NCBI GenBank assembly: GCA_021787365.1 | Contig: JAJYMB010000076.1 | Span: 1-64,000, forward strand | Direction of reading: 5' to 3' | DNA from: Actinomycetes bacterium | GTDB taxonomy: Bacteria > Actinomycetota > Acidimicrobiia > Acidimicrobiales > Palsa-688 | Length of the DNA stretch: 64,000 nucleotides | In this document: positions 1 through 64,000 of the stretch, in pieces | Layout: every line of letters starts with the position of its first letter | How positions within the stretch are numbered: position 1 is the stretch's first letter | Position numbers and translations under genes: made by a program | Notes under the pieces: model-generated | The model's input: only the letters and a program-made list of their open reading frames with translations | Told to the model about the DNA's origin: nothing | Databases searched by the model: none

Positions 1-1060
1 CTTTGGGTGGCAGGAGCTCAGGGAGCCCGAAGCGGGTGAACAGGCCCACCGGTGGAGGGCCGGTGTCGCCCGACTTCGTCGAGTGGATGACGAGGAACCC
101 GGTGACAGAGGCGATCCTCCCGTTCCGCAGCTCGAGGACGTCGAGCGCGGCCGGCTCGAAGCCGTTCCGCTCGGGATAGAACAGGTAACCGGCGACGGCG
201 AGCTGGCCGTTGGCCCAGGTGGTCTCATGGCGCCATCGTTCCGGGAACACGTCGGCGGCGAGAAACGCCCGGATGTTCTCGGGACCTCGGTACCAGCTGG
301 CGAGGGGCGGCATCGACCAGGAGGCGTCCTCGGTGAGCAGGGACAACAGCGTATCGAGGTCGGCTTGCTCGATAGCCCGCGCGTAGCGGGCGGCGAGCTT
401 CCTCGCTGCGGTGTCGCCAAGGCGGTCGAGCTCGGTCTGCTGGCTGACCTCCGGGAGGCGGTCCCGCAGCTCGGCCCGCGCCCGCTGGAGGGCGCTGTTC
501 ACCGCTGACACCGACGTCTCGAGGATCGTGGCCGTCTCAGCAGCGGAGAAGTCAAGTGCCTCGCGGAGGATGAACACGGCGCGCTGGAGAGCGGGCAGCC
601 GCTGGAGCGCGGCGACGTAGGCCAGCTCGAGCCGCTCTCGTGCGGCGTAGCTCGCCTCGGGGAGTGCCGCTTCCGCGTCGCGAGAACCTGGATAGGGCGT
701 CATCCAGGCGACCTCTGTGCGCGGCCCGCCCGGCCGCTCCGCCGGCCCAGCCTCGGGGCCGAAGCTGACCGGCAGCTCCCGCCGGGTCCGCTTGGTCGCG
801 AGATCGAGCGCCGTGTTCGTGGCGATCTTGACGAGCCACGTCCGCAGTGAGCTGCGGCCCTCGAAGGAGGGCAGCGCCCGCCAGGCGCGAACGAGCGCCT
901 CCTGGACGGCGTCATCTGCGTCATCGACCGAGGCGAGCATCCGGTAGCAGTGCGCATGCAGCTCTTGGCGCCGTGCCGTGACCAAGCGCCCGAAGGCCCA
1001 CTCGTCGCCGCGCTTGGCGGCGTCGAGGAGGACCGCCTCGTCGGCCGGGGATAGGGTCAC
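1..1060 (-). CDS. ECF-type sigma-70 factor with SnoaL-like C-terminal domain (3' end outside window)
   Basis: The minus strand is open from a GTG at 1060 to the window edge (353 codons, no stop seen). Residues about 10-80 form sigma region 2, with AHCYRMLASVDDADDAVQE followed by WLVKIATNTALD. Region 4 follows near residues 150-210 (RLPALQRAVFILRE, then SAAETATILETSVSAVNSALQRAR). The last 130 residues look like a SnoaL/NTF2 fold (YARAIEQADLDTLLSLLTED, TSNWYRGP-like SWYRGPENIRAFL). This architecture is known from the SigJ/SigG-like extracytoplasmic sigma factors of Actinobacteria, where the C-terminal domain modulates activity in place of an anti-sigma factor. The family is usually about 320-340 aa, so only a few residues should be missing. 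No Shine-Dalgarno precedes the GTG, so a leaderless start is possible. Family is secure; target genes are unknown. Confidence 0.88.
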   Translation of the reverse strand, partial: MTLSPADEAVLLDAAKRGDEWAFGRLVTARRQELHAHCYRMLASVDDADDAVQEALVRAWRALPSFEGRSSLRTWLVKIATNTALDLATKRTRRELPVSFGPEAGPAERPGGPRTEVAWMTPYPGSRDAEAALPEASYAARERLELAYVAALQRLPALQRAVFILREALDFSAAETATILETSVSAVNSALQRARAELRDRLPEVSQQTELDRLGDTAARKLAARYARAIEQADLDTLLSLLTEDASWSMPPLASWYRGPENIRAFLAADVFPERWRHETTWANGQLAVAGYLFYPERNGFEPAALDVLELRNGRIASVTGFLVIHSTKSGDTGPPPVGLFTRFGLPELLPPK

Positions 1061-1430
1061 GGTCTCACAGCTTCTACGCGATACGTTGAGTTGTCGCGCC
1101 GCATCGTGGCATCGACCCTATCGTTGGTCCGGAGGGGGCCCGTGGTGAGCAACCGGAGGACGCCTCGCCTGGGGCTACGCCTGGGTCGCGTTGCAGCGGC
1201 GCCTCCGCGGTGATCTTGGGCGAGTTCCCGCATTCGGTCCTCGCAGCGCGACTCCTGTATCTCGTAGCGGAACGGGAGCATCCGCGAGCCTCCTCTGTTG
1301 GCCCAGGTTCGGTCACCCGGTGCTCTGCGCATGTCTTTATCGACTGGGCGGGACGGCAAAACTCATCGCCGCGCGTGGCGCCGCGTCGGTCGCCTTGACG
1401 GCGAGGAAGGTGAGCGACTCGATCGAGTAG
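1061..1430. other. Intergenic, no supported gene
   Basis: The 370 bases between the sigma factor start and the transporter fragment have only short open frames in conflicting directions, none with a recognisable domain or ribosome binding site. The sigma factor promoter should lie here on the minus strand, but I see no clear -35/-10 pair. Confidence 0.5.
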
Positions 1431-1696
1431 TTGACCCTTCAGGTCGCCACCGGGGTGACCATCGCCGCCTACAGCATCGTGGACGGCCTCGGTGTGCGCC
1501 GCTCGGCCAGCCCCGTCGGTTACGCCGGAGCCCTCTTCCTGGCTGAGGACCTCGCGATCGTGCTCGGCGTGATCATCCTGGCCGCCGTCGCTTGCTCGGC
1601 GACGTTGACCGGACCTGGGGGCTCGGGATCCTGGGTGGCCTGGTCTCGGTCAGCGCCTACTCCCTTGTGCTGTGGGCAGGCCACGGAAAGGAATAG
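1431..1696 (+). pseudogene. EamA/DMT-family transporter remnant (frameshifted)
   Basis: Two adjacent frames together give a piece of an EamA-type drug/metabolite transporter. The first reads GVTIAAYSIVDGLGVRRS then SPVGYAG and a hydrophobic helix. The second, shifted frame begins near 1616 and reads WGLGILGGLVSVSAYSLVLW, ending at a TAG at 1694-1696. In the family these are consecutive internal and C-terminal segments of a 280-300 aa, ten-helix protein, so the N-terminal half is gone and a frameshift of one base lies around 1590-1616. It is almost certainly non-functional. Confidence 0.7.
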
Positions 1697-1986
1697 GTGG
1701 TCAGCAGCCCGACGCGCCGTCACGGTTCCGAGACGTCGCCCAGCAGCTGGCTGAGCTGGCTCCGCATCTCACTCAGGTTCGAATAACGACAACACGGCAG
1801 CTCTCTGGGTTAGCGACACAACTAACCCACTCACGGCGACAAAACTCGATCGCCGTGAGGCACTTGCGCCATTATCGCGCCCGGGTGGGACCGCTACGTG
1901 GCCATAACGGGCCTGGAACTGGGCTGGGGGGTGTGCAGGGCGCGTCAGGCCAGAGGTGGTCCCGTCCAGTCGGTGGGCAATGGCAG

Positions 1987-2358
1987 TTATGGCGGCGGCT
2001 GGTAGCCGGTGATGTTCACCCGCCGGCGCCGTCGTGCCCGCTCGGCCACCTCCTGGGCGGTCCCTTCGGCCACCATCTGGCGGAAAGCGGCGACCTTTCT
2101 GAAATTGCCCGCCATCAACAACAAGGTGACGAACAGGCTCTGGGCGGCGATGCCACGCACCCGCCGGCGGCCTGGCTCGGCCAGGGCCTGGTGGGCGGTG
2201 TCTTTCAAGTAGCCGTTCAGGCCCTCGATGGTGTTGCGTTTGCTGGCGTAGGTGCGCGCCCACTGCTCGGAGCCAAAGGCGAGGTCCTGGCGGTGCCGGG
2301 CCCCGACGTCGGGGGCGATGGTGACCGCCGACTGGGCGCAGATCTTGGGCGCCAGCTC
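1987..2358 (-). pseudogene. DDE transposase C-terminal fragment
   Basis: The minus-strand frame carries the C-terminal part of an actinobacterial DDE-superfamily transposase: GSEQWARTYASKRNTIEGLN (with the E of the catalytic triad region), GYLKDTAHQALAEPGRRRVR, then AAQSLFVTLLLMAGNFRKV and an Arg-rich tail ending at a TGA at 1987. Full proteins of this kind are several hundred residues long; the N-terminal RNase H-like part is missing, and upstream of about 2358 the reading frame no longer resembles the family. No terminal inverted repeats could be paired. It marks past IS activity in this decayed segment. Confidence 0.7.
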
Positions 2359-2414
2359 AGGTGGGGAGAGCACGGGCACCTTGCCGAGGGCGGCCCTGCC
2401 CGCTGCGGGCCGTG

Positions 2415-2654
2415 GAACATGGGACGGCACTGGCAGCGGCCATCGGCGGCGGCACGGTCCGGTTCACCCCGAACGACGCCGCCAATGCCCTGATCCATGC
2501 CGACCCCTTCGCCTTCCTCGTGGCGGTCATTGCCGACCAGGGCGTAGTCGCCGAGCGCGCATGGGCACTCCCGCAGCTCCTCGAGGAGCGGCTCGGTCAC
2601 TTCGACCCGGGCCGCGTGGCAACTGAGCCCGACTCGGTCGATCTGCTGCTCTGA
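2415..2654 (+). pseudogene. HhH-GPD-type base-excision repair protein, N-terminal fragment
   Basis: The frame encodes about 75 residues resembling the start of the small actinobacterial HhH-GPD DNA glycosylase-like proteins: TVRFTPNDAANALI, DPFAFLVAVIADQGVVAERA and LPQLLEERLGHFDP. It then runs into a stop at 2652-2654, before the helix-hairpin-helix and catalytic region. The family is normally about 190 aa. There is no good start codon or ribosome binding site for the recognisable part. I read it as a truncated relic next to the transposase fragment. Confidence 0.55.
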
Positions 2655-2690
2655 CGGCCGCTCGCCGCCTTTCTTGCGGTGGCTTGCTAC

Positions 2691-2796
2691 CTTGCCATGT
2701 CGTGGCAAGCGTGGGATTTCCAGCAAGCCTTGCCATCAACTAGGCAAGCCTTGCCTAATTGTGCTACCTTGCCACTCGGAGGCAGGGAGGCAAGGT
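2691..2796 (+). promoter_or_regulatory. Array of inverted repeats with TTGCC/GGCAA core (probable autoregulatory operator)
   Basis: Four inverted repeats share the same half-site: CTTGCCA-N5-TGGCAAG at 2691-2709; GCAAG-C-CTTGC at 2723-2733; the 17-base perfect palindrome TAGGCAAGCCTTGCCTA at 2741-2757; and ACCTTGCC-N15-GGCAAGGT at 2766-2796, which ends on the GTG start of the following gene. The array fits an operator bound by the winged-helix protein encoded immediately downstream, which is inference from position. Confidence 0.7.
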
Positions 2797-3910
2797 GAAC
2801 ACCACCCAAACGACCGAGGCCGAACTGGTTGACGCAGCCGTCCAGGTGCTCACTGCCCGCCTGCCTTCCAGCTGGTCAGTCGAGAAGCAGCCCTCGGCGG
2901 CCGATCCGTCGGTGTCCGACGTCATCTTCAAGAGCCCCAACACCGGCACCCAGGCGCTGGTCTTGGTGGAGGCGAAGAACGACGTGACGCCGCGCGACGT
3001 TGAGAGTCTCCTCGGCGGCCCCTGGCGCCGCTGGCGGAAGCAAACCGGCAACCACCCCATCCTCGTCGTAGCCCCCTACATCGGGCGGCGGGTCCGTGAC
3101 CTCCTGGCGGAGGAGAACGTCAGCTACATCGATCTCACTGGCAACGCCCGGATCACGCTCGACTACCCCGGCGTCTTCATCGAGACCCAGGGTGCGGTGA
3201 CCGACCCCCGCGCCAGCAAGGTGCGCCGGAGCGCGCTCAGAGGCGCGAAGGTCGGGGCGGTCGTGCGCGTCCTCATCGATGCCGCACCCCCGTACACGGG
3301 CGCCGAGATCGCCCGCGCTGCCGGCGTCAATCAGGGATACGTCTCGCGCATCCTCGACACGCTGGTTGACGAAGGGCTGGTCGATCGCGAGCGGGCCGGT
3401 CCCGTGGCGGGCGTCGATTGGCCTCGGCTGCTCCGCCGCCGGGCGGAGGCACTGGACCTGTTCCGGCCCAACGGCGCCCTTCGCTACATCGCCCGACAGG
3501 GTGTGGGCGAGCTGCTGGAGCGGCTGCGAAGGCGTGCGCCGGATGATCCTGCGCCGACCGTGACCGGCTCGTTCGCCGCGTCGCGACTGGCGCCGGTTGC
3601 CGCACCGTCGGTGCTGGTCGTGTACTCGATGGCTCCGCGGCAGCTCGAAGCGGAGCTGGAGCTGCTGCCGGCTGAGGCCGGGGCGGACGTCGTCCTGATC
3701 CGCCCCGACAACGTCGTGGCCTTCGCGCGCTCGATGCCGGAGGGCGGCATCGCCTGGGCAGCGCCGAGCCAGGTTGCGATCGACTGCCTGTCCGGGAGTG
3801 GCCGGATGCCGTCCGAGGGGGAAGCGCTGATCGAGTGGATGCAAGCAGATGAGTCGCGCTGGCGCGCACCGTCGCTGGAGCTGCTCATGTCCGCGCCAAG
3901 CGGGCGCTGA
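2795..3910 (+). CDS. Nuclease-fold / winged-helix protein, AbiEi-like antitoxin or regulator
   Basis: A 371-residue protein from a GTG at 2795; a TTG 36 bases upstream is possible, but the GTG follows GGGAGG. Residues about 10-120 look like a PD-(D/E)XK nuclease fold: D42, then E59-A-K61 in LVLVEAKND, then the fold's later strand with YIDLTGNARI at 111-120. Residues about 150-210 are a winged helix (TGAEIARAAGVNQGYVSRIL, LVDEGLVDRER). The C-terminal half (VLVVYSMAPRQ, VLIRPDNVVAF) resembles the type IV antitoxin AbiEi-like group. The gene overlaps the last inverted repeat upstream, as expected for autoregulation, and is followed after one base by a nucleotidyltransferase-like gene. The pair resembles AbiEi/AbiEii abortive-infection modules. 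Whether the nuclease-like domain is catalytic is unknown; the D and ExK residues are present. Confidence 0.7.
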   Translation: MNTTQTTEAELVDAAVQVLTARLPSSWSVEKQPSAADPSVSDVIFKSPNTGTQALVLVEAKNDVTPRDVESLLGGPWRRWRKQTGNHPILVVAPYIGRRVRDLLAEENVSYIDLTGNARITLDYPGVFIETQGAVTDPRASKVRRSALRGAKVGAVVRVLIDAAPPYTGAEIARAAGVNQGYVSRILDTLVDEGLVDRERAGPVAGVDWPRLLRRRAEALDLFRPNGALRYIARQGVGELLERLRRRAPDDPAPTVTGSFAASRLAPVAAPSVLVVYSMAPRQLEAELELLPAEAGADVVLIRPDNVVAFARSMPEGGIAWAAPSQVAIDCLSGSGRMPSEGEALIEWMQADESRWRAPSLELLMSAPSGR

Positions 3911-3911
3911 C

Positions 3912-4490
3912 GTGGCACAGCACGATCCGCTCTACGTCTCTGCCAGGACGGTGCTGCTCGACGCCCTGGAAGCCCTGGGCAGCCAACGGCGGGCGATCGT
4001 CGTCGTGGGCGCGCAAGCCGTGTACCTGCGCACCGGCGATGCCGGCATTGCGGTGGCTCCATACACGACCGACGCCGACGTTGCGTTGTCCCCGCAGCTC
4101 TTGGCGGACTACCCGCTGATCGAACGGGTCATGACCGACGCCGACTTCCGGCAGGAAAGCGGTCCGGGCGAGTGGCTGAAGACCGTCGATGTCGATGGTC
4201 AGGCGGTCGACGTTCCCGTCGACATCATGGTGCCAACGGGCTTCGCGCCGCCGGGCGGGCGGCGCGGTGTGCGTCTGCCCCCGCACGACAAGATGGCGGC
4301 GCGGAAGGCCCTTGCCAGTCTCTTCAGTCCCACAGGGGCTGCTGCTGCGGGCCTCGGGCTACTTTGGGCGGTTGCTCACTGCGGCTCCTTCGGGTCCGAT
4401 GGGTCCTTACTACTCCGGGGCCGAGGTGGCGATTTTTCTGAAGGCGCTAGTCAGCTGGGTCGTAGGTGCGCCGTCCTTACAATGCTGTAG
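3912..4490 (+). pseudogene. AbiEii-like nucleotidyltransferase, C-terminally truncated
   Basis: Translation begins at a GTG one base after the preceding stop. The first 133 or so residues are family-like: VVVGAQAVYLRTG, then YTTDADVAL with the D54-x-D56 pair expected in a polymerase-beta-type nucleotidyltransferase, and a strand reading QAVDVPVDIMVP. After HDKMAARKA (around 4310) the similarity stops. The frame continues through unrelated low-complexity residues to a stop at 4490, where relatives have a further C-terminal domain. I infer a deletion or rearrangement at about 4310. The DxD pair survives but the fold is probably incomplete, so activity is doubtful. From 4491 to 4781 I see no gene. 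Confidence 0.6.
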
Positions 4491-4781
4491 CGGAGCTGGT
4501 TTCGCCCTAGGGAGCAGCCCGGGCAGGGCCACCCCGACCGCCCGGCGATGCTGTGGCACCTCCTGGGGTCCCTCACGAGGGCTGTGCGGGGTCCCGATGC
4601 CCGCATCCTTGGCGCTCGAAGAAGACCAGGAGGACCAGTGGACAGTTGGTGGCGAGCCAGCCGGCTGGCGATCAGCACCAACGCCGGAACACGCGCCACC
4701 GGATACCCCGCGCGCGGGCTTTTGCAGCACAGGTGGGGGCGCGGCCTTGTAGGCAAGCTCGCCCGAGGATAGGTTCGCGAG

Positions 4782-5183
4782 ATGGCGGACGTTCTCGTTC
4801 TCGGGGCAGGCATGACCGGCCTGGCGACCGCCATGCTCCTCGCCAAGGACGGTCATGACGTCACCGTCCTCGAGCGCCAGGTCGCTGACCTCTCACGGCC
4901 TGGCGCGCTCGCCGCCAGCCTCTCGTGGTACCGGGCCAACTTCTCGCCGGAGACCTTCCTCGTCGACGAGCGGCCGGCGCTCCCGTCGGTTCGCTGTCCG
5001 ACGATGGGCATCTGGAGCAGCGGCGACGTCGCGCTCACCGAGCAGCAGATGACCGGCTCGGCCCGCTTCGTCGAGGGCGGCCGCTGGCGTTACGAGCGCC
5101 TCGAGGATGTCGACCACTGGATCCCCGTGCGCGCCGCCCAGTCGCTGAACGAGCTGTTGCTCGGCTTCTTTTCCGAAGGCTAA
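4782..5183 (+). pseudogene. Chimeric ORF: FAD-enzyme N-terminus fused to alpha/beta-hydrolase C-terminus
   Basis: Residues 1-33 are the Rossmann start of an FAD-dependent monooxygenase (ADVLVLGAGMTGLATAML, GxGxxG, then DVTVLER). From about residue 38 the sequence becomes the C-terminal third of an alpha/beta hydrolase: PGALAASLSWYRANF, VRCPTMGIWSSGDV, then the catalytic-His region GVDHW-like DVDHWIPVRAAQSLNELLL. The two halves come from unrelated families, so a deletion around 4880-4895 joined two gene remnants in frame. The ORF is open for 133 codons, but it lacks the bulk of both enzymes. An ATG with weak upstream GAGGATAGG is present, so expression cannot be excluded. Confidence 0.7.
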
Positions 5184-5687
5184 GAACGGGCGGAGCACGC
5201 CACGCCGGTGCCGGAGCGGCGAGTTGACCCGGGCCTGGGCACCATTTCGTCGGCGACAGCGGCCTCCGGCGCTGGACTGGTCCTGGTCTCTGGTTCTGAG
5301 GCGCCACGAGCACGCTTCGAGAGCCAGCGCGGCTCGCTCAGCGTCTTGAGCGATCGAGATGTGCCGTCCGGTGCGGCTTCGTTCTCAAGTTGGACCGGAT
5401 TATCTCTCGGCGCACGTTCTGGACCCAAATCGACGCTCGGAGCGGCGAGGTGTCCCCGTTCCCTCCCTCGGTCTGTCGTGGTCAGCCCCTGGTGATGCGC
5501 GGTGCCCAATGCCCCGTAAACTGTGCGCTTTGCTGGGCTTGCACGGTCACATTGGGGACTCGAACCCCTTGGCGCCGCCCGGGCACCACCGAGGGCCTTT
5601 CAAGGGCTCTTCCTGGCTTGGCCCCCAGGAGGGCTGGGGCTCGCCCCACGACTTCCCTACCGACTTCTCGCCGTACGGACAGTTATG
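5184..5687. other. Intergenic, no supported gene
   Basis: About 500 bases without a recognisable coding region; overlapping open frames conflict and show no domain. Read on the minus strand, 5552-5571 contains GGGGTTCGAGTCCCC, which resembles a tRNA T-arm, but no acceptor or anticodon stem can be built around it. Confidence 0.5.
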
Positions 5688-6164
5688 TCACGGCTCTACC
5701 AGCTCCGTTGTCCAGTTCACCTGCTGGATCTGAGCGTCGAGCTCCCTCGTGCGGCGTGCAGCCTCGGCTGCCCGCTGGCGCAAGTCGCTGATGTCAAGGT
5801 CCGTGACGACCTTGAGCTCAGAGCGGGTCGCCCGCATCATGATGCCGCGCTGGCCAGAGCCAGATGCGGCGTCCGCCGCACTGGTGAGGAGCGAATAGCG
5901 CAGGCGCAGAACGTCCCTTTCGGCCAGCGCGTCGGTAACTGTCCGGCCGTCGGGCATGAGGGTGCCAGCGTTCGTCTGGTTGATCTGGCGGACAAGCCTC
6001 TCCAGCTCGTCGAGCACCGCGGAACAGGCAGCGATTAGGTCGTTGGCGTTCTCCGGAGGCTGCTCACCCTCTTGGTAGCGGGCGCTCGCTGCGATGCGCG
6101 CCCGCAGCTGTTCGAACGTCCGGTTACGGTCTGCGCGCAGCAGCAACGCTTCGGCCAACTTCAT
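5688..6164 (-). CDS. DIP1984 family protein
   Basis: A 158-residue protein starting at the ATG at 6164, which follows a strong GAGGAGGAGG ribosome binding site; the open frame extends further upstream but the similarity and the site fix this start. It begins MKLAEALLLRADRNRTFEQL, includes a segment QEGEQPPENANDLI and ends with ELDAQIQQVNWTTELVE. These are hallmarks of the DIP1984 family (about 150-160 aa), a largely helical, coiled-coil-rich group whose function has not been established. It is the only clearly intact gene between the AbiE-like pair and the phosphoesterase, and its upstream region shares an 11-base element with the palindrome array near 2.7 kb. Confidence 0.85.
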   Translation of the reverse strand: MKLAEALLLRADRNRTFEQLRARIAASARYQEGEQPPENANDLIAACSAVLDELERLVRQINQTNAGTLMPDGRTVTDALAERDVLRLRYSLLTSAADAASGSGQRGIMMRATRSELKVVTDLDISDLRQRAAEAARRTRELDAQIQQVNWTTELVEP

Positions 6165-6241
6165 CTTCGACCTCCTCCTCTCGTGCCACGCGACCCGACA
6201 TCCTGCCACAGGGCTGCGCACCGAGCTGGCAATTTCCCTCC

Positions 6242-6268
6242 AAGCCTTGCCTTATCCTGCCTGGCAGG
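6242..6268 (-). promoter_or_regulatory. Inverted-repeat region upstream of the DIP1984 gene
   Basis: AAGCCTTGCCT at 6242-6252 is identical to bases 2746-2756 of the palindrome array in front of the AbiE-like pair. It is followed by a 13-base perfect palindrome CCTGCC-T-GGCAGG at 6256-6268. Both lie 80-100 bases upstream of the DIP1984 start on its own strand, where an operator or promoter would be expected. Confidence 0.4.
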
Positions 6269-6539
6269 CCGAGGGCTAGGACAGTGGTGTGTCACTCGCA
6301 CCAGGCGTCCCGGGTCTCAACAGACGCCATTCCCGACGCGAGACAGCGGTTATTGCATTACTCCGTGGCTGCCGGACCTGGGCCATCGAGCCCTTGCTGC
6401 CGCACCGCCGGGCGACGGGCCGTGCACGACGACACGTTCGCTTCAGGACGGGTGGCGGTACGGAACGAGGTTGCTGGTGGCCGCCGACGGCCGATGGGCG
6501 CCCCCTGAAGGGACTATTGCCTGGCGGTCCCAAGTCGAG

Positions 6540-6807
6540 CCCAAGGCCATAATCCCGCAAGAGGTCGGAGCCAGGGTCGTGGACATGCCAGTGCACACGC
6601 TGCATATCTCGCTGGGACGCGTCGCTAAGCAACTGCTTCGAACCGGTCCATCTGTGCCGTGAAATAACGACAGAGATCCGCAGCAGTCGAATAAAAGCCC
6701 GTAGCTGGCGCCATGGCCCGCGTGTTCACCACAGGCAGTACCTTCCGTTGGCCATCGCCATCTCGGCGCGTGTGGGCCACGACGGCAGGGCTTGGCTCGG
6801 GCTCTTT
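6540..6807 (-). pseudogene. Serine hydrolase (class C beta-lactamase-like) fragment, frameshifted
   Basis: One minus-strand frame (about 6807-6646) reads VNTRAMAPATGFYSTAADLC then RYFTAQM, and the next frame (6632 to about 6540) reads MLSDASQRDMQRVHW and YGLGLDL. In beta-lactamase-related serine hydrolases these are consecutive segments downstream of the catalytic Ser and Tyr motifs. Both ends of the gene are missing, and at least one frameshift lies near 6632-6646. It is a non-functional relic. Confidence 0.65.
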
Positions 6808-6914
6808 CGGGGAGCAGTTGCTAGCCCTGCTGCGTCGTGCGTCGGCTGCCCTGCGGCCACGATAGCGGCTCCCACGAGCCTGCAGAGTCATCCCCGATCT
6901 CGCGTAGTTGACCC

Positions 6915-6943
6915 TTGACTGCGTCCCGCGAGCCGCGTAGAGT
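6915..6943 (+). promoter_or_regulatory. Predicted sigma-A promoter for the phosphoesterase gene
   Basis: TTGACT (6915-6920) and TAGAGT (6938-6943) are separated by exactly 17 bases and lie 78 bases before the ATG. It is the best-matching housekeeping promoter in this intergenic region. Confidence 0.55.
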
Positions 6944-7020
6944 AGTGACCTGTGGACTGTGCGTAGCTCAGACAATGAGCACGCAGCATTCGCGCGTTCT
7001 GTACCTCCAAAGGAGCAATC

Positions 7021-8865
7021 ATGAGGCCTTATCCCAAAGGGGCCGTCCGGCTCCTTTCCTTGGCAGGGTTGGTAGCAGGCAGCCTGTGCTTCACCCAGCC
7101 GGCTACCTCGCAGCCGACTTCACCTCCTTCGGCCACCAAGACCCCCATCAAGCATTTGGTCGTGATCTTCGACGAGAACGTGAGCTTCGACCACTATTTT
7201 GGCACCTACCCCTTCGCGGCCAACCCTCCGGGCGAGCCAGCCTTCCAGGCCGCGCCCGGGACACCGGAGGTAAACGGCCTCTACAACGACGTCGGCCCGA
7301 GCGGGCCGACGGGGCCCCTGCTCACCAACAACGGCAACGAGTCCAACCCGGCTCGCCTGGACCGGTCCGACGCCATGACCTGCGACCAGAACCACGGCTA
7401 TGCGCCCGAGCAGGCAGCGGCCGACCACGGGGCCGAGGACCTCTACGTCCAGGACACCGGCTTCGGCCTGACCCTGGAGCAGTGCCTCCAAAAGGAAAAC
7501 GCCGGCCTGACCCTCCCGTCGCCGATACCCCCGGGCGCTAGCTCGAACTACGCCGTCATGGACTACTACGACGGCAACACGGTGACCGCTCTTTGGAACT
7601 ACGCCCAGCACTTCGCGCTGAGCGACAACTTCTTCGGCACTTTCTACGGCCCGTCCACGCCGGGGGCGCTCAGTGTGACGGCGGCACAGCACTTCGGGAC
7701 CATCTGCGGGCCGAGTTCCGCCACGATCAACGCGCCAGTTTGCTCTGCTCCCCCGGGCTTCGATGCAACTGACGTGGCCGCCTCGGACATCACCACCTCA
7801 GCCACGGGGCCGACCAGCGTCAGCTCCCAGCCACCCCCAGGGCCCGGCACCGATTACAGCGACGTCGACCCGCTCTTCGACATCTGCTCGTACCTGCCCT
7901 CCTCCGATGGCGGAGACAACAACACTCCCGCTACCACCATGGAGATGGGCGGCAACAACATAGGAGAGGAGCTCACGACGGCCGGCATCACGTGGGGCTG
8001 GTTCCAGGGCGGCTTCGACCACGGGTATGTCCCCGGGCACGGCACGCCACCCACCGTCCAGCAGATCTGCTCGGAGTCCCACCAAAACGTGGGTGGGGCG
8101 ACGGTGACGGACTATATCCCCCACCACGAGCCGTTCCAGTACTACGCCTCAACCGCTAACCCCATGCACCTCCCCCCGACGTCGGTGGCGATGATCGGGC
8201 ACACGGACCAGGCCAACCACCAGTACGATCTCGCCGACTTCTGGGCGGCTGCCGATTCGGGCAACCTGCCGGCCGTCTCCTACCTGAAGGCGCCCGGCTA
8301 CCAGGACGGCCACGCCGGCTACTCGGACCCCCTGGACGAGCAGACCTGGCTAGTCGACACCATCAACCACTTGGAGTCGCTACCCTCCTGGCACTCGACG
8401 GCGGTAATGATCACGTGGGATGACTCCGACGGTTGGTACGACCATGTGCTCGCCCCCGTGGTGACCGCCTCGGAGACAAGCCTCGACTCCCTGACGGGGC
8501 CGGGCGCATGCGGGCCAGCCAAGCTCGTGCCGACCAGCTCTACCGGTGCGGCGGAACAGGGCATGTGCGGGCTCGGCCCACGCATACCGCTGCTTGTCAT
8601 ATCGCCCTTCGCCCTTCGGAACTTCGTGTCTAACAGCCTCGCCGACCAGAGTTCGGTCGTGAAGTTCATCGAGTACAACTGGGGCCTGCCCCCGCTCGGC
8701 AATGGAGCGCAAGACCAGCAGGCGGGCTCTCTGCTACCCATGTTCGACTTCCAGGCGCCCAGGAACCCGCCGCTATTCCTCGACCCCTCCACGGGAGAGC
8801 CATCTGGCCCTCCCATAGTCGTACCGCCGGCCACTACGCCTCCTTCGGGGCAACCTGCACCTTGA
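7021..8865 (+). CDS. Secreted alkaline phosphatase / phospholipase C-family phosphoesterase
   Basis: A 614-residue exported enzyme of the PF04185 phosphoesterase family, which includes bacterial phospholipases C and acid phosphatases. An N-terminal signal peptide (LLSLAGLVAGSLCF followed by QPATSQ) is cleaved near residue 31. The mature part opens with IKHLVVIFDENVSFDHYFGT, the metal-binding signature. It continues with MTCDQNHGYAPEQAAADHG near residue 120, ADFWAAADSGNLPAVSYLK near 405, and MITWDDSDGWYDHV near 465, all expected of the family. The C-terminus is Pro-rich (PPATTPPSGQPAP) and may span the cell wall. The start has AAAGGAG upstream and a promoter at 6915-6943. Its 3' end overlaps the convergent dehydrogenase gene by 32 bases. 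Likely role: release of phosphate from extracellular esters; the exact substrate cannot be told. Confidence 0.88.
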   Translation: MRPYPKGAVRLLSLAGLVAGSLCFTQPATSQPTSPPSATKTPIKHLVVIFDENVSFDHYFGTYPFAANPPGEPAFQAAPGTPEVNGLYNDVGPSGPTGPLLTNNGNESNPARLDRSDAMTCDQNHGYAPEQAAADHGAEDLYVQDTGFGLTLEQCLQKENAGLTLPSPIPPGASSNYAVMDYYDGNTVTALWNYAQHFALSDNFFGTFYGPSTPGALSVTAAQHFGTICGPSSATINAPVCSAPPGFDATDVAASDITTSATGPTSVSSQPPPGPGTDYSDVDPLFDICSYLPSSDGGDNNTPATTMEMGGNNIGEELTTAGITWGWFQGGFDHGYVPGHGTPPTVQQICSESHQNVGGATVTDYIPHHEPFQYYASTANPMHLPPTSVAMIGHTDQANHQYDLADFWAAADSGNLPAVSYLKAPGYQDGHAGYSDPLDEQTWLVDTINHLESLPSWHSTAVMITWDDSDGWYDHVLAPVVTASETSLDSLTGPGACGPAKLVPTSSTGAAEQGMCGLGPRIPLLVISPFALRNFVSNSLADQSSVVKFIEYNWGLPPLGNGAQDQQAGSLLPMFDFQAPRNPPLFLDPSTGEPSGPPIVVPPATTPPSGQPAP

Positions 8866-9832
8866 GACCGCTGCCAGCACGTACCTGTTCGAGAGCCTTG
8901 GCGTAACTGCCAAGAGGCAAGGTGTCGGTCACCAGCCTGGAAAGGCCGAGGTCGAGCTCGACGGCCAAATCGCGCGCCCTGTCGAAGCTGTGCAGGACGG
9001 CCATCGAACCTACGTAGCTCGTCTCGTCGTTGTAGAGCCTGTAGGGAGAGAACTGGGCCTTGGCGTCTGCCGGGGCTACTCCGAACTGCAGGTAGGTGCC
9101 CCCGCGCTGCACATGGCCGAGGGCGTCCTCGACCACGGGGACGACGCCGGACGCGTCGATCACTATGTTGAAGCGCTCGTCCCCGAGCTCCACGCTCGAG
9201 GCAACGACGGTGCTGGCGCCAAAAGAGCGTGCCAGTTGGCGGCGCTGGTGGTGCGGCTCCACCACGGTCACCGAGACCGCCCCGACGCGCTGGGCCAGTG
9301 CGACCAGCATGAGGCCCATCGTGCCCGCTCCATATATGAGGAAATGGTCGCCGAGGCGCGTCCTTATCAAGTCGTAGCCGTGCACCACGCAGGACAGGGG
9401 TTCCACCAGGGCGCCGACAGACATGTCAAAGCCTTGTGGCAACGGACGAGCAAGCCAGTAAGGCACCGCGACATACTCAGCGCACGCCCCTGGGATGGTG
9501 ATCCCCATCGCCCGGAACTCCTCGCAGAGGTTTTCGTGGCCTTCACGGCATGGCCGGCAGCGCCCGCAGGGCTGGTTTGGGTCGGCGGTCACCATTGCCC
9601 CCACTCCGACGCCCTTCACGTGTTTACCCACTTCCACGACCTCGCCAGCGAACTCGTGCCCCGGGACCACGGGGTACTTAGCCAGGCTGAACTCGCCGTC
9701 CACGACGTGCAGGTCAGTGCCGCATATGCCGCACGCATGCACTGCCACCACGACATCCCCTGGCCCGGGTGCCGGGTCCGGTACGTCTCCCACGTCGATG
9801 TCGCCAGGTTTGTCTATCACTACGGCCCGCAT
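8834..9832 (-). CDS. Zinc-dependent MDR alcohol/polyol dehydrogenase
   Basis: A 332-residue medium-chain dehydrogenase of the sorbitol/threonine dehydrogenase type. The catalytic zinc site is present (HACGICGTDLH, then GHEFAGEVVEVG), and the structural zinc loop has four Cys (CGRCRPCREGHENLC). The Rossmann fold reads FLIYGAGTMGLMLVALAQR, and EPLSCVVHG precedes it. It lies directly downstream of two ABC permease genes and a sugar/polyol-type binding protein, all on the minus strand, separated from the permease by only 35 bases. The obvious inference is that it oxidises the imported polyol or sugar to a ketose using NAD(P). Which polyol cannot be decided from sequence. Confidence 0.88.
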   Translation of the reverse strand: MRAVVIDKPGDIDVGDVPDPAPGPGDVVVAVHACGICGTDLHVVDGEFSLAKYPVVPGHEFAGEVVEVGKHVKGVGVGAMVTADPNQPCGRCRPCREGHENLCEEFRAMGITIPGACAEYVAVPYWLARPLPQGFDMSVGALVEPLSCVVHGYDLIRTRLGDHFLIYGAGTMGLMLVALAQRVGAVSVTVVEPHHQRRQLARSFGASTVVASSVELGDERFNIVIDASGVVPVVEDALGHVQRGGTYLQFGVAPADAKAQFSPYRLYNDETSYVGSMAVLHSFDRARDLAVELDLGLSRLVTDTLPLGSYAKALEQVRAGSGLKVQVAPKEA

Positions 9833-9867
9833 CTCTGGGGTTCCTTTCCTTGCTGTTTACTGCTGGC

Positions 9868-10779
9868 CTATTTCACCGCGCCCAGGGCGAGACCACGCAC
9901 GAGCTGCTTCTGGGCTATCCAGCCCAGAAGGACTACGGGCAGGCTCGCGAGCGAGGCCGCGGCGGCGAGTTTGGCCCAGTACAGGCCTTCGGACGTGATG
10001 AAGCCAACCAAGAACACCGGCATTGTCCCTGCCCGGGTGGCCGTCAGGTTGACGGCAAAGAAGAACTCGTTCCACGAGAAGATCATGCAGATCAAGGCGG
10101 TTGCCGCCAATCCCGGCACGACTATAGGCAAGATAACCCGCGTTAGTTCGGTCACGAGCCCTGCCCCATCGACTCGCGCCGCGTCGAGCACTTCGATCGG
10201 TACCTCTAGGAGGAACGAACGTATCATCCACACGGCTATGGGCATGTTCATGGCGGTGTAGAGGATCACGAGCGTCCAGTCGTTGTCGAGGATCCCGATG
10301 TTCCGGGCGACAATGTAGATAGGGATGATCGCAGCAACTACTGGCAGCATCTTCGTGGACAGTACGAAGAACATGACGTCCCGCCAGCGCTTTATAGGCT
10401 TTATCGAGAGGCTATAGGCAGCGGGCACAGCGAGCAGGAGCACGGCGCCAGTGGACACGAGAGTGGTAAAGAGCGAGTGCTCCAAAGGCTTCCCGATCCC
10501 ACTGCTGAAAACCTGGGAGAACTCCGTCAGGGTGGGGTGGAAGATAATGGTCGGCGGGTCGGTGTAGGCCTTCCCCTCCGTCTTGAACGACGTCAGTACC
10601 ATCCACAGGACCGGGAAGAACAGCAAGATGGCCACCAACCAGGTGAAGACCGACCAGGCGTGCCCGTAGAGCCGGGCGCGGCCGTACAGCCTGCGATGGT
10701 GGTCGTCCGTGCGCCTAACCAGGCGCGCAGCACGGACCAAGGCCGACCTTTTACTCCAGGTGCTCGTAGTTGCTGCCAT
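9868..10779 (-). CDS. Carbohydrate ABC transporter permease (MalG/SmoG-like)
   Basis: A 303-residue inner-membrane permease of the CUT1 class. Six membrane helices are visible, beginning with WLVAILLFFPVLWMVLTSF. The cytoplasmic EAA loop that contacts the ATPase reads EVLDAARVDGAGLVTELTRV followed by ILPIVVPGL, as in MalG. The start ATG at 10779 shares its A with the stop of the upstream permease gene (TGATG), so translation is coupled; the longer open frame reaching 11301 is only the antisense-like continuation of the neighbour and is not part of this gene. With its partner it would form the channel for a sugar or polyol. Confidence 0.9.
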   Translation of the reverse strand: MAATTSTWSKRSALVRAARLVRRTDDHHRRLYGRARLYGHAWSVFTWLVAILLFFPVLWMVLTSFKTEGKAYTDPPTIIFHPTLTEFSQVFSSGIGKPLEHSLFTTLVSTGAVLLLAVPAAYSLSIKPIKRWRDVMFFVLSTKMLPVVAAIIPIYIVARNIGILDNDWTLVILYTAMNMPIAVWMIRSFLLEVPIEVLDAARVDGAGLVTELTRVILPIVVPGLAATALICMIFSWNEFFFAVNLTATRAGTMPVFLVGFITSEGLYWAKLAAAASLASLPVVLLGWIAQKQLVRGLALGAVK

Positions 10780-11744
10780 CAGGTCCTCGCTTGAGCGGTC
10801 TCGAGGAGGCCCCACGCGAACCTGAGCGCGCCCAGGGCGACTATCTCCGTACCTATTAGGACTATTACACCAGAAGCGGCGCCTACACCGACGTTGTAGG
10901 CGTTGAAGACCTGCTCGTACAGGTAGAAGGGAAGGTTGGTCGTGGCGGTGCCCGGGCCGCCTTGTGTGACCATGTAGATCTTGCCGAAGGTTTGCACTAT
11001 GTAGACCGAGCCGAGCAGCACGGCGAGGAAGATGTACCGGCGTATGTGGGCCAAGGTCACACGGGTGAAAGTCTGTACGGTCGAGGCGCCGTCCACCTTC
11101 GCGGCCTCGAGCACGTCGAGGGGTTCTGACTGGAGGCCGGCGAGCACGATTAGCATCACGAAAGGCGACCACTGCCACACCGAGAGCGTGACTATTGCGG
11201 GGATCGGGAACCTCCCGATCCAGTTGACGTGGTGAGCACCAAACGGTGACAGCACGAAGTCGAGCAACCCGTAGAGCGGGTCGTAGACGGTGGTCTTCCA
11301 CAAAAGCGCACCCGCCACGGGCATGACGAGGAAGGGCGTGATCAACAGGGTGCGGACGACGGCGCGCCCGAAAAAACGCCGGTTGAGCAAGACGGCGAGG
11401 CCGGTGCCGACCAGGGTGGCCAGGATGACCGCTGACGCTGTGATCTCGATGGTGTTGACCAGCGCGGTCACGAAGGTGGGGTCGGAGAACGCCAGTCTGT
11501 AGGACTCCAAGCCCGAGAACTTGTTGGACCCTGGTATCAGTAGGTTCCAGCGGCGGAACGAGTACCAGATCGTCGCGAGGAACGGGACCTGGGTCACCAC
11601 GATCATGTAAATAAGGGCGGGCATGAGCGGGAGGCGGCGAGCCCAGCGGCTCCGTGCCCCCTCCCGCCTGGCCGAACCGGGCCGGCCCAACGCGTCTACG
11701 GCGCGCTGGGCCGGTGCCGGCAAGGGGGCGACCGAGGTGCTCAT
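10779..11744 (-). CDS. Carbohydrate ABC transporter permease (MalF/SmoF-like)
   Basis: A 321-residue CUT1 permease with an N-terminal helix PLMPALIYMIVVTQVPFLA and five further helices. Its EAA loop reads DVLEAAKVDGASTVQTFTRV. The segment TQGGPGTATTNLPFYLYEQV is typical of the MalF-side subunit. It sits between the solute-binding protein gene (41 bases upstream) and the MalG-like gene (one-base overlap). No ATP-binding subunit gene is in the cluster, so, as is common for actinobacterial sugar importers, a shared MsiK-type ATPase encoded elsewhere probably energises it. Confidence 0.9.
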   Translation of the reverse strand: MSTSVAPLPAPAQRAVDALGRPGSARREGARSRWARRLPLMPALIYMIVVTQVPFLATIWYSFRRWNLLIPGSNKFSGLESYRLAFSDPTFVTALVNTIEITASAVILATLVGTGLAVLLNRRFFGRAVVRTLLITPFLVMPVAGALLWKTTVYDPLYGLLDFVLSPFGAHHVNWIGRFPIPAIVTLSVWQWSPFVMLIVLAGLQSEPLDVLEAAKVDGASTVQTFTRVTLAHIRRYIFLAVLLGSVYIVQTFGKIYMVTQGGPGTATTNLPFYLYEQVFNAYNVGVGAASGVIVLIGTEIVALGALRFAWGLLETAQART

Positions 11745-11785
11745 CGCAGCCTCAACCGTGACGGTCCACGTTTGGCCTGACGGTC

Positions 11786-13189
11786 CTACAGGCCGAGGCC
11801 GTACTGGCTCACCATGGTCTTGGCATATTGCTGGCTGGTGGACAGCGCTTTGGCCACCGACATCCTACCGGCTATGGCCGCCGACATCTGTTGAGAGACC
11901 TGCGTACCCAGGTTGATGAACCCGGGGATGTCGATGAACTGTATGCCGGTGTAGGGGACCGGGTGGACGGTGGGGTGCTCGGGGTCCGCCGCTTCCATGG
12001 ACTGGAGAGTCAGGTTGGCGTAAGCCCCCGCGGCCTTCTGGTACTGGGGGATCTTGTAAGTCGAGACCCTGCTGCCCGGTGGCAGCTGTGCCCAACCAAG
12101 CTTCTGCCCGACCAACTTGATGTACTGTTTGGAGGTCGCCCACGACAGGAAGTCCCAGGTCTGTTGCTGGTTGGCCGTGCCGTTGGGGATGCTGAGCGAC
12201 CAAGTGTACTGCCAGCCGGACTTCTTGCCGCTCGGGCCAACGGGGGCCCACGCGTAGCCGGTATCCGCATAGATCTTGGGCGCCGCGCCGGCGATGTCCC
12301 CTGCCGCAGACGTGGCGTCGTACCACATTGCTGCCTTGCCCGAGTCGTAATAGTTGAGGCATTCCGTGAAGCCGTCGTTCGAGGCTCCGGGCTCACCGTA
12401 CTTCCTCACCAAGTTGACATAGAAGTTCACTGCCTTCACGACCGGGGGCGAGGTCAACTGCGGCTCCCACTTCATGTTGAACCACGAGCCACCGAAGGTG
12501 TTGATAACGGTGTCCATGGGGGCCAAGTTCTCTCCCCAGCCGGCCAAGCCCCGGAGGCAGATACCGGAGATGTCCTTGGAGGGGTTGTTGAGCTTGGCGG
12601 CCATGCTGGCTATCTGCGACCAGGTGGGGTGGACCGGCATGGTGAGACCGGCGGCCGCGAGCAGGCTCTTGCGGTACATCATGAACGACGACTCGCCGTA
12701 GAACGGCACCGAATAGAGAGAACCCTTGTACGACAGGGACTCGGCTATTGGCTTGAGCAGGTCGGCAGCGTCATAAGACGGGTCGCTCTTTATAAACCTC
12801 TTGCTCAGGTTGACAAGCCACCCGTTCTTGGCCCAGATCGGTGTCTCATAGTTGGAGATCATGACTGCGTTAAACTCGTGCGCTTGCGTTGCGATGTCCG
12901 TCTCGATGACGCTGCGCTCCGTGTTCTCGGGCAAGGTGTCGTAAACGACCTTGATATTGGGGTACTCCTTTTCGAAGTACGGGGTGAGCTTCTCGATGTC
13001 TGCCATCTGCGGGTTGCTCACGATCGCGATGCGTATGGTGACCTTCTTCGACTGAGCAGAAGCACTCGTAGCGGCCGGTACCATACCGGCGAGCGCTACG
13101 GTGCTGGCAAGGGCGGCCGTCGCGCCCAGCGCCGCGGCACGCCGGCAAGCGTGGCGTGGCCTTGGTATGTTATCTAGCTTCTCAGGCAT
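11786..13189 (-). CDS. Extracellular solute-binding protein of a sugar/polyol ABC importer
   Basis: A 467-residue family 1 binding protein. The N-terminus is a classical Sec signal (LGATAALASTVALAGMVPAA, then SASAQ), with no lipobox cysteine, which is unusual for a cell without an outer membrane. The mature protein opens VTIRIAIVSNPQMADIEKL, with later family features FNAVMISNYETPIWAKNGW, YSVPFYGESSFMMYRKSLL and SGKAAMWYDAT. The overall look and the adjacent MDR dehydrogenase recall sorbitol/mannitol (SmoE-type) systems. The start has TAGGAGAAAAAGG upstream. It heads an operon of binding protein, two permeases and dehydrogenase, and a LacI-type regulator is encoded divergently. Confidence 0.88.
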   Translation of the reverse strand: MPEKLDNIPRPRHACRRAAALGATAALASTVALAGMVPAATSASAQSKKVTIRIAIVSNPQMADIEKLTPYFEKEYPNIKVVYDTLPENTERSVIETDIATQAHEFNAVMISNYETPIWAKNGWLVNLSKRFIKSDPSYDAADLLKPIAESLSYKGSLYSVPFYGESSFMMYRKSLLAAAGLTMPVHPTWSQIASMAAKLNNPSKDISGICLRGLAGWGENLAPMDTVINTFGGSWFNMKWEPQLTSPPVVKAVNFYVNLVRKYGEPGASNDGFTECLNYYDSGKAAMWYDATSAAGDIAGAAPKIYADTGYAWAPVGPSGKKSGWQYTWSLSIPNGTANQQQTWDFLSWATSKQYIKLVGQKLGWAQLPPGSRVSTYKIPQYQKAAGAYANLTLQSMEAADPEHPTVHPVPYTGIQFIDIPGFINLGTQVSQQMSAAIAGRMSVAKALSTSQQYAKTMVSQYGLGL

Positions 13190-13693
13190 AGCCTTTTTCT
13201 CCTAACTAAAGAGACGATTGCTCTTAACGGGGTATAGGTTCAGTCAAACTGGGGAGATCGAAGATTGTCCGCGGCGCGTAAGGACGGGCGACCCGAAAAG
13301 AAGTCCATTGATGGCAGGAGCCACCTTCTGGAGGCCCGTCCTCTTGGCACGGCCCTCGTAAAGTTCCTATTTAGCTGGATGATTTTAGTCAAGGCATGTT
13401 GAACGGCCAAGGGCCTGGCTCGCACAACCACGCACCTAGCTAGGCGGGGCCTGGCGTACGACTACTGTCCTCGTGCCTCCCTCCCATTTTGCACCGTCCC
13501 CCTCTGCGGGACCGTTCCTTCAGTAAACCACTGGCGCAGGCGGCTGTCAAGAGGGTTGTTACATCAAGCTCTTGAGCGCATGTGGAGAGTGGGAGCGGCT
13601 CCGTGCTGCCAGGGTCCCCGGACCCGTTCCCGCACTGAGACGGGCGTGCCGGGCCGAAGGGTGGACAGTCCGCGCTTCGGATATGCTCGGCCC
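13190..13693. other. Divergent intergenic region between the importer operon and the LacI gene
   Basis: About 500 bases without a gene. It must carry the importer promoter and the LacI-family regulator's operators. The only clear symmetry is TCAAGAG (13547-13553) with CTCTTGA (13569-13575), nearer the regulator. A possible minus-strand -35 (TTGACT, 13247-13242) lacks a convincing -10. Confidence 0.5.
13547..13575. promoter_or_regulatory. Candidate operator: TCAAGAG-N15-CTCTTGA inverted repeat
   Basis: Seven-base perfect arms separated by 15 bases, located 120 bases before the LacI-family start. The wide spacing is not typical of a single LacI dimer site, so this is only a candidate. Confidence 0.3.
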
Positions 13694-14842
13694 GTGCCAC
13701 CACGCCGACCGGTCGCGCAGGGCCAGCACCAGGAGGACCCGCCGGCGCTGGAGCACGCCACCATGCGCAGCGTGGCCGCGTTGGCCGGCGTAGGTAAGAC
13801 CACTGTTTCCAGGGTCTTCAACCTCGACCCGACCGTCTCACCAGAAATAGTGTCCCGAGTGCGCAAGGCTGCGCTCGCCCTCAACTACCACCCCAATCAG
13901 GCCGCGAGGGACCTGCGCCGGCGCGATGGACGGCCCTCCACCATAGGGCTCCTCATCCCGGACGTTTCCAACGTGTTCTGGGCCAGCATTTTTCGCGCGG
14001 TGGAAGACTTCGCCAGTGCTCGCGGGGTGCGCGTGCTCGCGAGCAACCTCGACGACGACGCCGACAGAGAGCGTGAACTCGTAGGCAACTTGATCTCCAG
14101 GCGCGTGGACGGGCTCATTATGGTGCCGGCGGGCTTCGACCACAGCTACCTCCATTTCCAACAGCGGCTTGGGATGCCGGTGGTGTTCGTGGACCGTCCA
14201 CCTCTCCTGCTTGCGGCCGATAGCGTCGTCTCGGACTGCCGGGAGGGTGCGTACGAGGCGGTGAGGCACCTCGTCAGTTATGGCCACAGGAGGGTCGCGT
14301 TCCTCGGCGAGTCGACGGCGCACGCACCCGCGCCCCTTCGTTACGAGGGCTACGTCCAGGCCGTCCACGAAGCTGGGCTGCGCATGGACCCGAGCATTGT
14401 GAAGCGGGATGCCGACACTGAAGACACGGCCGCGGCCGAATGCAAGAAGTTGCTGTCGCAGCGCAACCCTCCGACCGCGTTCTTCACCGCACACAACCGG
14501 GCGACCTTGGGTGCCCTCGAGGCTTTCTCGGACCTCGGGTGCGAGCACAGGGTGGCCCTGATAGGTTTTGACGACTTCCCGCTGTTCGACCGCCTGCGGC
14601 CCGGGGTCTCGGTGGTCGCCCAAGACCCCCGCGGTTTGGGGGAAGTAGGGGCACGGGTCCTGTTCCAACGGATCGGGGGCGACAGTTCCCCCGTGGCGCA
14701 GCACGTCGTGAAAACGCGGCTGATCGCCCGTGGCTCAGGGGAAATCCCGGCGCAGAGGTCGTCGGCTGGCACGAAGCCTCGACCGCCTGCCGCTCAGGTC
14801 CGTACTCCGCGCCCTCGACTCCGAGACGCTGAGCTTGGGTGA
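13694..14842 (+). CDS. LacI-family transcriptional regulator
   Basis: The open frame reaches back to 13556, but the GTG at 13694 is the best start. It is preceded by TATGCT six bases upstream, consistent with a leaderless transcript, and leaves about 20 residues before the DNA-binding domain. The helix-turn-helix and hinge read SVAALAGVGKTTVSRVF, PTVSPEIVSRVRKAALALNY and HPNQAARDLRRR. The periplasmic-binding-like effector domain follows (TIGLLIPDVSNVFWASI, then VDGLIMVPAG, ALIGFDDFPLFDRLRP). It ends in a 30-residue Pro/Arg-rich tail. The gene is divergent from the polyol-type importer operon, so it is the likely local, ligand-responsive repressor. The effector is presumably the imported compound or its metabolite (inference). 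Confidence 0.9.
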   Translation: MPPRRPVAQGQHQEDPPALEHATMRSVAALAGVGKTTVSRVFNLDPTVSPEIVSRVRKAALALNYHPNQAARDLRRRDGRPSTIGLLIPDVSNVFWASIFRAVEDFASARGVRVLASNLDDDADRERELVGNLISRRVDGLIMVPAGFDHSYLHFQQRLGMPVVFVDRPPLLLAADSVVSDCREGAYEAVRHLVSYGHRRVAFLGESTAHAPAPLRYEGYVQAVHEAGLRMDPSIVKRDADTEDTAAAECKKLLSQRNPPTAFFTAHNRATLGALEAFSDLGCEHRVALIGFDDFPLFDRLRPGVSVVAQDPRGLGEVGARVLFQRIGGDSSPVAQHVVKTRLIARGSGEIPAQRSSAGTKPRPPAAQVRTPRPRLRDAELG

Positions 14843-14951
14843 CGGGGCCCCACCCCCCGTGAAGACCACACCCACACCGTCGCCGAGGAGGCCACGCCGG
14901 CTCGGGCCTTGTGGGTGGCCTGGGTGCCATAGGAGGGTGTAAAAGAGGGGT

Positions 14952-15842
14952 ATGCAAGTTGACCTGCACTGCTGGCGCTTCGACTGGGCTGGGCCGCCGG
15001 CCAAGATCGGCCCGGGCGTCGCCGATCTGGCCCGACGGGCCGAGGCCATTGGCGTACGGACCATGTCCTTCATGGACCACTACTTCCAGATGGACTCCGT
15101 CGCCCCAGCTGAGCACCCCATGTTGGAGGGGTACTCAGCCCTCGGGTTCGTGGCCGGCAAGACCGAGCGGCTACGCCTGCGACTGCTTGTCACGGGCGTG
15201 ACCTACCGCCACCCGGGCCTCCTGGCCAAGACCGTCACCACCGTGGACGTACTCTCCGGCGGCCGGTGCGAGCTCGGGATCGGAGCGGCCTGGTACGAGC
15301 GGGAACACAAAGGCCTGGGGGTGCCGTTCCCGTCTCCATCCGAGCGCTTCGAACGGCTGGAGGAAGCCATCCAGATCTGCCTCCAGATGTGGAGCGACGT
15401 CAACGGGCCGTACGAGGGCAAGCACTACCAGCTGGCGGAGACCCTGTGCGAGCCCAAGCCGGTGAGCCAGCCCCGGCCGCGGGTTCTCATCGGAGGCAGC
15501 GGGGAGCGCAAGACCCTCCGGATGGTGGCCCAGTACGCCGATGCCTGCAACATCATGGGCGAGCCCGAACAGGTGGCCCACAAGCTCGACGTCCTGCGCC
15601 GCCACTGCGAGACCCACGGCCGTGACATCAACGAGATCGAGGTCACCGTTTCCGCCCGTAACCTCTCGCCCACCCCCAGCCGCGACGAGGTGCTACGAGT
15701 CTTCGAGGACTGGGCCAAGTTGGGCGTGGCCACTATCGTCACCCGAGCGACGAGCGACGACCCCGCCGCCTGGCTCGAGGACCACATCGGCTCGGTGATG
15801 GACGAGATCCACGCCATCCAACCGGCCAAGCTCAGCCGCTAG
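14952..15842 (+). CDS. LLM-class F420-dependent-type oxidoreductase
   Basis: A 296-residue luciferase-like (TIM-barrel) flavin/F420 oxidoreductase. It starts MQVDLHCWRFDWAG with AGGAGG about 20 bases and AGAGGGG just upstream. Family features are RTMSFMDHYFQMD near residue 35, LVTGVTYRHPGLLAKTVTTV and DVLSGGRCELGIGAAWYERE near 80-120, and PRVLIGGSGERKTLRMVA near 180. It is monocistronic as far as can be seen, between the LacI gene and the convergent copper operon. The actinobacterial context favours F420 over FMN as cofactor, but the sequence alone does not settle that, and the substrate is unknown. Confidence 0.85.
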   Translation: MQVDLHCWRFDWAGPPAKIGPGVADLARRAEAIGVRTMSFMDHYFQMDSVAPAEHPMLEGYSALGFVAGKTERLRLRLLVTGVTYRHPGLLAKTVTTVDVLSGGRCELGIGAAWYEREHKGLGVPFPSPSERFERLEEAIQICLQMWSDVNGPYEGKHYQLAETLCEPKPVSQPRPRVLIGGSGERKTLRMVAQYADACNIMGEPEQVAHKLDVLRRHCETHGRDINEIEVTVSARNLSPTPSRDEVLRVFEDWAKLGVATIVTRATSDDPAAWLEDHIGSVMDEIHAIQPAKLSR

Positions 15843-15891
15843 GAGCGCCCACCGGTCAACGCGCGGTCACCTCGGCGTGCCTTTGCCTGCT

Positions 15892-16221
15892 TCAACGGGC
15901 GCGAGCGAAACGCTGCACTGCCTCGAGCAGTTCACGCCCCTTTTCGGCAGCCACTTCCTCGTCGCCCGAGGCGAGCGCATGCGCCACGCAGTGCTTCACG
16001 TGGTCCTCGAGGATCTTGAACCCGACCGCCTCGAGGGCCGTGGAGACGGCCGAGATCTGCGTCAGGATATCGATGCAGTAGCGGTCGTCGGCGATCATCT
16101 TCTCGATGCCGCGCACCTGTCCTTCGATGCGGTGCATGCGCTTGGAGATCGCCTCTTTGTCCCCTTCGGCGATATAGCCGTACAAGGGGGCGCCAGGGGC
16201 TTGCGTAGAGGTGCTGGTCAC
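15892..16221 (-). CDS. csoR: Copper-sensing repressor CsoR
   Basis: A 109-residue four-helix repressor of the CsoR/RcnR family. The Cu(I) ligands are all present with the spacing of Mycobacterium CsoR: C49 (DDRYCIDIL), H74 and C78 ([10 protein letters not shown]), i.e. 25 and 4 residues apart. It begins after a short disordered N-terminus ([14 protein letters not shown] is the conserved first helix). Its ATG overlaps the copA stop by four bases, so it is the last gene of a coupled copZ-copA-csoR operon. Copper-bound CsoR would release the operators found upstream of copZ, giving negative autoregulation. Confidence 0.92.
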
Positions 16222-18434
16222 GATGCCTCCCTGATTGGGCGGAACCGCCGGAGCCTGAGCGAGTTCGTGACGACGAACACGCTGGAACCGGCCATGGCGG
16301 CGGCGGCGATTATGGGGTTGACGATGCCCGCTATGGCGAGGGGGATAGCAGCCACGTTGTAGGCGAAAGCCCAGAAGAGATTGCCCTTTATGGTACCGAG
16401 CGTGCGGCGGGCAAGGCGGATGGCGTCGGCCGCGGCGCGCAGGTCGCCTGAGACGAGCGTCAGGTCGGAGGCCTCGATGGCCACGTCCGTGCCGGTCCCG
16501 ATGGAGAGGCCAAGGTCGGCTTGGGCCAAGGCCGGGGCGTCGTTCACCCCGTCGCCCACCATGGCCACGACCTCTCCGGCCTCCTGTAAGCGGCGCACCT
16601 CGGCCGCCTTGCCCTCGGGCAGGACGCCGGAGAGCACCCGATCTATGCCGACGTCGGCGGCGACCGCCAGGGCCGTGCGCTCGTTGTCCCCCGTGAGCAG
16701 CACGGGCGTGAGCCCAAGGGCCCTCAGCTTCGAAACGGCAACGCGGCTGGAGGGCTTCAGCTGGTCGGCCAGGGCTACGAGCCCGAGCACGGTGCCGTCG
16801 GCGGCCACCGCAACCACGGTGTTGCCTTTCTCCTCCAAGCGCCCGGCCTCGGTGGCCAAGTCCAAAGGCAGGACCACGCCCTCTCCTGCAAGCAGCGAGG
16901 GGCGGCCGACCACGACGTCCTTGCCCTCCACCTTGGCGCCTACGCCGAGGCCGGCCCGGTTGCTAAAGCCCGTCGCCGAGGGCAGAGCGCCTAGGCGCTT
17001 GCGGCCGTGCTCGGCGATGGCGCGGGCGATCGGGTGCTCACTGGCGTCCTCGGCGGCGCTGGCCAGGCGCAGCAGTTCCTCTTTGGCTACCCCCACGGCG
17101 GGTACGAGATCAGCCACTTGCATCCTGCCCTCGGTCAGGGTGCCGGTCTTGTCGAGCAGGACGGTCGTGACCCGGCGGGTCTGTTCCAAGACTTCGGGCC
17201 CTTTGATCACGATGCCGAGCTGGGCTCCCCGGCCAGTGCCCACCATGAGCGCCGTAGGGGTGGCAAGGCCGAGGGCGCAAGGGCAGGCGATGACGACCAC
17301 GGCAACGGCCGTGCTGAAAGCGGCCGCCGTGCCCGCCGCGCCGAACAGGAGCCACCCGGCCAGGGTGAGGAGGGAAAGGCCGATCACCACCGGGACGAAC
17401 ACGCCCGAGACCCGGTCGGCGAGGCGCTGGACCTGGGCCTTGCCCGCCTGGGCTTGGGCCACGAGGCGTGCCACTTGGGCCAAGGCGGTCTCCGAGCCCA
17501 CTTTGGTCGCCCGCACGACGAGGCGCCCCGAGGTATTGACGGTGGCCCCCGCCACTTCGTCGCCCGGTCCCACCTCGACCGGGACGGGCTCGCCGGTGAG
17601 CATCGACTGGTCGACGGCAGAAGTGCCTTCGGTGACGACCCCGTCGGTGGCTACCTTCTCGCCCGGCCGGACGACGAACAGGTCCCCAGCCCTCAGGGCC
17701 TCCACCGGGACCAGCACCTCGGCGCCGTCCCTCAGCACGTGCGCCTCCTTGGCCCCGAGCTCGAGCAAGGCCCGGACAGCCTCGCCCGAGCGCCGCTTGG
17801 CCCGCGCCTCCAAGTACCGGCCGAGCAGGATGAGCGCCGTGATCAGGGTGGCGGTGTCGAAATAGACCCCCTGTCCCATGCCCGACACCAAGACCACGAC
17901 CGACCACACCCAGGCGGCGAGGGTCCCGAGGGAGATGAGGGTGTCCATGGTGGCCACCCCGTGGCGGGCGTTGAGGGCCGCGGCGCGGTGGAACGGCCAG
18001 CCGGCATAAGCGACCACCGGGGTGGCCAAGGCGAACGAAGCCCACTCCCAGCCCCCGAAGCGGGTGGCCGCCGACCAAGCCCACACGGCCACGGGCACTG
18101 ACACGCCGGCAGCCAGCAGCAAACGGAGAAGATAAGGACGAGCCGGGTCTTCCTCCCCAGGCCCCGCCTTGGGCAGTGCCGCCTCGTAGCCGATCGAGGC
18201 GACGGCGCCCACGAGGTCGTCGAGAGAAATGAGGCCGGGGTCGAAACTGACCGCCGCCTGCTCGCTGGCAAAGTTGACCGTGGCGGCCACGCCCTCCAGC
18301 TTGTTGAGGCGCTTCTCGACCCGGACCGCGCACGAGGCGCAGGTCATGCCCGAGATCGCGAGGTCGACGTGGCCTTTGGCCTCGTCGAGCCCTTTTCTTT
18401 GAGCGGCAGGCCGCTTTTCGGCTGCGACGGCCAT
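16218..18434 (-). CDS. copA: Copper-exporting P1B-type ATPase CopA
   Basis: A 738-residue Cu(I) efflux ATPase. One N-terminal heavy-metal-associated domain carries ISGMTCASC (C32, C35). Membrane helices follow, then the actuator motif [10 protein letters not shown], the transmembrane metal site [14 protein letters not shown] (CPC), the phosphorylation motif DKTGTLTEG, and the hinge [18 protein letters not shown]. These are diagnostic of CopA. Its start overlaps the copZ stop (TGATG), and its stop overlaps the csoR start. Length is normal for a one-HMA CopA. Expected role: pumping cytoplasmic Cu(I) outward, loaded by CopZ. Confidence 0.95.
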
Positions 18435-18637
18435 CAGACCGCCTCGTACCCTGCCTCTTCGATGGCGGCCCGGAGCGCCCCGTCGTCGAGGCTCTCGCCC
18501 GTCACCTTGACGAGCTTGGTCTCGAGGTCGACGTCCACACCGGCGACGCCGGCCACGGCGCTGAGCTCAGTTGTGACGGCGTGCTTGCAGTGGTCGCAGG
18601 TCATCCCGGGGACCGTGTAGCTGATCGTCTGGCTCAT
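18434..18637 (-). CDS. copZ: Copper chaperone CopZ
   Basis: A 67-residue single heavy-metal-associated domain with [15 protein letters not shown] (C14, C17), the Cu(I)-binding CxxC, and the ferredoxin-like strand pattern [12 protein letters not shown]. It has a strong AGGAAGGAGAG ribosome binding site and is the first gene of the copper operon, coupled to copA by a one-base overlap. Role: delivery of Cu(I) to CopA and probably to CsoR. Confidence 0.92.
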
Positions 18638-18651
18638 CTCTCTCCTTCCTA

Positions 18652-18680
18652 ACTATACCCTATTAGGGTATAGTGACCAA
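18652..18680 (-). promoter_or_regulatory. copZ promoter with embedded CsoR operator
   Basis: On the minus strand TTGGTC (18680-18675) and TATAGT (18657-18652) are 17 bases apart. The perfect inverted repeat CTATACCCT-ATT-AGGGTATAG at 18653-18673 fills the spacer and the -10, so bound repressor would block polymerase. The core TACCC-N5-GGGTA matches the GC-flanked symmetry known for CsoR operators. Confidence 0.8.
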
Positions 18681-18693
18681 TGATAACACCGAA

Positions 18694-18708
18694 TACCCGG
18701 AAGGGGTA
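18694..18708. promoter_or_regulatory. Second CsoR-type box
   Basis: TACCC-GGAAG-GGGTA has the same arms and 5-base spacing as the operator in the copZ promoter. It lies upstream of the divergent cupredoxin gene and just before TACAGT (18707-18712), a possible plus-strand -10. Confidence 0.6.
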
Positions 18709-18806
18709 CAGTACCTATGGCCGTCGCGGTCCGGGCCGGAGGGCCCCTACCGTCAGCGACACGAACCCTCCTCGTTCACTTACGACGCAGGGCCATCGTG
18801 CCTCGG

Positions 18807-18821
18807 TACCCCTGGGGGGTA
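18807..18821. promoter_or_regulatory. Third CsoR-type box
   Basis: TACCC-CTGGG-GGGTA, third copy of the same 15-base symmetry, about 220 bases before the cupredoxin start and on its leader side. Confidence 0.5.
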
Positions 18822-19040
18822 GGGCTTAGGTCACCCGCGGAAGGGCCGGACGGCCCTACCGCCGAGCCCCCCACGGCGGGCACGGTGGACCGTAACGGCG
18901 CAGGGGCCGCAACCACCAGGGAAAGGTCGACTGAGGGAAAGTGAGCCGGGACAGAGTGGGCGGCTTTCCACCCAACGCGGCTACCACCAGCGGGCGGCGC
19001 ATCCTCCGGCAGGCCCAGACAGACGAAAGGAAAGACGACG

Positions 19041-19925
19041 GTGAACCGTAACCGCCTTGTAGCCCTCATGAGTGCCGCCGTGCTCGGCGCCAGCGGCCTC
19101 GGTGCCGGGCTGGCCCTGAGCCTGGGGCGAGGCCCCGGCGCCCTTGGCCAGGCGCTGAAGCCAGCCGGCCCGAACGCGTCCTACGCCTATTACCTGAGCC
19201 TGGCCCAGCACTTCTCGGGCGAGCCAGGGTCGTCTTACAGGCCCATGATGGGTGGCTCGGGCTACGGGCCGATGATGGGGGGCGGTTACCCTTGGGCGAG
19301 CCGATCTGGTTATGGCTGGATGATGGGGGGCAGCGGCGCGCCGGGCTGGATGATCGGCGGCTCACTACCCGGTTCGGTCACACGGGGCAACGACAATATG
19401 GGTGAAGTGATGGGCAAGCTCTTCGCCAATGCCCCAGGCCCGAGGGTAAGCCCGGCCGAAGCGGCCAAGCTCGGCGACGAGGCGCCCAGAGGTGCCACTG
19501 TGGACCGGTCCACCAACACCGTCACCTTCTCGGGCCACAAGGCCGACCTCGCTGTGCTCGCCAGCCCCTCGATGCCGGCGGAGAACTTCAAGCTGGCCGG
19601 GTTGACGGACCCGGCGATCGTCGTACCCGAGGGCGCCCAGGTCCAGGTTGAGCTGGTGAACGCCGACGACGACATGGCCCACGGCTTCGTCGTGTCGGCG
19701 CGAGGCGCCGGCAACTCCTGGATGCCGATGATGAGCGCACCGCCGGCGTTCTCGGGGTCTGCCCTTTGGTTCCTGGGCGAGAAAACCTCAGCGGGGATGC
19801 ACGTTGGGACGCTCACCTTCAGCGCTTCGACGCCCGGCACCTACACCTACCTCTGCCCCGTCCCGGGGCACGCCCAAGAGGGCATGGAGGGGAGCTTCGT
19901 GGTAAAAGGTGCTCCCGCTTCGTGA
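19041..19925 (+). CDS. Exported Met/Gly-rich cupredoxin (sulfocyanin/plastocyanin-like)
   Basis: A 294-residue protein from a GTG at 19041 preceded by GAAAGGAAAG. Residues 1-27 are a signal or anchor helix (LVALMSAAVLGASGLGAGLA). Residues 68-107 are a Met/Gly/Tyr-rich stretch with four repeats around PMMGG (e.g. GYGPMMGGGY, GYGWMMGGSG, GWMIGG). The C-terminal half is a cupredoxin fold with all type 1 copper ligands: H214 (DDMAHGF), C272, H277 and M282 (YLCPVPGHAQEGM). Sulfocyanin-type proteins act in respiratory electron transfer. The Met-rich segment could also bind Cu(I) outside the cell. Divergence from copZ-copA-csoR and two CsoR-type boxes in its upstream region suggest copper-controlled expression (inference). 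Family is secure, role uncertain. Confidence 0.85.
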   Translation: MNRNRLVALMSAAVLGASGLGAGLALSLGRGPGALGQALKPAGPNASYAYYLSLAQHFSGEPGSSYRPMMGGSGYGPMMGGGYPWASRSGYGWMMGGSGAPGWMIGGSLPGSVTRGNDNMGEVMGKLFANAPGPRVSPAEAAKLGDEAPRGATVDRSTNTVTFSGHKADLAVLASPSMPAENFKLAGLTDPAIVVPEGAQVQVELVNADDDMAHGFVVSARGAGNSWMPMMSAPPAFSGSALWFLGEKTSAGMHVGTLTFSASTPGTYTYLCPVPGHAQEGMEGSFVVKGAPAS

Positions 19926-20030
19926 TCTAGCACATCGTTCTCCAAAACCGGGCCGGTTGGGGGCCGGGACCCGCCCTTTCGCCCCCGGCTGTGGGCATGG
20001 TCGTCACAGGGCCCTCGTAACCTAGGGGAC

Positions 20031-23000
20031 GTGCTGCACCTCCACCGCTCGGAGCGGGCCGACATGCTGGTCGGGGTGCTCGGTGACGTGCTCGCCGAGC
20101 CGCTCGACGACCCGATGGCGCGCGAGGTTGTGGCCGTGCCGACTCGCGGTGTGGAGCGCTGGCTCACCCAGCGCCTTTCCCACCGCCTCGGGGCCGCCCA
20201 AGACGCGGCCGACGGGGTGTGCGCGAACATCGACTGGCCCTTCCCCGGCGCCCTGGTGGAGATGGCCACCGCGGCCGCTGCGGGGATGCCTGTCGGCCCG
20301 GACTGGCTGGACGTCGCCGGCGGGGACCCCTGGAGCCCTGGGCGGCTGGTCTGGCCCCTGCTCCAAGTGGTGGACGAGAGCCTGCAAGAGGAGTTCCTGC
20401 GCCCGCTCACCGAGCACCTGCGGGCATCCTGCACGGCGCCGGCGGGCCAGGCGCCGCGCCGGTTCGCTACTGTGCGCCACATCGCGGACCTGTACGACCA
20501 CTACGCCGTGCACCGTCCCGAGATGCTGCTCGGCTGGCTCGACGGCGAGGTGGCGGGGCCCTTAGGAGCGCATGCAGGTCCCGAGGCAGACGACGCCTCC
20601 TGGCAGGCGGAGCTGTGGCGCAGGCTCCGGCGTCGAGTCGGGGTGCCGAGCCTCGCCGAGCGCCTCGCGGCAGCGCCGGCCGCGCTCGCTGCCAGGCCCG
20701 AAATGCTCCCTCTCCCCAAGCGTCTCTCTGTGTTCGGACTGACCCGCCTGCCTGCCAGCCACCTCCGAGTCCTCGACGCCATCGCGACCCACCGGGACGT
20801 CCACCTCTTATTGCTGCAACCGTCGGCCAAGCTCTGGGAGAAAGTGGAAGGCTGGTGCGGCTCGCGCCAGGCCCTGGCCGAGGGGCCGATGGCACGCCGC
20901 GACGACCCCACCATTCCCCTCCCACAAAACCCCCTCCTTCGGAGCTGGGGCCGCGACGCCCGCGAGATGCAGGTGGTACTGGCGTCCCAGGGCCAGGGCG
21001 GCGGAAAGCACGTCCCGGTGCCCGATGCCACCGGGCCGCCGACGCTCCTCCAGCTCATCCAAAGAGATATCCGCGCCGACCGCGAACCACCCAGCCCTCC
21101 GCCCCGGGGCGCCGATGACAAACGGCCCCTGATCTCGAGCGCGGACGATAGCGTCCAGGTGCACTCGTGCCACGGTCGCGCTCGCCAGGTCGAAGTGGTA
21201 CGGGAAGCGGTGCTCCATCTTCTGGTTGGCGACCCGACCCTAGAGCCGAGGGACGTGATCGTCATGTGCCCGGATATCGAGCTGTTCGCACCGCTCGTGA
21301 CCGCCGCGTTCGGGACGGCCTCGCCCGAGCGTGGGCCGGAGCTGAGGGCCAAGTTGGCCGACCGCTCGTTACGCCAGACCAACCCGCTCCTGGCCGTCGC
21401 CGGCCACCTCCTCGACCTGGCCGGCAGTAGGGCTACCGCACCCCAGCTGCTCGACTTCGCCTCGCGCGAACCGGTGTCCCGGCGCTTCGGCTTGGGAGAG
21501 GAGGACCTCTCCCGCATCGAAGAATGGGTCGTCCGCACCGGCACGCGCTGGGGTTTCGACGACGCCCACAGAGAAAACTGGCACCTCGGCCGCTTGGGCG
21601 GGTTGGCGACATGGCAAAGGGCCCTGGACCGGCTCCTTCTCGGCGTCGCCATGGGCGGCTCGGACCAACCGTTCGGGGGCGTGCTCCCGCTCGACTACGT
21701 GGCGAGCACCGACATCGCTTTGGCCGGCCGGTTCGCCGAGCTGGTGGCCCGCCTCCGGGCCACCTTGGAGCAACTGAGCGCTCCGCGGCCGGCCGCTTCC
21801 TGGGCGGCCGCTCTCGTCGAGGGCACCGAGAAGCTGGCCTGCGCCGAGCGGGGCGAGCAGTGGCAGCACGACCAGCTCCGGCGCGTGCTCACCGAGGTGG
21901 CACAGCTCGCGACACCGACCTCCGGGCCGTTGCTGGACCTTGCCGAAGCGCGTGCGCTGCTCGCGGACAGCCTGCGCGGCAGGCCGACGCGCGCCAACTT
22001 CCGCACCGGCGACATGACGATCTGCACCTTGGTCCCCATGCGTTCGGTCCCCCACCGGGTCGTGTGCCTCCTCGGCCTGGACGACGGGCTCTTCCCGAGG
22101 CCCGCCCGCCAAGACGGCGACAACCTCTTGCTGGCGGACCCCCGGGTGGGGGAGCGCGACGAGCCGAGCGAGGACCGCCAGCTCCTGCTCGACGCCCTGC
22201 TCGCGGCCAAAGACCACCTGGTGATCACCTACGAGGGCCGTGACCAGCGCCTCAACCGCAAGGTCCCGCCCGCGGTCCCGGTCGCCGAGCTGCTCGACGT
22301 CATCGACAGGACCGTGCGCCACCCCGACCCGAGCAGGCCGGCGCGCGAGGTGGTGATGGTCGAGCACCCCCTCCAGGCTTTCGACCCGCGCAACTACACG
22401 CCGGGCGGCCTCAGAGGGGCAGGACCGTGGCGCTTCGACGGCCTCAACTTGGAGGGGGCGCGTTCGCTGGCCGGTGAGAGGCACTCCAAGGTGCGGTTCC
22501 TGAGCTCCCCGTTGCCACCGGTCTCCCAGAGGATGCTGCCACTGCGTTCGCTGGTCCAGTTCCTCGACTTCCCCGTCCGGGCCTTCTTGCGAGAGCGGGT
22601 CGGGTATTACACCCCCAGGGAAACCGAGCGCCTCTCCGACGCTATCCCTCTCGACCTCGACGCCCTGGAAGGGTGGGCGCTCGGCGACCGGCTCCTGTCG
22701 TCGCTGTTCGCCGGGGCCAGCACCGAAGAGGCCCTCGCGGCCGAGAGGGGCCGAGGGCTCCTTCCGCTCGGCCAGCTCGGAGAAGACGCACTGCGAAGCA
22801 CGCTCCAGGAAGTGGCCTCGCTCTTCGTGGCCGCCCAGGGCATGGAAGCCTTTTCCGAGCCGGCGGTGCCCGTCGAAGTCAACGTGGAGCTACCCGACGG
22901 CCGCTGGCTCGTCGGCACCGTGCCCGGCGTGCGAAGGGGCACCATCGCCGCCTGCACTTTCTCCAAGCTGCGGCCCAAACAACGGCTCCAGGCCTGGGCG

Positions 23001-23507
23001 CACCTGTTGGCCCTCTCCGCCGCCCACCCTGAGCTCGCCCCATCGTCGGTCACCGTCGGGAGGTCGGAGAGCAGCAAGCGAGGCGCGCCCCGCACCTGCA
23101 CGCAGTGGCTCGCCCCGCTCGGGGGAGACGAGCCAAGCTTGCAGCGTGCGGCTCTCGAGAAGTTGTGGGTGCTGGTCGACCTCTACGACCGTGGCATGAG
23201 GGAGCCGCTCCCCATTTACTGCGCAACGTCGGCAGCGTGGGCCGAGGCAGCTCGCGCCAAGGGGGGCCCGCGGGCGGCGGAGGATGCCTGGGGGACCAAG
23301 CCCAACCGTGGCTGGGGCGAGGCGTTCAAGCCGGAGCACGTCCTCGTCCTCGGCGAAGCCCTCGCCTTTCAAAAGGTGCTGGAAGATACCCCCCGGCGCG
23401 ACGAGGAGGGCCCTGGTTGGCCGATGCAGGAAAAGAGCCGCTTTGGCCGTCTTGCGGTGAGGCTGTGGGGCCCGGTCCTCGACCACGAAAAGCTGGAGGT
23501 CGGCTAA
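20031..23507 (+). CDS. recC: Exodeoxyribonuclease V gamma subunit RecC
   Basis: A 1158-residue RecC-like subunit starting at a GTG (20031). It has the inactivated helicase-like N-terminal domains (LHLHRSERADMLVGVLGDVL; EVVAVPTRGVERWLTQRLS; GVCANIDWPFPGALV; RHIADLYDHYAVHRPEMLLGW split over residues 135-175) and the Chi-scanning and C-terminal inactive nuclease parts (CTLVPMRSVPHRVVCLLGLD near residue 665, SLVQFLDFPVRAFLRERVGY near 845). Lengths and order match RecC of the RecBCD complex, which resects double-strand ends. recB follows after 43 bases, and recD overlaps recB, so the three form one operon. Many actinobacteria use AdnAB instead, so RecBCD is a lineage marker. Confidence 0.92.
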   Translation: MLHLHRSERADMLVGVLGDVLAEPLDDPMAREVVAVPTRGVERWLTQRLSHRLGAAQDAADGVCANIDWPFPGALVEMATAAAAGMPVGPDWLDVAGGDPWSPGRLVWPLLQVVDESLQEEFLRPLTEHLRASCTAPAGQAPRRFATVRHIADLYDHYAVHRPEMLLGWLDGEVAGPLGAHAGPEADDASWQAELWRRLRRRVGVPSLAERLAAAPAALAARPEMLPLPKRLSVFGLTRLPASHLRVLDAIATHRDVHLLLLQPSAKLWEKVEGWCGSRQALAEGPMARRDDPTIPLPQNPLLRSWGRDAREMQVVLASQGQGGGKHVPVPDATGPPTLLQLIQRDIRADREPPSPPPRGADDKRPLISSADDSVQVHSCHGRARQVEVVREAVLHLLVGDPTLEPRDVIVMCPDIELFAPLVTAAFGTASPERGPELRAKLADRSLRQTNPLLAVAGHLLDLAGSRATAPQLLDFASREPVSRRFGLGEEDLSRIEEWVVRTGTRWGFDDAHRENWHLGRLGGLATWQRALDRLLLGVAMGGSDQPFGGVLPLDYVASTDIALAGRFAELVARLRATLEQLSAPRPAASWAAALVEGTEKLACAERGEQWQHDQLRRVLTEVAQLATPTSGPLLDLAEARALLADSLRGRPTRANFRTGDMTICTLVPMRSVPHRVVCLLGLDDGLFPRPARQDGDNLLLADPRVGERDEPSEDRQLLLDALLAAKDHLVITYEGRDQRLNRKVPPAVPVAELLDVIDRTVRHPDPSRPAREVVMVEHPLQAFDPRNYTPGGLRGAGPWRFDGLNLEGARSLAGERHSKVRFLSSPLPPVSQRMLPLRSLVQFLDFPVRAFLRERVGYYTPRETERLSDAIPLDLDALEGWALGDRLLSSLFAGASTEEALAAERGRGLLPLGQLGEDALRSTLQEVASLFVAAQGMEAFSEPAVPVEVNVELPDGRWLVGTVPGVRRGTIAACTFSKLRPKQRLQAWAHLLALSAAHPELAPSSVTVGRSESSKRGAPRTCTQWLAPLGGDEPSLQRAALEKLWVLVDLYDRGMREPLPIYCATSAAWAEAARAKGGPRAAEDAWGTKPNRGWGEAFKPEHVLVLGEALAFQKVLEDTPRRDEEGPGWPMQEKSRFGRLAVRLWGPVLDHEKLEVG

Positions 23508-23550
23508 ACATGCCGGTGCAGCAGGCCCACGCCGAGGTCGGGCGGGCGAG

Positions 23551-26500
23551 GTGAGCGCAGCCGAGCTGGGCACCTGGGGCGGTGCCCTGGCCAGCGAACC
23601 TGGTACGAGCACGCTCCAGTTCGACCTGTGCGGCCCTCTGCCTGGACCGGGGGTGACCGTGCTCGAGGCCAGCGCCGGCACGGGCAAAACCTACGCCGTC
23701 ACCGGGCTCATGACCCGTTTCGTGGCCGAAGGGGTGGCGCCGCTCCAGGAGATCCTGGCGGTCACTTTCACGCGCCTCGCCACCGGCGAGCTGAAGGACC
23801 GGGTGCGAGCGCGGCTCGTCTCGGCCGAGCTGGCGCTCGGGCGGTCCCTCGAAGCCGGCGGGCCACCCCCAAGTGACGACCCGGTCGCCGCCTTGCTCGC
23901 CTGCCCGGGCCCCGAGGGCGACGAGGTCCGGGCACGCCGGGCGCGCCTCGCCAGGGCGCTCGCCACCTTCGACAGCGCCACCATCACCACCACCCACGGC
24001 TTCTGCCACATGGTCCTCGGCGCCCTCGGCGTATGGGGAGAGGTCGCGCCGGGGGCGGTGTTGCTCGAGGACCCCCACGACCTGGCCGAGGAGGTGGTGG
24101 AAGACCTCTACGCGCGCTGGGTACGAGACAAGGGCCTCCTGCCCTTCAGCTTGAAGGCAGCTCTCGAAGTCGGCCTGGCTGCGGTGCGCAGCCCTGGCAC
24201 GGAGCTGGGCCCGGGCGCGGACAGGACCGATGAGTCACCTGCCGGGCTCCGCCGGCGCCTGGCCGATGCCACACGGTCTGAGGTGTCCCGGCGGTTGGTG
24301 GACGCGAACCTGCTGACTTACGACGGCATGCTCGTCCGCCTCGCCGACGCTCTGGACGACCCCGTCCGAGGCGCCGGCGCGCGCCGGCGCCTCGGGGAGC
24401 GCTACCGGGTGGTCCTGGTCGACGAGTTCCAGGACACAGACCTCGTGCAGTGGGACGTCGTTCGCCGGGCCTTCGCGTCCGGGGGCACCCACTTGGTGCT
24501 GATCGGAGACCCCAAACAGGCTGTTTACGCCTTCCGGGGAGCCGACGTGTACGCCTACCTGGCCGCTGCCAGCGCTGCCCCCCCGTCCAACCGCCTCACC
24601 CTCGAGCGCAATTGGCGCTCGGACGGCTGCCTAATGGCGGCGTGCGACGCCCTGTTCGGCCCATTGCAACTGGGCCACCAGGGGATCGTTTACCGACGGG
24701 CGGGGTTTCACTGCGCCCACCCGGGACCAGGTATCACCGGCGCACCCGTGGCAGAGCCCCTTCGGTTCCGCTGGCTCGACCGGCGTAGCCCGCCCCCGGG
24801 CTGCACCCTCACCGCATCGAAACCACTGGCGAAAAAGCGTGCTGTCAACTTGGTCGCCGAAGACCTGGCAGCCGACGTCGTGGCGCTGCTTTCCGCCGGT
24901 GCCGAGTTGCTGACCGGTGGCCTGGCCGGCGAGCGGGAGGGGGCCGGGCCGGGCGCCTTCCAGGACGACGGCTCGAGCGGCTCGGGTGGCTCGGGTGGCT
25001 CGGACGGCACGAGCGACGGCGTGCCCGCTCGGCGGAAGCTCGAGCCGCGCGACATAGCGGTCCTGGTGCGTACCAACGAGCAAGCCACCTTGGTGCAAGA
25101 ACAGCTTGCCGGTGCCGGCGTGCCAGCCGTGGTCTCGGGCACCCAAAATGTCCTGGCCACTCCCGCTGCACGCGACTGGCTGGCGCTCCTAGACGCTCTT
25201 CAGCAGCCCGCGTCGCGCTCGCTCGCGGCGGCGGCGGCACTTTCGAGTTTCTTCGGCCGGCACGCGGAGCAACTGGCGAGCGGAGACGAAAGGGTCTGGG
25301 AAGCCGTCCACGACCGCCTCCACGACTGGGCCGGAGTGCTCCGCCGCCACGGGGTGGCGGCGCTGTTCGCGGAGGCCTCCGCCAGCGAGCAACTCCCCCA
25401 GCACCTGCTCGCCGAGTTGCAGGGCGAGAGGCGCCTGACCGACCTCGGCCACATAGCAGAGCTACTGCACGGCGAGGCGACCCGCTCGCAGCTAGGGCCG
25501 GCGGCGCTGCGGGCGTGGCTGGCCCGGCGGGCCGAGGAGGCCGGCACCGAGGGGAACGAGGAGGAGGAGCTGTGCCGGCGGCTCGACTCCGACAGGGCCG
25601 CGGTGCAGGTGCTCACGGTCCACCGGGCCAAGGGCCTCGAGTTCCCGGTTGTGTACTGCCCCTACCTGTGGGACGCCGGTCATCGGGGTACGAGCGGGAA
25701 GCCGGTGGCCTATCACGACCCGGAGGACTCCTTCCGGCGCAAGCTCGACGTCGGGGAAAGGGGGGACCCCGTCTACGACCAGCATTTCGCTCTTTCCCAA
25801 GAGGAGTCCCGCGGCGAGGACCTCCGCCAGATGTACGTGGCCCTCAGCCGGGCCAAGCACCAGCTCGTGTTGTGGTGGGTGCCTGCGACCGATTCGCAGC
25901 GCTCGGCCCTCGGCCGGGTGCTCGTGTGCCAGAGGGACGCCGACGGTGCCCTGGCGGCCCCCTACTCCAGCCCACCGCGCGACCTTGCGGTCGAGGCGGC
26001 ACTGGGGGGCGTGGCTGCGGGTGCCCCCGGTCTCGTGAGCATCGAGCAGATGGGCGCACGTCCTCCCGGTGCCTGGCGACCGGCCCAGAGCGCCCTCGGA
26101 CCGAGGGCGCTCCAGGCGATGCCGTTCAAGCGCGACCTCGACGTCTCCTGGCGGCGTTCCTCCTACAGCAGCATCATCTTCCAACCGCGCGCCGTCGGGG
26201 AAGAGCCGGTCGGGAGCGAACCAGAGGAGACGGGGACGAGCGACGAGCCGCCCGCGCCCGCCGCTGGCCACCGCGCCGCCGGCCAGGGCGAGCAGGACAC
26301 CGAGGCGCGCCTGCGCGCGGTGCTCTCGCCATGGGCGCCAGTACCTGCCGGCGCAGCCGTGGGCACCTTCGTCCACAGCGTCCTCCAAGGGGTCGATTTC
26401 TCGGCACCCGACCTAGCTGGCGCACTCGAGGAGGCCGTGGCAGCCCGCATCGGCACCTACCCCGGGGACACAGCCGACGCCGCTTCGATCGTCGCGGGCT

Positions 26501-27177
26501 TGCAGGCCACCGTCGAGACCTCTCTCGGCCCTCTGGCCGGCGGCGCCCGGCTTCGCGACATAAGTCGCGGGGACCGCCTGGACGAGCTCTCCTTCGAACT
26601 GCCCGTCGCGGGCGGTGACGAGCCCTTCGGGAAGGTACTGACGGCCGAGCTCGGCGAGGTCTTCTCCAGGCACGTGCCACCGGGCACACCTCTCGGCCCC
26701 TACGCAGCCGCCCTCCAAGGGCCGGCGCTCGAGACAACTCTTCGCGGTTACCTCACGGGGAGCCTGGACCTGGTTTTCCGCCTCGGGGCTGCAGCGGGGG
26801 ACCAAGGACCAGGGGGCGGGGCACGCTACTTCCTGGCTGACTACAAGACAAACTGGCTGGCGCCGCCGGGAGAGGCCCTCAGTGCCTGGCACTACCGGCC
26901 CTCGGCCTTGGAGCAGGAGATGCTGGAGGCGAACTACGCCCTCCAAGCCCTCCTGTACCTCGTGGCACTCCACCGCTACCTCCGGTGGCGACTGCCTGGG
27001 TACCAACCTGAGGCCCACCTCGGAGGGGTTCTCTACCTGTTCGTGCGGGGCATGGCCGGCCCGGGGACGCCCGTAACCGACAACGGCCAGCCCTGTGGGG
27101 TGTTCTCCTGGGACCCGCCGGCAGCCCTCGTACGCGAAGTCTCTGACTTGCTGGCAGCCGGGGGGGGCCGGCCATGA
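23551..27177 (+). CDS. recB: Exodeoxyribonuclease V beta subunit RecB
   Basis: A 1208-residue UvrD-type helicase-nuclease from a GTG at 23551. Walker A is LEASAGTGKTYAVTGLM (about 33-50), motif Ia follows in ILAVTFTRLAT, motif II is VVLVDEFQDTDLVQWDVV (about 287-305), and motif III/IV is HLVLIGDPKQAVYAFRGADV. Motif V/VI appears in VLTVHRAKGLEFPVVYCP and MYVALSRAKHQLVLWW. The C-terminal nuclease has GSLDLVFRL and FLADYKTNW, carrying the catalytic D and K. A Gly/Ser-rich linker (GSSGSGGSGGSDGTSDG) interrupts the helicase part near residue 473. Its last four bases overlap the recD start (ATGA). Confidence 0.93.
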   Translation: MSAAELGTWGGALASEPGTSTLQFDLCGPLPGPGVTVLEASAGTGKTYAVTGLMTRFVAEGVAPLQEILAVTFTRLATGELKDRVRARLVSAELALGRSLEAGGPPPSDDPVAALLACPGPEGDEVRARRARLARALATFDSATITTTHGFCHMVLGALGVWGEVAPGAVLLEDPHDLAEEVVEDLYARWVRDKGLLPFSLKAALEVGLAAVRSPGTELGPGADRTDESPAGLRRRLADATRSEVSRRLVDANLLTYDGMLVRLADALDDPVRGAGARRRLGERYRVVLVDEFQDTDLVQWDVVRRAFASGGTHLVLIGDPKQAVYAFRGADVYAYLAAASAAPPSNRLTLERNWRSDGCLMAACDALFGPLQLGHQGIVYRRAGFHCAHPGPGITGAPVAEPLRFRWLDRRSPPPGCTLTASKPLAKKRAVNLVAEDLAADVVALLSAGAELLTGGLAGEREGAGPGAFQDDGSSGSGGSGGSDGTSDGVPARRKLEPRDIAVLVRTNEQATLVQEQLAGAGVPAVVSGTQNVLATPAARDWLALLDALQQPASRSLAAAAALSSFFGRHAEQLASGDERVWEAVHDRLHDWAGVLRRHGVAALFAEASASEQLPQHLLAELQGERRLTDLGHIAELLHGEATRSQLGPAALRAWLARRAEEAGTEGNEEEELCRRLDSDRAAVQVLTVHRAKGLEFPVVYCPYLWDAGHRGTSGKPVAYHDPEDSFRRKLDVGERGDPVYDQHFALSQEESRGEDLRQMYVALSRAKHQLVLWWVPATDSQRSALGRVLVCQRDADGALAAPYSSPPRDLAVEAALGGVAAGAPGLVSIEQMGARPPGAWRPAQSALGPRALQAMPFKRDLDVSWRRSSYSSIIFQPRAVGEEPVGSEPEETGTSDEPPAPAAGHRAAGQGEQDTEARLRAVLSPWAPVPAGAAVGTFVHSVLQGVDFSAPDLAGALEEAVAARIGTYPGDTADAASIVAGLQATVETSLGPLAGGARLRDISRGDRLDELSFELPVAGGDEPFGKVLTAELGEVFSRHVPPGTPLGPYAAALQGPALETTLRGYLTGSLDLVFRLGAAAGDQGPGGGARYFLADYKTNWLAPPGEALSAWHYRPSALEQEMLEANYALQALLYLVALHRYLRWRLPGYQPEAHLGGVLYLFVRGMAGPGTPVTDNGQPCGVFSWDPPAALVREVSDLLAAGGGRP

Positions 27178-29072
27178 CCCAGGCAGGCGACCTCGACGCG
27201 GACTTGGCGCTCGGGGTGGCGCCGGAGAGCCTGTTGGGCGTGTTCAACCGCGCCGGGGTGCTCTCTGCCGCCGATGTCCACGTCGCTTTGACCCTTGACC
27301 GGCTGGGCAGCTCCAGCGACGCCCTCGTCGAACTGGCCGCCGCCCTGGCAGTGCGCGCCCCTCGCGCCGGGCACGTGCTGGCGGACCTGGCCACGGCCCC
27401 TTCGACCGTCCTTACGGGCAGCGAGGCCGAAGTGTGCCTGGAGGAGCTGCCCTGGCCCGAGGCAAGCACCTGGTTGGAGCGGCTCGCGAGCAGCGAGCTC
27501 GTGAGCACCCCGGGCGGTGCGGCGGCCAACCGGCCCCTTCGCCTCGAAGGGAGCGCCCTGTACCTGCAGCGGTACTGGCGCGACGAGTGCTCCGTCGCCG
27601 AGGAACTGCTCCGTCGGTCCGGCGCCCCTCCGCTCGACGTCGACGAGGGGCGCATGGGGGAAGCATTGGACCGGCTGTTCCCTGACGACACTTCCGGGCT
27701 CCAGCGCGAGGCGGCGGCCAAGGCGGCGCGTTACCTGCTCTCGGTCGTCGCCGGGGGGCCGGGCACCGGCAAGACAACCACCGTGGCTCGTTTCCTCGCG
27801 CTCGCTCACGATCAGTTCACGGCGGGTGGCAAGGCTGCACCCTTGGTGGCCCTGACCGCGCCCACGGGCAAAGCCGCGGCAAGAGTGGCGGAGGCCGTGC
27901 ACGACGAGGCCCGGCGCCTGCCCCTCGGGGAAGCCGTACGCGAGTGGATGGCGGGCATCGACGCCTCCACCGTGGACCGTCTGCTCGGTCGCCACCCGGG
28001 CAGCAGTGGCCGCTTCCGTCACGACCGCCAAAACCGGCTGCCGCACGACATCGTGGTCGTCGACGAGACCTCCATGATGTCGTTGCCCCTGATGGCCAGC
28101 TTGCTCGACGCCGTGCGTCCGGACGCCCGCCTCGTCCTCCTCGGGGACCCAGAGCAGCTTGCCTCCGTGGAAGCCGGTGCGGTGCTGGCAGACATCGTCG
28201 GGCCCGCCAGGGATGCGCCAACGGGTGCCGGGAGCCCGGTCGCGCGGTGCGTCACCGTACTTTTGGACAACCATCGTTTCCATGGTGCCCTAGCCGAAGT
28301 GGCGGTCGCAGCTCGTGCCGGTGCCGGCGACACCGTCGTGAGCACTTTGAGGTACCCGCCCGGAGAGGGGGTCAGCTGGCTGGAAGTCGACCCGGCGAGC
28401 GCGGAGAGTGAAGCGCTGGCAGCCGTGCTGCAGCTAGCCGGCAACGAAGTCGAGGCCCTGGCCGAGCGCAGCTCCCTCGGCGACGCGCCCGGCGCCCTCG
28501 AGGCGCTCGGGCGGTTCAGGCTGCTTTGCGCCCACCGAGAAGGGCCGGCGGGGGCGTCTACTTGGAACGCCCTCATAGAGCGGTGGCTCTCCACCCGCTC
28601 CGCAACCGCCTCGCCCAGCGCCAGCTGGTACTCGGGCCGGCCCGTCGTTGTGACCGAGAACGACTACAGCCTCGGGCTGTGGAACGGCGACCTCGGCGTC
28701 GCAGTTCGCGAAGGTGACCGGTTGGTCGTGGTGTTCCAGCGGGGTGCGTCGCTCGTCCGGGTGAGCCCCTCGCGCCTGACGGCCGTGCAGACCGCCTTCG
28801 CCATGACGGCCCATCGGGCGCAGGGTTCGGAGTTCGACGAGGTAGTCTTCGTCCTGCCGCCGGCGCCGGCTCGTATCCTCACCCGGGAGCTCTTTTACAC
28901 GGCCGTGACCAGGGCTCGTAGCGCGGTGACCGTGGTGGGTACCGAAGACGCGGTGCGTTTTGCGGTCGAGCGCCCCGTCGCACGTGCCTCGGGCTTGGCG
29001 GCCCGGCTTTGGGCTGCCGGCGCGCCCGACCCGGAGGCGGCGGGGAGCTCCCGCCCGGGGGCCGGACGTTGA
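27174..29072 (+). CDS. recD: Exodeoxyribonuclease V alpha subunit RecD
   Basis: A 632-residue SF1B helicase. After an N-terminal domain of about 190 residues, Walker A reads VVAGGPGTGKTTTVARFL, Walker B VVVDETSMMSLPLM, motif III LLGDPEQLASVEAGAVL, and motif VI FAMTAHRAQGSEFDEV with TAVTRARSAV following. It is the 5'-3' motor of RecBCD. Start ATG overlaps the recB stop; its TGA overlaps a TTG (TTGA) that begins the downstream glnD-like gene, so the nitrogen-signalling gene is coupled to the repair operon. Confidence 0.93.
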   Translation: MTQAGDLDADLALGVAPESLLGVFNRAGVLSAADVHVALTLDRLGSSSDALVELAAALAVRAPRAGHVLADLATAPSTVLTGSEAEVCLEELPWPEASTWLERLASSELVSTPGGAAANRPLRLEGSALYLQRYWRDECSVAEELLRRSGAPPLDVDEGRMGEALDRLFPDDTSGLQREAAAKAARYLLSVVAGGPGTGKTTTVARFLALAHDQFTAGGKAAPLVALTAPTGKAAARVAEAVHDEARRLPLGEAVREWMAGIDASTVDRLLGRHPGSSGRFRHDRQNRLPHDIVVVDETSMMSLPLMASLLDAVRPDARLVLLGDPEQLASVEAGAVLADIVGPARDAPTGAGSPVARCVTVLLDNHRFHGALAEVAVAARAGAGDTVVSTLRYPPGEGVSWLEVDPASAESEALAAVLQLAGNEVEALAERSSLGDAPGALEALGRFRLLCAHREGPAGASTWNALIERWLSTRSATASPSASWYSGRPVVVTENDYSLGLWNGDLGVAVREGDRLVVVFQRGASLVRVSPSRLTAVQTAFAMTAHRAQGSEFDEVVFVLPPAPARILTRELFYTAVTRARSAVTVVGTEDAVRFAVERPVARASGLAARLWAAGAPDPEAAGSSRPGAGR

Positions 29073-31621
29073 GCCCGCCCGCCGGCGAGGCGGCACCGTG
29101 GCCGAAGCTGAGCCTCGGCTGGGAGCGGCTTTGCCAGGACCGCTCGCTGCACGGCAGGGACTGGAGCGCCGCGGCCGGCGAGCTGGCTGACGGTTGGCTG
29201 CGGGATCTCTTCGCACGCGCCGTCGCCGGCGTGGGACCGCCACCTGCTCTCTCGCCGGGGCGGCTCTCCGGGCTACGGGCCCGCTGGCGGGGCGGCGAAG
29301 CGACCGCGGCCGGAGAGGACGCTGGCCCGGGCCGAGGCCTGGCGCTCGTCGCCGTGGGAAGCCTCGGGCGGGGCGACCTCGCTCCGGGCAGTGACCTCGA
29401 CCTGTTGCTGGTCCACTCGGGCCGAGCTGACGTGACGGAGGTGGCCGACCGGCTGTGGTACCCGATCTGGGACGACCCCATGCCGCTCGACCACAGCGTC
29501 CGGACTCTGGCCCAGGTGACCCAGGCAGCCGAGTCGGACCTCCGGGTGGCGCTCGGTTTGCTGGACGCCCGCCCGGTTGCCGGCGACCCCGAGCTCGGCG
29601 CGCGCGTTGTCCAGCTCGGGCGGCGCCTGTGGCAAGCCCACACCCCCAGGTGGGTACCCCAGGTCCTCGCGGCTCGGGAAGCGGCGCAAAATAGCCATGG
29701 TGACGTGGCCTTCCTGCTGGAGCCGGAGCTCCAAGAAGCCCGGGGCGGGCTCCGTGACGTGCAGGTCCTGGCCCTCTTGGCCCAGTTCACGCCCGTAACC
29801 GCGGGGTTGGCTTTCCAACCCTCGCTCACCGCCGCGGCCGACCTGCTCCATGGGGCCAGGGTCGAACTGCAACGCCTCAGCCGGCGGCGAAGCGAGAGGC
29901 TCTTGCTCGAAGACGGCGATGCGGTGGCCGCGGCGCTCGGGATGAGCGGGCGCGAAGAACTGGCCCACCGGCTGGCGGACGCCGGCAGGACGGTGGCCTG
30001 GGCGGTCGAAGACGGCTCCCGGCGGGTGCAGTCGTGGCTCGCCGGGCCGCGCGGGCGTGGAGGCTCGGCCGACAGGCTTGTCGAGCCCGGGTTGGTGCTG
30101 CGTGACGACGAGGTTGTCGTCCCACTGGCCACCCCTGTCAAAGACGACCCTTCCCTGGCCTTGCGGGCGGCGGCGGCTTCGGCCGAACTCGGCGTGCCTC
30201 TCGCCCGCACCACCTTGGCACGCCTCGCGCTCGAGGCACCCGTCCCGGAACTGCCCTGGCCGGAGGAGGTCCTGCGAGCCTTTCTCCGCCTGCTCGCCGA
30301 CGCCCCCGCCAGCACCCACGCCATAGAAACTCTCGACCAGCTGGGCGTGTGGGAACGCTATATGCCCGAGTGGCCGAAGGTTCGCAACCGCCCGCAGTTC
30401 GACCCCTACCACCGCTTTACGGTGGACCGGCACCTCCTGGAGACGGTGGCCAATGTGGCGGCCCGTGCTCGCGACGTGCACCGGCCAGACCTCCTGCTGC
30501 TCGGGGCGCTTCTCCACGATGTCGGAAAGGGTGCGGGTGAGGACCATTCGCGCGCCGGTGCCGCCATTGCCGCCTTGGCGTCGGAGCGCTTCGGGCTGGC
30601 GGGCCCGGACGCCGCCACGCTCGAGAAGCTCGTGCTCCACCACCTGCTGTTGCCGGACACAGCGACGAGGCGCGACATCGAGGACCCGGCGACGGCGAAG
30701 ACCGTAGCGGAGGCGGTGGGCGACGCGACGACCCTGGAACTACTGGCGGCTCTCACGGAAGCTGATGGGAAGGCGACAGGGCCGTCGGCGTGGAGCGAGT
30801 GGAAGGCCCGCCTGGTCGAGCGGCTCGTTGAGCGCGCCGGCGCCCTTCTGGAGGGAAAGCCGCTGGTCGAGGGCACACCCTTTCCTACAGAGGACCACCG
30901 TCGCCTGATGTCGAGCGGCGGCTTAGAAGTAGTGCCCGGCCCACGCGAGCTCGTGGTCGTGGGGCGTGACCGCCCCGGGCTCCTCGCCGACGTCACCGGG
31001 GCCTTGGCGCTCCATGGGATTGCGGTGCTCCAAGCGCGCGTCCACAGCGAGGACGGCCAAGCATTGGAGGTCTTCACCCTCGACCTGCCCGATGGCGCCG
31101 CGCCGAGATGGCAACGCGTGACCCGGGATATCGAAGGCGCTGCCCTCGGCCACCTCGACATCACCGGGGCATTGGCCAGGAGCGAGCTGCAACGCACCGA
31201 CCGCCGGCGTAGGCGTTCGCCGGCGCTACCCCCACCAGAGGTGAGGGTGACCCTGGACAACCACGGGGCCAGCAGCGCAACCATCCTCGAGGTCCGCGCC
31301 CCCGACGCCCCCGGCCTGCTTCACCGAGTGGCGGCCGCCCTAACGGGCCTCGGCCTCGACATAGTTTCCGCGCGCGTGTCCACGCTCGCCAACGCGGCCG
31401 TGGACACTTTCTACGTGCGCCAGGCCGGCGACAAACTAACCCCGGACGACGCCGAGGCCGCCCGGCAAGCCCTCGAAGCAGCGCTCGGAACTGCGGCGCC
31501 CGGAACTGCGGCGCCCGGAACTGCGGCGCCCGGAACTGCGGCTGCCGGAGCTGCGGCGCCCGGAACTGCGGCGCCCGGAACTGCGGCTGCCGGAGAAAGT
31601 CGTAACGCTCCCGAAACATAG
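29069..31621 (+). CDS. glnD: [Protein-PII] nucleotidyltransferase GlnD
   Basis: About 850 residues from a TTG at 29069 that overlaps the recD stop; an upstream ATG at 29009 would overlap recD by 64 bases and is less likely. Domains in order: nucleotidyltransferase (LALVAVGSLGRGDLAPGSDL, D-L-D pair), a GlnD-specific linker (QEARGGLRDVQVLALLAQF), an HD phosphohydrolase domain (HRFTVDRHLLETV, LGALLHDVGKGAGEDHS), and two ACT domains (VVGRDRPGLLADVTGALAL and VRAPDAPGLLHRVAAALTGL) that sense glutamine. GlnD modifies and demodifies PII; in actinobacteria the modification is adenylylation rather than uridylylation. amt and glnK lie just downstream. The C-terminal 35-40 residues are encoded by a 15-base tandem repeat (GTAAP units). 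Confidence 0.9.
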   Translation: MSPPAGEAAPWPKLSLGWERLCQDRSLHGRDWSAAAGELADGWLRDLFARAVAGVGPPPALSPGRLSGLRARWRGGEATAAGEDAGPGRGLALVAVGSLGRGDLAPGSDLDLLLVHSGRADVTEVADRLWYPIWDDPMPLDHSVRTLAQVTQAAESDLRVALGLLDARPVAGDPELGARVVQLGRRLWQAHTPRWVPQVLAAREAAQNSHGDVAFLLEPELQEARGGLRDVQVLALLAQFTPVTAGLAFQPSLTAAADLLHGARVELQRLSRRRSERLLLEDGDAVAAALGMSGREELAHRLADAGRTVAWAVEDGSRRVQSWLAGPRGRGGSADRLVEPGLVLRDDEVVVPLATPVKDDPSLALRAAAASAELGVPLARTTLARLALEAPVPELPWPEEVLRAFLRLLADAPASTHAIETLDQLGVWERYMPEWPKVRNRPQFDPYHRFTVDRHLLETVANVAARARDVHRPDLLLLGALLHDVGKGAGEDHSRAGAAIAALASERFGLAGPDAATLEKLVLHHLLLPDTATRRDIEDPATAKTVAEAVGDATTLELLAALTEADGKATGPSAWSEWKARLVERLVERAGALLEGKPLVEGTPFPTEDHRRLMSSGGLEVVPGPRELVVVGRDRPGLLADVTGALALHGIAVLQARVHSEDGQALEVFTLDLPDGAAPRWQRVTRDIEGAALGHLDITGALARSELQRTDRRRRRSPALPPPEVRVTLDNHGASSATILEVRAPDAPGLLHRVAAALTGLGLDIVSARVSTLANAAVDTFYVRQAGDKLTPDDAEAARQALEAALGTAAPGTAAPGTAAPGTAAAGAAAPGTAAPGTAAAGESRNAPET
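31486..31590 (+). repeat. 15-base tandem repeat, 7 copies, encoding GTAAP units
   Basis: Seven consecutive units of CGGAACTGCGGCGCC (variants GCTGC and CGGAGC in units 4, 5 and 7) lie at the 3' end of glnD. The unit is five codons, so copy-number slippage keeps the frame and only lengthens or shortens an Ala/Pro/Gly/Thr tail. Confidence 0.9.
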
Positions 31622-31726
31622 CGGTAGCTGCTTCGAAACACGCTGCCCCTACCTTCGCGAGGAGCCCCTGGCCCAGCTGCGCCGAAGGGCTCTCGAACGC
31701 TTCCGAACGCACTAGGAGGAGGGCTT

Positions 31727-33220
31727 TTGCAGCACCTTTTGGTCCACTTGCAAGCCGCCGCGTCGCCCAGCTTCTCGGACAAGCCGTACCTGAACACCGG
31801 CGACAACGCGTGGCAGATGACCGCGGCCACCTTCGTGGCCCTGATGAGCGTCCCTGGCCTGGCCGTCCTCTTCGGCGGCCTGGTCCAAAAGAAATGGGTG
31901 GTCAACACGATGTTCATGACCTTCGCCGGGTTCGCAGCGGTCCTCGTCGTCTGGGTGCTCTGGGCGTACCACATGGGCTTTGGCTCGCCCTGGTTCCGAG
32001 GGGCGAACTGGAAGCCGTCGAGCGACCCCATCACCAACTTTTTCGCCAACTTCGTCGGCCACCCGGGCACGACGCTTTCGAGCAAGGGCTTGGAGTCCCA
32101 GGCGAGCATCCCGCTCGTCAACGGGGGCATGCCCCCGTTCGCCCTGCCCAATGCGAGCGTCGTGTACTTCCAGTTCGTGTTCGCGGCCATAACACCGCTC
32201 CTTTTCCTCGGGAGCGTGCTCAGCCGGATCAGGTTCAAGGTCTGGCTGATCTTCGTCCCGTTGTGGACCTCTCTCGCCTATGCCGTCAACGCCTTCTTGC
32301 TCTGGGGCGGCGGCTACTGGGCGCAGCAGGGCGCCGGCGACTTCTCGGGCGGCTACGTCATCCACCTCGCCGCCGGGACGAGCGGCTTCGTGGCCGCAGC
32401 CATGATCGGCCCCCGCATAAAAAAGGACAGGGAAAGGGCGCTCCCCCACAGCCTGCCGCTGGTGGCGATCGGCGCCGGCATCGTGTGGCTCGGCTGGAAC
32501 GGCTTCAACGGCGGTGACCCTTACTTCGCCAGCGCCGACGCAGCCACAGCAGTCATAAACACCAACATGGCCACGGCCGCGGCTTTGCTCACCTGGGTGC
32601 TCTGGGACATGTTCTTGGGCCCCGCCAAGAAGCCCACCTTCCTCGGCGCCGTCAACGGGATGGTGGTCGGCCTGGTGGCGATCACGCCCTCCGCTGGCTA
32701 CGTGAACGGCGCCGGCGCCCTCCTGATTGGCGCCATCGACTCCACGATCGTGTGGATGGCCTGGACCTACCTGTCACGGGCCAGCTTCATGAAGAAGGTG
32801 GACGACGCCATGGGGGTCGTCTACACCCACGGCATAGCCGGCTTCATGGGGGGCATCCTGCTCGGCGTTTTCGCCGACCCCACGGTCGTCGAGTACCAGA
32901 GCGTCAACGGGACCAAGTTCTCGATCACCGGCGCCCTCTACGGCCATCCGAAACAGGTGCTGATCCAGTTCTTGGCCGGCGTCACCATCATCTTGTGGGA
33001 CGCCCTCGTGACCTTTGTCATATTGAAAGTGATCAGCTTCTTCACTCCCTTGCGGATGACCGACGAAGAGTGCGAGGTCGGCGACCTGGCTGTCCACGAT
33101 GAAGAGGGTTACCCCGAGGTCGAGGGCGTATCGAGGGTCTTGCCCGGCTATGGCGAGGCGGCCGGGGTGCCGGCCCTGGCGCCAGCCGCCGGCGGCATCC
33201 GGGTTGGAGGTGGTGCCTGA
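31727..33220 (+). CDS. amt: Ammonium transporter Amt
   Basis: A 497-residue Amt/Mep/Rh channel beginning at a TTG after AGGAGGAGGG. Eleven helices are visible. The twin histidines of the pore are in GGYVIHLAAGTSGFV and VVYTHGIAGFMGGILL; other signatures are GIVWLGWNGFNGG and TPSAGYVNGAGALLIGAIDS. The C-terminal cytoplasmic tail is long and ends AGGIRVGGGA. The stop overlaps the glnK start (TGATG), the arrangement conserved across bacteria, so that PII can plug the channel when nitrogen is ample. Confidence 0.94.
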   Translation: MQHLLVHLQAAASPSFSDKPYLNTGDNAWQMTAATFVALMSVPGLAVLFGGLVQKKWVVNTMFMTFAGFAAVLVVWVLWAYHMGFGSPWFRGANWKPSSDPITNFFANFVGHPGTTLSSKGLESQASIPLVNGGMPPFALPNASVVYFQFVFAAITPLLFLGSVLSRIRFKVWLIFVPLWTSLAYAVNAFLLWGGGYWAQQGAGDFSGGYVIHLAAGTSGFVAAAMIGPRIKKDRERALPHSLPLVAIGAGIVWLGWNGFNGGDPYFASADAATAVINTNMATAAALLTWVLWDMFLGPAKKPTFLGAVNGMVVGLVAITPSAGYVNGAGALLIGAIDSTIVWMAWTYLSRASFMKKVDDAMGVVYTHGIAGFMGGILLGVFADPTVVEYQSVNGTKFSITGALYGHPKQVLIQFLAGVTIILWDALVTFVILKVISFFTPLRMTDEECEVGDLAVHDEEGYPEVEGVSRVLPGYGEAAGVPALAPAAGGIRVGGGA

Positions 33221-33558
33221 TGGTCCTGGTGACAGCCGTCATCAAGCCACACGCCCTCGACGCCGTACGCGAGGCGCTCTCCTACCTCGGGGTCGCCGGG
33301 ATGACGATCTCAGAGGTGAAGGGCTTCGGGCGCCAACGCGGCCACACCGAAATCTACCGGGGCGCCGAGTACCGCGTCGAGTACCTGCCGAAAATAAAGG
33401 TGGAGGTCCTGTCGGCCGCGGAGATGGCAGACGACATCGTGGAACTGATCACCAAGGCCGCCCGTACCGGCAAGATCGGCGATGGCAAGATCTGGGTCAC
33501 CCCAGTCGACAGCGTGACCCGGATCCGCACCGGCGAAACCGGGCCGAGCGCCATCTGA
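33220..33558 (+). CDS. glnK: Nitrogen regulatory protein P-II (GlnK)
   Basis: A 112-residue PII trimer subunit. The T-loop contains Tyr51 (EIYRGAEYRVEYLPKIKVEV region), the residue modified by GlnD. The B-loop is TGKIGDGKIWV and the C-loop VTRIRTGETG. The start ATG shares a base with the amt stop. With glnD upstream and amt immediately before it, this is a complete ammonium sensing and uptake set. Confidence 0.95.
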   Translation: MVLVTAVIKPHALDAVREALSYLGVAGMTISEVKGFGRQRGHTEIYRGAEYRVEYLPKIKVEVLSAAEMADDIVELITKAARTGKIGDGKIWVTPVDSVTRIRTGETGPSAI

Positions 33559-33585
33559 AGCGAAACGAGGGTAGGAGCGAGCGAG

Positions 33586-33972
33586 ATGGCACGAGGCAAG
33601 TTCCGGACGAAAAAGAGCGGAACCACTTCGGCCCCTCGGGGCGTTAAGTACCCGAGGGTGGGTTCCCAGCCGGGAGCGGCCAGCACGGTGCCGGGCGCTC
33701 CGAAGCAGCTGAACCAGCTCCATAGAGCGGCCGGGGCCGGCAGCCAGGCGGGGCTGCCAGTCCTGGGCATTGCTGTCATGTCCCCCTGGGGGTGGCGCAT
33801 CCTGGCCGTTTTCACCATGGTCGCCCTGGGCCTGTGCCTCACCTTCTTCATCGACGGCAAGACCGTCTTCGGCGCCCTCTGGGTGGTGGTGAGCGTGGCA
33901 TGGGGAGGGTTCAGCTACAGGCTCTGGCGTCAACACCTCGACTGGGACAGCACGTCCCAGCTCGCCCCCTAA
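33586..33972 (+). CDS. Small membrane protein with two helices, unknown function
   Basis: A 128-residue protein 27 bases after glnK, on the same strand, with AGGGTAGGAGCGAG upstream of its ATG. It has a basic, disordered N-terminus (ARGKFRTKKSGTTSAPRG), then two hydrophobic segments (ILAVFTMVALGLCLTFFI and VFGALWVVVSVAWGGFSY). I do not recognise a family. Position suggests cotranscription with amt-glnK. Confidence 0.6.
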   Translation: MARGKFRTKKSGTTSAPRGVKYPRVGSQPGAASTVPGAPKQLNQLHRAAGAGSQAGLPVLGIAVMSPWGWRILAVFTMVALGLCLTFFIDGKTVFGALWVVVSVAWGGFSYRLWRQHLDWDSTSQLAP

Positions 33973-34008
33973 CAGACGACCTCGCCGGCACCGGAGAACA
34001 CCGCCGGC

Positions 34009-35151
34009 TCAGCCGGTCACCCTGACCTCTTCGCCGTTGGGTACGAGTTCCTCCCAGGTGTTGCCCGGGGCAAGCGTGATCCTGGTGCCGTCGGCCTCCA
34101 CGAAGGTGGCCGGGTCGGCGAGCTTGGGCCTCACCCAGCGGCCCACGAACTCTTCCCCGTTACGGAACACCCAGGCCGGGCCGGACCCGGTCAAGGTGCA
34201 GTCGGTTTCGTGGGCGCCGGCGGCGTCCTCCAGGTAGGGAGTGGAGTACTCGACGACGTGCAGGATGACCACGTTGACCGCCGAGATCTGAGCGCCGTTG
34301 CCCAGCATGGCTGGCCCGTTGTCCTCCGGGGTGCAGACCTGCTGCTCCCCCGGCGGGCAGGCATAGGAGCGCAGCCACCGGTGGAGGCCTGGCGTCCAGG
34401 TCCAAGTGGTGATGTCTAGGGGGTAGTCCACATGGGCAGCGGTCACGGGCTTGCCGCCGGCCGGTGGGTGCCCGTAGCTGAAGATTGGCCTGGGCACGGT
34501 CTCGGGGTAGCCTTTGGCCGCCGCAACCTGGTAAAGCCGCTCGGTGGAAGTGACCAGGTTGTGGGGTTCGAGGCGCGTCGGGTCGCGCCAGTAGGCCTGG
34601 CCTTGCGTCATGGCCCCGACGTCTTCCAGCAGTGAGGTCGGTGAGTCGACCGCTTCGACGACGGGCTGGATCGCCCCTGAGTAGGCGAAGAGGACCTTGC
34701 CCAGGGGCTTCAGGATTTTAATGTCGACGAACCGAGCCGAACGCACCGGTTCGATGCGAGGAGCCCCCTGGCACTGGTAGACGGCAATGAAGCGGGTGAT
34801 GCCCCCCTCGACGGGTTCCTCGAAGACGATGTCGGCGCGGTTCAGGCCCCATTGAGGGCGAGCCGCGGGAAGGTTCTCCACCTTGACCGCGATCGCGGCC
34901 CGCTGCGGCACCTTGCCGGCGGGGGACGGGGCCCCGGTGAGGGGGCAGAGGGCCACGTGCTTGGGCCGGCTGGTAGTCGTCGGCGCTGGCGCCGTCCTCG
35001 CAGTGGTGGTGCTGCTAGACGATGTCGAGGCGATCGCCGCCTTCTTGGCGCCACTGCCGCAGCCGCCCACTAGGGCTGCGGCGGCGGACACCGTGGCCAC
35101 CACACTGAGAGAAGCCATCCCCCGACGGCATCCGCCGGCTCCCCGTTTCAT
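34009..35151 (-). CDS. DUF3048 (YerB-like) lipoprotein
   Basis: A 380-residue lipoprotein from the ATG at 35151 (the frame is open 13 codons further). The signal peptide ends in a lipobox ALVGGC, then comes a Ser/Thr/Pro linker. The DUF3048 domain begins at CPLTGAPSPAGKVPQRAAIA and VKVENLPAARPQWGLNRADI, with FEEPVEGGITRFIAVY and PVRSARFVDIKIL typical of YerB. A second, C-terminal part (GNTWEELVPNGEEV) completes the two-domain protein. Function of the family is unknown; surface location is expected. Confidence 0.88.
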   Translation of the reverse strand: MKRGAGGCRRGMASLSVVATVSAAAALVGGCGSGAKKAAIASTSSSSTTTARTAPAPTTTSRPKHVALCPLTGAPSPAGKVPQRAAIAVKVENLPAARPQWGLNRADIVFEEPVEGGITRFIAVYQCQGAPRIEPVRSARFVDIKILKPLGKVLFAYSGAIQPVVEAVDSPTSLLEDVGAMTQGQAYWRDPTRLEPHNLVTSTERLYQVAAAKGYPETVPRPIFSYGHPPAGGKPVTAAHVDYPLDITTWTWTPGLHRWLRSYACPPGEQQVCTPEDNGPAMLGNGAQISAVNVVILHVVEYSTPYLEDAAGAHETDCTLTGSGPAWVFRNGEEFVGRWVRPKLADPATFVEADGTRITLAPGNTWEELVPNGEEVRVTG

Positions 35152-35249
35152 CGTGGGCCAAACCCTACCGGGCAACCCAGCGGCGGTCACGCACGCCTGG
35201 GCGGCGCCCGCTGTACTGGCTGTGCCGGCGGCCTTCGGCCGGCTCCGGG

Positions 35250-35993
35250 CTAGGCGCGCTGGCCTTGGCGGCGCACCGCTTCGGTTGCGGCTGCGACCGC
35301 CTCGGGGTCGCCGAGCCAGCGCCCGCCGGCCTGGAGCGGCTGGAGGCCCTTGTCCAGTTCGTAGACGATGGGGACGCCCGTTGGGATCTCGAGCTTCGAG
35401 ACGGTCTCGCCGTCCATCTGGTCGAGGTGCTTGATGAGCGCGCGCAGGCTGTTGCCGTGGGCCGCCACCAGCACGACCTTGCCGGCGAGGAGGTCAGGGG
35501 CGATCGCGTCGTACCAGTAAGGCACCATCCGCACCACCACGTCGGCCAGGCACTCCGTCCTCGGTACCACTCCGGGCACGTAGCGGGGGTCGGCTGACAC
35601 GTCATAAGCGCTGCCGGGCTCGAGAGGTGGGGGCGGCACGTCGTAGCTGCGCCGCCAAAGCCGGAACTGCTCGTCGCCATAGCGGTCGCGGGTCTCTGCC
35701 TTGTCTAGGCCGGTGAGGCCCCCATAATGGCGCTCGTTGAGCCTCCAGTGGCGGTGGACCGGGATCCACAGGCGGCCCATCTCCTCCTGGAGGATGTTGA
35801 GGGTGCGGATAGCCCGGGTAAGCACCGACGTATGGGCGACGTCAGGGAGGAGCCCCTCTTCGGCCAGGAGGCGGCCGGCCTGGTGGGCCTCGTCCTCACC
35901 CTGCGCGGAGAGGTCGACGTCCCACCAACCGGTGAAGCGGTTCTCCAGGTTCCAGGCGCTTTGACCGTGACGTACGAGCAGGAGAGTTGCCAT
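35250..35993 (-). CDS. gpmA: 2,3-bisphosphoglycerate-dependent phosphoglycerate mutase
   Basis: A 247-residue histidine-phosphatase-fold enzyme of glycolysis/gluconeogenesis. The phosphohistidine motif is [20 protein letters not shown] (H9), followed by [30 protein letters not shown] and the second catalytic His in [17 protein letters not shown]. Length and motifs match dPGM (GpmA). It is transcribed away from the dnaK operon, with 223 bases between the two starts. Confidence 0.95.
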
Positions 35994-36084
35994 ACCGCCA
36001 AGCTACCGTCGCCGGCCCGAAGGCGACGCGGCCCAAAGGTCATAAGCCAGCGTGACCAGGTACTATCCACAAGCGACCAACTTT

Positions 36085-36105
36085 CTTGATACGAAGGCAC
36101 TCAAC
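36085..36105 (+). promoter_or_regulatory. HAIR-like element (HspR operator) upstream of dnaK
   Basis: CTTGATA-CGAAGGC-ACTCAAC keeps the CTTGAxT-N7-AxTCAAG layout of the actinobacterial HspR inverted repeat, with mismatches in the outer arms. It lies 112 bases before the dnaK ATG, and the regulator is encoded at the end of the same operon. Confidence 0.7.
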
Positions 36106-36162
36106 TTCGCTACCATGGGCCGTGGACAAACGACCGGGACCAACAGACCGGGACCAACATGA

Positions 36163-38084
<1,922 letters not shown>

Positions 38085-38085
<1 letters not shown>

Positions 38086-38807
38086 TGGGCCCCGGTACCA
38101 ACCAGCAACGCTGGGCGGAGGCGCCAGAAGGTTCCCAGCCGGAAGACAACGGGGGCGCCGGCGCTCACGCCGGCGGTCCTTTGCCCCAGGCTGAGGCGTC
38201 TGGCGCGCCGCCCGGCCGTTTGGCCCACGACGCCGGGACGCCTGAACAGCCGCCCGGTGAGCGCGGCCCCCGCGCCGAGGGCGGAACTGGCGGCGAAGCG
38301 CCAGAGGGCGCCGGCGACGAGCAGGTGCCGGGCACCGCGGGCCCTACTTCTGCGCCCGCCGCCGAAGCCGACCTGGCTTCGCTGCTGGTAGAAGTCGAGC
38401 ACCAGCGCGACGAGTACCTCGACGCGCTCCGCCGCCTGCAGGCCGAGTTCGACAACTACCGCAAACGCATGGAGCGCCACCAGCGGGAGGTCGCAGACAA
38501 CGCCGCCGGCAGGTTGGTGAAGGAGCTCCTGCCCGTCTTGGACACGGCCGACCTGGCCCTTGCCCATGGGGGCGGGGAAGAAGTGAAGCACGTCGCGGGC
38601 GCCCTTTTCGACATACTCTCCAAGCAGGGCTTGGAACGCATCGACCCCGAGGGCCAGCCCTTCGACCCCGAGCACCACGACGCGGTCGCCCACGAGCCGG
38701 CTGAAAGCGACGACACCGCCGAGCCCCTCGTCAGCGAAGTGATGCGCGCCGGCTACCGCTGGAATGGCCGCGCCCTGCGTCCGGCCATGGTGAAGGTCAG
38801 GGGCTGA
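38085..38807 (+). CDS. grpE: Nucleotide exchange factor GrpE
   Basis: A 240-residue GrpE whose ATG overlaps the dnaK stop (TGATG). Residues 1-95 are disordered and rich in Gly, Pro and Glu. The conserved part begins with the coiled coil VEHQRDEYLDALRRLQAEFD and NYRKRMERHQREV, then the beta-domain signature PEHHDAVAHEPAESDD and GYRWNGRALRPAMVKV. It is longer than average because of the N-terminus. It releases ADP from DnaK. Confidence 0.94.
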
Positions 38808-38809
38808 AC

Positions 38810-39973
38810 ATGGCACCTCAGCGCGAGTGGCTGGACAAGGACTACTACAAGGTCCTGGGCGTCTCGAAAGACGCCTCGGACAAGGAGATCGCTCGCGCCT
38901 ACCGCAAGCTTGCCAAGCAGTACCACCCAGACGCCCACCCAGGCTCGGAAGAGCGCTTCAAGGAGATCTCGGCCGCCTACGACGTGGTAGGCGACGCAGC
39001 CAAGCGCAAGGAGTACGACGAGGTCCGTTCCCTCTCGGAGAGAGGGTTCGCCGGCAACCCCTTCGCCGGCGCCGGCGCGAACGGCAGTGGTGCCACCTTC
39101 TCGAGCTTCGGGATGGACGACCTCGGCGACCTGCTCGGCAACATCTTCGGCCGCGCATCCAGGAGGGGCCGTCCCGGCACCGCCGGCCCCGGGCCGGGCG
39201 GAGCGCTCGGGCCGCAGCGTGGGCAGGACATCGAGGCACAGCTGCACCTGTCTTTTGCCGACGCCGTGCACGGCGCGACCACCACTGTCAACGTGACCTC
39301 CGACGCCGTGTGCTCGACCTGCCATGGCTCCGGCGCGGCGCCAGGGACCGCTCCTGCGGCGTGCTCGGTCTGCGGCGGGCGCGGAGTGGTCAACGAAAAC
39401 CAGGGCATGTTCTCCTTCAGCCAGCCCTGCCCCGCTTGCGGCGGTACCGGGACGAAGGTGGAGGTACCCTGCCCCGCCTGCCACGGCCGGGGGACCGAGC
39501 GGCGCGCCCGCCAGGTGAAGGCGCGCATCCCACCCGGCGTCGAGGACGGCCAGCGCATCAGGCTCCCCCGTCGCGGGGGGGCAGGGCGCTTCGGCGGCCC
39601 GCCAGGCGACCTCTACGTCGTCGTTCGGGTCGCGCCCGACCCGGTTTTCACGCAAAGAGGTCACGACCTCCAGGTGAGGGTGCCCATCACCTTCGCCGAA
39701 GCGGCCCTCGGCACGACCGTTTCGGTGCCGACGTTGGACGGCAAGCCGGTGTCGGTAAAGGTCCCAGCGGGGACGCGCTCGGGCAAGGTGTTCCGGGTGA
39801 AGGGCCACGGCGTACCGGCGCCAGGGAAACCGGGGGACCTCCTGGTGAGCTTCGACATCGACGTGCCGGAAAAGTTGTCTGCCGAACAGAAGCGCGCCGT
39901 CGAAGCCTTGGCGCGAGCTTCCGAGCGCGAGGGCGACAAGCTCCGTGAGAAATTGGGGGCCTCGGCCCGGTGA
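38810..39973 (+). CDS. dnaJ: Chaperone DnaJ (Hsp40)
   Basis: A 387-residue type I J-protein. The J-domain (residues 10-75) has YRKLAKQYHPDAHPGS with the HPD motif, followed by a Gly/Phe-rich region. Four CxxCxGxG-type zinc repeats are present (CSTCHGSGA, CSVCGGRG, CPACGGTG, CPACHGRG). The C-terminal substrate-binding domains follow. It is three bases after grpE, and its stop overlaps the hspR start. Confidence 0.95.
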   Translation: MAPQREWLDKDYYKVLGVSKDASDKEIARAYRKLAKQYHPDAHPGSEERFKEISAAYDVVGDAAKRKEYDEVRSLSERGFAGNPFAGAGANGSGATFSSFGMDDLGDLLGNIFGRASRRGRPGTAGPGPGGALGPQRGQDIEAQLHLSFADAVHGATTTVNVTSDAVCSTCHGSGAAPGTAPAACSVCGGRGVVNENQGMFSFSQPCPACGGTGTKVEVPCPACHGRGTERRARQVKARIPPGVEDGQRIRLPRRGGAGRFGGPPGDLYVVVRVAPDPVFTQRGHDLQVRVPITFAEAALGTTVSVPTLDGKPVSVKVPAGTRSGKVFRVKGHGVPAPGKPGDLLVSFDIDVPEKLSAEQKRAVEALARASEREGDKLREKLGASAR

Positions 39974-40404
39974 ACGAGAGCCTGATGAACGAGAGCCCCA
40001 ATGGTAAGCGGGGAGGCAGGCCCGCCGGCAAGAGGGACCGCCCCATGGCGGTCTACGTCATCTCGGTGGCGGCCGAGTTGGCCGGCGTGCACCCCCAGAC
40101 ACTTCGGATCTACGAGCGCAAAGGCCTTCTCGGGCCGGCGCGCACCCTCGGGGGCAGCCGGCGCTACAGCGACGAGGACATCGCCCTCTTGCGCCGGATA
40201 CAGGACCTCACCTCGTCAGGGCTCAACCTGGAAGGGGTAAGGCGGGTGATCGAGCTCGAGGCCGAAGTCGCGAGGCTCCGCAAGGAACTCGAGCAGGCGA
40301 GAGCAGAAGCCCGCCACGCGGTCGAGCAGGTGCACCGCCAGTACCGCCGCGACCTCGTGCCCCTCAACCTCTCGCCGGTGCGCTGGCTGCCCGGCCAGCG
40401 CTGA
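39970..40404 (+). CDS. hspR: Heat-shock repressor HspR (MerR family)
   Basis: A 144-residue MerR-type repressor. The GTG start at 39970 overlaps the dnaJ stop (GTGA). An N-terminal extension of about 25 basic residues precedes the winged helix: YVISVAAELAGVHPQTLRIY, ERKGLLGPART, GGSRRYSDEDIALLRRIQDL. A coiled coil follows (EAEVARLRKELEQARAEARH). In Streptomyces and Mycobacterium HspR, with DnaK as co-repressor, binds HAIR sites; such a site is present before dnaK. Confidence 0.93.
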   Translation: MNESLMNESPNGKRGGRPAGKRDRPMAVYVISVAAELAGVHPQTLRIYERKGLLGPARTLGGSRRYSDEDIALLRRIQDLTSSGLNLEGVRRVIELEAEVARLRKELEQARAEARHAVEQVHRQYRRDLVPLNLSPVRWLPGQR

Positions 40405-40430
40405 CTATTCGAAGGAGTTAGACCAAGAAG

Positions 40431-42935
<2,505 letters not shown>

Positions 42936-42944
42936 GGCTGCCGG

Positions 42945-42970
42945 GCCGGGGCCGGGCCGGCGGCCCCGGC
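42945..42970 (+). terminator. GC-rich hairpin after clpB
   Basis: GCCGGGGCCG-N6-CGGCCCCGGC starts ten bases after the clpB stop. There is no following T-run, as is usual for high-GC actinobacteria, so termination is inferred from position. Confidence 0.5.
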
Positions 42971-43018
42971 GGGGCCGGGCCGGCGCCAGGCGCTCGAGTC
43001 ATCACGCCCGAGTGCGAT

Positions 43019-43102
43019 CTTGTAGACGTAAGTGGCCAAATAAGCCGTTTTCGTCTGCAAGAATGTTGCCGGCGCAGAGTACGCCGGCGCAACATCTGCG
43101 CC
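43019..43102. terminator. Inverted-repeat cluster between convergent clpB and the Fur-family gene
   Basis: CTTGTAGACG (43019-43028) pairs with CGTCTGCAAG (43052-43061). ATGTTGCCGGCG (43063-43074) pairs with CGCCGGCGCAACAT (43082-43095) with a two-base bulge. GGCGCAG (43071-43077) can alternatively pair with CTGCGCC (43096-43102). Lying between two convergent genes, a bidirectional terminator is the simplest reading. Confidence 0.45.
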
Positions 43103-43113
43103 GGCGGGCAGCC

Positions 43114-43581
43114 CTAGCCCCCCTCCTCGCAGGCTTGGCAACGGCCGAGCATGGCGAAGTGGTGAGGGTCGATCGTGAAGCCCATCTCGGCTTTGACCGT
43201 GCCGGCCAGGTCGGCGAACAACTCGTCGGGAGCCTCCAGGGTCGCACCGCAGACCTCGCAGATGAAGTGCCCGTGCGCCAGTGTGGCGAGCTGGTAGGCG
43301 GCAGGGCCGTGGCCCATGTGGGCGTGGACCACCACGCCGAGGCGCTCCAAGTCCTCGACGTTGCGGTAGATGGTCGAGATGTGGACATCGGGCGCGCGAG
43401 CCTGGACCGCCTCCGCCAGCTCCTCTGCCGTCATGTGGCCGTCCGCCTCGAAGAGGACCTCCAAGAGGACCCGCCGCGATGGCGTAGCCCGCCCTCCCCG
43501 GGCCCGCACGAGCCGGAGCACCTCGTCCACCGAGGACGCGCCCCGGCCGGCGCCGGCGGCCGGGCTGAGCGGCTTGCTCAT
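43114..43581 (-). CDS. Fur-family metalloregulator, probably nickel-responsive Nur
   Basis: A 155-residue Fur-type repressor from the ATG at 43581; the frame is open upstream through a 24-base direct repeat, but MSKPLSP is the natural start. The winged helix reads RATPSRRVLLEVLFEADGHM, HISTIYRNVEDLERLGVV. The dimerisation domain has the metal-binding HGHFICEVCG and the C-terminal CQAC, two CxxC pairs for structural zinc. It is divergent from a NiCoT-type nickel permease whose promoter contains TTGCGA-N5-TCGCAA, resembling the TTGC-containing box of Streptomyces Nur. Nur is therefore favoured over Fur or Zur, by context; direct metal ligands cannot be assigned. Confidence 0.8.
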   Translation of the reverse strand: MSKPLSPAAGAGRGASSVDEVLRLVRARGGRATPSRRVLLEVLFEADGHMTAEELAEAVQARAPDVHISTIYRNVEDLERLGVVVHAHMGHGPAAYQLATLAHGHFICEVCGATLEAPDELFADLAGTVKAEMGFTIDPHHFAMLGRCQACEEGG

Positions 43582-43586
43582 CTCTA

Positions 43587-43634
43587 CCCACGTTAGGACC
43601 AGCCCATCTGCCCACGTTGGGACCGGGCCATCCG
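43587..43634. repeat. 24-base direct repeat in the leader of the Fur-family gene
   Basis: CCCACGTTAGGACCAGCCCA(TCTG) at 43587-43610 is repeated at 43611-43634 with four substitutions. It ends six bases before the start codon of the regulator, so it lies in its leader or operator region. Confidence 0.7.
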
Positions 43635-43658
43635 CCCCGAACACCCCTCGGGATCTTA

Positions 43659-43687
43659 TTGCGATCCGGTCGCAACTGCGCTAGGGT
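43659..43687 (+). promoter_or_regulatory. NiCoT promoter overlapped by a Nur-like box
   Basis: TTGCGA (43659-43664) and TAGGGT (43682-43687) are 17 bases apart. The inverted repeat TTGCGA-TCCGG-TCGCAA (43659-43675) covers the -35 and half of the spacer, so a bound repressor would block the permease promoter. Confidence 0.65.
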
Positions 43688-43740
43688 GGCTGCTAGCAGT
43701 CGCCACGAACGCCGCCGCCGGGGCGGCGGCAGGAGCGGAG

Positions 43741-44919
43741 ATGGACGTGCGTGAAGGACAGGGCCGGGAGGCGGTAGGTACCGCGCAGGTGCCCGCAATG
43801 GGCGCCAAGCAGATGCTGAGGGAGTCGTTCGCGGCCTTCTCTCCGGTGGAGCGCCGGCGGGTCGTGGCCATGTACGGCTCGATCGTGTTCCTCCACGCCG
43901 CTGGCTTCTTCGTCTTTGCCGCGTTCGTCGTCCCGGCCCACTACCGCGGGCTCGGCATCAGCGTGAGCGTGCTCGCCTACACCCTCGGGCTCCGCCACGC
44001 CTTCGACGCCGACCACATATCGGCGATCGACAACACGACGCGCAAGTCCATAGGCGAGCGCCGGGGCTCGGGCCAGCCTCGGCCCCTGGCCTACGGGTAC
44101 TTCTTCTCCTTCGGCCACTCGAGCGTCGTCGTCGCCCTCGGGGTCGGGCTGATAATCGCAGAAAGGACGGTCTTCAACGCCGTCTCCAACGGCAGGTCAG
44201 GTCTCGAGTCCTTCGGTGGCGTGTTCGGGACCATGGTGTCGGCGAGCTTCTTGTTCCTGATCGGCCTGCTCAACCTGGTGGTGCTGGCGGGGATCGTCCG
44301 GGTGTTCCGGTCCATGCGGCGCGGCCTCTACGACGAGGCCGAGCTCGAGCGCCAGCTCGACAACCGGGGCTTTTTCTACCGGTTCTTCGGGCGCTGGATG
44401 AAGGCGATCAGCAAGGAATGGCAGATGTACCCCGTCGGGGTCCTCTTCGGCCTCGGTTTCGACACCGCCACCGAGGTCGCCCTCCTCGCCACGACCGCCT
44501 TCTACGCCTCGCAGCACGTCCCCTGGTACGCCATCCTCTGCCTGCCCATATTGTTCACGGCCGGGATGGCGCTCATGGACACTACCGATGGGATCTTCAT
44601 GAACGTGGCCTACGGGTGGGCATTTTTCAACCCCGTGCGCAAGGTGTACTACAACCTGGCCATAACGGGGCTCTCCGTGGCTATCTGCTTTTTCATCGGT
44701 GGGGTCGAAGCGCTCGGCCTGCTGGCGACGGAGATCCCGGGCCTCAGCCACCACAGCGGCTTTTGGGGTTTCATGTACAACTTCAACATCAACACGGCGG
44801 GCTTCGTGATAGTGGGCATGTTCGTGGGGACCTGGGCGGCGGCCGCGCTTTTCTGGCGCTACGCCAGAGTCGAGGAGCGCTGGGGCGCCAGGCTGAAGGC
44901 GGCCGAGACCGAGCCCTGA
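43741..44919 (+). CDS. HoxN/NixA-type nickel/cobalt permease (NiCoT)
   Basis: A 392-residue membrane protein with eight or so helices. The NiCoT signature is in helix II: LGLRHAFDADHISAIDNTTR. Other family blocks are YFFSFGHSSVVVALGVGL, VGVLFGLGFDTATEVALLA and GMALMDTTDGIFMN. A GGAGCGGAG site precedes the ATG. Imported Ni2+ (or Co2+) would serve nickel enzymes; a LarA-type nickel-pincer enzyme is encoded about 6 kb downstream. Divergent from the Fur-family gene with a shared control region. Confidence 0.93.
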   Translation: MDVREGQGREAVGTAQVPAMGAKQMLRESFAAFSPVERRRVVAMYGSIVFLHAAGFFVFAAFVVPAHYRGLGISVSVLAYTLGLRHAFDADHISAIDNTTRKSIGERRGSGQPRPLAYGYFFSFGHSSVVVALGVGLIIAERTVFNAVSNGRSGLESFGGVFGTMVSASFLFLIGLLNLVVLAGIVRVFRSMRRGLYDEAELERQLDNRGFFYRFFGRWMKAISKEWQMYPVGVLFGLGFDTATEVALLATTAFYASQHVPWYAILCLPILFTAGMALMDTTDGIFMNVAYGWAFFNPVRKVYYNLAITGLSVAICFFIGGVEALGLLATEIPGLSHHSGFWGFMYNFNINTAGFVIVGMFVGTWAAAALFWRYARVEERWGARLKAAETEP

Positions 44920-44969
44920 CCGGGGGCGGCCGCCAGCTACCGGCCGGTCCCCGGCGCTCGACGAGGTAG

Positions 44970-47535
<2,566 letters not shown>

Positions 47536-47539
<4 letters not shown>

Positions 47540-47985
47540 AGGTCGCCGTGCTGATGGGCTCGGCCAGCGACAAGGCGAAGATGGCGCCGGCCACGGAACT
47601 GCTCGAGCAGTTCGGCATCGAGGCGGCCGAGGAGGTCATGTCGGCGCACCGGACGCCCGAAGTAGTGGCTGACTTCGCGTCCCGGGCGCGTGAGATGGGC
47701 TTCGGGGCGATCATCTGCGGGGCGGGCATGGCCGCCCACCTCGCCGGCGCCGTGGCGGCGCGCACCACATTGCCGGTGATCGGGGTCCCGCTCTCGGGGA
47801 GCGCACTGTCGGGCGTCGACGCCCTGTACGCGACGGTCCAGATGCCGCGGGGTTTCCCGGTCGCCACGGTGGCGATCGACGGGGCTGCCAACGCGGCGTT
47901 GCTGGCGGCAGAAATCCTCGCCGTGCACGACGCCGGCGTGGCCGAGCGCCTAGCCGAGTACCGGGCCGGCTTCGCCAAGCGTTAG
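47536..47985 (+). CDS. purE: N5-carboxyaminoimidazole ribonucleotide mutase PurE
   Basis: A 149-residue class I PurE; the GTG at 47536 overlaps the purD stop. Motifs: [15 protein letters not shown] (GSxSD), [15 protein letters not shown] and [21 protein letters not shown] partner PurK is not in the window. Its 3' end overlaps the convergent purS gene by 36 bases. Confidence 0.94.
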
Positions 47986-48228
47986 CACGCTCACCGTCGC
48001 CTGTTCGATCACAGGGTTGGCCAGCAGGCGCGTGCTGAGGGCTTCCGCGACCTCCCTAGCCTCGGCCGCGCCGGCCGCCTCCACGCGCAGCCGGAAAGCC
48101 TTGCCGGCCCGTACCCCGCTCACACCTGAAAAACCGAGCGCGGGCAAGGCTCGCTCAATCGTCGCGCCCTGCGGGTCGGCGATACCAGGCCGTAGTTGCA
48201 CCTCGACCAGCACCTCGAACTCGGCCAC
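47950..48228 (-). CDS. purS: FGAM synthetase small subunit PurS
   Basis: A 92-residue PurS ([20 protein letters not shown], then [16 protein letters not shown]). PurS bridges PurQ and PurL in the three-part FGAM synthetase. Here it is on the opposite strand to purQ and purL and 16 bases downstream of purC, with which it is probably cotranscribed. The stop lies inside the convergent purE. Confidence 0.9.
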
Positions 48229-48243
48229 GGTGCTTTGCTCGGC

Positions 48244-49155
48244 CTAGTCGCCCGGCGGGGCGGCTACAGGCGCTCCGCCCACCCCCGGCCAGCGGGAAAA
48301 GGACAGGCCGCTCAGGCGCTCGTAGGCCTCGATGTAACGGGCCCTGGTCGAGGCGACGACCTCGGGGGGCAGGGCAGGCGGCGGGGGCAACTTGTCCCAG
48401 CCGCTCGTCTCGAGCCAGTCCCGGAGCGGCTGCTTGTCGAACGACGGTGGGACCGTCCCGGGCTCGTAACGGTCCACCGGCCAAAAACGCGAGGAGTCCG
48501 GCGTCAGTATCTCGTCGCAAATGGCGAGCTCGCCGTCGATGAAACCGAGCTCGAACTTGGTGTCGGCGATAATTATCCCCCGGGCTGACGCCCGCTCGGC
48601 GCCGAGGCGATAGGCCTCGAGGGATATCTCCCGCGCCGCCGAAGCCACTTTGTCCCCCACGAGGCCCGCTGCGGCCTCGAAGCTTATGTTCTCGTCGTGG
48701 CCCGACGCGGCTTTGGTGGAAGGCGTGAAAACTGGCTCGGGCAGCTTGTCGGACTGGCGCATACCTTCCGGCAAGGGCTGGCCGTGCATGGTGCGCGAGC
48801 GCTTGTACTCCGCCCACGCAGAGCCCGAAAGATAACCCCGCACGATGCACTCGATCGGCAACATCTGAGCCTTGCGGACCAACATCGAACGTCCCTCCGC
48901 ATAGGCCGGGTCGATGCCCGCCGCGGCGAGCTCGGCGGCGGGAGGAGCCTCGGTCTGGAGCAGATGGTTGGGGGCCACGCCGGCGAGCTCCGCAGCCCAG
49001 AACGCCGTCAGCGCAGTGAGGACCCTCCCCTTGTCCGGGACGGGCTCGGCCATGACGACGTCGAAGGCAGACACACGGTCAGAAGTGACGAACAACAGCC
49101 TGTCCGGGCCGAGCTCGTACACGTCACGCACTTTTCCGGAATAGACATGCCGCAC
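48244..49155 (-). CDS. purC: SAICAR synthetase PurC
   Basis: A 303-residue enzyme of the longer, actinobacterial type. It starts MRHVYSGKVRDVYELGPDRL and has VTSDRVSAFDVVMAEPVPDK, PIECIVRGYLSGSAWAEYKR and IIADTKFELGFIDGELAICD, all diagnostic. It adds aspartate to CAIR. Upstream of purS in the same direction. Confidence 0.95.
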   Translation of the reverse strand: MRHVYSGKVRDVYELGPDRLLFVTSDRVSAFDVVMAEPVPDKGRVLTALTAFWAAELAGVAPNHLLQTEAPPAAELAAAGIDPAYAEGRSMLVRKAQMLPIECIVRGYLSGSAWAEYKRSRTMHGQPLPEGMRQSDKLPEPVFTPSTKAASGHDENISFEAAAGLVGDKVASAAREISLEAYRLGAERASARGIIIADTKFELGFIDGELAICDEILTPDSSRFWPVDRYEPGTVPPSFDKQPLRDWLETSGWDKLPPPPALPPEVVASTRARYIEAYERLSGLSFSRWPGVGGAPVAAPPGD

Positions 49156-49284
49156 ACCCCAACGGTAGCGGCTCGGCGGTGGCGAGGGGAAGCTTCATGC
49201 CGGTGCAGTGTGAGGACGCCAGCCTGAGCCGCCAGCTCGAGCGGGCGCCCGACGCCTAGGATTTACCTGTGACCGAGAGCGGGC

Positions 49285-49602
49285 GTGCCACCTAACTACC
49301 GCCAGCAGCAGGGAGCGCCCCTCTCCGGTCGGGAACGGCGGGGTTTTGCCGTGCTGGCAGGCGTGGTCGTAGCGGCCGGCGTGGGCCTCGGGACGTGGGG
49401 GCTGGCGGCCGGGGGCGGCCCGTCAACAGCGCAGGGCAAATGCGTGAGCGTCCTCGTCGCCAGTTCGACCGGGGGCGGAGAGTTGCGCCATTGCGGCAAA
49501 GGCGCCCGCAACTGGTGCACGACGCAAGCCAGCACCGCCGGGACGGTCGCCGCCGAAGCCACGGCGGCGTGCCGACGGGAGGGCTTCCTCCCCAACCACT
49601 GA
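49285..49602 (+). CDS. Small exported or membrane-anchored protein with four cysteines
   Basis: A 105-residue protein from a GTG at 49285, ending 28 bases before purQ on the same strand. It has one hydrophobic segment (FAVLAGVVVAAGVGLGTWGLAAG) and then a short outer part with Cys in GKCVSV, HCGKGARNWC and ACRREG, which could form two disulfides. No family recognised; likely cotranscribed with purQ. Confidence 0.6.
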   Translation: MPPNYRQQQGAPLSGRERRGFAVLAGVVVAAGVGLGTWGLAAGGGPSTAQGKCVSVLVASSTGGGELRHCGKGARNWCTTQASTAGTVAAEATAACRREGFLPNH

Positions 49603-49630
49603 GCTGGGAGCCGTTGGGTAGGCTGCCCAT

Positions 49631-50356
49631 GTGGCTGTGCGCGTCGGCGTGGTCGTTTTCCCAGGGACCAACTGCGAGCACGACGTGGCCGAGGCGCTCG
49701 AGCGACTGGGCGGGCAGGCGCAGCTGGTCTGGCACACGACCACCTCGCTCGACGGCCTCGACGCCTTGGTACTGCCAGGCGGTTTCGCCCATGGCGACTA
49801 CCTCCGCCCGGGCGCCATCGCCCGCTTCTCGCCGGTGATGGCCGCCGTCAACGAGTTCGCGCGTGCCGGAGGGCCGGTCGTCGGCATCTGCAACGGCTTC
49901 CAGGTACTGACTGAAGCTCACCTTCTCCCGGGCGCGTTGCAAAAAAACCGGGGCCTCACGTTTTTGTGCCAGATGGTGGAGCTGGAAGTGGCCAGCGACC
50001 GCTCCGCCCTCACGGCCGGGTTGGTGCCGGGCCGGCGCCTGCGGGTACCGGTCAACCATTTCGAAGGTAACTACACCGCTTCGGCGGAGGTCCTGGCCGC
50101 CCTGGAGAGCGAAGGCCGCGTCGTGCTGCGCTACGTCACCAACCCCAACGGCTCGGCGCACGACATCGCCGGCGTGTGCAACGAAGCGGGCAACGTCGTC
50201 GGGCTCATGCCACACCCGGAGCGAGCCTCGGGCGAACTTTTGGGCTCGAGCGACGGCCTCTTGCTCCTGGAGCCCTTGCTCGGGCGCGCGGCGGGGTGGC
50301 GCGGCCAATCGACGTCGGGCCCACAGCTGCTCGTCTCGGGCGCGTCTAACCCTTGA
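49631..50356 (+). CDS. purQ: FGAM synthetase glutaminase subunit PurQ
   Basis: A 241-residue class I glutamine amidotransferase from a GTG. VGVVVFPGTNCEHDVAEALE starts the fold; the nucleophile is in VVGICNGFQVLTEA; the second His-Glu pair is in GLMPHPERASGE. It feeds ammonia to PurL. Overlaps the convergent larA-like gene by 11 bases. Confidence 0.95.
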   Translation: MAVRVGVVVFPGTNCEHDVAEALERLGGQAQLVWHTTTSLDGLDALVLPGGFAHGDYLRPGAIARFSPVMAAVNEFARAGGPVVGICNGFQVLTEAHLLPGALQKNRGLTFLCQMVELEVASDRSALTAGLVPGRRLRVPVNHFEGNYTASAEVLAALESEGRVVLRYVTNPNGSAHDIAGVCNEAGNVVGLMPHPERASGELLGSSDGLLLLEPLLGRAAGWRGQSTSGPQLLVSGASNP

Positions 50357-51632
50357 CCCTGAACAAGACTTCGCCCGAGCGCGGCACGACCAAGGTCCCC
50401 TCCTCACCGGCCAAGCCGGCCAAATCGAGCGAGTCCGGGTCGACGTAACCGAGGTTGAGCCGCCGGCAGTCCTCTGGCGGTAGCGCCGTCGCCAGCTTCA
50501 CGTCTATGCGCGGGTGCTCTTTACCGGTCGCGGGGTCGTAGCTGCCGGCGCCCTTCACGTGGCTCGAGTGGGCGAGCACGGCGAGGGGTTCGGTCGCGAA
50601 CCTTTCCCACTGGCCCAGGAAGTACGCGAGGGGGTGGTAGCCGACCCGGAATATCCCCTCGCCATGGGTGACGCTCACCTGGGAAAGGTGCGGCGCGTAG
50701 ATGACGAGCTCGCCCCCGTCGGCTACGGCGGGCTCGAGCTTGTACATGGCTTTGCCAGCGGTCCAAAGTTCGTCGTAGATGGGCATCGGGCAGGAGATCA
50801 CCCGCTCGTAGGGGTGGTCCAGCCAGCGCGTGTGCAGGTGGCCTGCCCGGGCGACGGACGCCTCCCACGCCTCGGAGAGGCCGCCGGCGTACACGGCCGA
50901 GACCCGGTCACCCTCCCCGGAGCTGTCGGTGACGAGCGCCACCAGGCTCACGGGCGTGGGGAGCAGGGAGGCAGCCTCGTCGATGAGCGCCCTGACGGGG
51001 GTTTCCTTGTAGCCGATGGTGGCGAGCACGCCGGAAAGGGCTCCGAGCCAGTGCATCTTGTCGATCATCTCGGGGCCGGAGATACCTGGGAACAAGTACT
51101 TGGCGCCGCCGGAAAAACCGGCGACCTCGTGAGGGAGGGTCGGGCCGACGATCACGACGCGGTCCGCCTCCAACGCGCGCTTGTTGACGCGGACCAGGAG
51201 GTCGCCGCCGAGCGAAGCGTGCCAGACAGGGCCGGCCATGTGGCGGATGCGCTCCTCGTCGACCAACCCAAGAGCGGCCAGGGCGGCCGGGTCCGCCCAC
51301 GCGTGGTTGGCGACGCCGGAGAACGTACCGCCCGTCCGCCCGGTCATGCCCACGAGGTCGTGGATCTCGGCCTCGGCAAGGGGCGGGTGGGTACCGAGGG
51401 CGACCATGACCTCGACGCTTCTAGCCCGGTGGAGGGCCTCGAACACGAGCGGGAAAAGGCGCGACAGCGGCAGGTTGCGCGTCCGGTCAGGGACGAGGAC
51501 CAAGGTGCGCTCGCCGGCGACGGCTTCCTCCAGCGCCCCAAAGAGCACCTGAGACACCTGCGCGTCGCTCAGTGGCTCTCCCTCCAGGGCCTCGGCTTCA
51601 ACCAGAGCTGGCACGAGCGTCGTCACGGCCAA
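50346..51632 (-). CDS. LarA-type nickel-pincer racemase (lactate racemase family)
   Basis: A 428-residue LarA-domain protein starting at a TTG (51632) or, two codons in, a GTG (51626). Every residue that binds the nickel-pincer nucleotide in Lactobacillus LarA has a match: H110 (SGVANHAWAD), H168 (LPHEVAGFSGG), K178 (GGAKYLFPG), M193 and H194 (DKMHWL), with the same 10-, 15- and 16-residue spacings to K178 as in LarA. VLVPDRTRNLPL and ALGTHPPL are other family blocks. LarA homologues racemise various 2-hydroxyacids, so the substrate is open. The cofactor enzymes LarB, LarC and LarE are not in the window. It overlaps the 3' end of the MFS gene. Confidence 0.85.
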   Translation of the reverse strand: MAVTTLVPALVEAEALEGEPLSDAQVSQVLFGALEEAVAGERTLVLVPDRTRNLPLSRLFPLVFEALHRARSVEVMVALGTHPPLAEAEIHDLVGMTGRTGGTFSGVANHAWADPAALAALGLVDEERIRHMAGPVWHASLGGDLLVRVNKRALEADRVVIVGPTLPHEVAGFSGGAKYLFPGISGPEMIDKMHWLGALSGVLATIGYKETPVRALIDEAASLLPTPVSLVALVTDSSGEGDRVSAVYAGGLSEAWEASVARAGHLHTRWLDHPYERVISCPMPIYDELWTAGKAMYKLEPAVADGGELVIYAPHLSQVSVTHGEGIFRVGYHPLAYFLGQWERFATEPLAVLAHSSHVKGAGSYDPATGKEHPRIDVKLATALPPEDCRRLNLGYVDPDSLDLAGLAGEEGTLVVPRSGEVLFRVKG

Positions 51633-53028
51633 AGCCTAGTGCCGCAGCAGGCGCCGCTAGCTCGGCAGCGGCTGCGGCCGCTTCCAGTTCGCGAGCGGTC
51701 TCCTCCTCAGGCGGGTGGTGCCGAAAAAATCCCCAGAAAGTGGTGGCATTCGCGAACTGGAGGGCGGCCGCGAGCTCGAAGGGCAGCGACAAGCTCACCG
51801 CCTCGAAGAGGTACCCGGTGAGCAAGGGGCTAGCGGACATGGCGAGCTGGCTCGGGACATTGGAGAGTGCAGCCACCGAGGCCCGCTCGTCGGGGTGCGC
51901 CAGCCCGATGGCATAGGACTGGCGGAGCGGCAAGCCGATGCGCTGCACGATCATGCGGACGAAATAGACGGCGCCGGCCAACACGAAGCTCGGGGCGAGC
52001 ACCATGGGCACGATCAGCAAGGCCTGCGCGGTCCTCACGACCGCCACGGTCCGTACCAGCCCCCAGCGCCGGGCGAGGCCCGCCGCCGAGAGCGAAGAGG
52101 CCATCGTGGCCGCGTTGATCACGGCGTAAAGGGTGCCGACCTCGGCCGCACTGGCACCGAACCGCCGGTACAGCCAGTAGGTGACGAACGGGCCGAACAT
52201 GCCGATGGCCAAGCCGTTCAACGAGTTGCTCGCCCACAGGCGGTAGAGGAGCCAGCGGGACTTCACCGGCAGGCGCAAGCGGTTTTTACCGCCCATGGCG
52301 CGGCGCGCCTCCTCTGCGTTGGAGCCGTCCGCTCGCAGTCCACTCAGGGCCGCCTTCTTCCGGCCCGGCTCCACGAGCCAAAGCGCGAGCACGCCGGCGA
52401 GCGCCGAGGTGACCGAAATGGCGAGGAAGGCCGGGCGGAACAAAGCCGTAGCGGCGGCCCCGTGGGCATGGCTCGAAGACACGAGCAGCGCGAGCAGGCT
52501 CCCGGCCGTCGCCCCGGCCGACGAGGCGAACGTGAGGCGCCCGAACCCAGCGTTGCGGTGCTCTGCAGGCAGGTCCTCGGTGACCAAGGCGGCCTCGGCG
52601 GGCTGGTACGGCCCGATCGCGCCCGCCCCGGCCCCCACCCCCCGGCCGAAGCTGCCCACCGCCCCCAACACGAAGAGCAATGGTGCCGAGCCGGTGAAGG
52701 CGAACCCAACCGCTGCACCTGCGGCGAGGAGGGGCACGCACACCAAGAAAGGCCGGCGTCCGACGCGGTCCGACCAGAGGCCGATAGCGGTCGACATGAG
52801 GGTCGAGGCAGCCGCGACCACCAAGACGAACAACGAGAGTTGGAACGCGCTGAACCCCTCCAGGGCCAGGTATATGGGCGCGGCAATGCCGGCCAGCGAA
52901 CGGCCCACGCTCATCGCCACCCGGGCCGCAAAGACGATGCCGTAGTTGCGGTCCCACCAGACGGGCAGGAGCGCCCTTCTCAGCCTGCCGGGCGCGCCGG
53001 CACCTCGGGAAGGCTGTTCAGGCGCCAC
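51598..53028 (-). CDS. MFS transporter
   Basis: A 476-residue major facilitator with about 12 helices. The A-like loop is [19 protein letters not shown] between helices 2 and 3, and a second copy lies in the C-terminal half ([19 protein letters not shown]-like [19 protein letters not shown], family-typical DHA-like). Central cytoplasmic loop residues about 210-255 are charged. It starts at a GTG. The 35-base overlap with the LarA-type gene on the same strand suggests cotranscription, hence a possible hydroxyacid transporter (inference); drug efflux is the alternative. Confidence 0.8.
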
Positions 53029-53134
53029 GGCAAGAGCCTACGCAGCCGTCCCCACCAAGGTGAACACGAGGTTAACGGCCAGGCCGCCCGGTCCTGGCGG
53101 TTCGCCCGCCCGCCCCCCGGTACGGTTGGTGCCG

Positions 53135-55465
53135 ATGGACGCCACCGACGTTGCGAGCACGGCCCTCCACCGCCAGCTCGGGCTCACCGACGAGGAAGCC
53201 GCCCGGGTCGAGGCCGTCCTCGGGCGCGCCCCGAACCGTCTCGAGCTCGCCATGTACGCCGTCATGTGGAGCGAGCACTGTTCCTACAAGTCTTCACGGG
53301 TGCACCTGCGCCGGCTCCCGACCGAGGGACCCGGAGTACTGGTCGGCCCGGGCGAAAACGCAGGGGTGGTCGACGCCGGCGGGGGCCTCGCCATCGCGCT
53401 CCGGATCGAGAGCCACAACCACCCCTCCGCCGTCGAGCCCTACCAGGGCGCCGCGACCGGGGCAGGCGGGATCATCCGCGACATCTTCACCATGGGGGCA
53501 CGACCCGTGGCCCTGATGGACTCGCTACGGTTCGGGCCGCCGAGCGAGGCGCGCAACCGGTGGCTGGCGAGCGGGGTGGTGAGCGGCATATCGGGCTACG
53601 GCAACGCAGTGGGCGTGCCGACGGTCGGGGGCGAGCTCGAGTTCGCGCCCTCGTACTCGGGCAACCCTCTGGTAAACGTGTTGTGTTGCGGGTTGCTCCC
53701 GCGAGAGCGCTTGGTTTTGGCGCGAGCCGCCGGCGAGGGCAACCTGGCTGTCCTGCTCGGGGCGGCCACGGGGCGTGACGGTATCGGGGGGGCGAGCGTG
53801 CTGGCCTCGGCGGCGTTTGGGGCCGACGTCGAAGCCGAGGCCGCCAAGCGGCCTAACGTGCAAGTCGGAGACCCCTTCGAGGAGAAACGCCTGATCGAGG
53901 CCACCCTCGAGCTGCTCGACAGGGGGCTCGTGGGCGGCATCCAGGACCTCGGTGCCGCCGGCCTCACTTCGGCCGCCAGCGAGACGGCGTCGCGCGGCGG
54001 CATGGGCATGGACATTGACGTCTCGGCCGTCCCGCTCCGGGAGCCCGGGATGGAGCCGTTCGAGGTGATGACCAGCGAGAGCCAGGAACGCATGCTGGCA
54101 ATCGTCGCCCCGTCGTCGCTGGGCCAGGTCGTGGAGGTCTGCGAGCGTTGGGAGGTGCGCGCCACCGTGGTGGGCCAGGTCACCGCCGGCGGGCGCTTCC
54201 GGGTCCTTGACGGTCCGGGCGGCGAGGTACTAGCCGACGTGCCGGCCGCAAGCCTGCACGGGGACGCTCCCCTCTACGAGCGCCCCATGAAAGCGCCGGC
54301 ATGGAGGGAGGAGCCCGCCGGCGCCACCCCCCCGCTCGCACCGGACAGTGGAGCCACCAGGGTTCCGCCCGGCACCAAGGTTCCGCCCGGCGCCAGCACT
54401 CGCTCCGAGGCCGACCTGGAGACGCTCACGCCCGAAGCGCTGGCCAAGGACCTTCTCGCGATGGCCTACGACCCTTCGTGGGTGTACCGGCAGTATGACC
54501 ACCAGCTCTTTTTGAACACCGTGCTCGCTCCGGGCGCAGACGCGGCCGTCCTTCGCCTCTCGGCCCCCGGGGCCCGCCCCGCACCCGGGTCGCCGGAGCG
54601 CGCCATGGCTCTGTCGACCGACGGTAACCCCCGCTGGTGCTCCCGTGACCCTCGCGCCGGTACCGCCCTTCTCGTCGCCGAGTCGGCCCTAAACGTGGCT
54701 TGCACCGGCGCCCGCCCGGTGGCCCTGGTCAACTGCTTGAACTTCGGCAACCCCGAGCACCCCGAGGTCATGTGGCAGCTCTCCGAGGCCATCGACGGCA
54801 TGGCGGAGGCGTGCCGGGGGCTCGGCATCCCAGTCGTCGGCGGCAACGTGAGCTTCTACAACGAGACCGCCGGCACCGACATCGACCCCACCCCCGTCGT
54901 CGCCACCCTGGGCCTGATCGAACGTCTGCGCCCGGGCATCCCGATGCCGGCGCTCTCCCCTGGCGGAGCGGTCGTGCTGCTGGGCCCCGACGGGCCGGCG
55001 GCCACCTCGCTGGCCGGGAGCCGCTGGGAAGCCCAACGGAGGGACCGGCCGCGTCCCCACGGCCTGCTCGCCCCTCTCGACCTCGCCCTCCACCGCCGGC
55101 TGCTCGACCTCGTCGCCGGGCTGGTCGCTGCGCGCCTGGTGGAGGGGGCCCACGACGTTTCCGACGGGGGCCTGGCGCTGGCTCTGGCCGAGATGGCGGT
55201 GAAAGGGGGCACCGGTTGCCGGGTGAGCGGTGTCGGCAGCCTCGAGGGGCTGTTCGGCGAGGGCCCCTCCAGGGTGCTCCTATGCGTGGCGCCGGCCCAC
55301 CTGGCCGAAGTGGTGGCCCGGGCCGACGCTGCCCGCGTAGCCACACGCCAGCTCGGTGCGGGCGGCGGCGACCGGCTGGTGGTCGAGGGCCTTCTCGACC
55401 TCTCCATGGCAGAACTGGCGGCCGCGTGGGAGAACGCTTTGCCGACGGCGCTCGCCGCTCCCTAG
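53135..55465 (+). CDS. purL: FGAM synthetase large subunit PurL
   Basis: A 776-residue small-type PurL from the ATG at 53135; the open frame extends to 52946 but those residues are not PurL-like. Motifs: [60 protein letters not shown], and in the second half [60 protein letters not shown] Pro/Gly/Thr-rich insert lies near residues 390-420. It works with PurQ and PurS. Confidence 0.95.
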
Positions 55466-55540
55466 CGGAGCTGCCGCAGCACTTCGTGGGCACCGCGCCT
55501 AGCCCTGAGGCCGCGCTCGCGGGCCCCAGCCAGAAGCGAA

Positions 55541-55624
55541 GCGGCGCTAACTTAGCAGCGGCGCTAACTTAGCAGTGGCGCTGGCCAGAAGTGGCGCTAC
55601 GCCGGCAGCGGCACTACGCCGGCA
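55541..55624. repeat. 17-base tandem repeat, about 5 copies
   Basis: GCGGCGCTAACTTAGCA at 55541-55557 is repeated exactly at 55558-55574. A 16-base degenerate copy (GTGGCGCTGGCCAGAA, 55575-55590) and two diverged copies (GTGGCGCTACGCCGGCA 55591-55607; GCGGCACTACGCCGGCA 55608-55624) follow. The last unit runs into the 3' end of the PHP-domain gene. Confidence 0.85.
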
Positions 55625-56450
55625 GCCGCTCGCGAAGGGCAGCCAGTACCCCGTCGGGCACGTGCAGGTCGCCTCGGCCCGTGCCCACGCTCAGGTCGGG
55701 CTTGTAAGTGCCGTGGTAGTCCGAACCACCGGTCACCACGAGCCCGGCACGCGCGGCCATCACCGCCAGTTCGGCCCGCTCGGCCTGCTCGTAACGGCCG
55801 TAGATAGCCTCGAGGCCGGCGAGGCCGGCGTCGGCGAGCTCTTGCACCAAGGAGCGGGTCTCCGCCGGCGGGAGCCCGAGCGAAAGGGGGTGCGCCAGTA
55901 CGGGGAGGGCTCCTGACTGCACAGCGAGGGACAAGGCTTTGTCTGGCTCGAGGCGCTCTTTGTCCATGTAGGCGGGCTTCCCCTTGGCGAGGAACTTGTC
56001 GAACGCGTCCTGCACCGAGCTGGCGTAGCCCTTGCGGACCAATATCGCGGCCACGTGGGGCCGGCCCGCACCGGTACCGCCCGCCTCCTCCGACAGCTCC
56101 TGCATGGAGACGGGGAGGCCCAGCTCGGCCAGGCGGGCGATCAAGCGCTCGTTACGAGTGTCACGGGCGCGCTGCAACCGGCCGAGCTCGTCTTGGAGCG
56201 GCCCCTCGCCCGGCTCCAGGAAGTACACGAGCATGTGCATGGTGCCCTTGTGCTCGCACGAGATCTCGACGCCGGGCACGAGCTCTACGCCCACCTCGGC
56301 TGCCTTCTTGGCCGCGACGGCCACGCCGTCCTGGCGGTCGTGGTCTGTCAGGGCCAGCGCCGAGAGGCCGGCCCCTGCCGCCAGCTCCACGACCCGTTCG
56401 GGCGGGTCGCTGCCATCGGAGACGCTCGAGTGCAGGTGTAGGTCGACCAT
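55614..56450 (-). CDS. PHP-domain phosphoesterase (RNase AM / TrpH-like)
   Basis: A 278-residue metal-dependent phosphoesterase. PHP motifs: MVDLHLHSSVSDGSDPPERV (HxH), LALTDHDRQDG (DHD), LVPGVEISCEHKG, PVLAHPLSLGLPP and VTGGSDYHGTYKP. Relatives include E. coli YciV (RNase AM), which hydrolyses 3',5'-bisnucleotides and processes 5' ends of RNA. The C-terminal codons lie in a 17-base tandem repeat, so its end may vary between strains. Divergent from purF. Confidence 0.88.
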   Translation of the reverse strand: MVDLHLHSSVSDGSDPPERVVELAAGAGLSALALTDHDRQDGVAVAAKKAAEVGVELVPGVEISCEHKGTMHMLVYFLEPGEGPLQDELGRLQRARDTRNERLIARLAELGLPVSMQELSEEAGGTGAGRPHVAAILVRKGYASSVQDAFDKFLAKGKPAYMDKERLEPDKALSLAVQSGALPVLAHPLSLGLPPAETRSLVQELADAGLAGLEAIYGRYEQAERAELAVMAARAGLVVTGGSDYHGTYKPDLSVGTGRGDLHVPDGVLAALRERLPA

Positions 56451-56508
56451 CGAGCCAAGCTAACCCGGCCGGGCCATAACGCGGGGGAGGGTCGGTTCCT
56501 GCGCGAGA

Positions 56509-57999
56509 ATGGAGCAGGTGAAAGCGTTGCCCGAGGACGAGAGCCCCCGCGAGGCCTGCGGCGTCTTCGGCATCTTTGCACCAGGGCGTAACGTCGCCCC
56601 CATCGTCGTGGACGGGCTCCATGCCCTCCAGCACCGGGGCCAAGAGTCGGCCGGGATGGCGGTGAGCGACGGCGACGCCATGGTCGTAATGAAAGACATG
56701 GGCCTCGTGTCCCAGGTTTTCAACGACTACAAGATCGCCGGTCTCGTGGGCCACCTCGCGATTGGCCACACCCGCTACTCGACGGCCGGGTCGTCTTCTT
56801 GGCACAACGCGCAGCCCATGTACCGCAACGCTGGGGGGACCGAGTTCGCGCTCGGCCACAACGGCAACCTCACCAACGTGGAGGAGCTCGCCGCGTCGAT
56901 CGGCATGCTCCCGGGCATGGCCACTAGCGACTCCGACCTGATGGCCGAGCTGCTCAACCAGGAGCTGGAGCGGGGCGCGCCTAGCGCCGGCGGCGAGAGC
57001 CAGGTCCTGGTCGAGGCCCTGGAAAGGGTCCTGCCGAGGCTCCAGGGGGCGTTCTCGTTGGTGCTGGCCGACCGGGAGTACTTGATCGGAGTGCGCGACC
57101 CCAACGGGTTCCGGCCCCTCTGCCTCGGGCGTCTGGGCGACGGCTGGGTGCTCGCTTCCGAGACGCCCGCTCTCGACATAGCCGGTGCCCACTTCGTGCG
57201 CGAGGTCGAGCCCGGTGAGCTCGTGGTGATAGGAGCCGGCGGCTGCACGAGCCGACGGCAGTGGCCTCCCGAGAGGGTGCAGCCCAAGCTGTGCATATTC
57301 GAGTTCGTCTACCTGGCCCGTCCCGACAGCCGGCTGTACGGCCAGGAACTGCATGCTGCGCGCGTGCGCATGGGCGAGCTGCTCGCCGAGCAGGCCCCGG
57401 TGGCCGCCGATATGGTGGTGGGCGTCCCCGACTCGGGCATACCGGCCGCTGAGGGCTACAGCCGTAGGAGCCGGGTGCCCTTTGGCCACGGCCTCGTGAA
57501 AAACCGCTACATCGGCCGGACGTTCATCGACCCGGAGCCGGGCAAGCGAGCGGTGGGCGTGCGGCGCAAGCTCAACCCTCTCCGTGAGGCCATCGCCGGC
57601 AAACGCCTGGTCGTGGTCGATGACTCCATCGTGCGGGGCACCACGACACGAGCCATCGTGAGCATGCTGCGTGAGGCGGGCGCCAGCGAGGTCCACCTCC
57701 GCATCTCCTCTCCTCCTTACAGGTGGCCGTGCTACTTCGGCCTCGACACCGGGACGCGGGCGGAGCTGATCGCAGCCGACCTGGAGGTTGGCGAGGTGTG
57801 TGACTACGTGGGGGCCGACAGCCTGGCTTACCTGTCGCTCGACGCGCTGAAGCGGGCCACGGGGGTACCTGGGGCCGGCTTCTGCGACGCCTGCCTGACC
57901 GGCGAGTACCCGGTGCCCATACCAACCCGCGCAACCACACCGCACGGGGCGCGGGCCAGGGATAGGGGCACCCCTATGCCGGCGCCGGTCAGCCAGTGA
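56509..57999 (+). CDS. purF: Amidophosphoribosyltransferase PurF
   Basis: A 496-residue first enzyme of purine synthesis. The catalytic Cys is C17 (REACGVFGIFAPG), so a 16-residue propeptide would be cleaved. Glutaminase motifs: HALQHRGQESAGMAV, HTRYSTAGSSS, FALGHNGNLTN. The PRPP-binding motif is RLVVVDDSIVRGTTTRAI; the Fe-S cluster cysteines seem present (KLCIFEF, RWPCYFGLD, FCDACLTG). The stop overlaps the purM start (GTGA). Confidence 0.95.
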   Translation: MEQVKALPEDESPREACGVFGIFAPGRNVAPIVVDGLHALQHRGQESAGMAVSDGDAMVVMKDMGLVSQVFNDYKIAGLVGHLAIGHTRYSTAGSSSWHNAQPMYRNAGGTEFALGHNGNLTNVEELAASIGMLPGMATSDSDLMAELLNQELERGAPSAGGESQVLVEALERVLPRLQGAFSLVLADREYLIGVRDPNGFRPLCLGRLGDGWVLASETPALDIAGAHFVREVEPGELVVIGAGGCTSRRQWPPERVQPKLCIFEFVYLARPDSRLYGQELHAARVRMGELLAEQAPVAADMVVGVPDSGIPAAEGYSRRSRVPFGHGLVKNRYIGRTFIDPEPGKRAVGVRRKLNPLREAIAGKRLVVVDDSIVRGTTTRAIVSMLREAGASEVHLRISSPPYRWPCYFGLDTGTRAELIAADLEVGEVCDYVGADSLAYLSLDALKRATGVPGAGFCDACLTGEYPVPIPTRATTPHGARARDRGTPMPAPVSQ

Positions 58000-59096
58000 A
58001 CCCGGTGAACGAAGCGGGCGGGCGCTGCTCGGGCATCCCCACCACACCCGAGGCACTCAGCTACGCGGCCGCCGGCGTGGACATCGAGGCGGCTGACGAG
58101 GCCGTACGGCTCATCCGGCCCCTCGTGGCCAGCACCGCTCGACGGGAGGTCGTGGAGGGGATCGGGGGCTTCGCCGGGCTGTTCGCCTTGCCAACCGGCT
58201 ACCGGGAAGCTGTGCTCGTGGCCTCGGCCGACGGCGTCGGGACCAAGCTGGCCGTGGCCGTGGAGGCAGACCGGCTCGACACAGTCGGGGTGGACCTCGT
58301 CGCCATGTGCGTCGACGACTTGGTGTGCGTAGGGGCAGAGCCGCTCTTCCTGCTCGACTACCAGCTCTGGGGCCACCTCTGCCCGGAGGACGTGGCCAGG
58401 GTCATGGCCGGCATCGCTGAGGGCTGCCGGAAGGCCGGGTGCGCTGTCCTCGGCGGGGAGCTGGCCGAACACCCCGGGCAGCTCCGGGAGGGGGACTTCG
58501 ACCTGGCTGGGTTTGCCGTCGGCGTAGTCGAGCGCGACCGCCTTATCGGGCCGGCCGGCCGTCACGCCGCCCAAGAAGGCGACGAGGTCATCGGGTTGCT
58601 CTCTCCCGGGTTGCGCAGCAACGGCTACTCGCTCGTGCGCGCCGCCCTCTTGGGGCGGGCCGGAAGGCACCTAGACGAGGAAGCGTGGCCGGGTGCCGGC
58701 TTCAGCCTCGCCGACGAGCTGCTGCGCCCCTCCCTCATATACACGCCCGTGGTGCTCCAACTGGCTCGTCAACTGGAAGTGCGAGGGGTCGCCCACATAA
58801 CCGGCGGAGGCCTGCCGGGCAACGTCCCCCGCGCCCTACCCCCAGGTCTCGACGCCATCTTGTCCGCAGGGAGCTGGCCCGTACCCCGCATCTTTGCCGA
58901 GGTGAAAGCGGCGGCCTCGGCCGACGACGCCGAGATGGTGAGGACCTTCAACCTGGGCCTGGGCATGGTCGTGGTCGTCCCCTCCGGCCACGCCAGGGAA
59001 GCCGTGGAGGAGGCCCGGCGGCTCGGCTTTGACGCGGCCGTGGTTGGCCAGGTCGTGGCAGGCACCGGCCGTTGCATCATCCAAAGCGCGGGTTGA
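57996..59096 (+). CDS. purM: AIR synthetase PurM
   Basis: A 366-residue PurM from a GTG that overlaps the purF stop. SYAAAGVDIEAADEAVRLI opens the fold; then VLVASADGVGTKLAVAVEAD, VDLVAMCVDDLVCVGAEPLF, AVLGGELAEHPGQLREGDFD and HITGGGLPGNVPRALPPGLD. It closes the imidazole ring of AIR. purF and purM form a two-gene operon. Confidence 0.95.
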   Translation: MNPVNEAGGRCSGIPTTPEALSYAAAGVDIEAADEAVRLIRPLVASTARREVVEGIGGFAGLFALPTGYREAVLVASADGVGTKLAVAVEADRLDTVGVDLVAMCVDDLVCVGAEPLFLLDYQLWGHLCPEDVARVMAGIAEGCRKAGCAVLGGELAEHPGQLREGDFDLAGFAVGVVERDRLIGPAGRHAAQEGDEVIGLLSPGLRSNGYSLVRAALLGRAGRHLDEEAWPGAGFSLADELLRPSLIYTPVVLQLARQLEVRGVAHITGGGLPGNVPRALPPGLDAILSAGSWPVPRIFAEVKAAASADDAEMVRTFNLGLGMVVVVPSGHAREAVEEARRLGFDAAVVGQVVAGTGRCIIQSAG

Positions 59097-59210
59097 ACAT
59101 CCGGCGCCACAGCCTGTCCACAGCCTGCGCCAGTGCAGGGCAGCCAACGGCGTGGCATGTGTCCTGGCCCAACGCAGCCCGGCACCGGTAGTCCCCAAGC
59201 CGTCCCCGGG

Positions 59211-59243
59211 GTTTTCCACAGGCCCTCCACAGCGGGGGAAAAC
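59211..59243. other. Inverted repeat GTTTTCC-N19-GGAAAAC after purM
   Basis: A seven-base perfect stem with a 19-base loop lies about 115 bases after purM, between convergent genes. No T-run follows, so a terminator function is only possible. The stem contains TTTTCCACA (59212-59220), which matches a DnaA box, but a single match is weak evidence. Confidence 0.3.
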
Positions 59244-59264
59244 GGGGCAAACCGGACTGGCTGC

Positions 59265-59536
59265 TCAGCCGCCCACCTTCGGGGTGCCGACCCGCCATGC
59301 GCCGGCCGCTTGCCAAGGCGCCGGCCTCCACCAGCGCCCCGCCATGCGCCACGGTCCGCCACCCGCGTCCTGGGGCACGGGCATCCCGAGAACGGCCTGG
59401 ACGGCGAGGTGCAGTGCCTCCAGTTCACCAGGCGATGGAAGGCTCGCCAGTTGGGAAAGCCTCAGCTCGCCCCGCGCCAGGCCGGCACCGGCCGGCCACG
59501 ACCAACCCAGCGCGGGCCGCACCCCGGGGCCAGCGT

Positions 59537-59540
<4 letters not shown>
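59265..59540 (-). CDS. Acyl-CoA carboxylase epsilon-like subunit
   Basis: A 91-residue protein whose ATG overlaps the stop of the beta-subunit gene (ATGA), which strongly supports translation. The core PSPGELEALHLAVQAVLG followed by GGPWRMAGRWWRP follows the pattern of the small epsilon subunits of actinobacterial acyl-CoA carboxylases (a helix with E-L-x-A-L, then S/P-x-W-x-x-x-x-R). These subunits tighten the alpha-beta complex. The Trp-rich middle is more marked than usual, and a 19-residue C-terminal tail (APWQAAGAWRVGTPKVGG) is added. Family call is by pattern and position. Confidence 0.65.
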
Positions 59541-61093
<1,553 letters not shown>

Positions 61094-61279
61094 CCCTAGT
61101 GGACGCCGGCTTGCCTACTAAGTGTTGGCAAATGACGGGGAACAACCGAGCGCAACGGCGTAGTCCTTGGCAAGCCCTCCCCATCGATGCTGCGCGGGCG
61201 TCGCACCAACTTGGTGGTAGTCCTTTGGTGCAGCACGCGACGGCCGAGAACTAGGAGAACTAGAGAGACGAGGTTCGAG

Positions 61280-61852
61280 ATGACAGGTTGCGGACAGGCA
61301 GAGGCGGCACAGTCGGCGGGCGCCGGGCCTGTGTGCTTCGAGGAGCTCGCCCAGTCCGCGCGCCCGGCCCTGGTGCGCGTCGCGCACGCTGTGACCGGCT
61401 GCCGGGAGGACGCCGAAGACGCCGTCCAGGCCTCGCTGTTGAAAGCCATGGGAGCGTGGCCGCGCGTGGCTGGCCAAGAGCAGTGGCGCCAGCACGCCTA
61501 CGTGCGCCAGATCGTGGTGAACACGTGCCGCTCGGGTTGGCGCAAGTGGGGCTCGCGAGTGCTCGTCGGCGACATGCCCGAACTAGCCCAGGCACCCGCG
61601 ACCGAAGCGTCCGACGACAAGGCCCTCGTTCGCCAGGCGCTGGCCCGCCTGCCTGAGCGCCAGCGAGAGGTGCTCCTGCTCCGCTACTACGAAGACCTCT
61701 CCGAGGCAGAGATCGCCGCACGCCTCGGGTGTGCCCCCGGCACCGTGAAGAGCTCGGCCGCCCGGGCGCTGCGGGCCCTCCGGCTCATGCTGCCCGAGTT
61801 CGAACCTTCAGCCGCCGAGGCGGCTCCCATCACCCAGCTCAAGTCCGCCTGA
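61280..61852 (+). CDS. SigE-family ECF sigma factor
   Basis: A 190-residue sigma factor from the ATG at 61280 (GAGACGAGG upstream); the frame is open earlier but those residues are not family-like. Region 2 is ARPALVRVAHAVTGCREDAE and DAVQASLLKAMGAWPRV. Region 4 is LARLPERQREVLLLRYYEDL, SEAEIAARLGCAPGTVKSSA. This matches the SigE group of actinobacterial 'SigE-70' factors. No anti-sigma gene is adjacent. Divergent from the carboxylase operon. Confidence 0.88.
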   Translation: MTGCGQAEAAQSAGAGPVCFEELAQSARPALVRVAHAVTGCREDAEDAVQASLLKAMGAWPRVAGQEQWRQHAYVRQIVVNTCRSGWRKWGSRVLVGDMPELAQAPATEASDDKALVRQALARLPERQREVLLLRYYEDLSEAEIAARLGCAPGTVKSSAARALRALRLMLPEFEPSAAEAAPITQLKSA

Positions 61853-61876
61853 GGCGGCGCGGGCCAGACTGGCCGG

Positions 61877-62563
61877 GTGCAGAGCCCGCTCGAGCCCCCG
61901 CCGTCGCGCTGGCACTTCCCGTGTTCCGAAGAGGCGCAGGCAGACGCGGCCGGCCCCGGCGAAGTAGTGGGCACAGGGGCCGACCTGGAGCCAGGTACAT
62001 TGCTGGCTGCTTACCGGTGCGGGCTGTTCCCCATGCCCGCCGGCAGGGGCGTCGCCTGGTGGGCCCCCGACCCGAGGGGAGTGATCCCCTTGGATGGCCT
62101 CGTGGTCAGCCGCTCGCTGCGGCGCTCCTGCCGGCGTTACGATGTCAGCTTCGACGCCTGTTTCGGCGATGTCGTTGCAGCCTGCGCCGACCCTGCCCGT
62201 CCCGGCGCCTGGATCGACAAGCGCGTCCAGCGTGCTTACACCCGGCTGCACGAGCTGGGTTGGGCGCACAGCGTCGAAGTGTGGACGCCTCAGGGTGAGC
62301 TAGCGGGCGGGCTGTACGGAGTGGCGATCGGGGGGCTCTTCGCCGGCGAGTCCATGTTCCACTGGCAGACCGACGCGTCCAAGGTCGCCCTTGTCGCCCT
62401 CGTATCTGCCCTGCGCAGCGGGGGCGGGGCACTGCTCGACGTGCAATGGGTCACGCCGCACCTGGCGAACCTCGGCGCAGTCGCCGTCAGCCGGGCGCGC
62501 TACCATCAGCTGCTCCGCCTAGCGGTCGAGCTCCCTCAGCTCGCGTTCCCGGGCCGAGCGTGA
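61877..62563 (+). CDS. aat: Leucyl/phenylalanyl-tRNA-protein transferase
   Basis: A 228-residue enzyme from a GTG 24 bases after the sigma factor. Motifs: GTLLAAYRCGLFPMPAGRG and WWAPDPRGVIPLDG at the start; HELGWAHSVEVWTPQGELAG; and GLYGVAIGGLFAGESMFHW with the active-site region. It adds Leu or Phe to N-degron substrates for ClpS/ClpAP. All family blocks are intact. Confidence 0.93.
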   Translation: MQSPLEPPPSRWHFPCSEEAQADAAGPGEVVGTGADLEPGTLLAAYRCGLFPMPAGRGVAWWAPDPRGVIPLDGLVVSRSLRRSCRRYDVSFDACFGDVVAACADPARPGAWIDKRVQRAYTRLHELGWAHSVEVWTPQGELAGGLYGVAIGGLFAGESMFHWQTDASKVALVALVSALRSGGGALLDVQWVTPHLANLGAVAVSRARYHQLLRLAVELPQLAFPGRA

Positions 62564-62606
62564 CCTGACGGCCGGGCGGTGGTCCTGGAAAGGGCCCGGC
62601 CCCCGC

Positions 62607-63497
62607 TCACCCCAGTGAAGCCGCCACCTCCTCTGCTCGGCGAGCGAGGCCTGGTGACTCCAAGCGCTCGCAGAGCCGGGGAAAGCTCGGGGCGGGGCCC
62701 TTCCAGCGGAGTGCCTCGAGCGCAGCCTCGCCCGCGGGCAGGATGTCCCTTTGGACTACACAGGTCGCCAGCCGCTTGAAGAGGAGGGCCTGGTCACGGC
62801 CGGCCAGCAGCGCCGCCCGCAGGCTGGCGACCCGGCTGGACGGCAACTGAACGGGCCAGAGAGCGCCGTCGAGGGGGATGGCCTCGAGAGAGCCGTACAG
62901 GGATAGGACGGCGGTCGCAGCCTTGGGCCCCCAGCCCGGCAGGCCCGGGTAGCGGTCCGAGCTATCGCCCACCAGCGCGAGCCAATCGGGCACCGCCTCC
63001 GGGCCGACCCCGAAGCGGGCGCGCACCGCGTCCTCGTCGGCCACGGTGCCCTTGCGCCTGTCGAGGCAGACGACCCGGCGCCCCCGTACGCACTGGCCGA
63101 GGTCCTTGTCGGGCGTACAGATGAGGACCTGGCCCACGCTGCCGAGCTCGGCGAGCACAGCTGCTGCCGAAGCCAGGGCATCGTCGGCCTCCAGATCGGT
63201 CATCGCCCACACGACCAGGCCCATTTCCCCGAGGGCTTGCTCTAGCAGCTCGAACTGCCCGAGCAGCTCCTCGGGCACCCCCTGGGAGCTCTTGTAGGCG
63301 GGCCAGGCCTCGTTGCGCCAGGACTCGATCACATGGTCGGTCGCCACGCCCAAGTGGGTCACCCCTTCCTCGAACATCCCGAGCAGGGAGCCGAGCACGG
63401 CCCGGGTGGCGCCTACCTCCTCACCGCCGGCGTTGCGGTGGCCCGGTGCACCGTAGAAGTGGCGGAACAGTTCGTAGGTGCCGTCGACCAGGTACAC
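62607..63497 (-). CDS. Stand-alone 5'-3' exonuclease (DNA polymerase I N-terminal domain type)
   Basis: A 296-residue FEN-like nuclease from a GTG. N-terminal VYLVDGTYELFRHFYGAPGH, then WRNEAWPAYKSSQGVPEELL, LEADDALASAAAVL, VLICTPDKDLGQCVRGRRV, and the helix-hairpin-helix LVGDSSDRYPGLPGWGPKAA. The acidic metal ligands (D, E-A-D-D, D-K-D, D-S-S-D) are conserved. It has no polymerase domain, so it should act on flaps or RNA primers separately from Pol I. Eleven bases after recR on the same strand. Confidence 0.88.
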   Translation of the reverse strand: MYLVDGTYELFRHFYGAPGHRNAGGEEVGATRAVLGSLLGMFEEGVTHLGVATDHVIESWRNEAWPAYKSSQGVPEELLGQFELLEQALGEMGLVVWAMTDLEADDALASAAAVLAELGSVGQVLICTPDKDLGQCVRGRRVVCLDRRKGTVADEDAVRARFGVGPEAVPDWLALVGDSSDRYPGLPGWGPKAATAVLSLYGSLEAIPLDGALWPVQLPSSRVASLRAALLAGRDQALLFKRLATCVVQRDILPAGEAALEALRWKGPAPSFPRLCERLESPGLARRAEEVAASLG

Positions 63498-63508
63498 CCG
63501 GACGTCGT

Positions 63509-64000
63509 TCAGCTGACTTCCCGCCTGTCCTCTAGGGCCATGGTGAGGGTCAGCTCGTCGGCGAACTCGAGCTCGCTGCCGACGGGCAGGCCCACGGCGA
63601 CCTTGGTGACCTTGAGCTTGACCGGCAAATGCTTGAACTCCCTCACCAGGTACATCGCCGTCGCCGAACCCTCCTGGTCTGGGTCAGTGCACAAGATGAC
63701 CTCGCTCACCCCTTCGGCTTCGATGCGGGCGAGCAGCTCCTTTATGCGCAGCTGCTCGGCGAAGATCCCATCTATAGGGCTGAGGGCACCCATGAGTACG
63801 TGGTACCGACCTTTGAACCAGCCCGATTTCTCGATCGCGACCACGTGCCTCGGCTCCTCGACGACGCACAGCACCGAGGGGTCGCGCCTCGGGTTGGAAC
63901 AAATGTCGCACTCCACACCCGTCCCGTCATCTGCGGAGGGGTCGGTCTCGGCAAAGTTGAAACAGCGCCGGCACCATGTGACACGGGTCTTGGCCGCGTT
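63509..64000 (-). CDS. recR: Recombination protein RecR (5' end outside window)
   Basis: The frame is open to the window edge (164 codons; RecR is about 200). The zinc finger is complete: CRRCFNFAE, then CDICSNPRRD. The Toprim domain follows: LCVVEEPRHVVAIEKSGWFK, YHVLMGALSPIDGI, EVILCTDPDQEGSATAMYL. The first 35-40 residues (helix-hairpin-helix) are missing only because of the edge. RecR works with RecF/RecO in gap repair. It is followed by the 5'-3' exonuclease gene, a plausible repair pair. Confidence 0.93.
   Translation of the reverse strand, partial: NAAKTRVTWCRRCFNFAETDPSADDGTGVECDICSNPRRDPSVLCVVEEPRHVVAIEKSGWFKGRYHVLMGALSPIDGIFAEQLRIKELLARIEAEGVSEVILCTDPDQEGSATAMYLVREFKHLPVKLKVTKVAVGLPVGSELEFADELTLTMALEDRREVS

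Follow-up and report, generated by a model that had tools for sequence, protein, structure and literature searches.

A predicted composite CsoR/DosR operator between a copper-efflux operon and a rusticyanin-like cupredoxin gene

Does copper alone set the expression of a copper-efflux operon and of the copper protein gene that diverges from it, or would a second signal be read at the same stretch of DNA? In Actinobacteria, copper sensing is generally treated as one circuit and the sensing of hypoxia or NO as another. The question is raised by a stretch of 64 kb, which we refer to as the window, where three copies of the inverted repeat TACCC-N5-GGGTA separate a minus-strand copZ-copA-csoR cluster from a plus-strand cupredoxin gene. 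The first-pass annotation proposed that, if CsoR binds all three copies, copper would induce export and an electron carrier together. The features concerned are the following:

15892..16221, minus strand: csoR, copper-sensing repressor, last gene of copZ-copA-csoR (Pfam PF02583, 2.5e-29)
16218..18434, minus strand: copA, copper-translocating P-type ATPase (TIGR01511, 559 bits versus a cut-off of 397)
18434..18637, minus strand: copZ, copper chaperone with an HMA domain (PF00403, 1.1e-16)
18652..18657, minus strand: −10 hexamer TATAGT of the copZ promoter, from a promoter scan; shares TA with box 1
18656..18670, no strand: box 1, exact TACCC-N5-GGGTA, putative CsoR type-2 operator of copZ
18694..18708, no strand: box 2, exact CsoR-type box, its right arm overlapped by a plus-strand TACAGT that is a possible −10
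18807..18821, no strand: box 3, exact CsoR-type box, left part of a predicted composite operator
19041..19925, plus strand: cupredoxin gene, GTG start at 19041, 294 aa (SoxE, 1.9e-5)

The three minus-strand genes overlap end to end as one operon, copA overlapping csoR by 4 bp. The closest solved relative of the encoded CsoR is Geobacillus CsoR (4m1p, 4.1e-24), to which it aligns at the Y-C...H..H-C positions that we take to be its copper ligands. The layout of the boxes is as the first-pass annotation had described it: arms and spacing are identical, the pattern being exact each time; box 1 overlaps the copZ promoter; and boxes 2 and 3 are both on the cupredoxin side of box 1, 347 and 234 bp before the start of that divergent gene. 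A promoter scan of 18400-19300 returned the copZ promoter as its only match and listed no plus-strand promoter; the TACAGT that overlaps box 2 may be a promoter element on that strand. A 75-aa ORF that starts just after box 2 (18717-18944) belongs to no family and is absent from the coding-score gene set, and was discarded.

These three are the only exact matches in the window, where 0.01 would be expected by chance, and none of 100 dinucleotide shuffles of the window held three boxes. Across the genome (4.56 Mb in 154 contigs) the pattern occurs at seven sites, versus two for the reversed pattern. Three of the four sites outside the window (L001, L006 and L007) each lie inside a long ORF and were set aside as chance; the fourth, on contig C75, is intergenic and adjoins a second csoR-like gene, csoR2. 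Exact boxes are found, then, at the copZ promoter (box 1), at csoR2 and deeper in the copZ-cupredoxin gap (boxes 2 and 3). At all three other copZ loci that we examined, a TAC-N9-GTA box stands shortly before copZ, exact in L093 and with one mismatch each in L049 and L052. The same TAC-N9-GTA repeat with inner G/C tracts is present in boxes 1, 2 and 3, and the type-2 consensus given for Streptomyces lividans CsoR is ATATACCCCTNAGGGGTATAT, with emphasis on its TAC-X9-GTA dyad (PMC3902906). The three boxes look like genuine CsoR sites in the form of this published type-2 operator, and their copper link is a well-supported prediction; box 1 is the predicted operator of the copZ-copA-csoR operon.

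Both CsoR-type proteins of the genome retain, by eye, C, H+25 and C+29, presumably the copper pattern of CsoR-type proteins; copper was therefore kept as the likely signal of csoR2, and CstR-like sensing was rejected. A CsoR-family protein can serve sulfur metabolism (PMC10318464), and CsoR and RicR have been reviewed together (PMC10961391).

The divergent gene encodes a protein with an N-terminal hydrophobic stretch, a Met-rich region and a C-terminal rusticyanin-like domain. It matches the rusticyanin model TIGR03095 at 3.4e-23 and 82.5 bits, below the curated cut-off of 146.7 bits, and a PDB search with it returned rusticyanin (1.3e-13). His214, Cys272, His277 and Met282 are invariant in eight aligned sequences, namely that of the window and seven homologues. 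An AlphaFold model, of low overall confidence (mean pLDDT 55), ranked rusticyanin first in a structure search (4e-11). The protein is thus predicted to adopt a rusticyanin-like cupredoxin fold with His, Cys, His and Met at the ligand positions. The label of a 'respiratory-type' copper protein goes further than a rusticyanin-like domain behind a Met-rich stretch with such a score can carry, and we dropped it. A CopI-type copper-buffering role would suit the protein as well; because the fold and ligand evidence fits either, we retain both electron carriage and copper buffering. Directly downstream on the same strand lie recC- and recB-like genes (window 20031-27177). The genome encodes two more distant rusticyanin-like cupredoxins on contigs C52 and C73 (L059 and L060), and their 1 kb upstream regions lack an exact box.

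The conservation of the boxes was assessed at homologues of the cupredoxin picked by protein similarity, with no motif used, and up to 1 kb of upstream sequence was inspected in 19 of them. These comprise 18 of the 29 rows of one protein search and one row of another; the 11 rows omitted are distant copies, fragments, the second piece of one gene and a contig-cut gene (G406:C614), and as far as their loci are covered by sequence, none carries an exact box at a distance of up to about 1.5 kb. An exact box precedes 9 of the 11 close homologues (at least 57% identity, the window counted as one), and for the two without it the sequence available before the gene is just 612 and 305 bp long. Of the eight distant homologues (at most 50% identity), none has an exact box in its upstream 1 kb. 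In the 17.5 kb of total upstream sequence of the 19 homologues, 0.003 boxes would be expected by chance. The idea that the boxes on the cupredoxin side are kept in relatives is thereby borne out for box 3. For box 2 it holds in part: the box is kept in L055, but this is the one sister locus found with the copZ-cupredoxin pair. A contig scan for relatives yielded only two. L055 keeps all three boxes and the dyads described below, with spacings of 37 and 79, versus 38 and 113 in the window.

Next to boxes 2 and 3 there are further inverted repeats:

18733..18746, no strand: DosR-like dyad GGGCCGGAGGGCCC, 24 nt after box 2, the whole match spanning 18694-18746
18822..18834, no strand: dyad 1, GGGCTTAGGTCAC, 13 bp, abutting box 3 and departing from the DosR/OsdR palindrome form
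18842..18857, no strand: dyad 2, AGGGCCGGACGGCCCT, with 2 mismatches of 16 to the OsdR consensus AGGGCCGATCGGCCCT

OsdR is the DosR orthologue of Streptomyces coelicolor, and the consensus is taken from its study (PMC5069765). A DosR/OsdR-type dyad, GGGNCNNNNGNCCC, thus follows both box 2 and box 3, at gaps of 24 and 21 nt, the palindrome being matched at 18733-18746 and 18843-18856. The proposal that CsoR binds all three boxes is consistent with their type-2 form; an operator of CsoR alone is not supported, since boxes 2 and 3 are parts of composites with DosR-like dyads. The DosR-type half is the main addition to a picture of plain CsoR boxes.

In composites of the box 3 kind, the order of elements is TACCC-N5-GGGTA, dyad 1 as GGGCC(A/T)T(N)GGTCAC or near it, 6-9 nt, and dyad 2 as (A)GGGNCNNATGGCCC(T) or near it. 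Many end with TACCC...GTAT, a second and mostly decayed CsoR box whose end overlaps a possible −10. A search for the composite pattern returned 16 places in 9 of 32 family genomes, versus none for the reversed control; the composite as written is absent from the other 23. The search pattern itself prescribes the box arms and some of dyad 1, and finding these unchanged across the alignment is no evidence; dyad 2 lies outside the pattern. The second CsoR box is exact in 2 of 18 composites (G406:C328 and one of G411:C46), giving two loci with an exact box at either end of the dyad pair, and it has one mismatch in two more.

The window holds two composites in tandem and, with the one on C75, there are three general-pattern matches in the genome, where the reversed control gave none. 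Another family genome, G289, also has two tandem composites, 83 bp apart. The box 3 composite of the window no longer has a right-hand CsoR box (5 mismatches); its dyad 1, which is 14 bp in the other aligned composites except that of L055, is one base short; and its dyad 2 is followed by CACGGC, versus TATGGC in L055, with no clear −10. The window copy may be weaker than its relatives: given the short dyad 1, the lost second box and CACGGC in place of a −10, transcription of the cupredoxin gene may instead start after box 2, with TACAGT as its −10, or be weaker.

By coding-score gene calls, the neighbours of the 16 family composites are mostly SHOCT/csoR, DoxX, cupredoxin or copZA genes. A SHOCT-like small membrane protein gene and csoR2 usually lie on one side, and cupredoxin, DoxX-like or CcdA-, TlpA- or glutaredoxin-like genes on the other; the families were tested on examples, where the SHOCT, DoxX and DsbD matches fall below the Pfam cut-offs. 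In G414 the composite precedes SHOCT-copZ-copA-csoR and lacks dyad 2. There are three exceptions to the usual arrangement: the composite of G303:C83 is flanked by ABC-transporter-like genes on one side and an unrelated gene on the other, some 3.5 kb from a copy of the cupredoxin; that of G303:C97 has a SHOCT-like gene as its only neighbour; and G406:C328 has lost csoR2. The second composite locus of the window's genome (L064, G000:C75:24000-36000, composite at 6055) adjoins SHOCT-like, csoR2, OmpR-type regulator and kinase genes. To the right of it is a DoxX-like frame that looks broken: the gene finder called no DoxX there, and the ORF starts like DoxX and then departs from it. Near the composites of L090 (2747-5525) and L092 (10447-12529), CcdA-like, TlpA-like and glutaredoxin-like genes stand in a row, joined in L090 by a DoxX-like gene; copper control of envelope thiol redox in the family is possible from these rows.

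We scored the DosR motif in 18 composites, that is, the 16 family places together with box 3 of the window and box 3 of L055, which are related sequences and not independent. The best match begins 20-23 nt past the box in 16 of them, and the summed score is 151, versus a mean of 118 over 1000 shuffles, the highest of which scored 128. Tested singly, 10 of the 18 reach p<0.05 and 8 do not; five are at chance level, namely G303_C83 and G414_C1, which are without dyad 2, G404 and both composites of G289. Within the window, a match to the OsdR consensus with at most 3 mismatches is not rare in itself (1 found, 1.24 expected), and for this reason the DosR case is built on the whole set of composites. 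The dyad 1 pattern GGGCCWTNNGTCMC is not enriched in the genome (7 sites versus 6 for the reversed pattern); being uninformative by itself, it was abandoned as a genome-wide motif. At loci that were not chosen by motif, 4 of 10 DosR-like sites are intergenic (p=0.11), a weak and non-significant enrichment.

The genome encodes a DosR orthologue on contig C86, its best match being M. tuberculosis DevR (3c3w, 1.1e-70), followed by VraR (8e-44). At E≤1e-50 an orthologue is present in 27 of 32 family genomes, 20 of which have DosR without the composite. Seven of the nine composite-bearing genomes have DosR, and no match was obtained in the other two, G406 (61% complete) and G409 (86%), which slightly lowered our confidence in the composite reading. 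Among nine Usp loci of the window's genome we found two distinct intergenic DosR-type sites, one at a Usp-Usp-Hsp20 cluster and the other before one more Usp gene. dosR is preceded by another gene, and a DosR-like dyad, GGGACATTAGGCCC, lies in the gap ahead of that gene (L113:142-155).

In wider sets of genomes, the general composite pattern occurs at 9 places in 7 of 395 genomes of the class and at 7 places in 4 of 396 genomes of the phylum, with one match for the reversed control in each; these counts include G494 and G762:C127 as matches to the pattern alone, and the matches in G066 and G174 look like chance. In another family of the order, related arrangements were recognised by eye: G307 has a related block before DoxX- and csoR2-like genes (its permease was identified by family search), and G348 has a fusion with no gap upstream of csoR- and permease-like genes. 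L144 (4757-4791), from another family of the class, combines a CsoR-like box with a DosR-like dyad that begins a few nt further on; the pair lies upstream of a short-chain dehydrogenase-like gene, and no copper gene was seen nearby.

In a Mycobacterium-like genus, a pattern with a gap of 0-4 nt between box and dyad was found in 11 of 78 genomes (control 0), and the gap is zero in all 11; in the wider family of that genus the zero-gap form occurs in 2 of 151 genomes, both of which belong to the genus. At the one locus tested, the kinase gene beside the site matches M. tuberculosis PknE (2.1e-160). A gene for a small His/Met-rich membrane protein adjoins the zero-gap site at 7 of the 11 places (6 of the 10 loci read, plus G509, L139), and L146, L148, L150 and L155 have other or unclear neighbours. 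L154, one of the loci with the His/Met-rich gene, also has a P-type ATPase-like gene by eye (3-833) near its fused site at 1501. In L150 (1501-1528) the DosR-type site GGGACTAAAGTCC directly adjoins a CsoR-type box, with a gene that by eye resembles those of FAD-dependent oxidoreductases near it.

Several other explanations of the composites were weighed. In the model of the first-pass annotation, the three boxes are plain CsoR sites through which copper alone induces export and cupredoxin, and the dyads belong elsewhere or to nothing. The fit of the boxes to the CsoR consensus, the conservation of the box with close cupredoxin homologues, the position of the cupredoxin gene beside copZ-copA-csoR and the missing base of dyad 1 in the window all agree with it. 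It is nonetheless unlikely in view of the DosR-type dyad, whose spacing from the box is constant in 16 of 18 composites (10 of 18 singly significant) and which follows the box with no gap in a distant genus. Alternatively, the dyads might bind a regulator other than DosR, such as the OmpR-type response regulator found beside csoR2 in several relatives, and copper would then be joined to that system. A response regulator and kinase indeed follow csoR2 in L064, where their families were tested, and the same pair was recognised by similar sequence in L045, L090 and L092; moreover, two composite-bearing genomes, though incomplete, have no DosR match. However, the GGGNCNNNNGNCCC palindromes agree with the published OsdR form, gene calling returned no regulator/kinase pair next to the composite of the window, L049, L052 or L093, and dyads of DosR type, for example GGGACTAAAGTCC, are among the Mycobacterium-like cases; together these points make this account rather improbable.

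The inverted repeat around dyads 1 and 2 could also act as RNA, as the leader hairpin of a riboswitch or attenuator, instead of being bound by protein as DNA. The segments GGGTAGGGCC...GGCCCTACCC are able to pair, and 82.2% of cells pair in the correct register, but counted pairs gave no covariation (0.088 versus 0.098 for shuffles, with 414 of 500 shuffles as high), RNAalifold does not pick the hairpin, and a search of Rfam gave a single hit that falls far short of the gathering threshold; we rejected the hairpin as very improbable. Spread of the composite near copper genes as a small mobile or repetitive element would account for the tandem copies in G289 and the window, but is scarcely credible with at most 3 exact matches per genome, most of which fall in regulatory gaps next to genes for copper or thiol redox.

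We therefore favour, with a probability of roughly 0.57, a composite CsoR/DosR operator at which copper would lift repression and DosR would activate. From what the sequence shows, namely conserved boxes, dyads, genes for both regulators and the ligand positions of the cupredoxin, we infer the following order of binding and release. The intergenic region would comprise one ordinary CsoR operator, box 1 at the copZ promoter, and two tandem composites, that of box 2 with one DosR-type dyad and that of box 3 with two. Without copper, CsoR would occupy box 1 and shut copZ-copA-csoR, and would also sit on boxes 2 and 3. Since an abutting box and dyad could hardly be bound together, CsoR on box 3, next to the DosR-like sites, would keep DosR off the cupredoxin side. 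Copper would free CsoR from the DNA, turning on the export operon and opening the cupredoxin promoter to DosR. DosR would activate the gene once the DosR sensor kinase had signalled low oxygen, NO or a reduced electron-transport chain, and the task of the cupredoxin in that state would be either to retain copper outside the membrane or to act as an electron carrier. This arrangement suggests that the cupredoxin gene may respond to copper and to oxygen or NO together. The centre of dyad 2 lies near −32 in L051 (counted by hand from an inferred −10), which is not the usual position of an activator and counts against a simple activator model.

Each half of the proposed operator has known counterparts. 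The copZA and csoR operators of S. lividans share TACCC-N5-GGGTA, the TAC-N9-GTA dyad and the position upstream of copZA and csoR, whereas in the window two of the three boxes are followed by a DosR-like dyad and the cupredoxin gene lies on the far side (PMC3902906). The DosR/DevR and OsdR regulons share the AGGGCCGATCGGCCCT-type palindrome, an orthologous regulator and a Usp/Hsp20 locus with such a site; the window dyads, unlike theirs, adjoin a copper-repressor box, and the word 'copper' is absent from the main text of that study (PMC5069765). Among copper proteins, CopI of Rubrivivax gelatinosus is under a regulator other than that of the window. Like the window protein, it is of the blue-copper type and encoded in a cluster with copA; it is periplasmic and copper-induced. 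CopI is plastocyanin-like, whereas the window protein is rusticyanin-like with a Met-rich stretch, and the two are likened by description alone (PMC7558416). In Sulfobacillus thermotolerans, a rusticyanin gene lies in a plasmid-like region with copZ, copA and csoR, and the authors do not exclude a part for it in copper resistance; the accessible text describes no operator or co-regulation (PMC6803676).

A link between the two regulators has been seen in M. tuberculosis, where 44 of 48 DosR-regulon genes are induced in a csoR mutant. The authors favour an indirect cause through copper imbalance and call the mechanism unresolved (PMC4801387); here, both predicted sites lie on one operator. A hypoxia-dependent copper response has been described in M. 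bovis (PMC9048740), and joint sensing of copper and NO by another system has been reported (PMC8131098). Among the matches listed in our literature search, judged by titles and the starts of abstracts, we found no joint CsoR/DosR operator.

More tentatively, and at somewhat less than even odds, CsoR and DosR may share one fused operator in two distant actinobacterial groups, the window's order and the Mycobacterium-like genus; it would be a direct coincidence switch for copper and low oxygen or NO that drives envelope copper and thiol-redox genes. A conserved CsoR box abutting a DosR-type site makes a direct link between copper and DosR testable by simple binding and reporter assays. It also offers a reading of the rusticyanin-like protein and of the DoxX-, CcdA-, TlpA- and glutaredoxin-like genes that adjoin CsoR boxes in this lineage. 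If the switch is real, the cross-talk between copper and dormancy in mycobacteria would be partly wired in the DNA.
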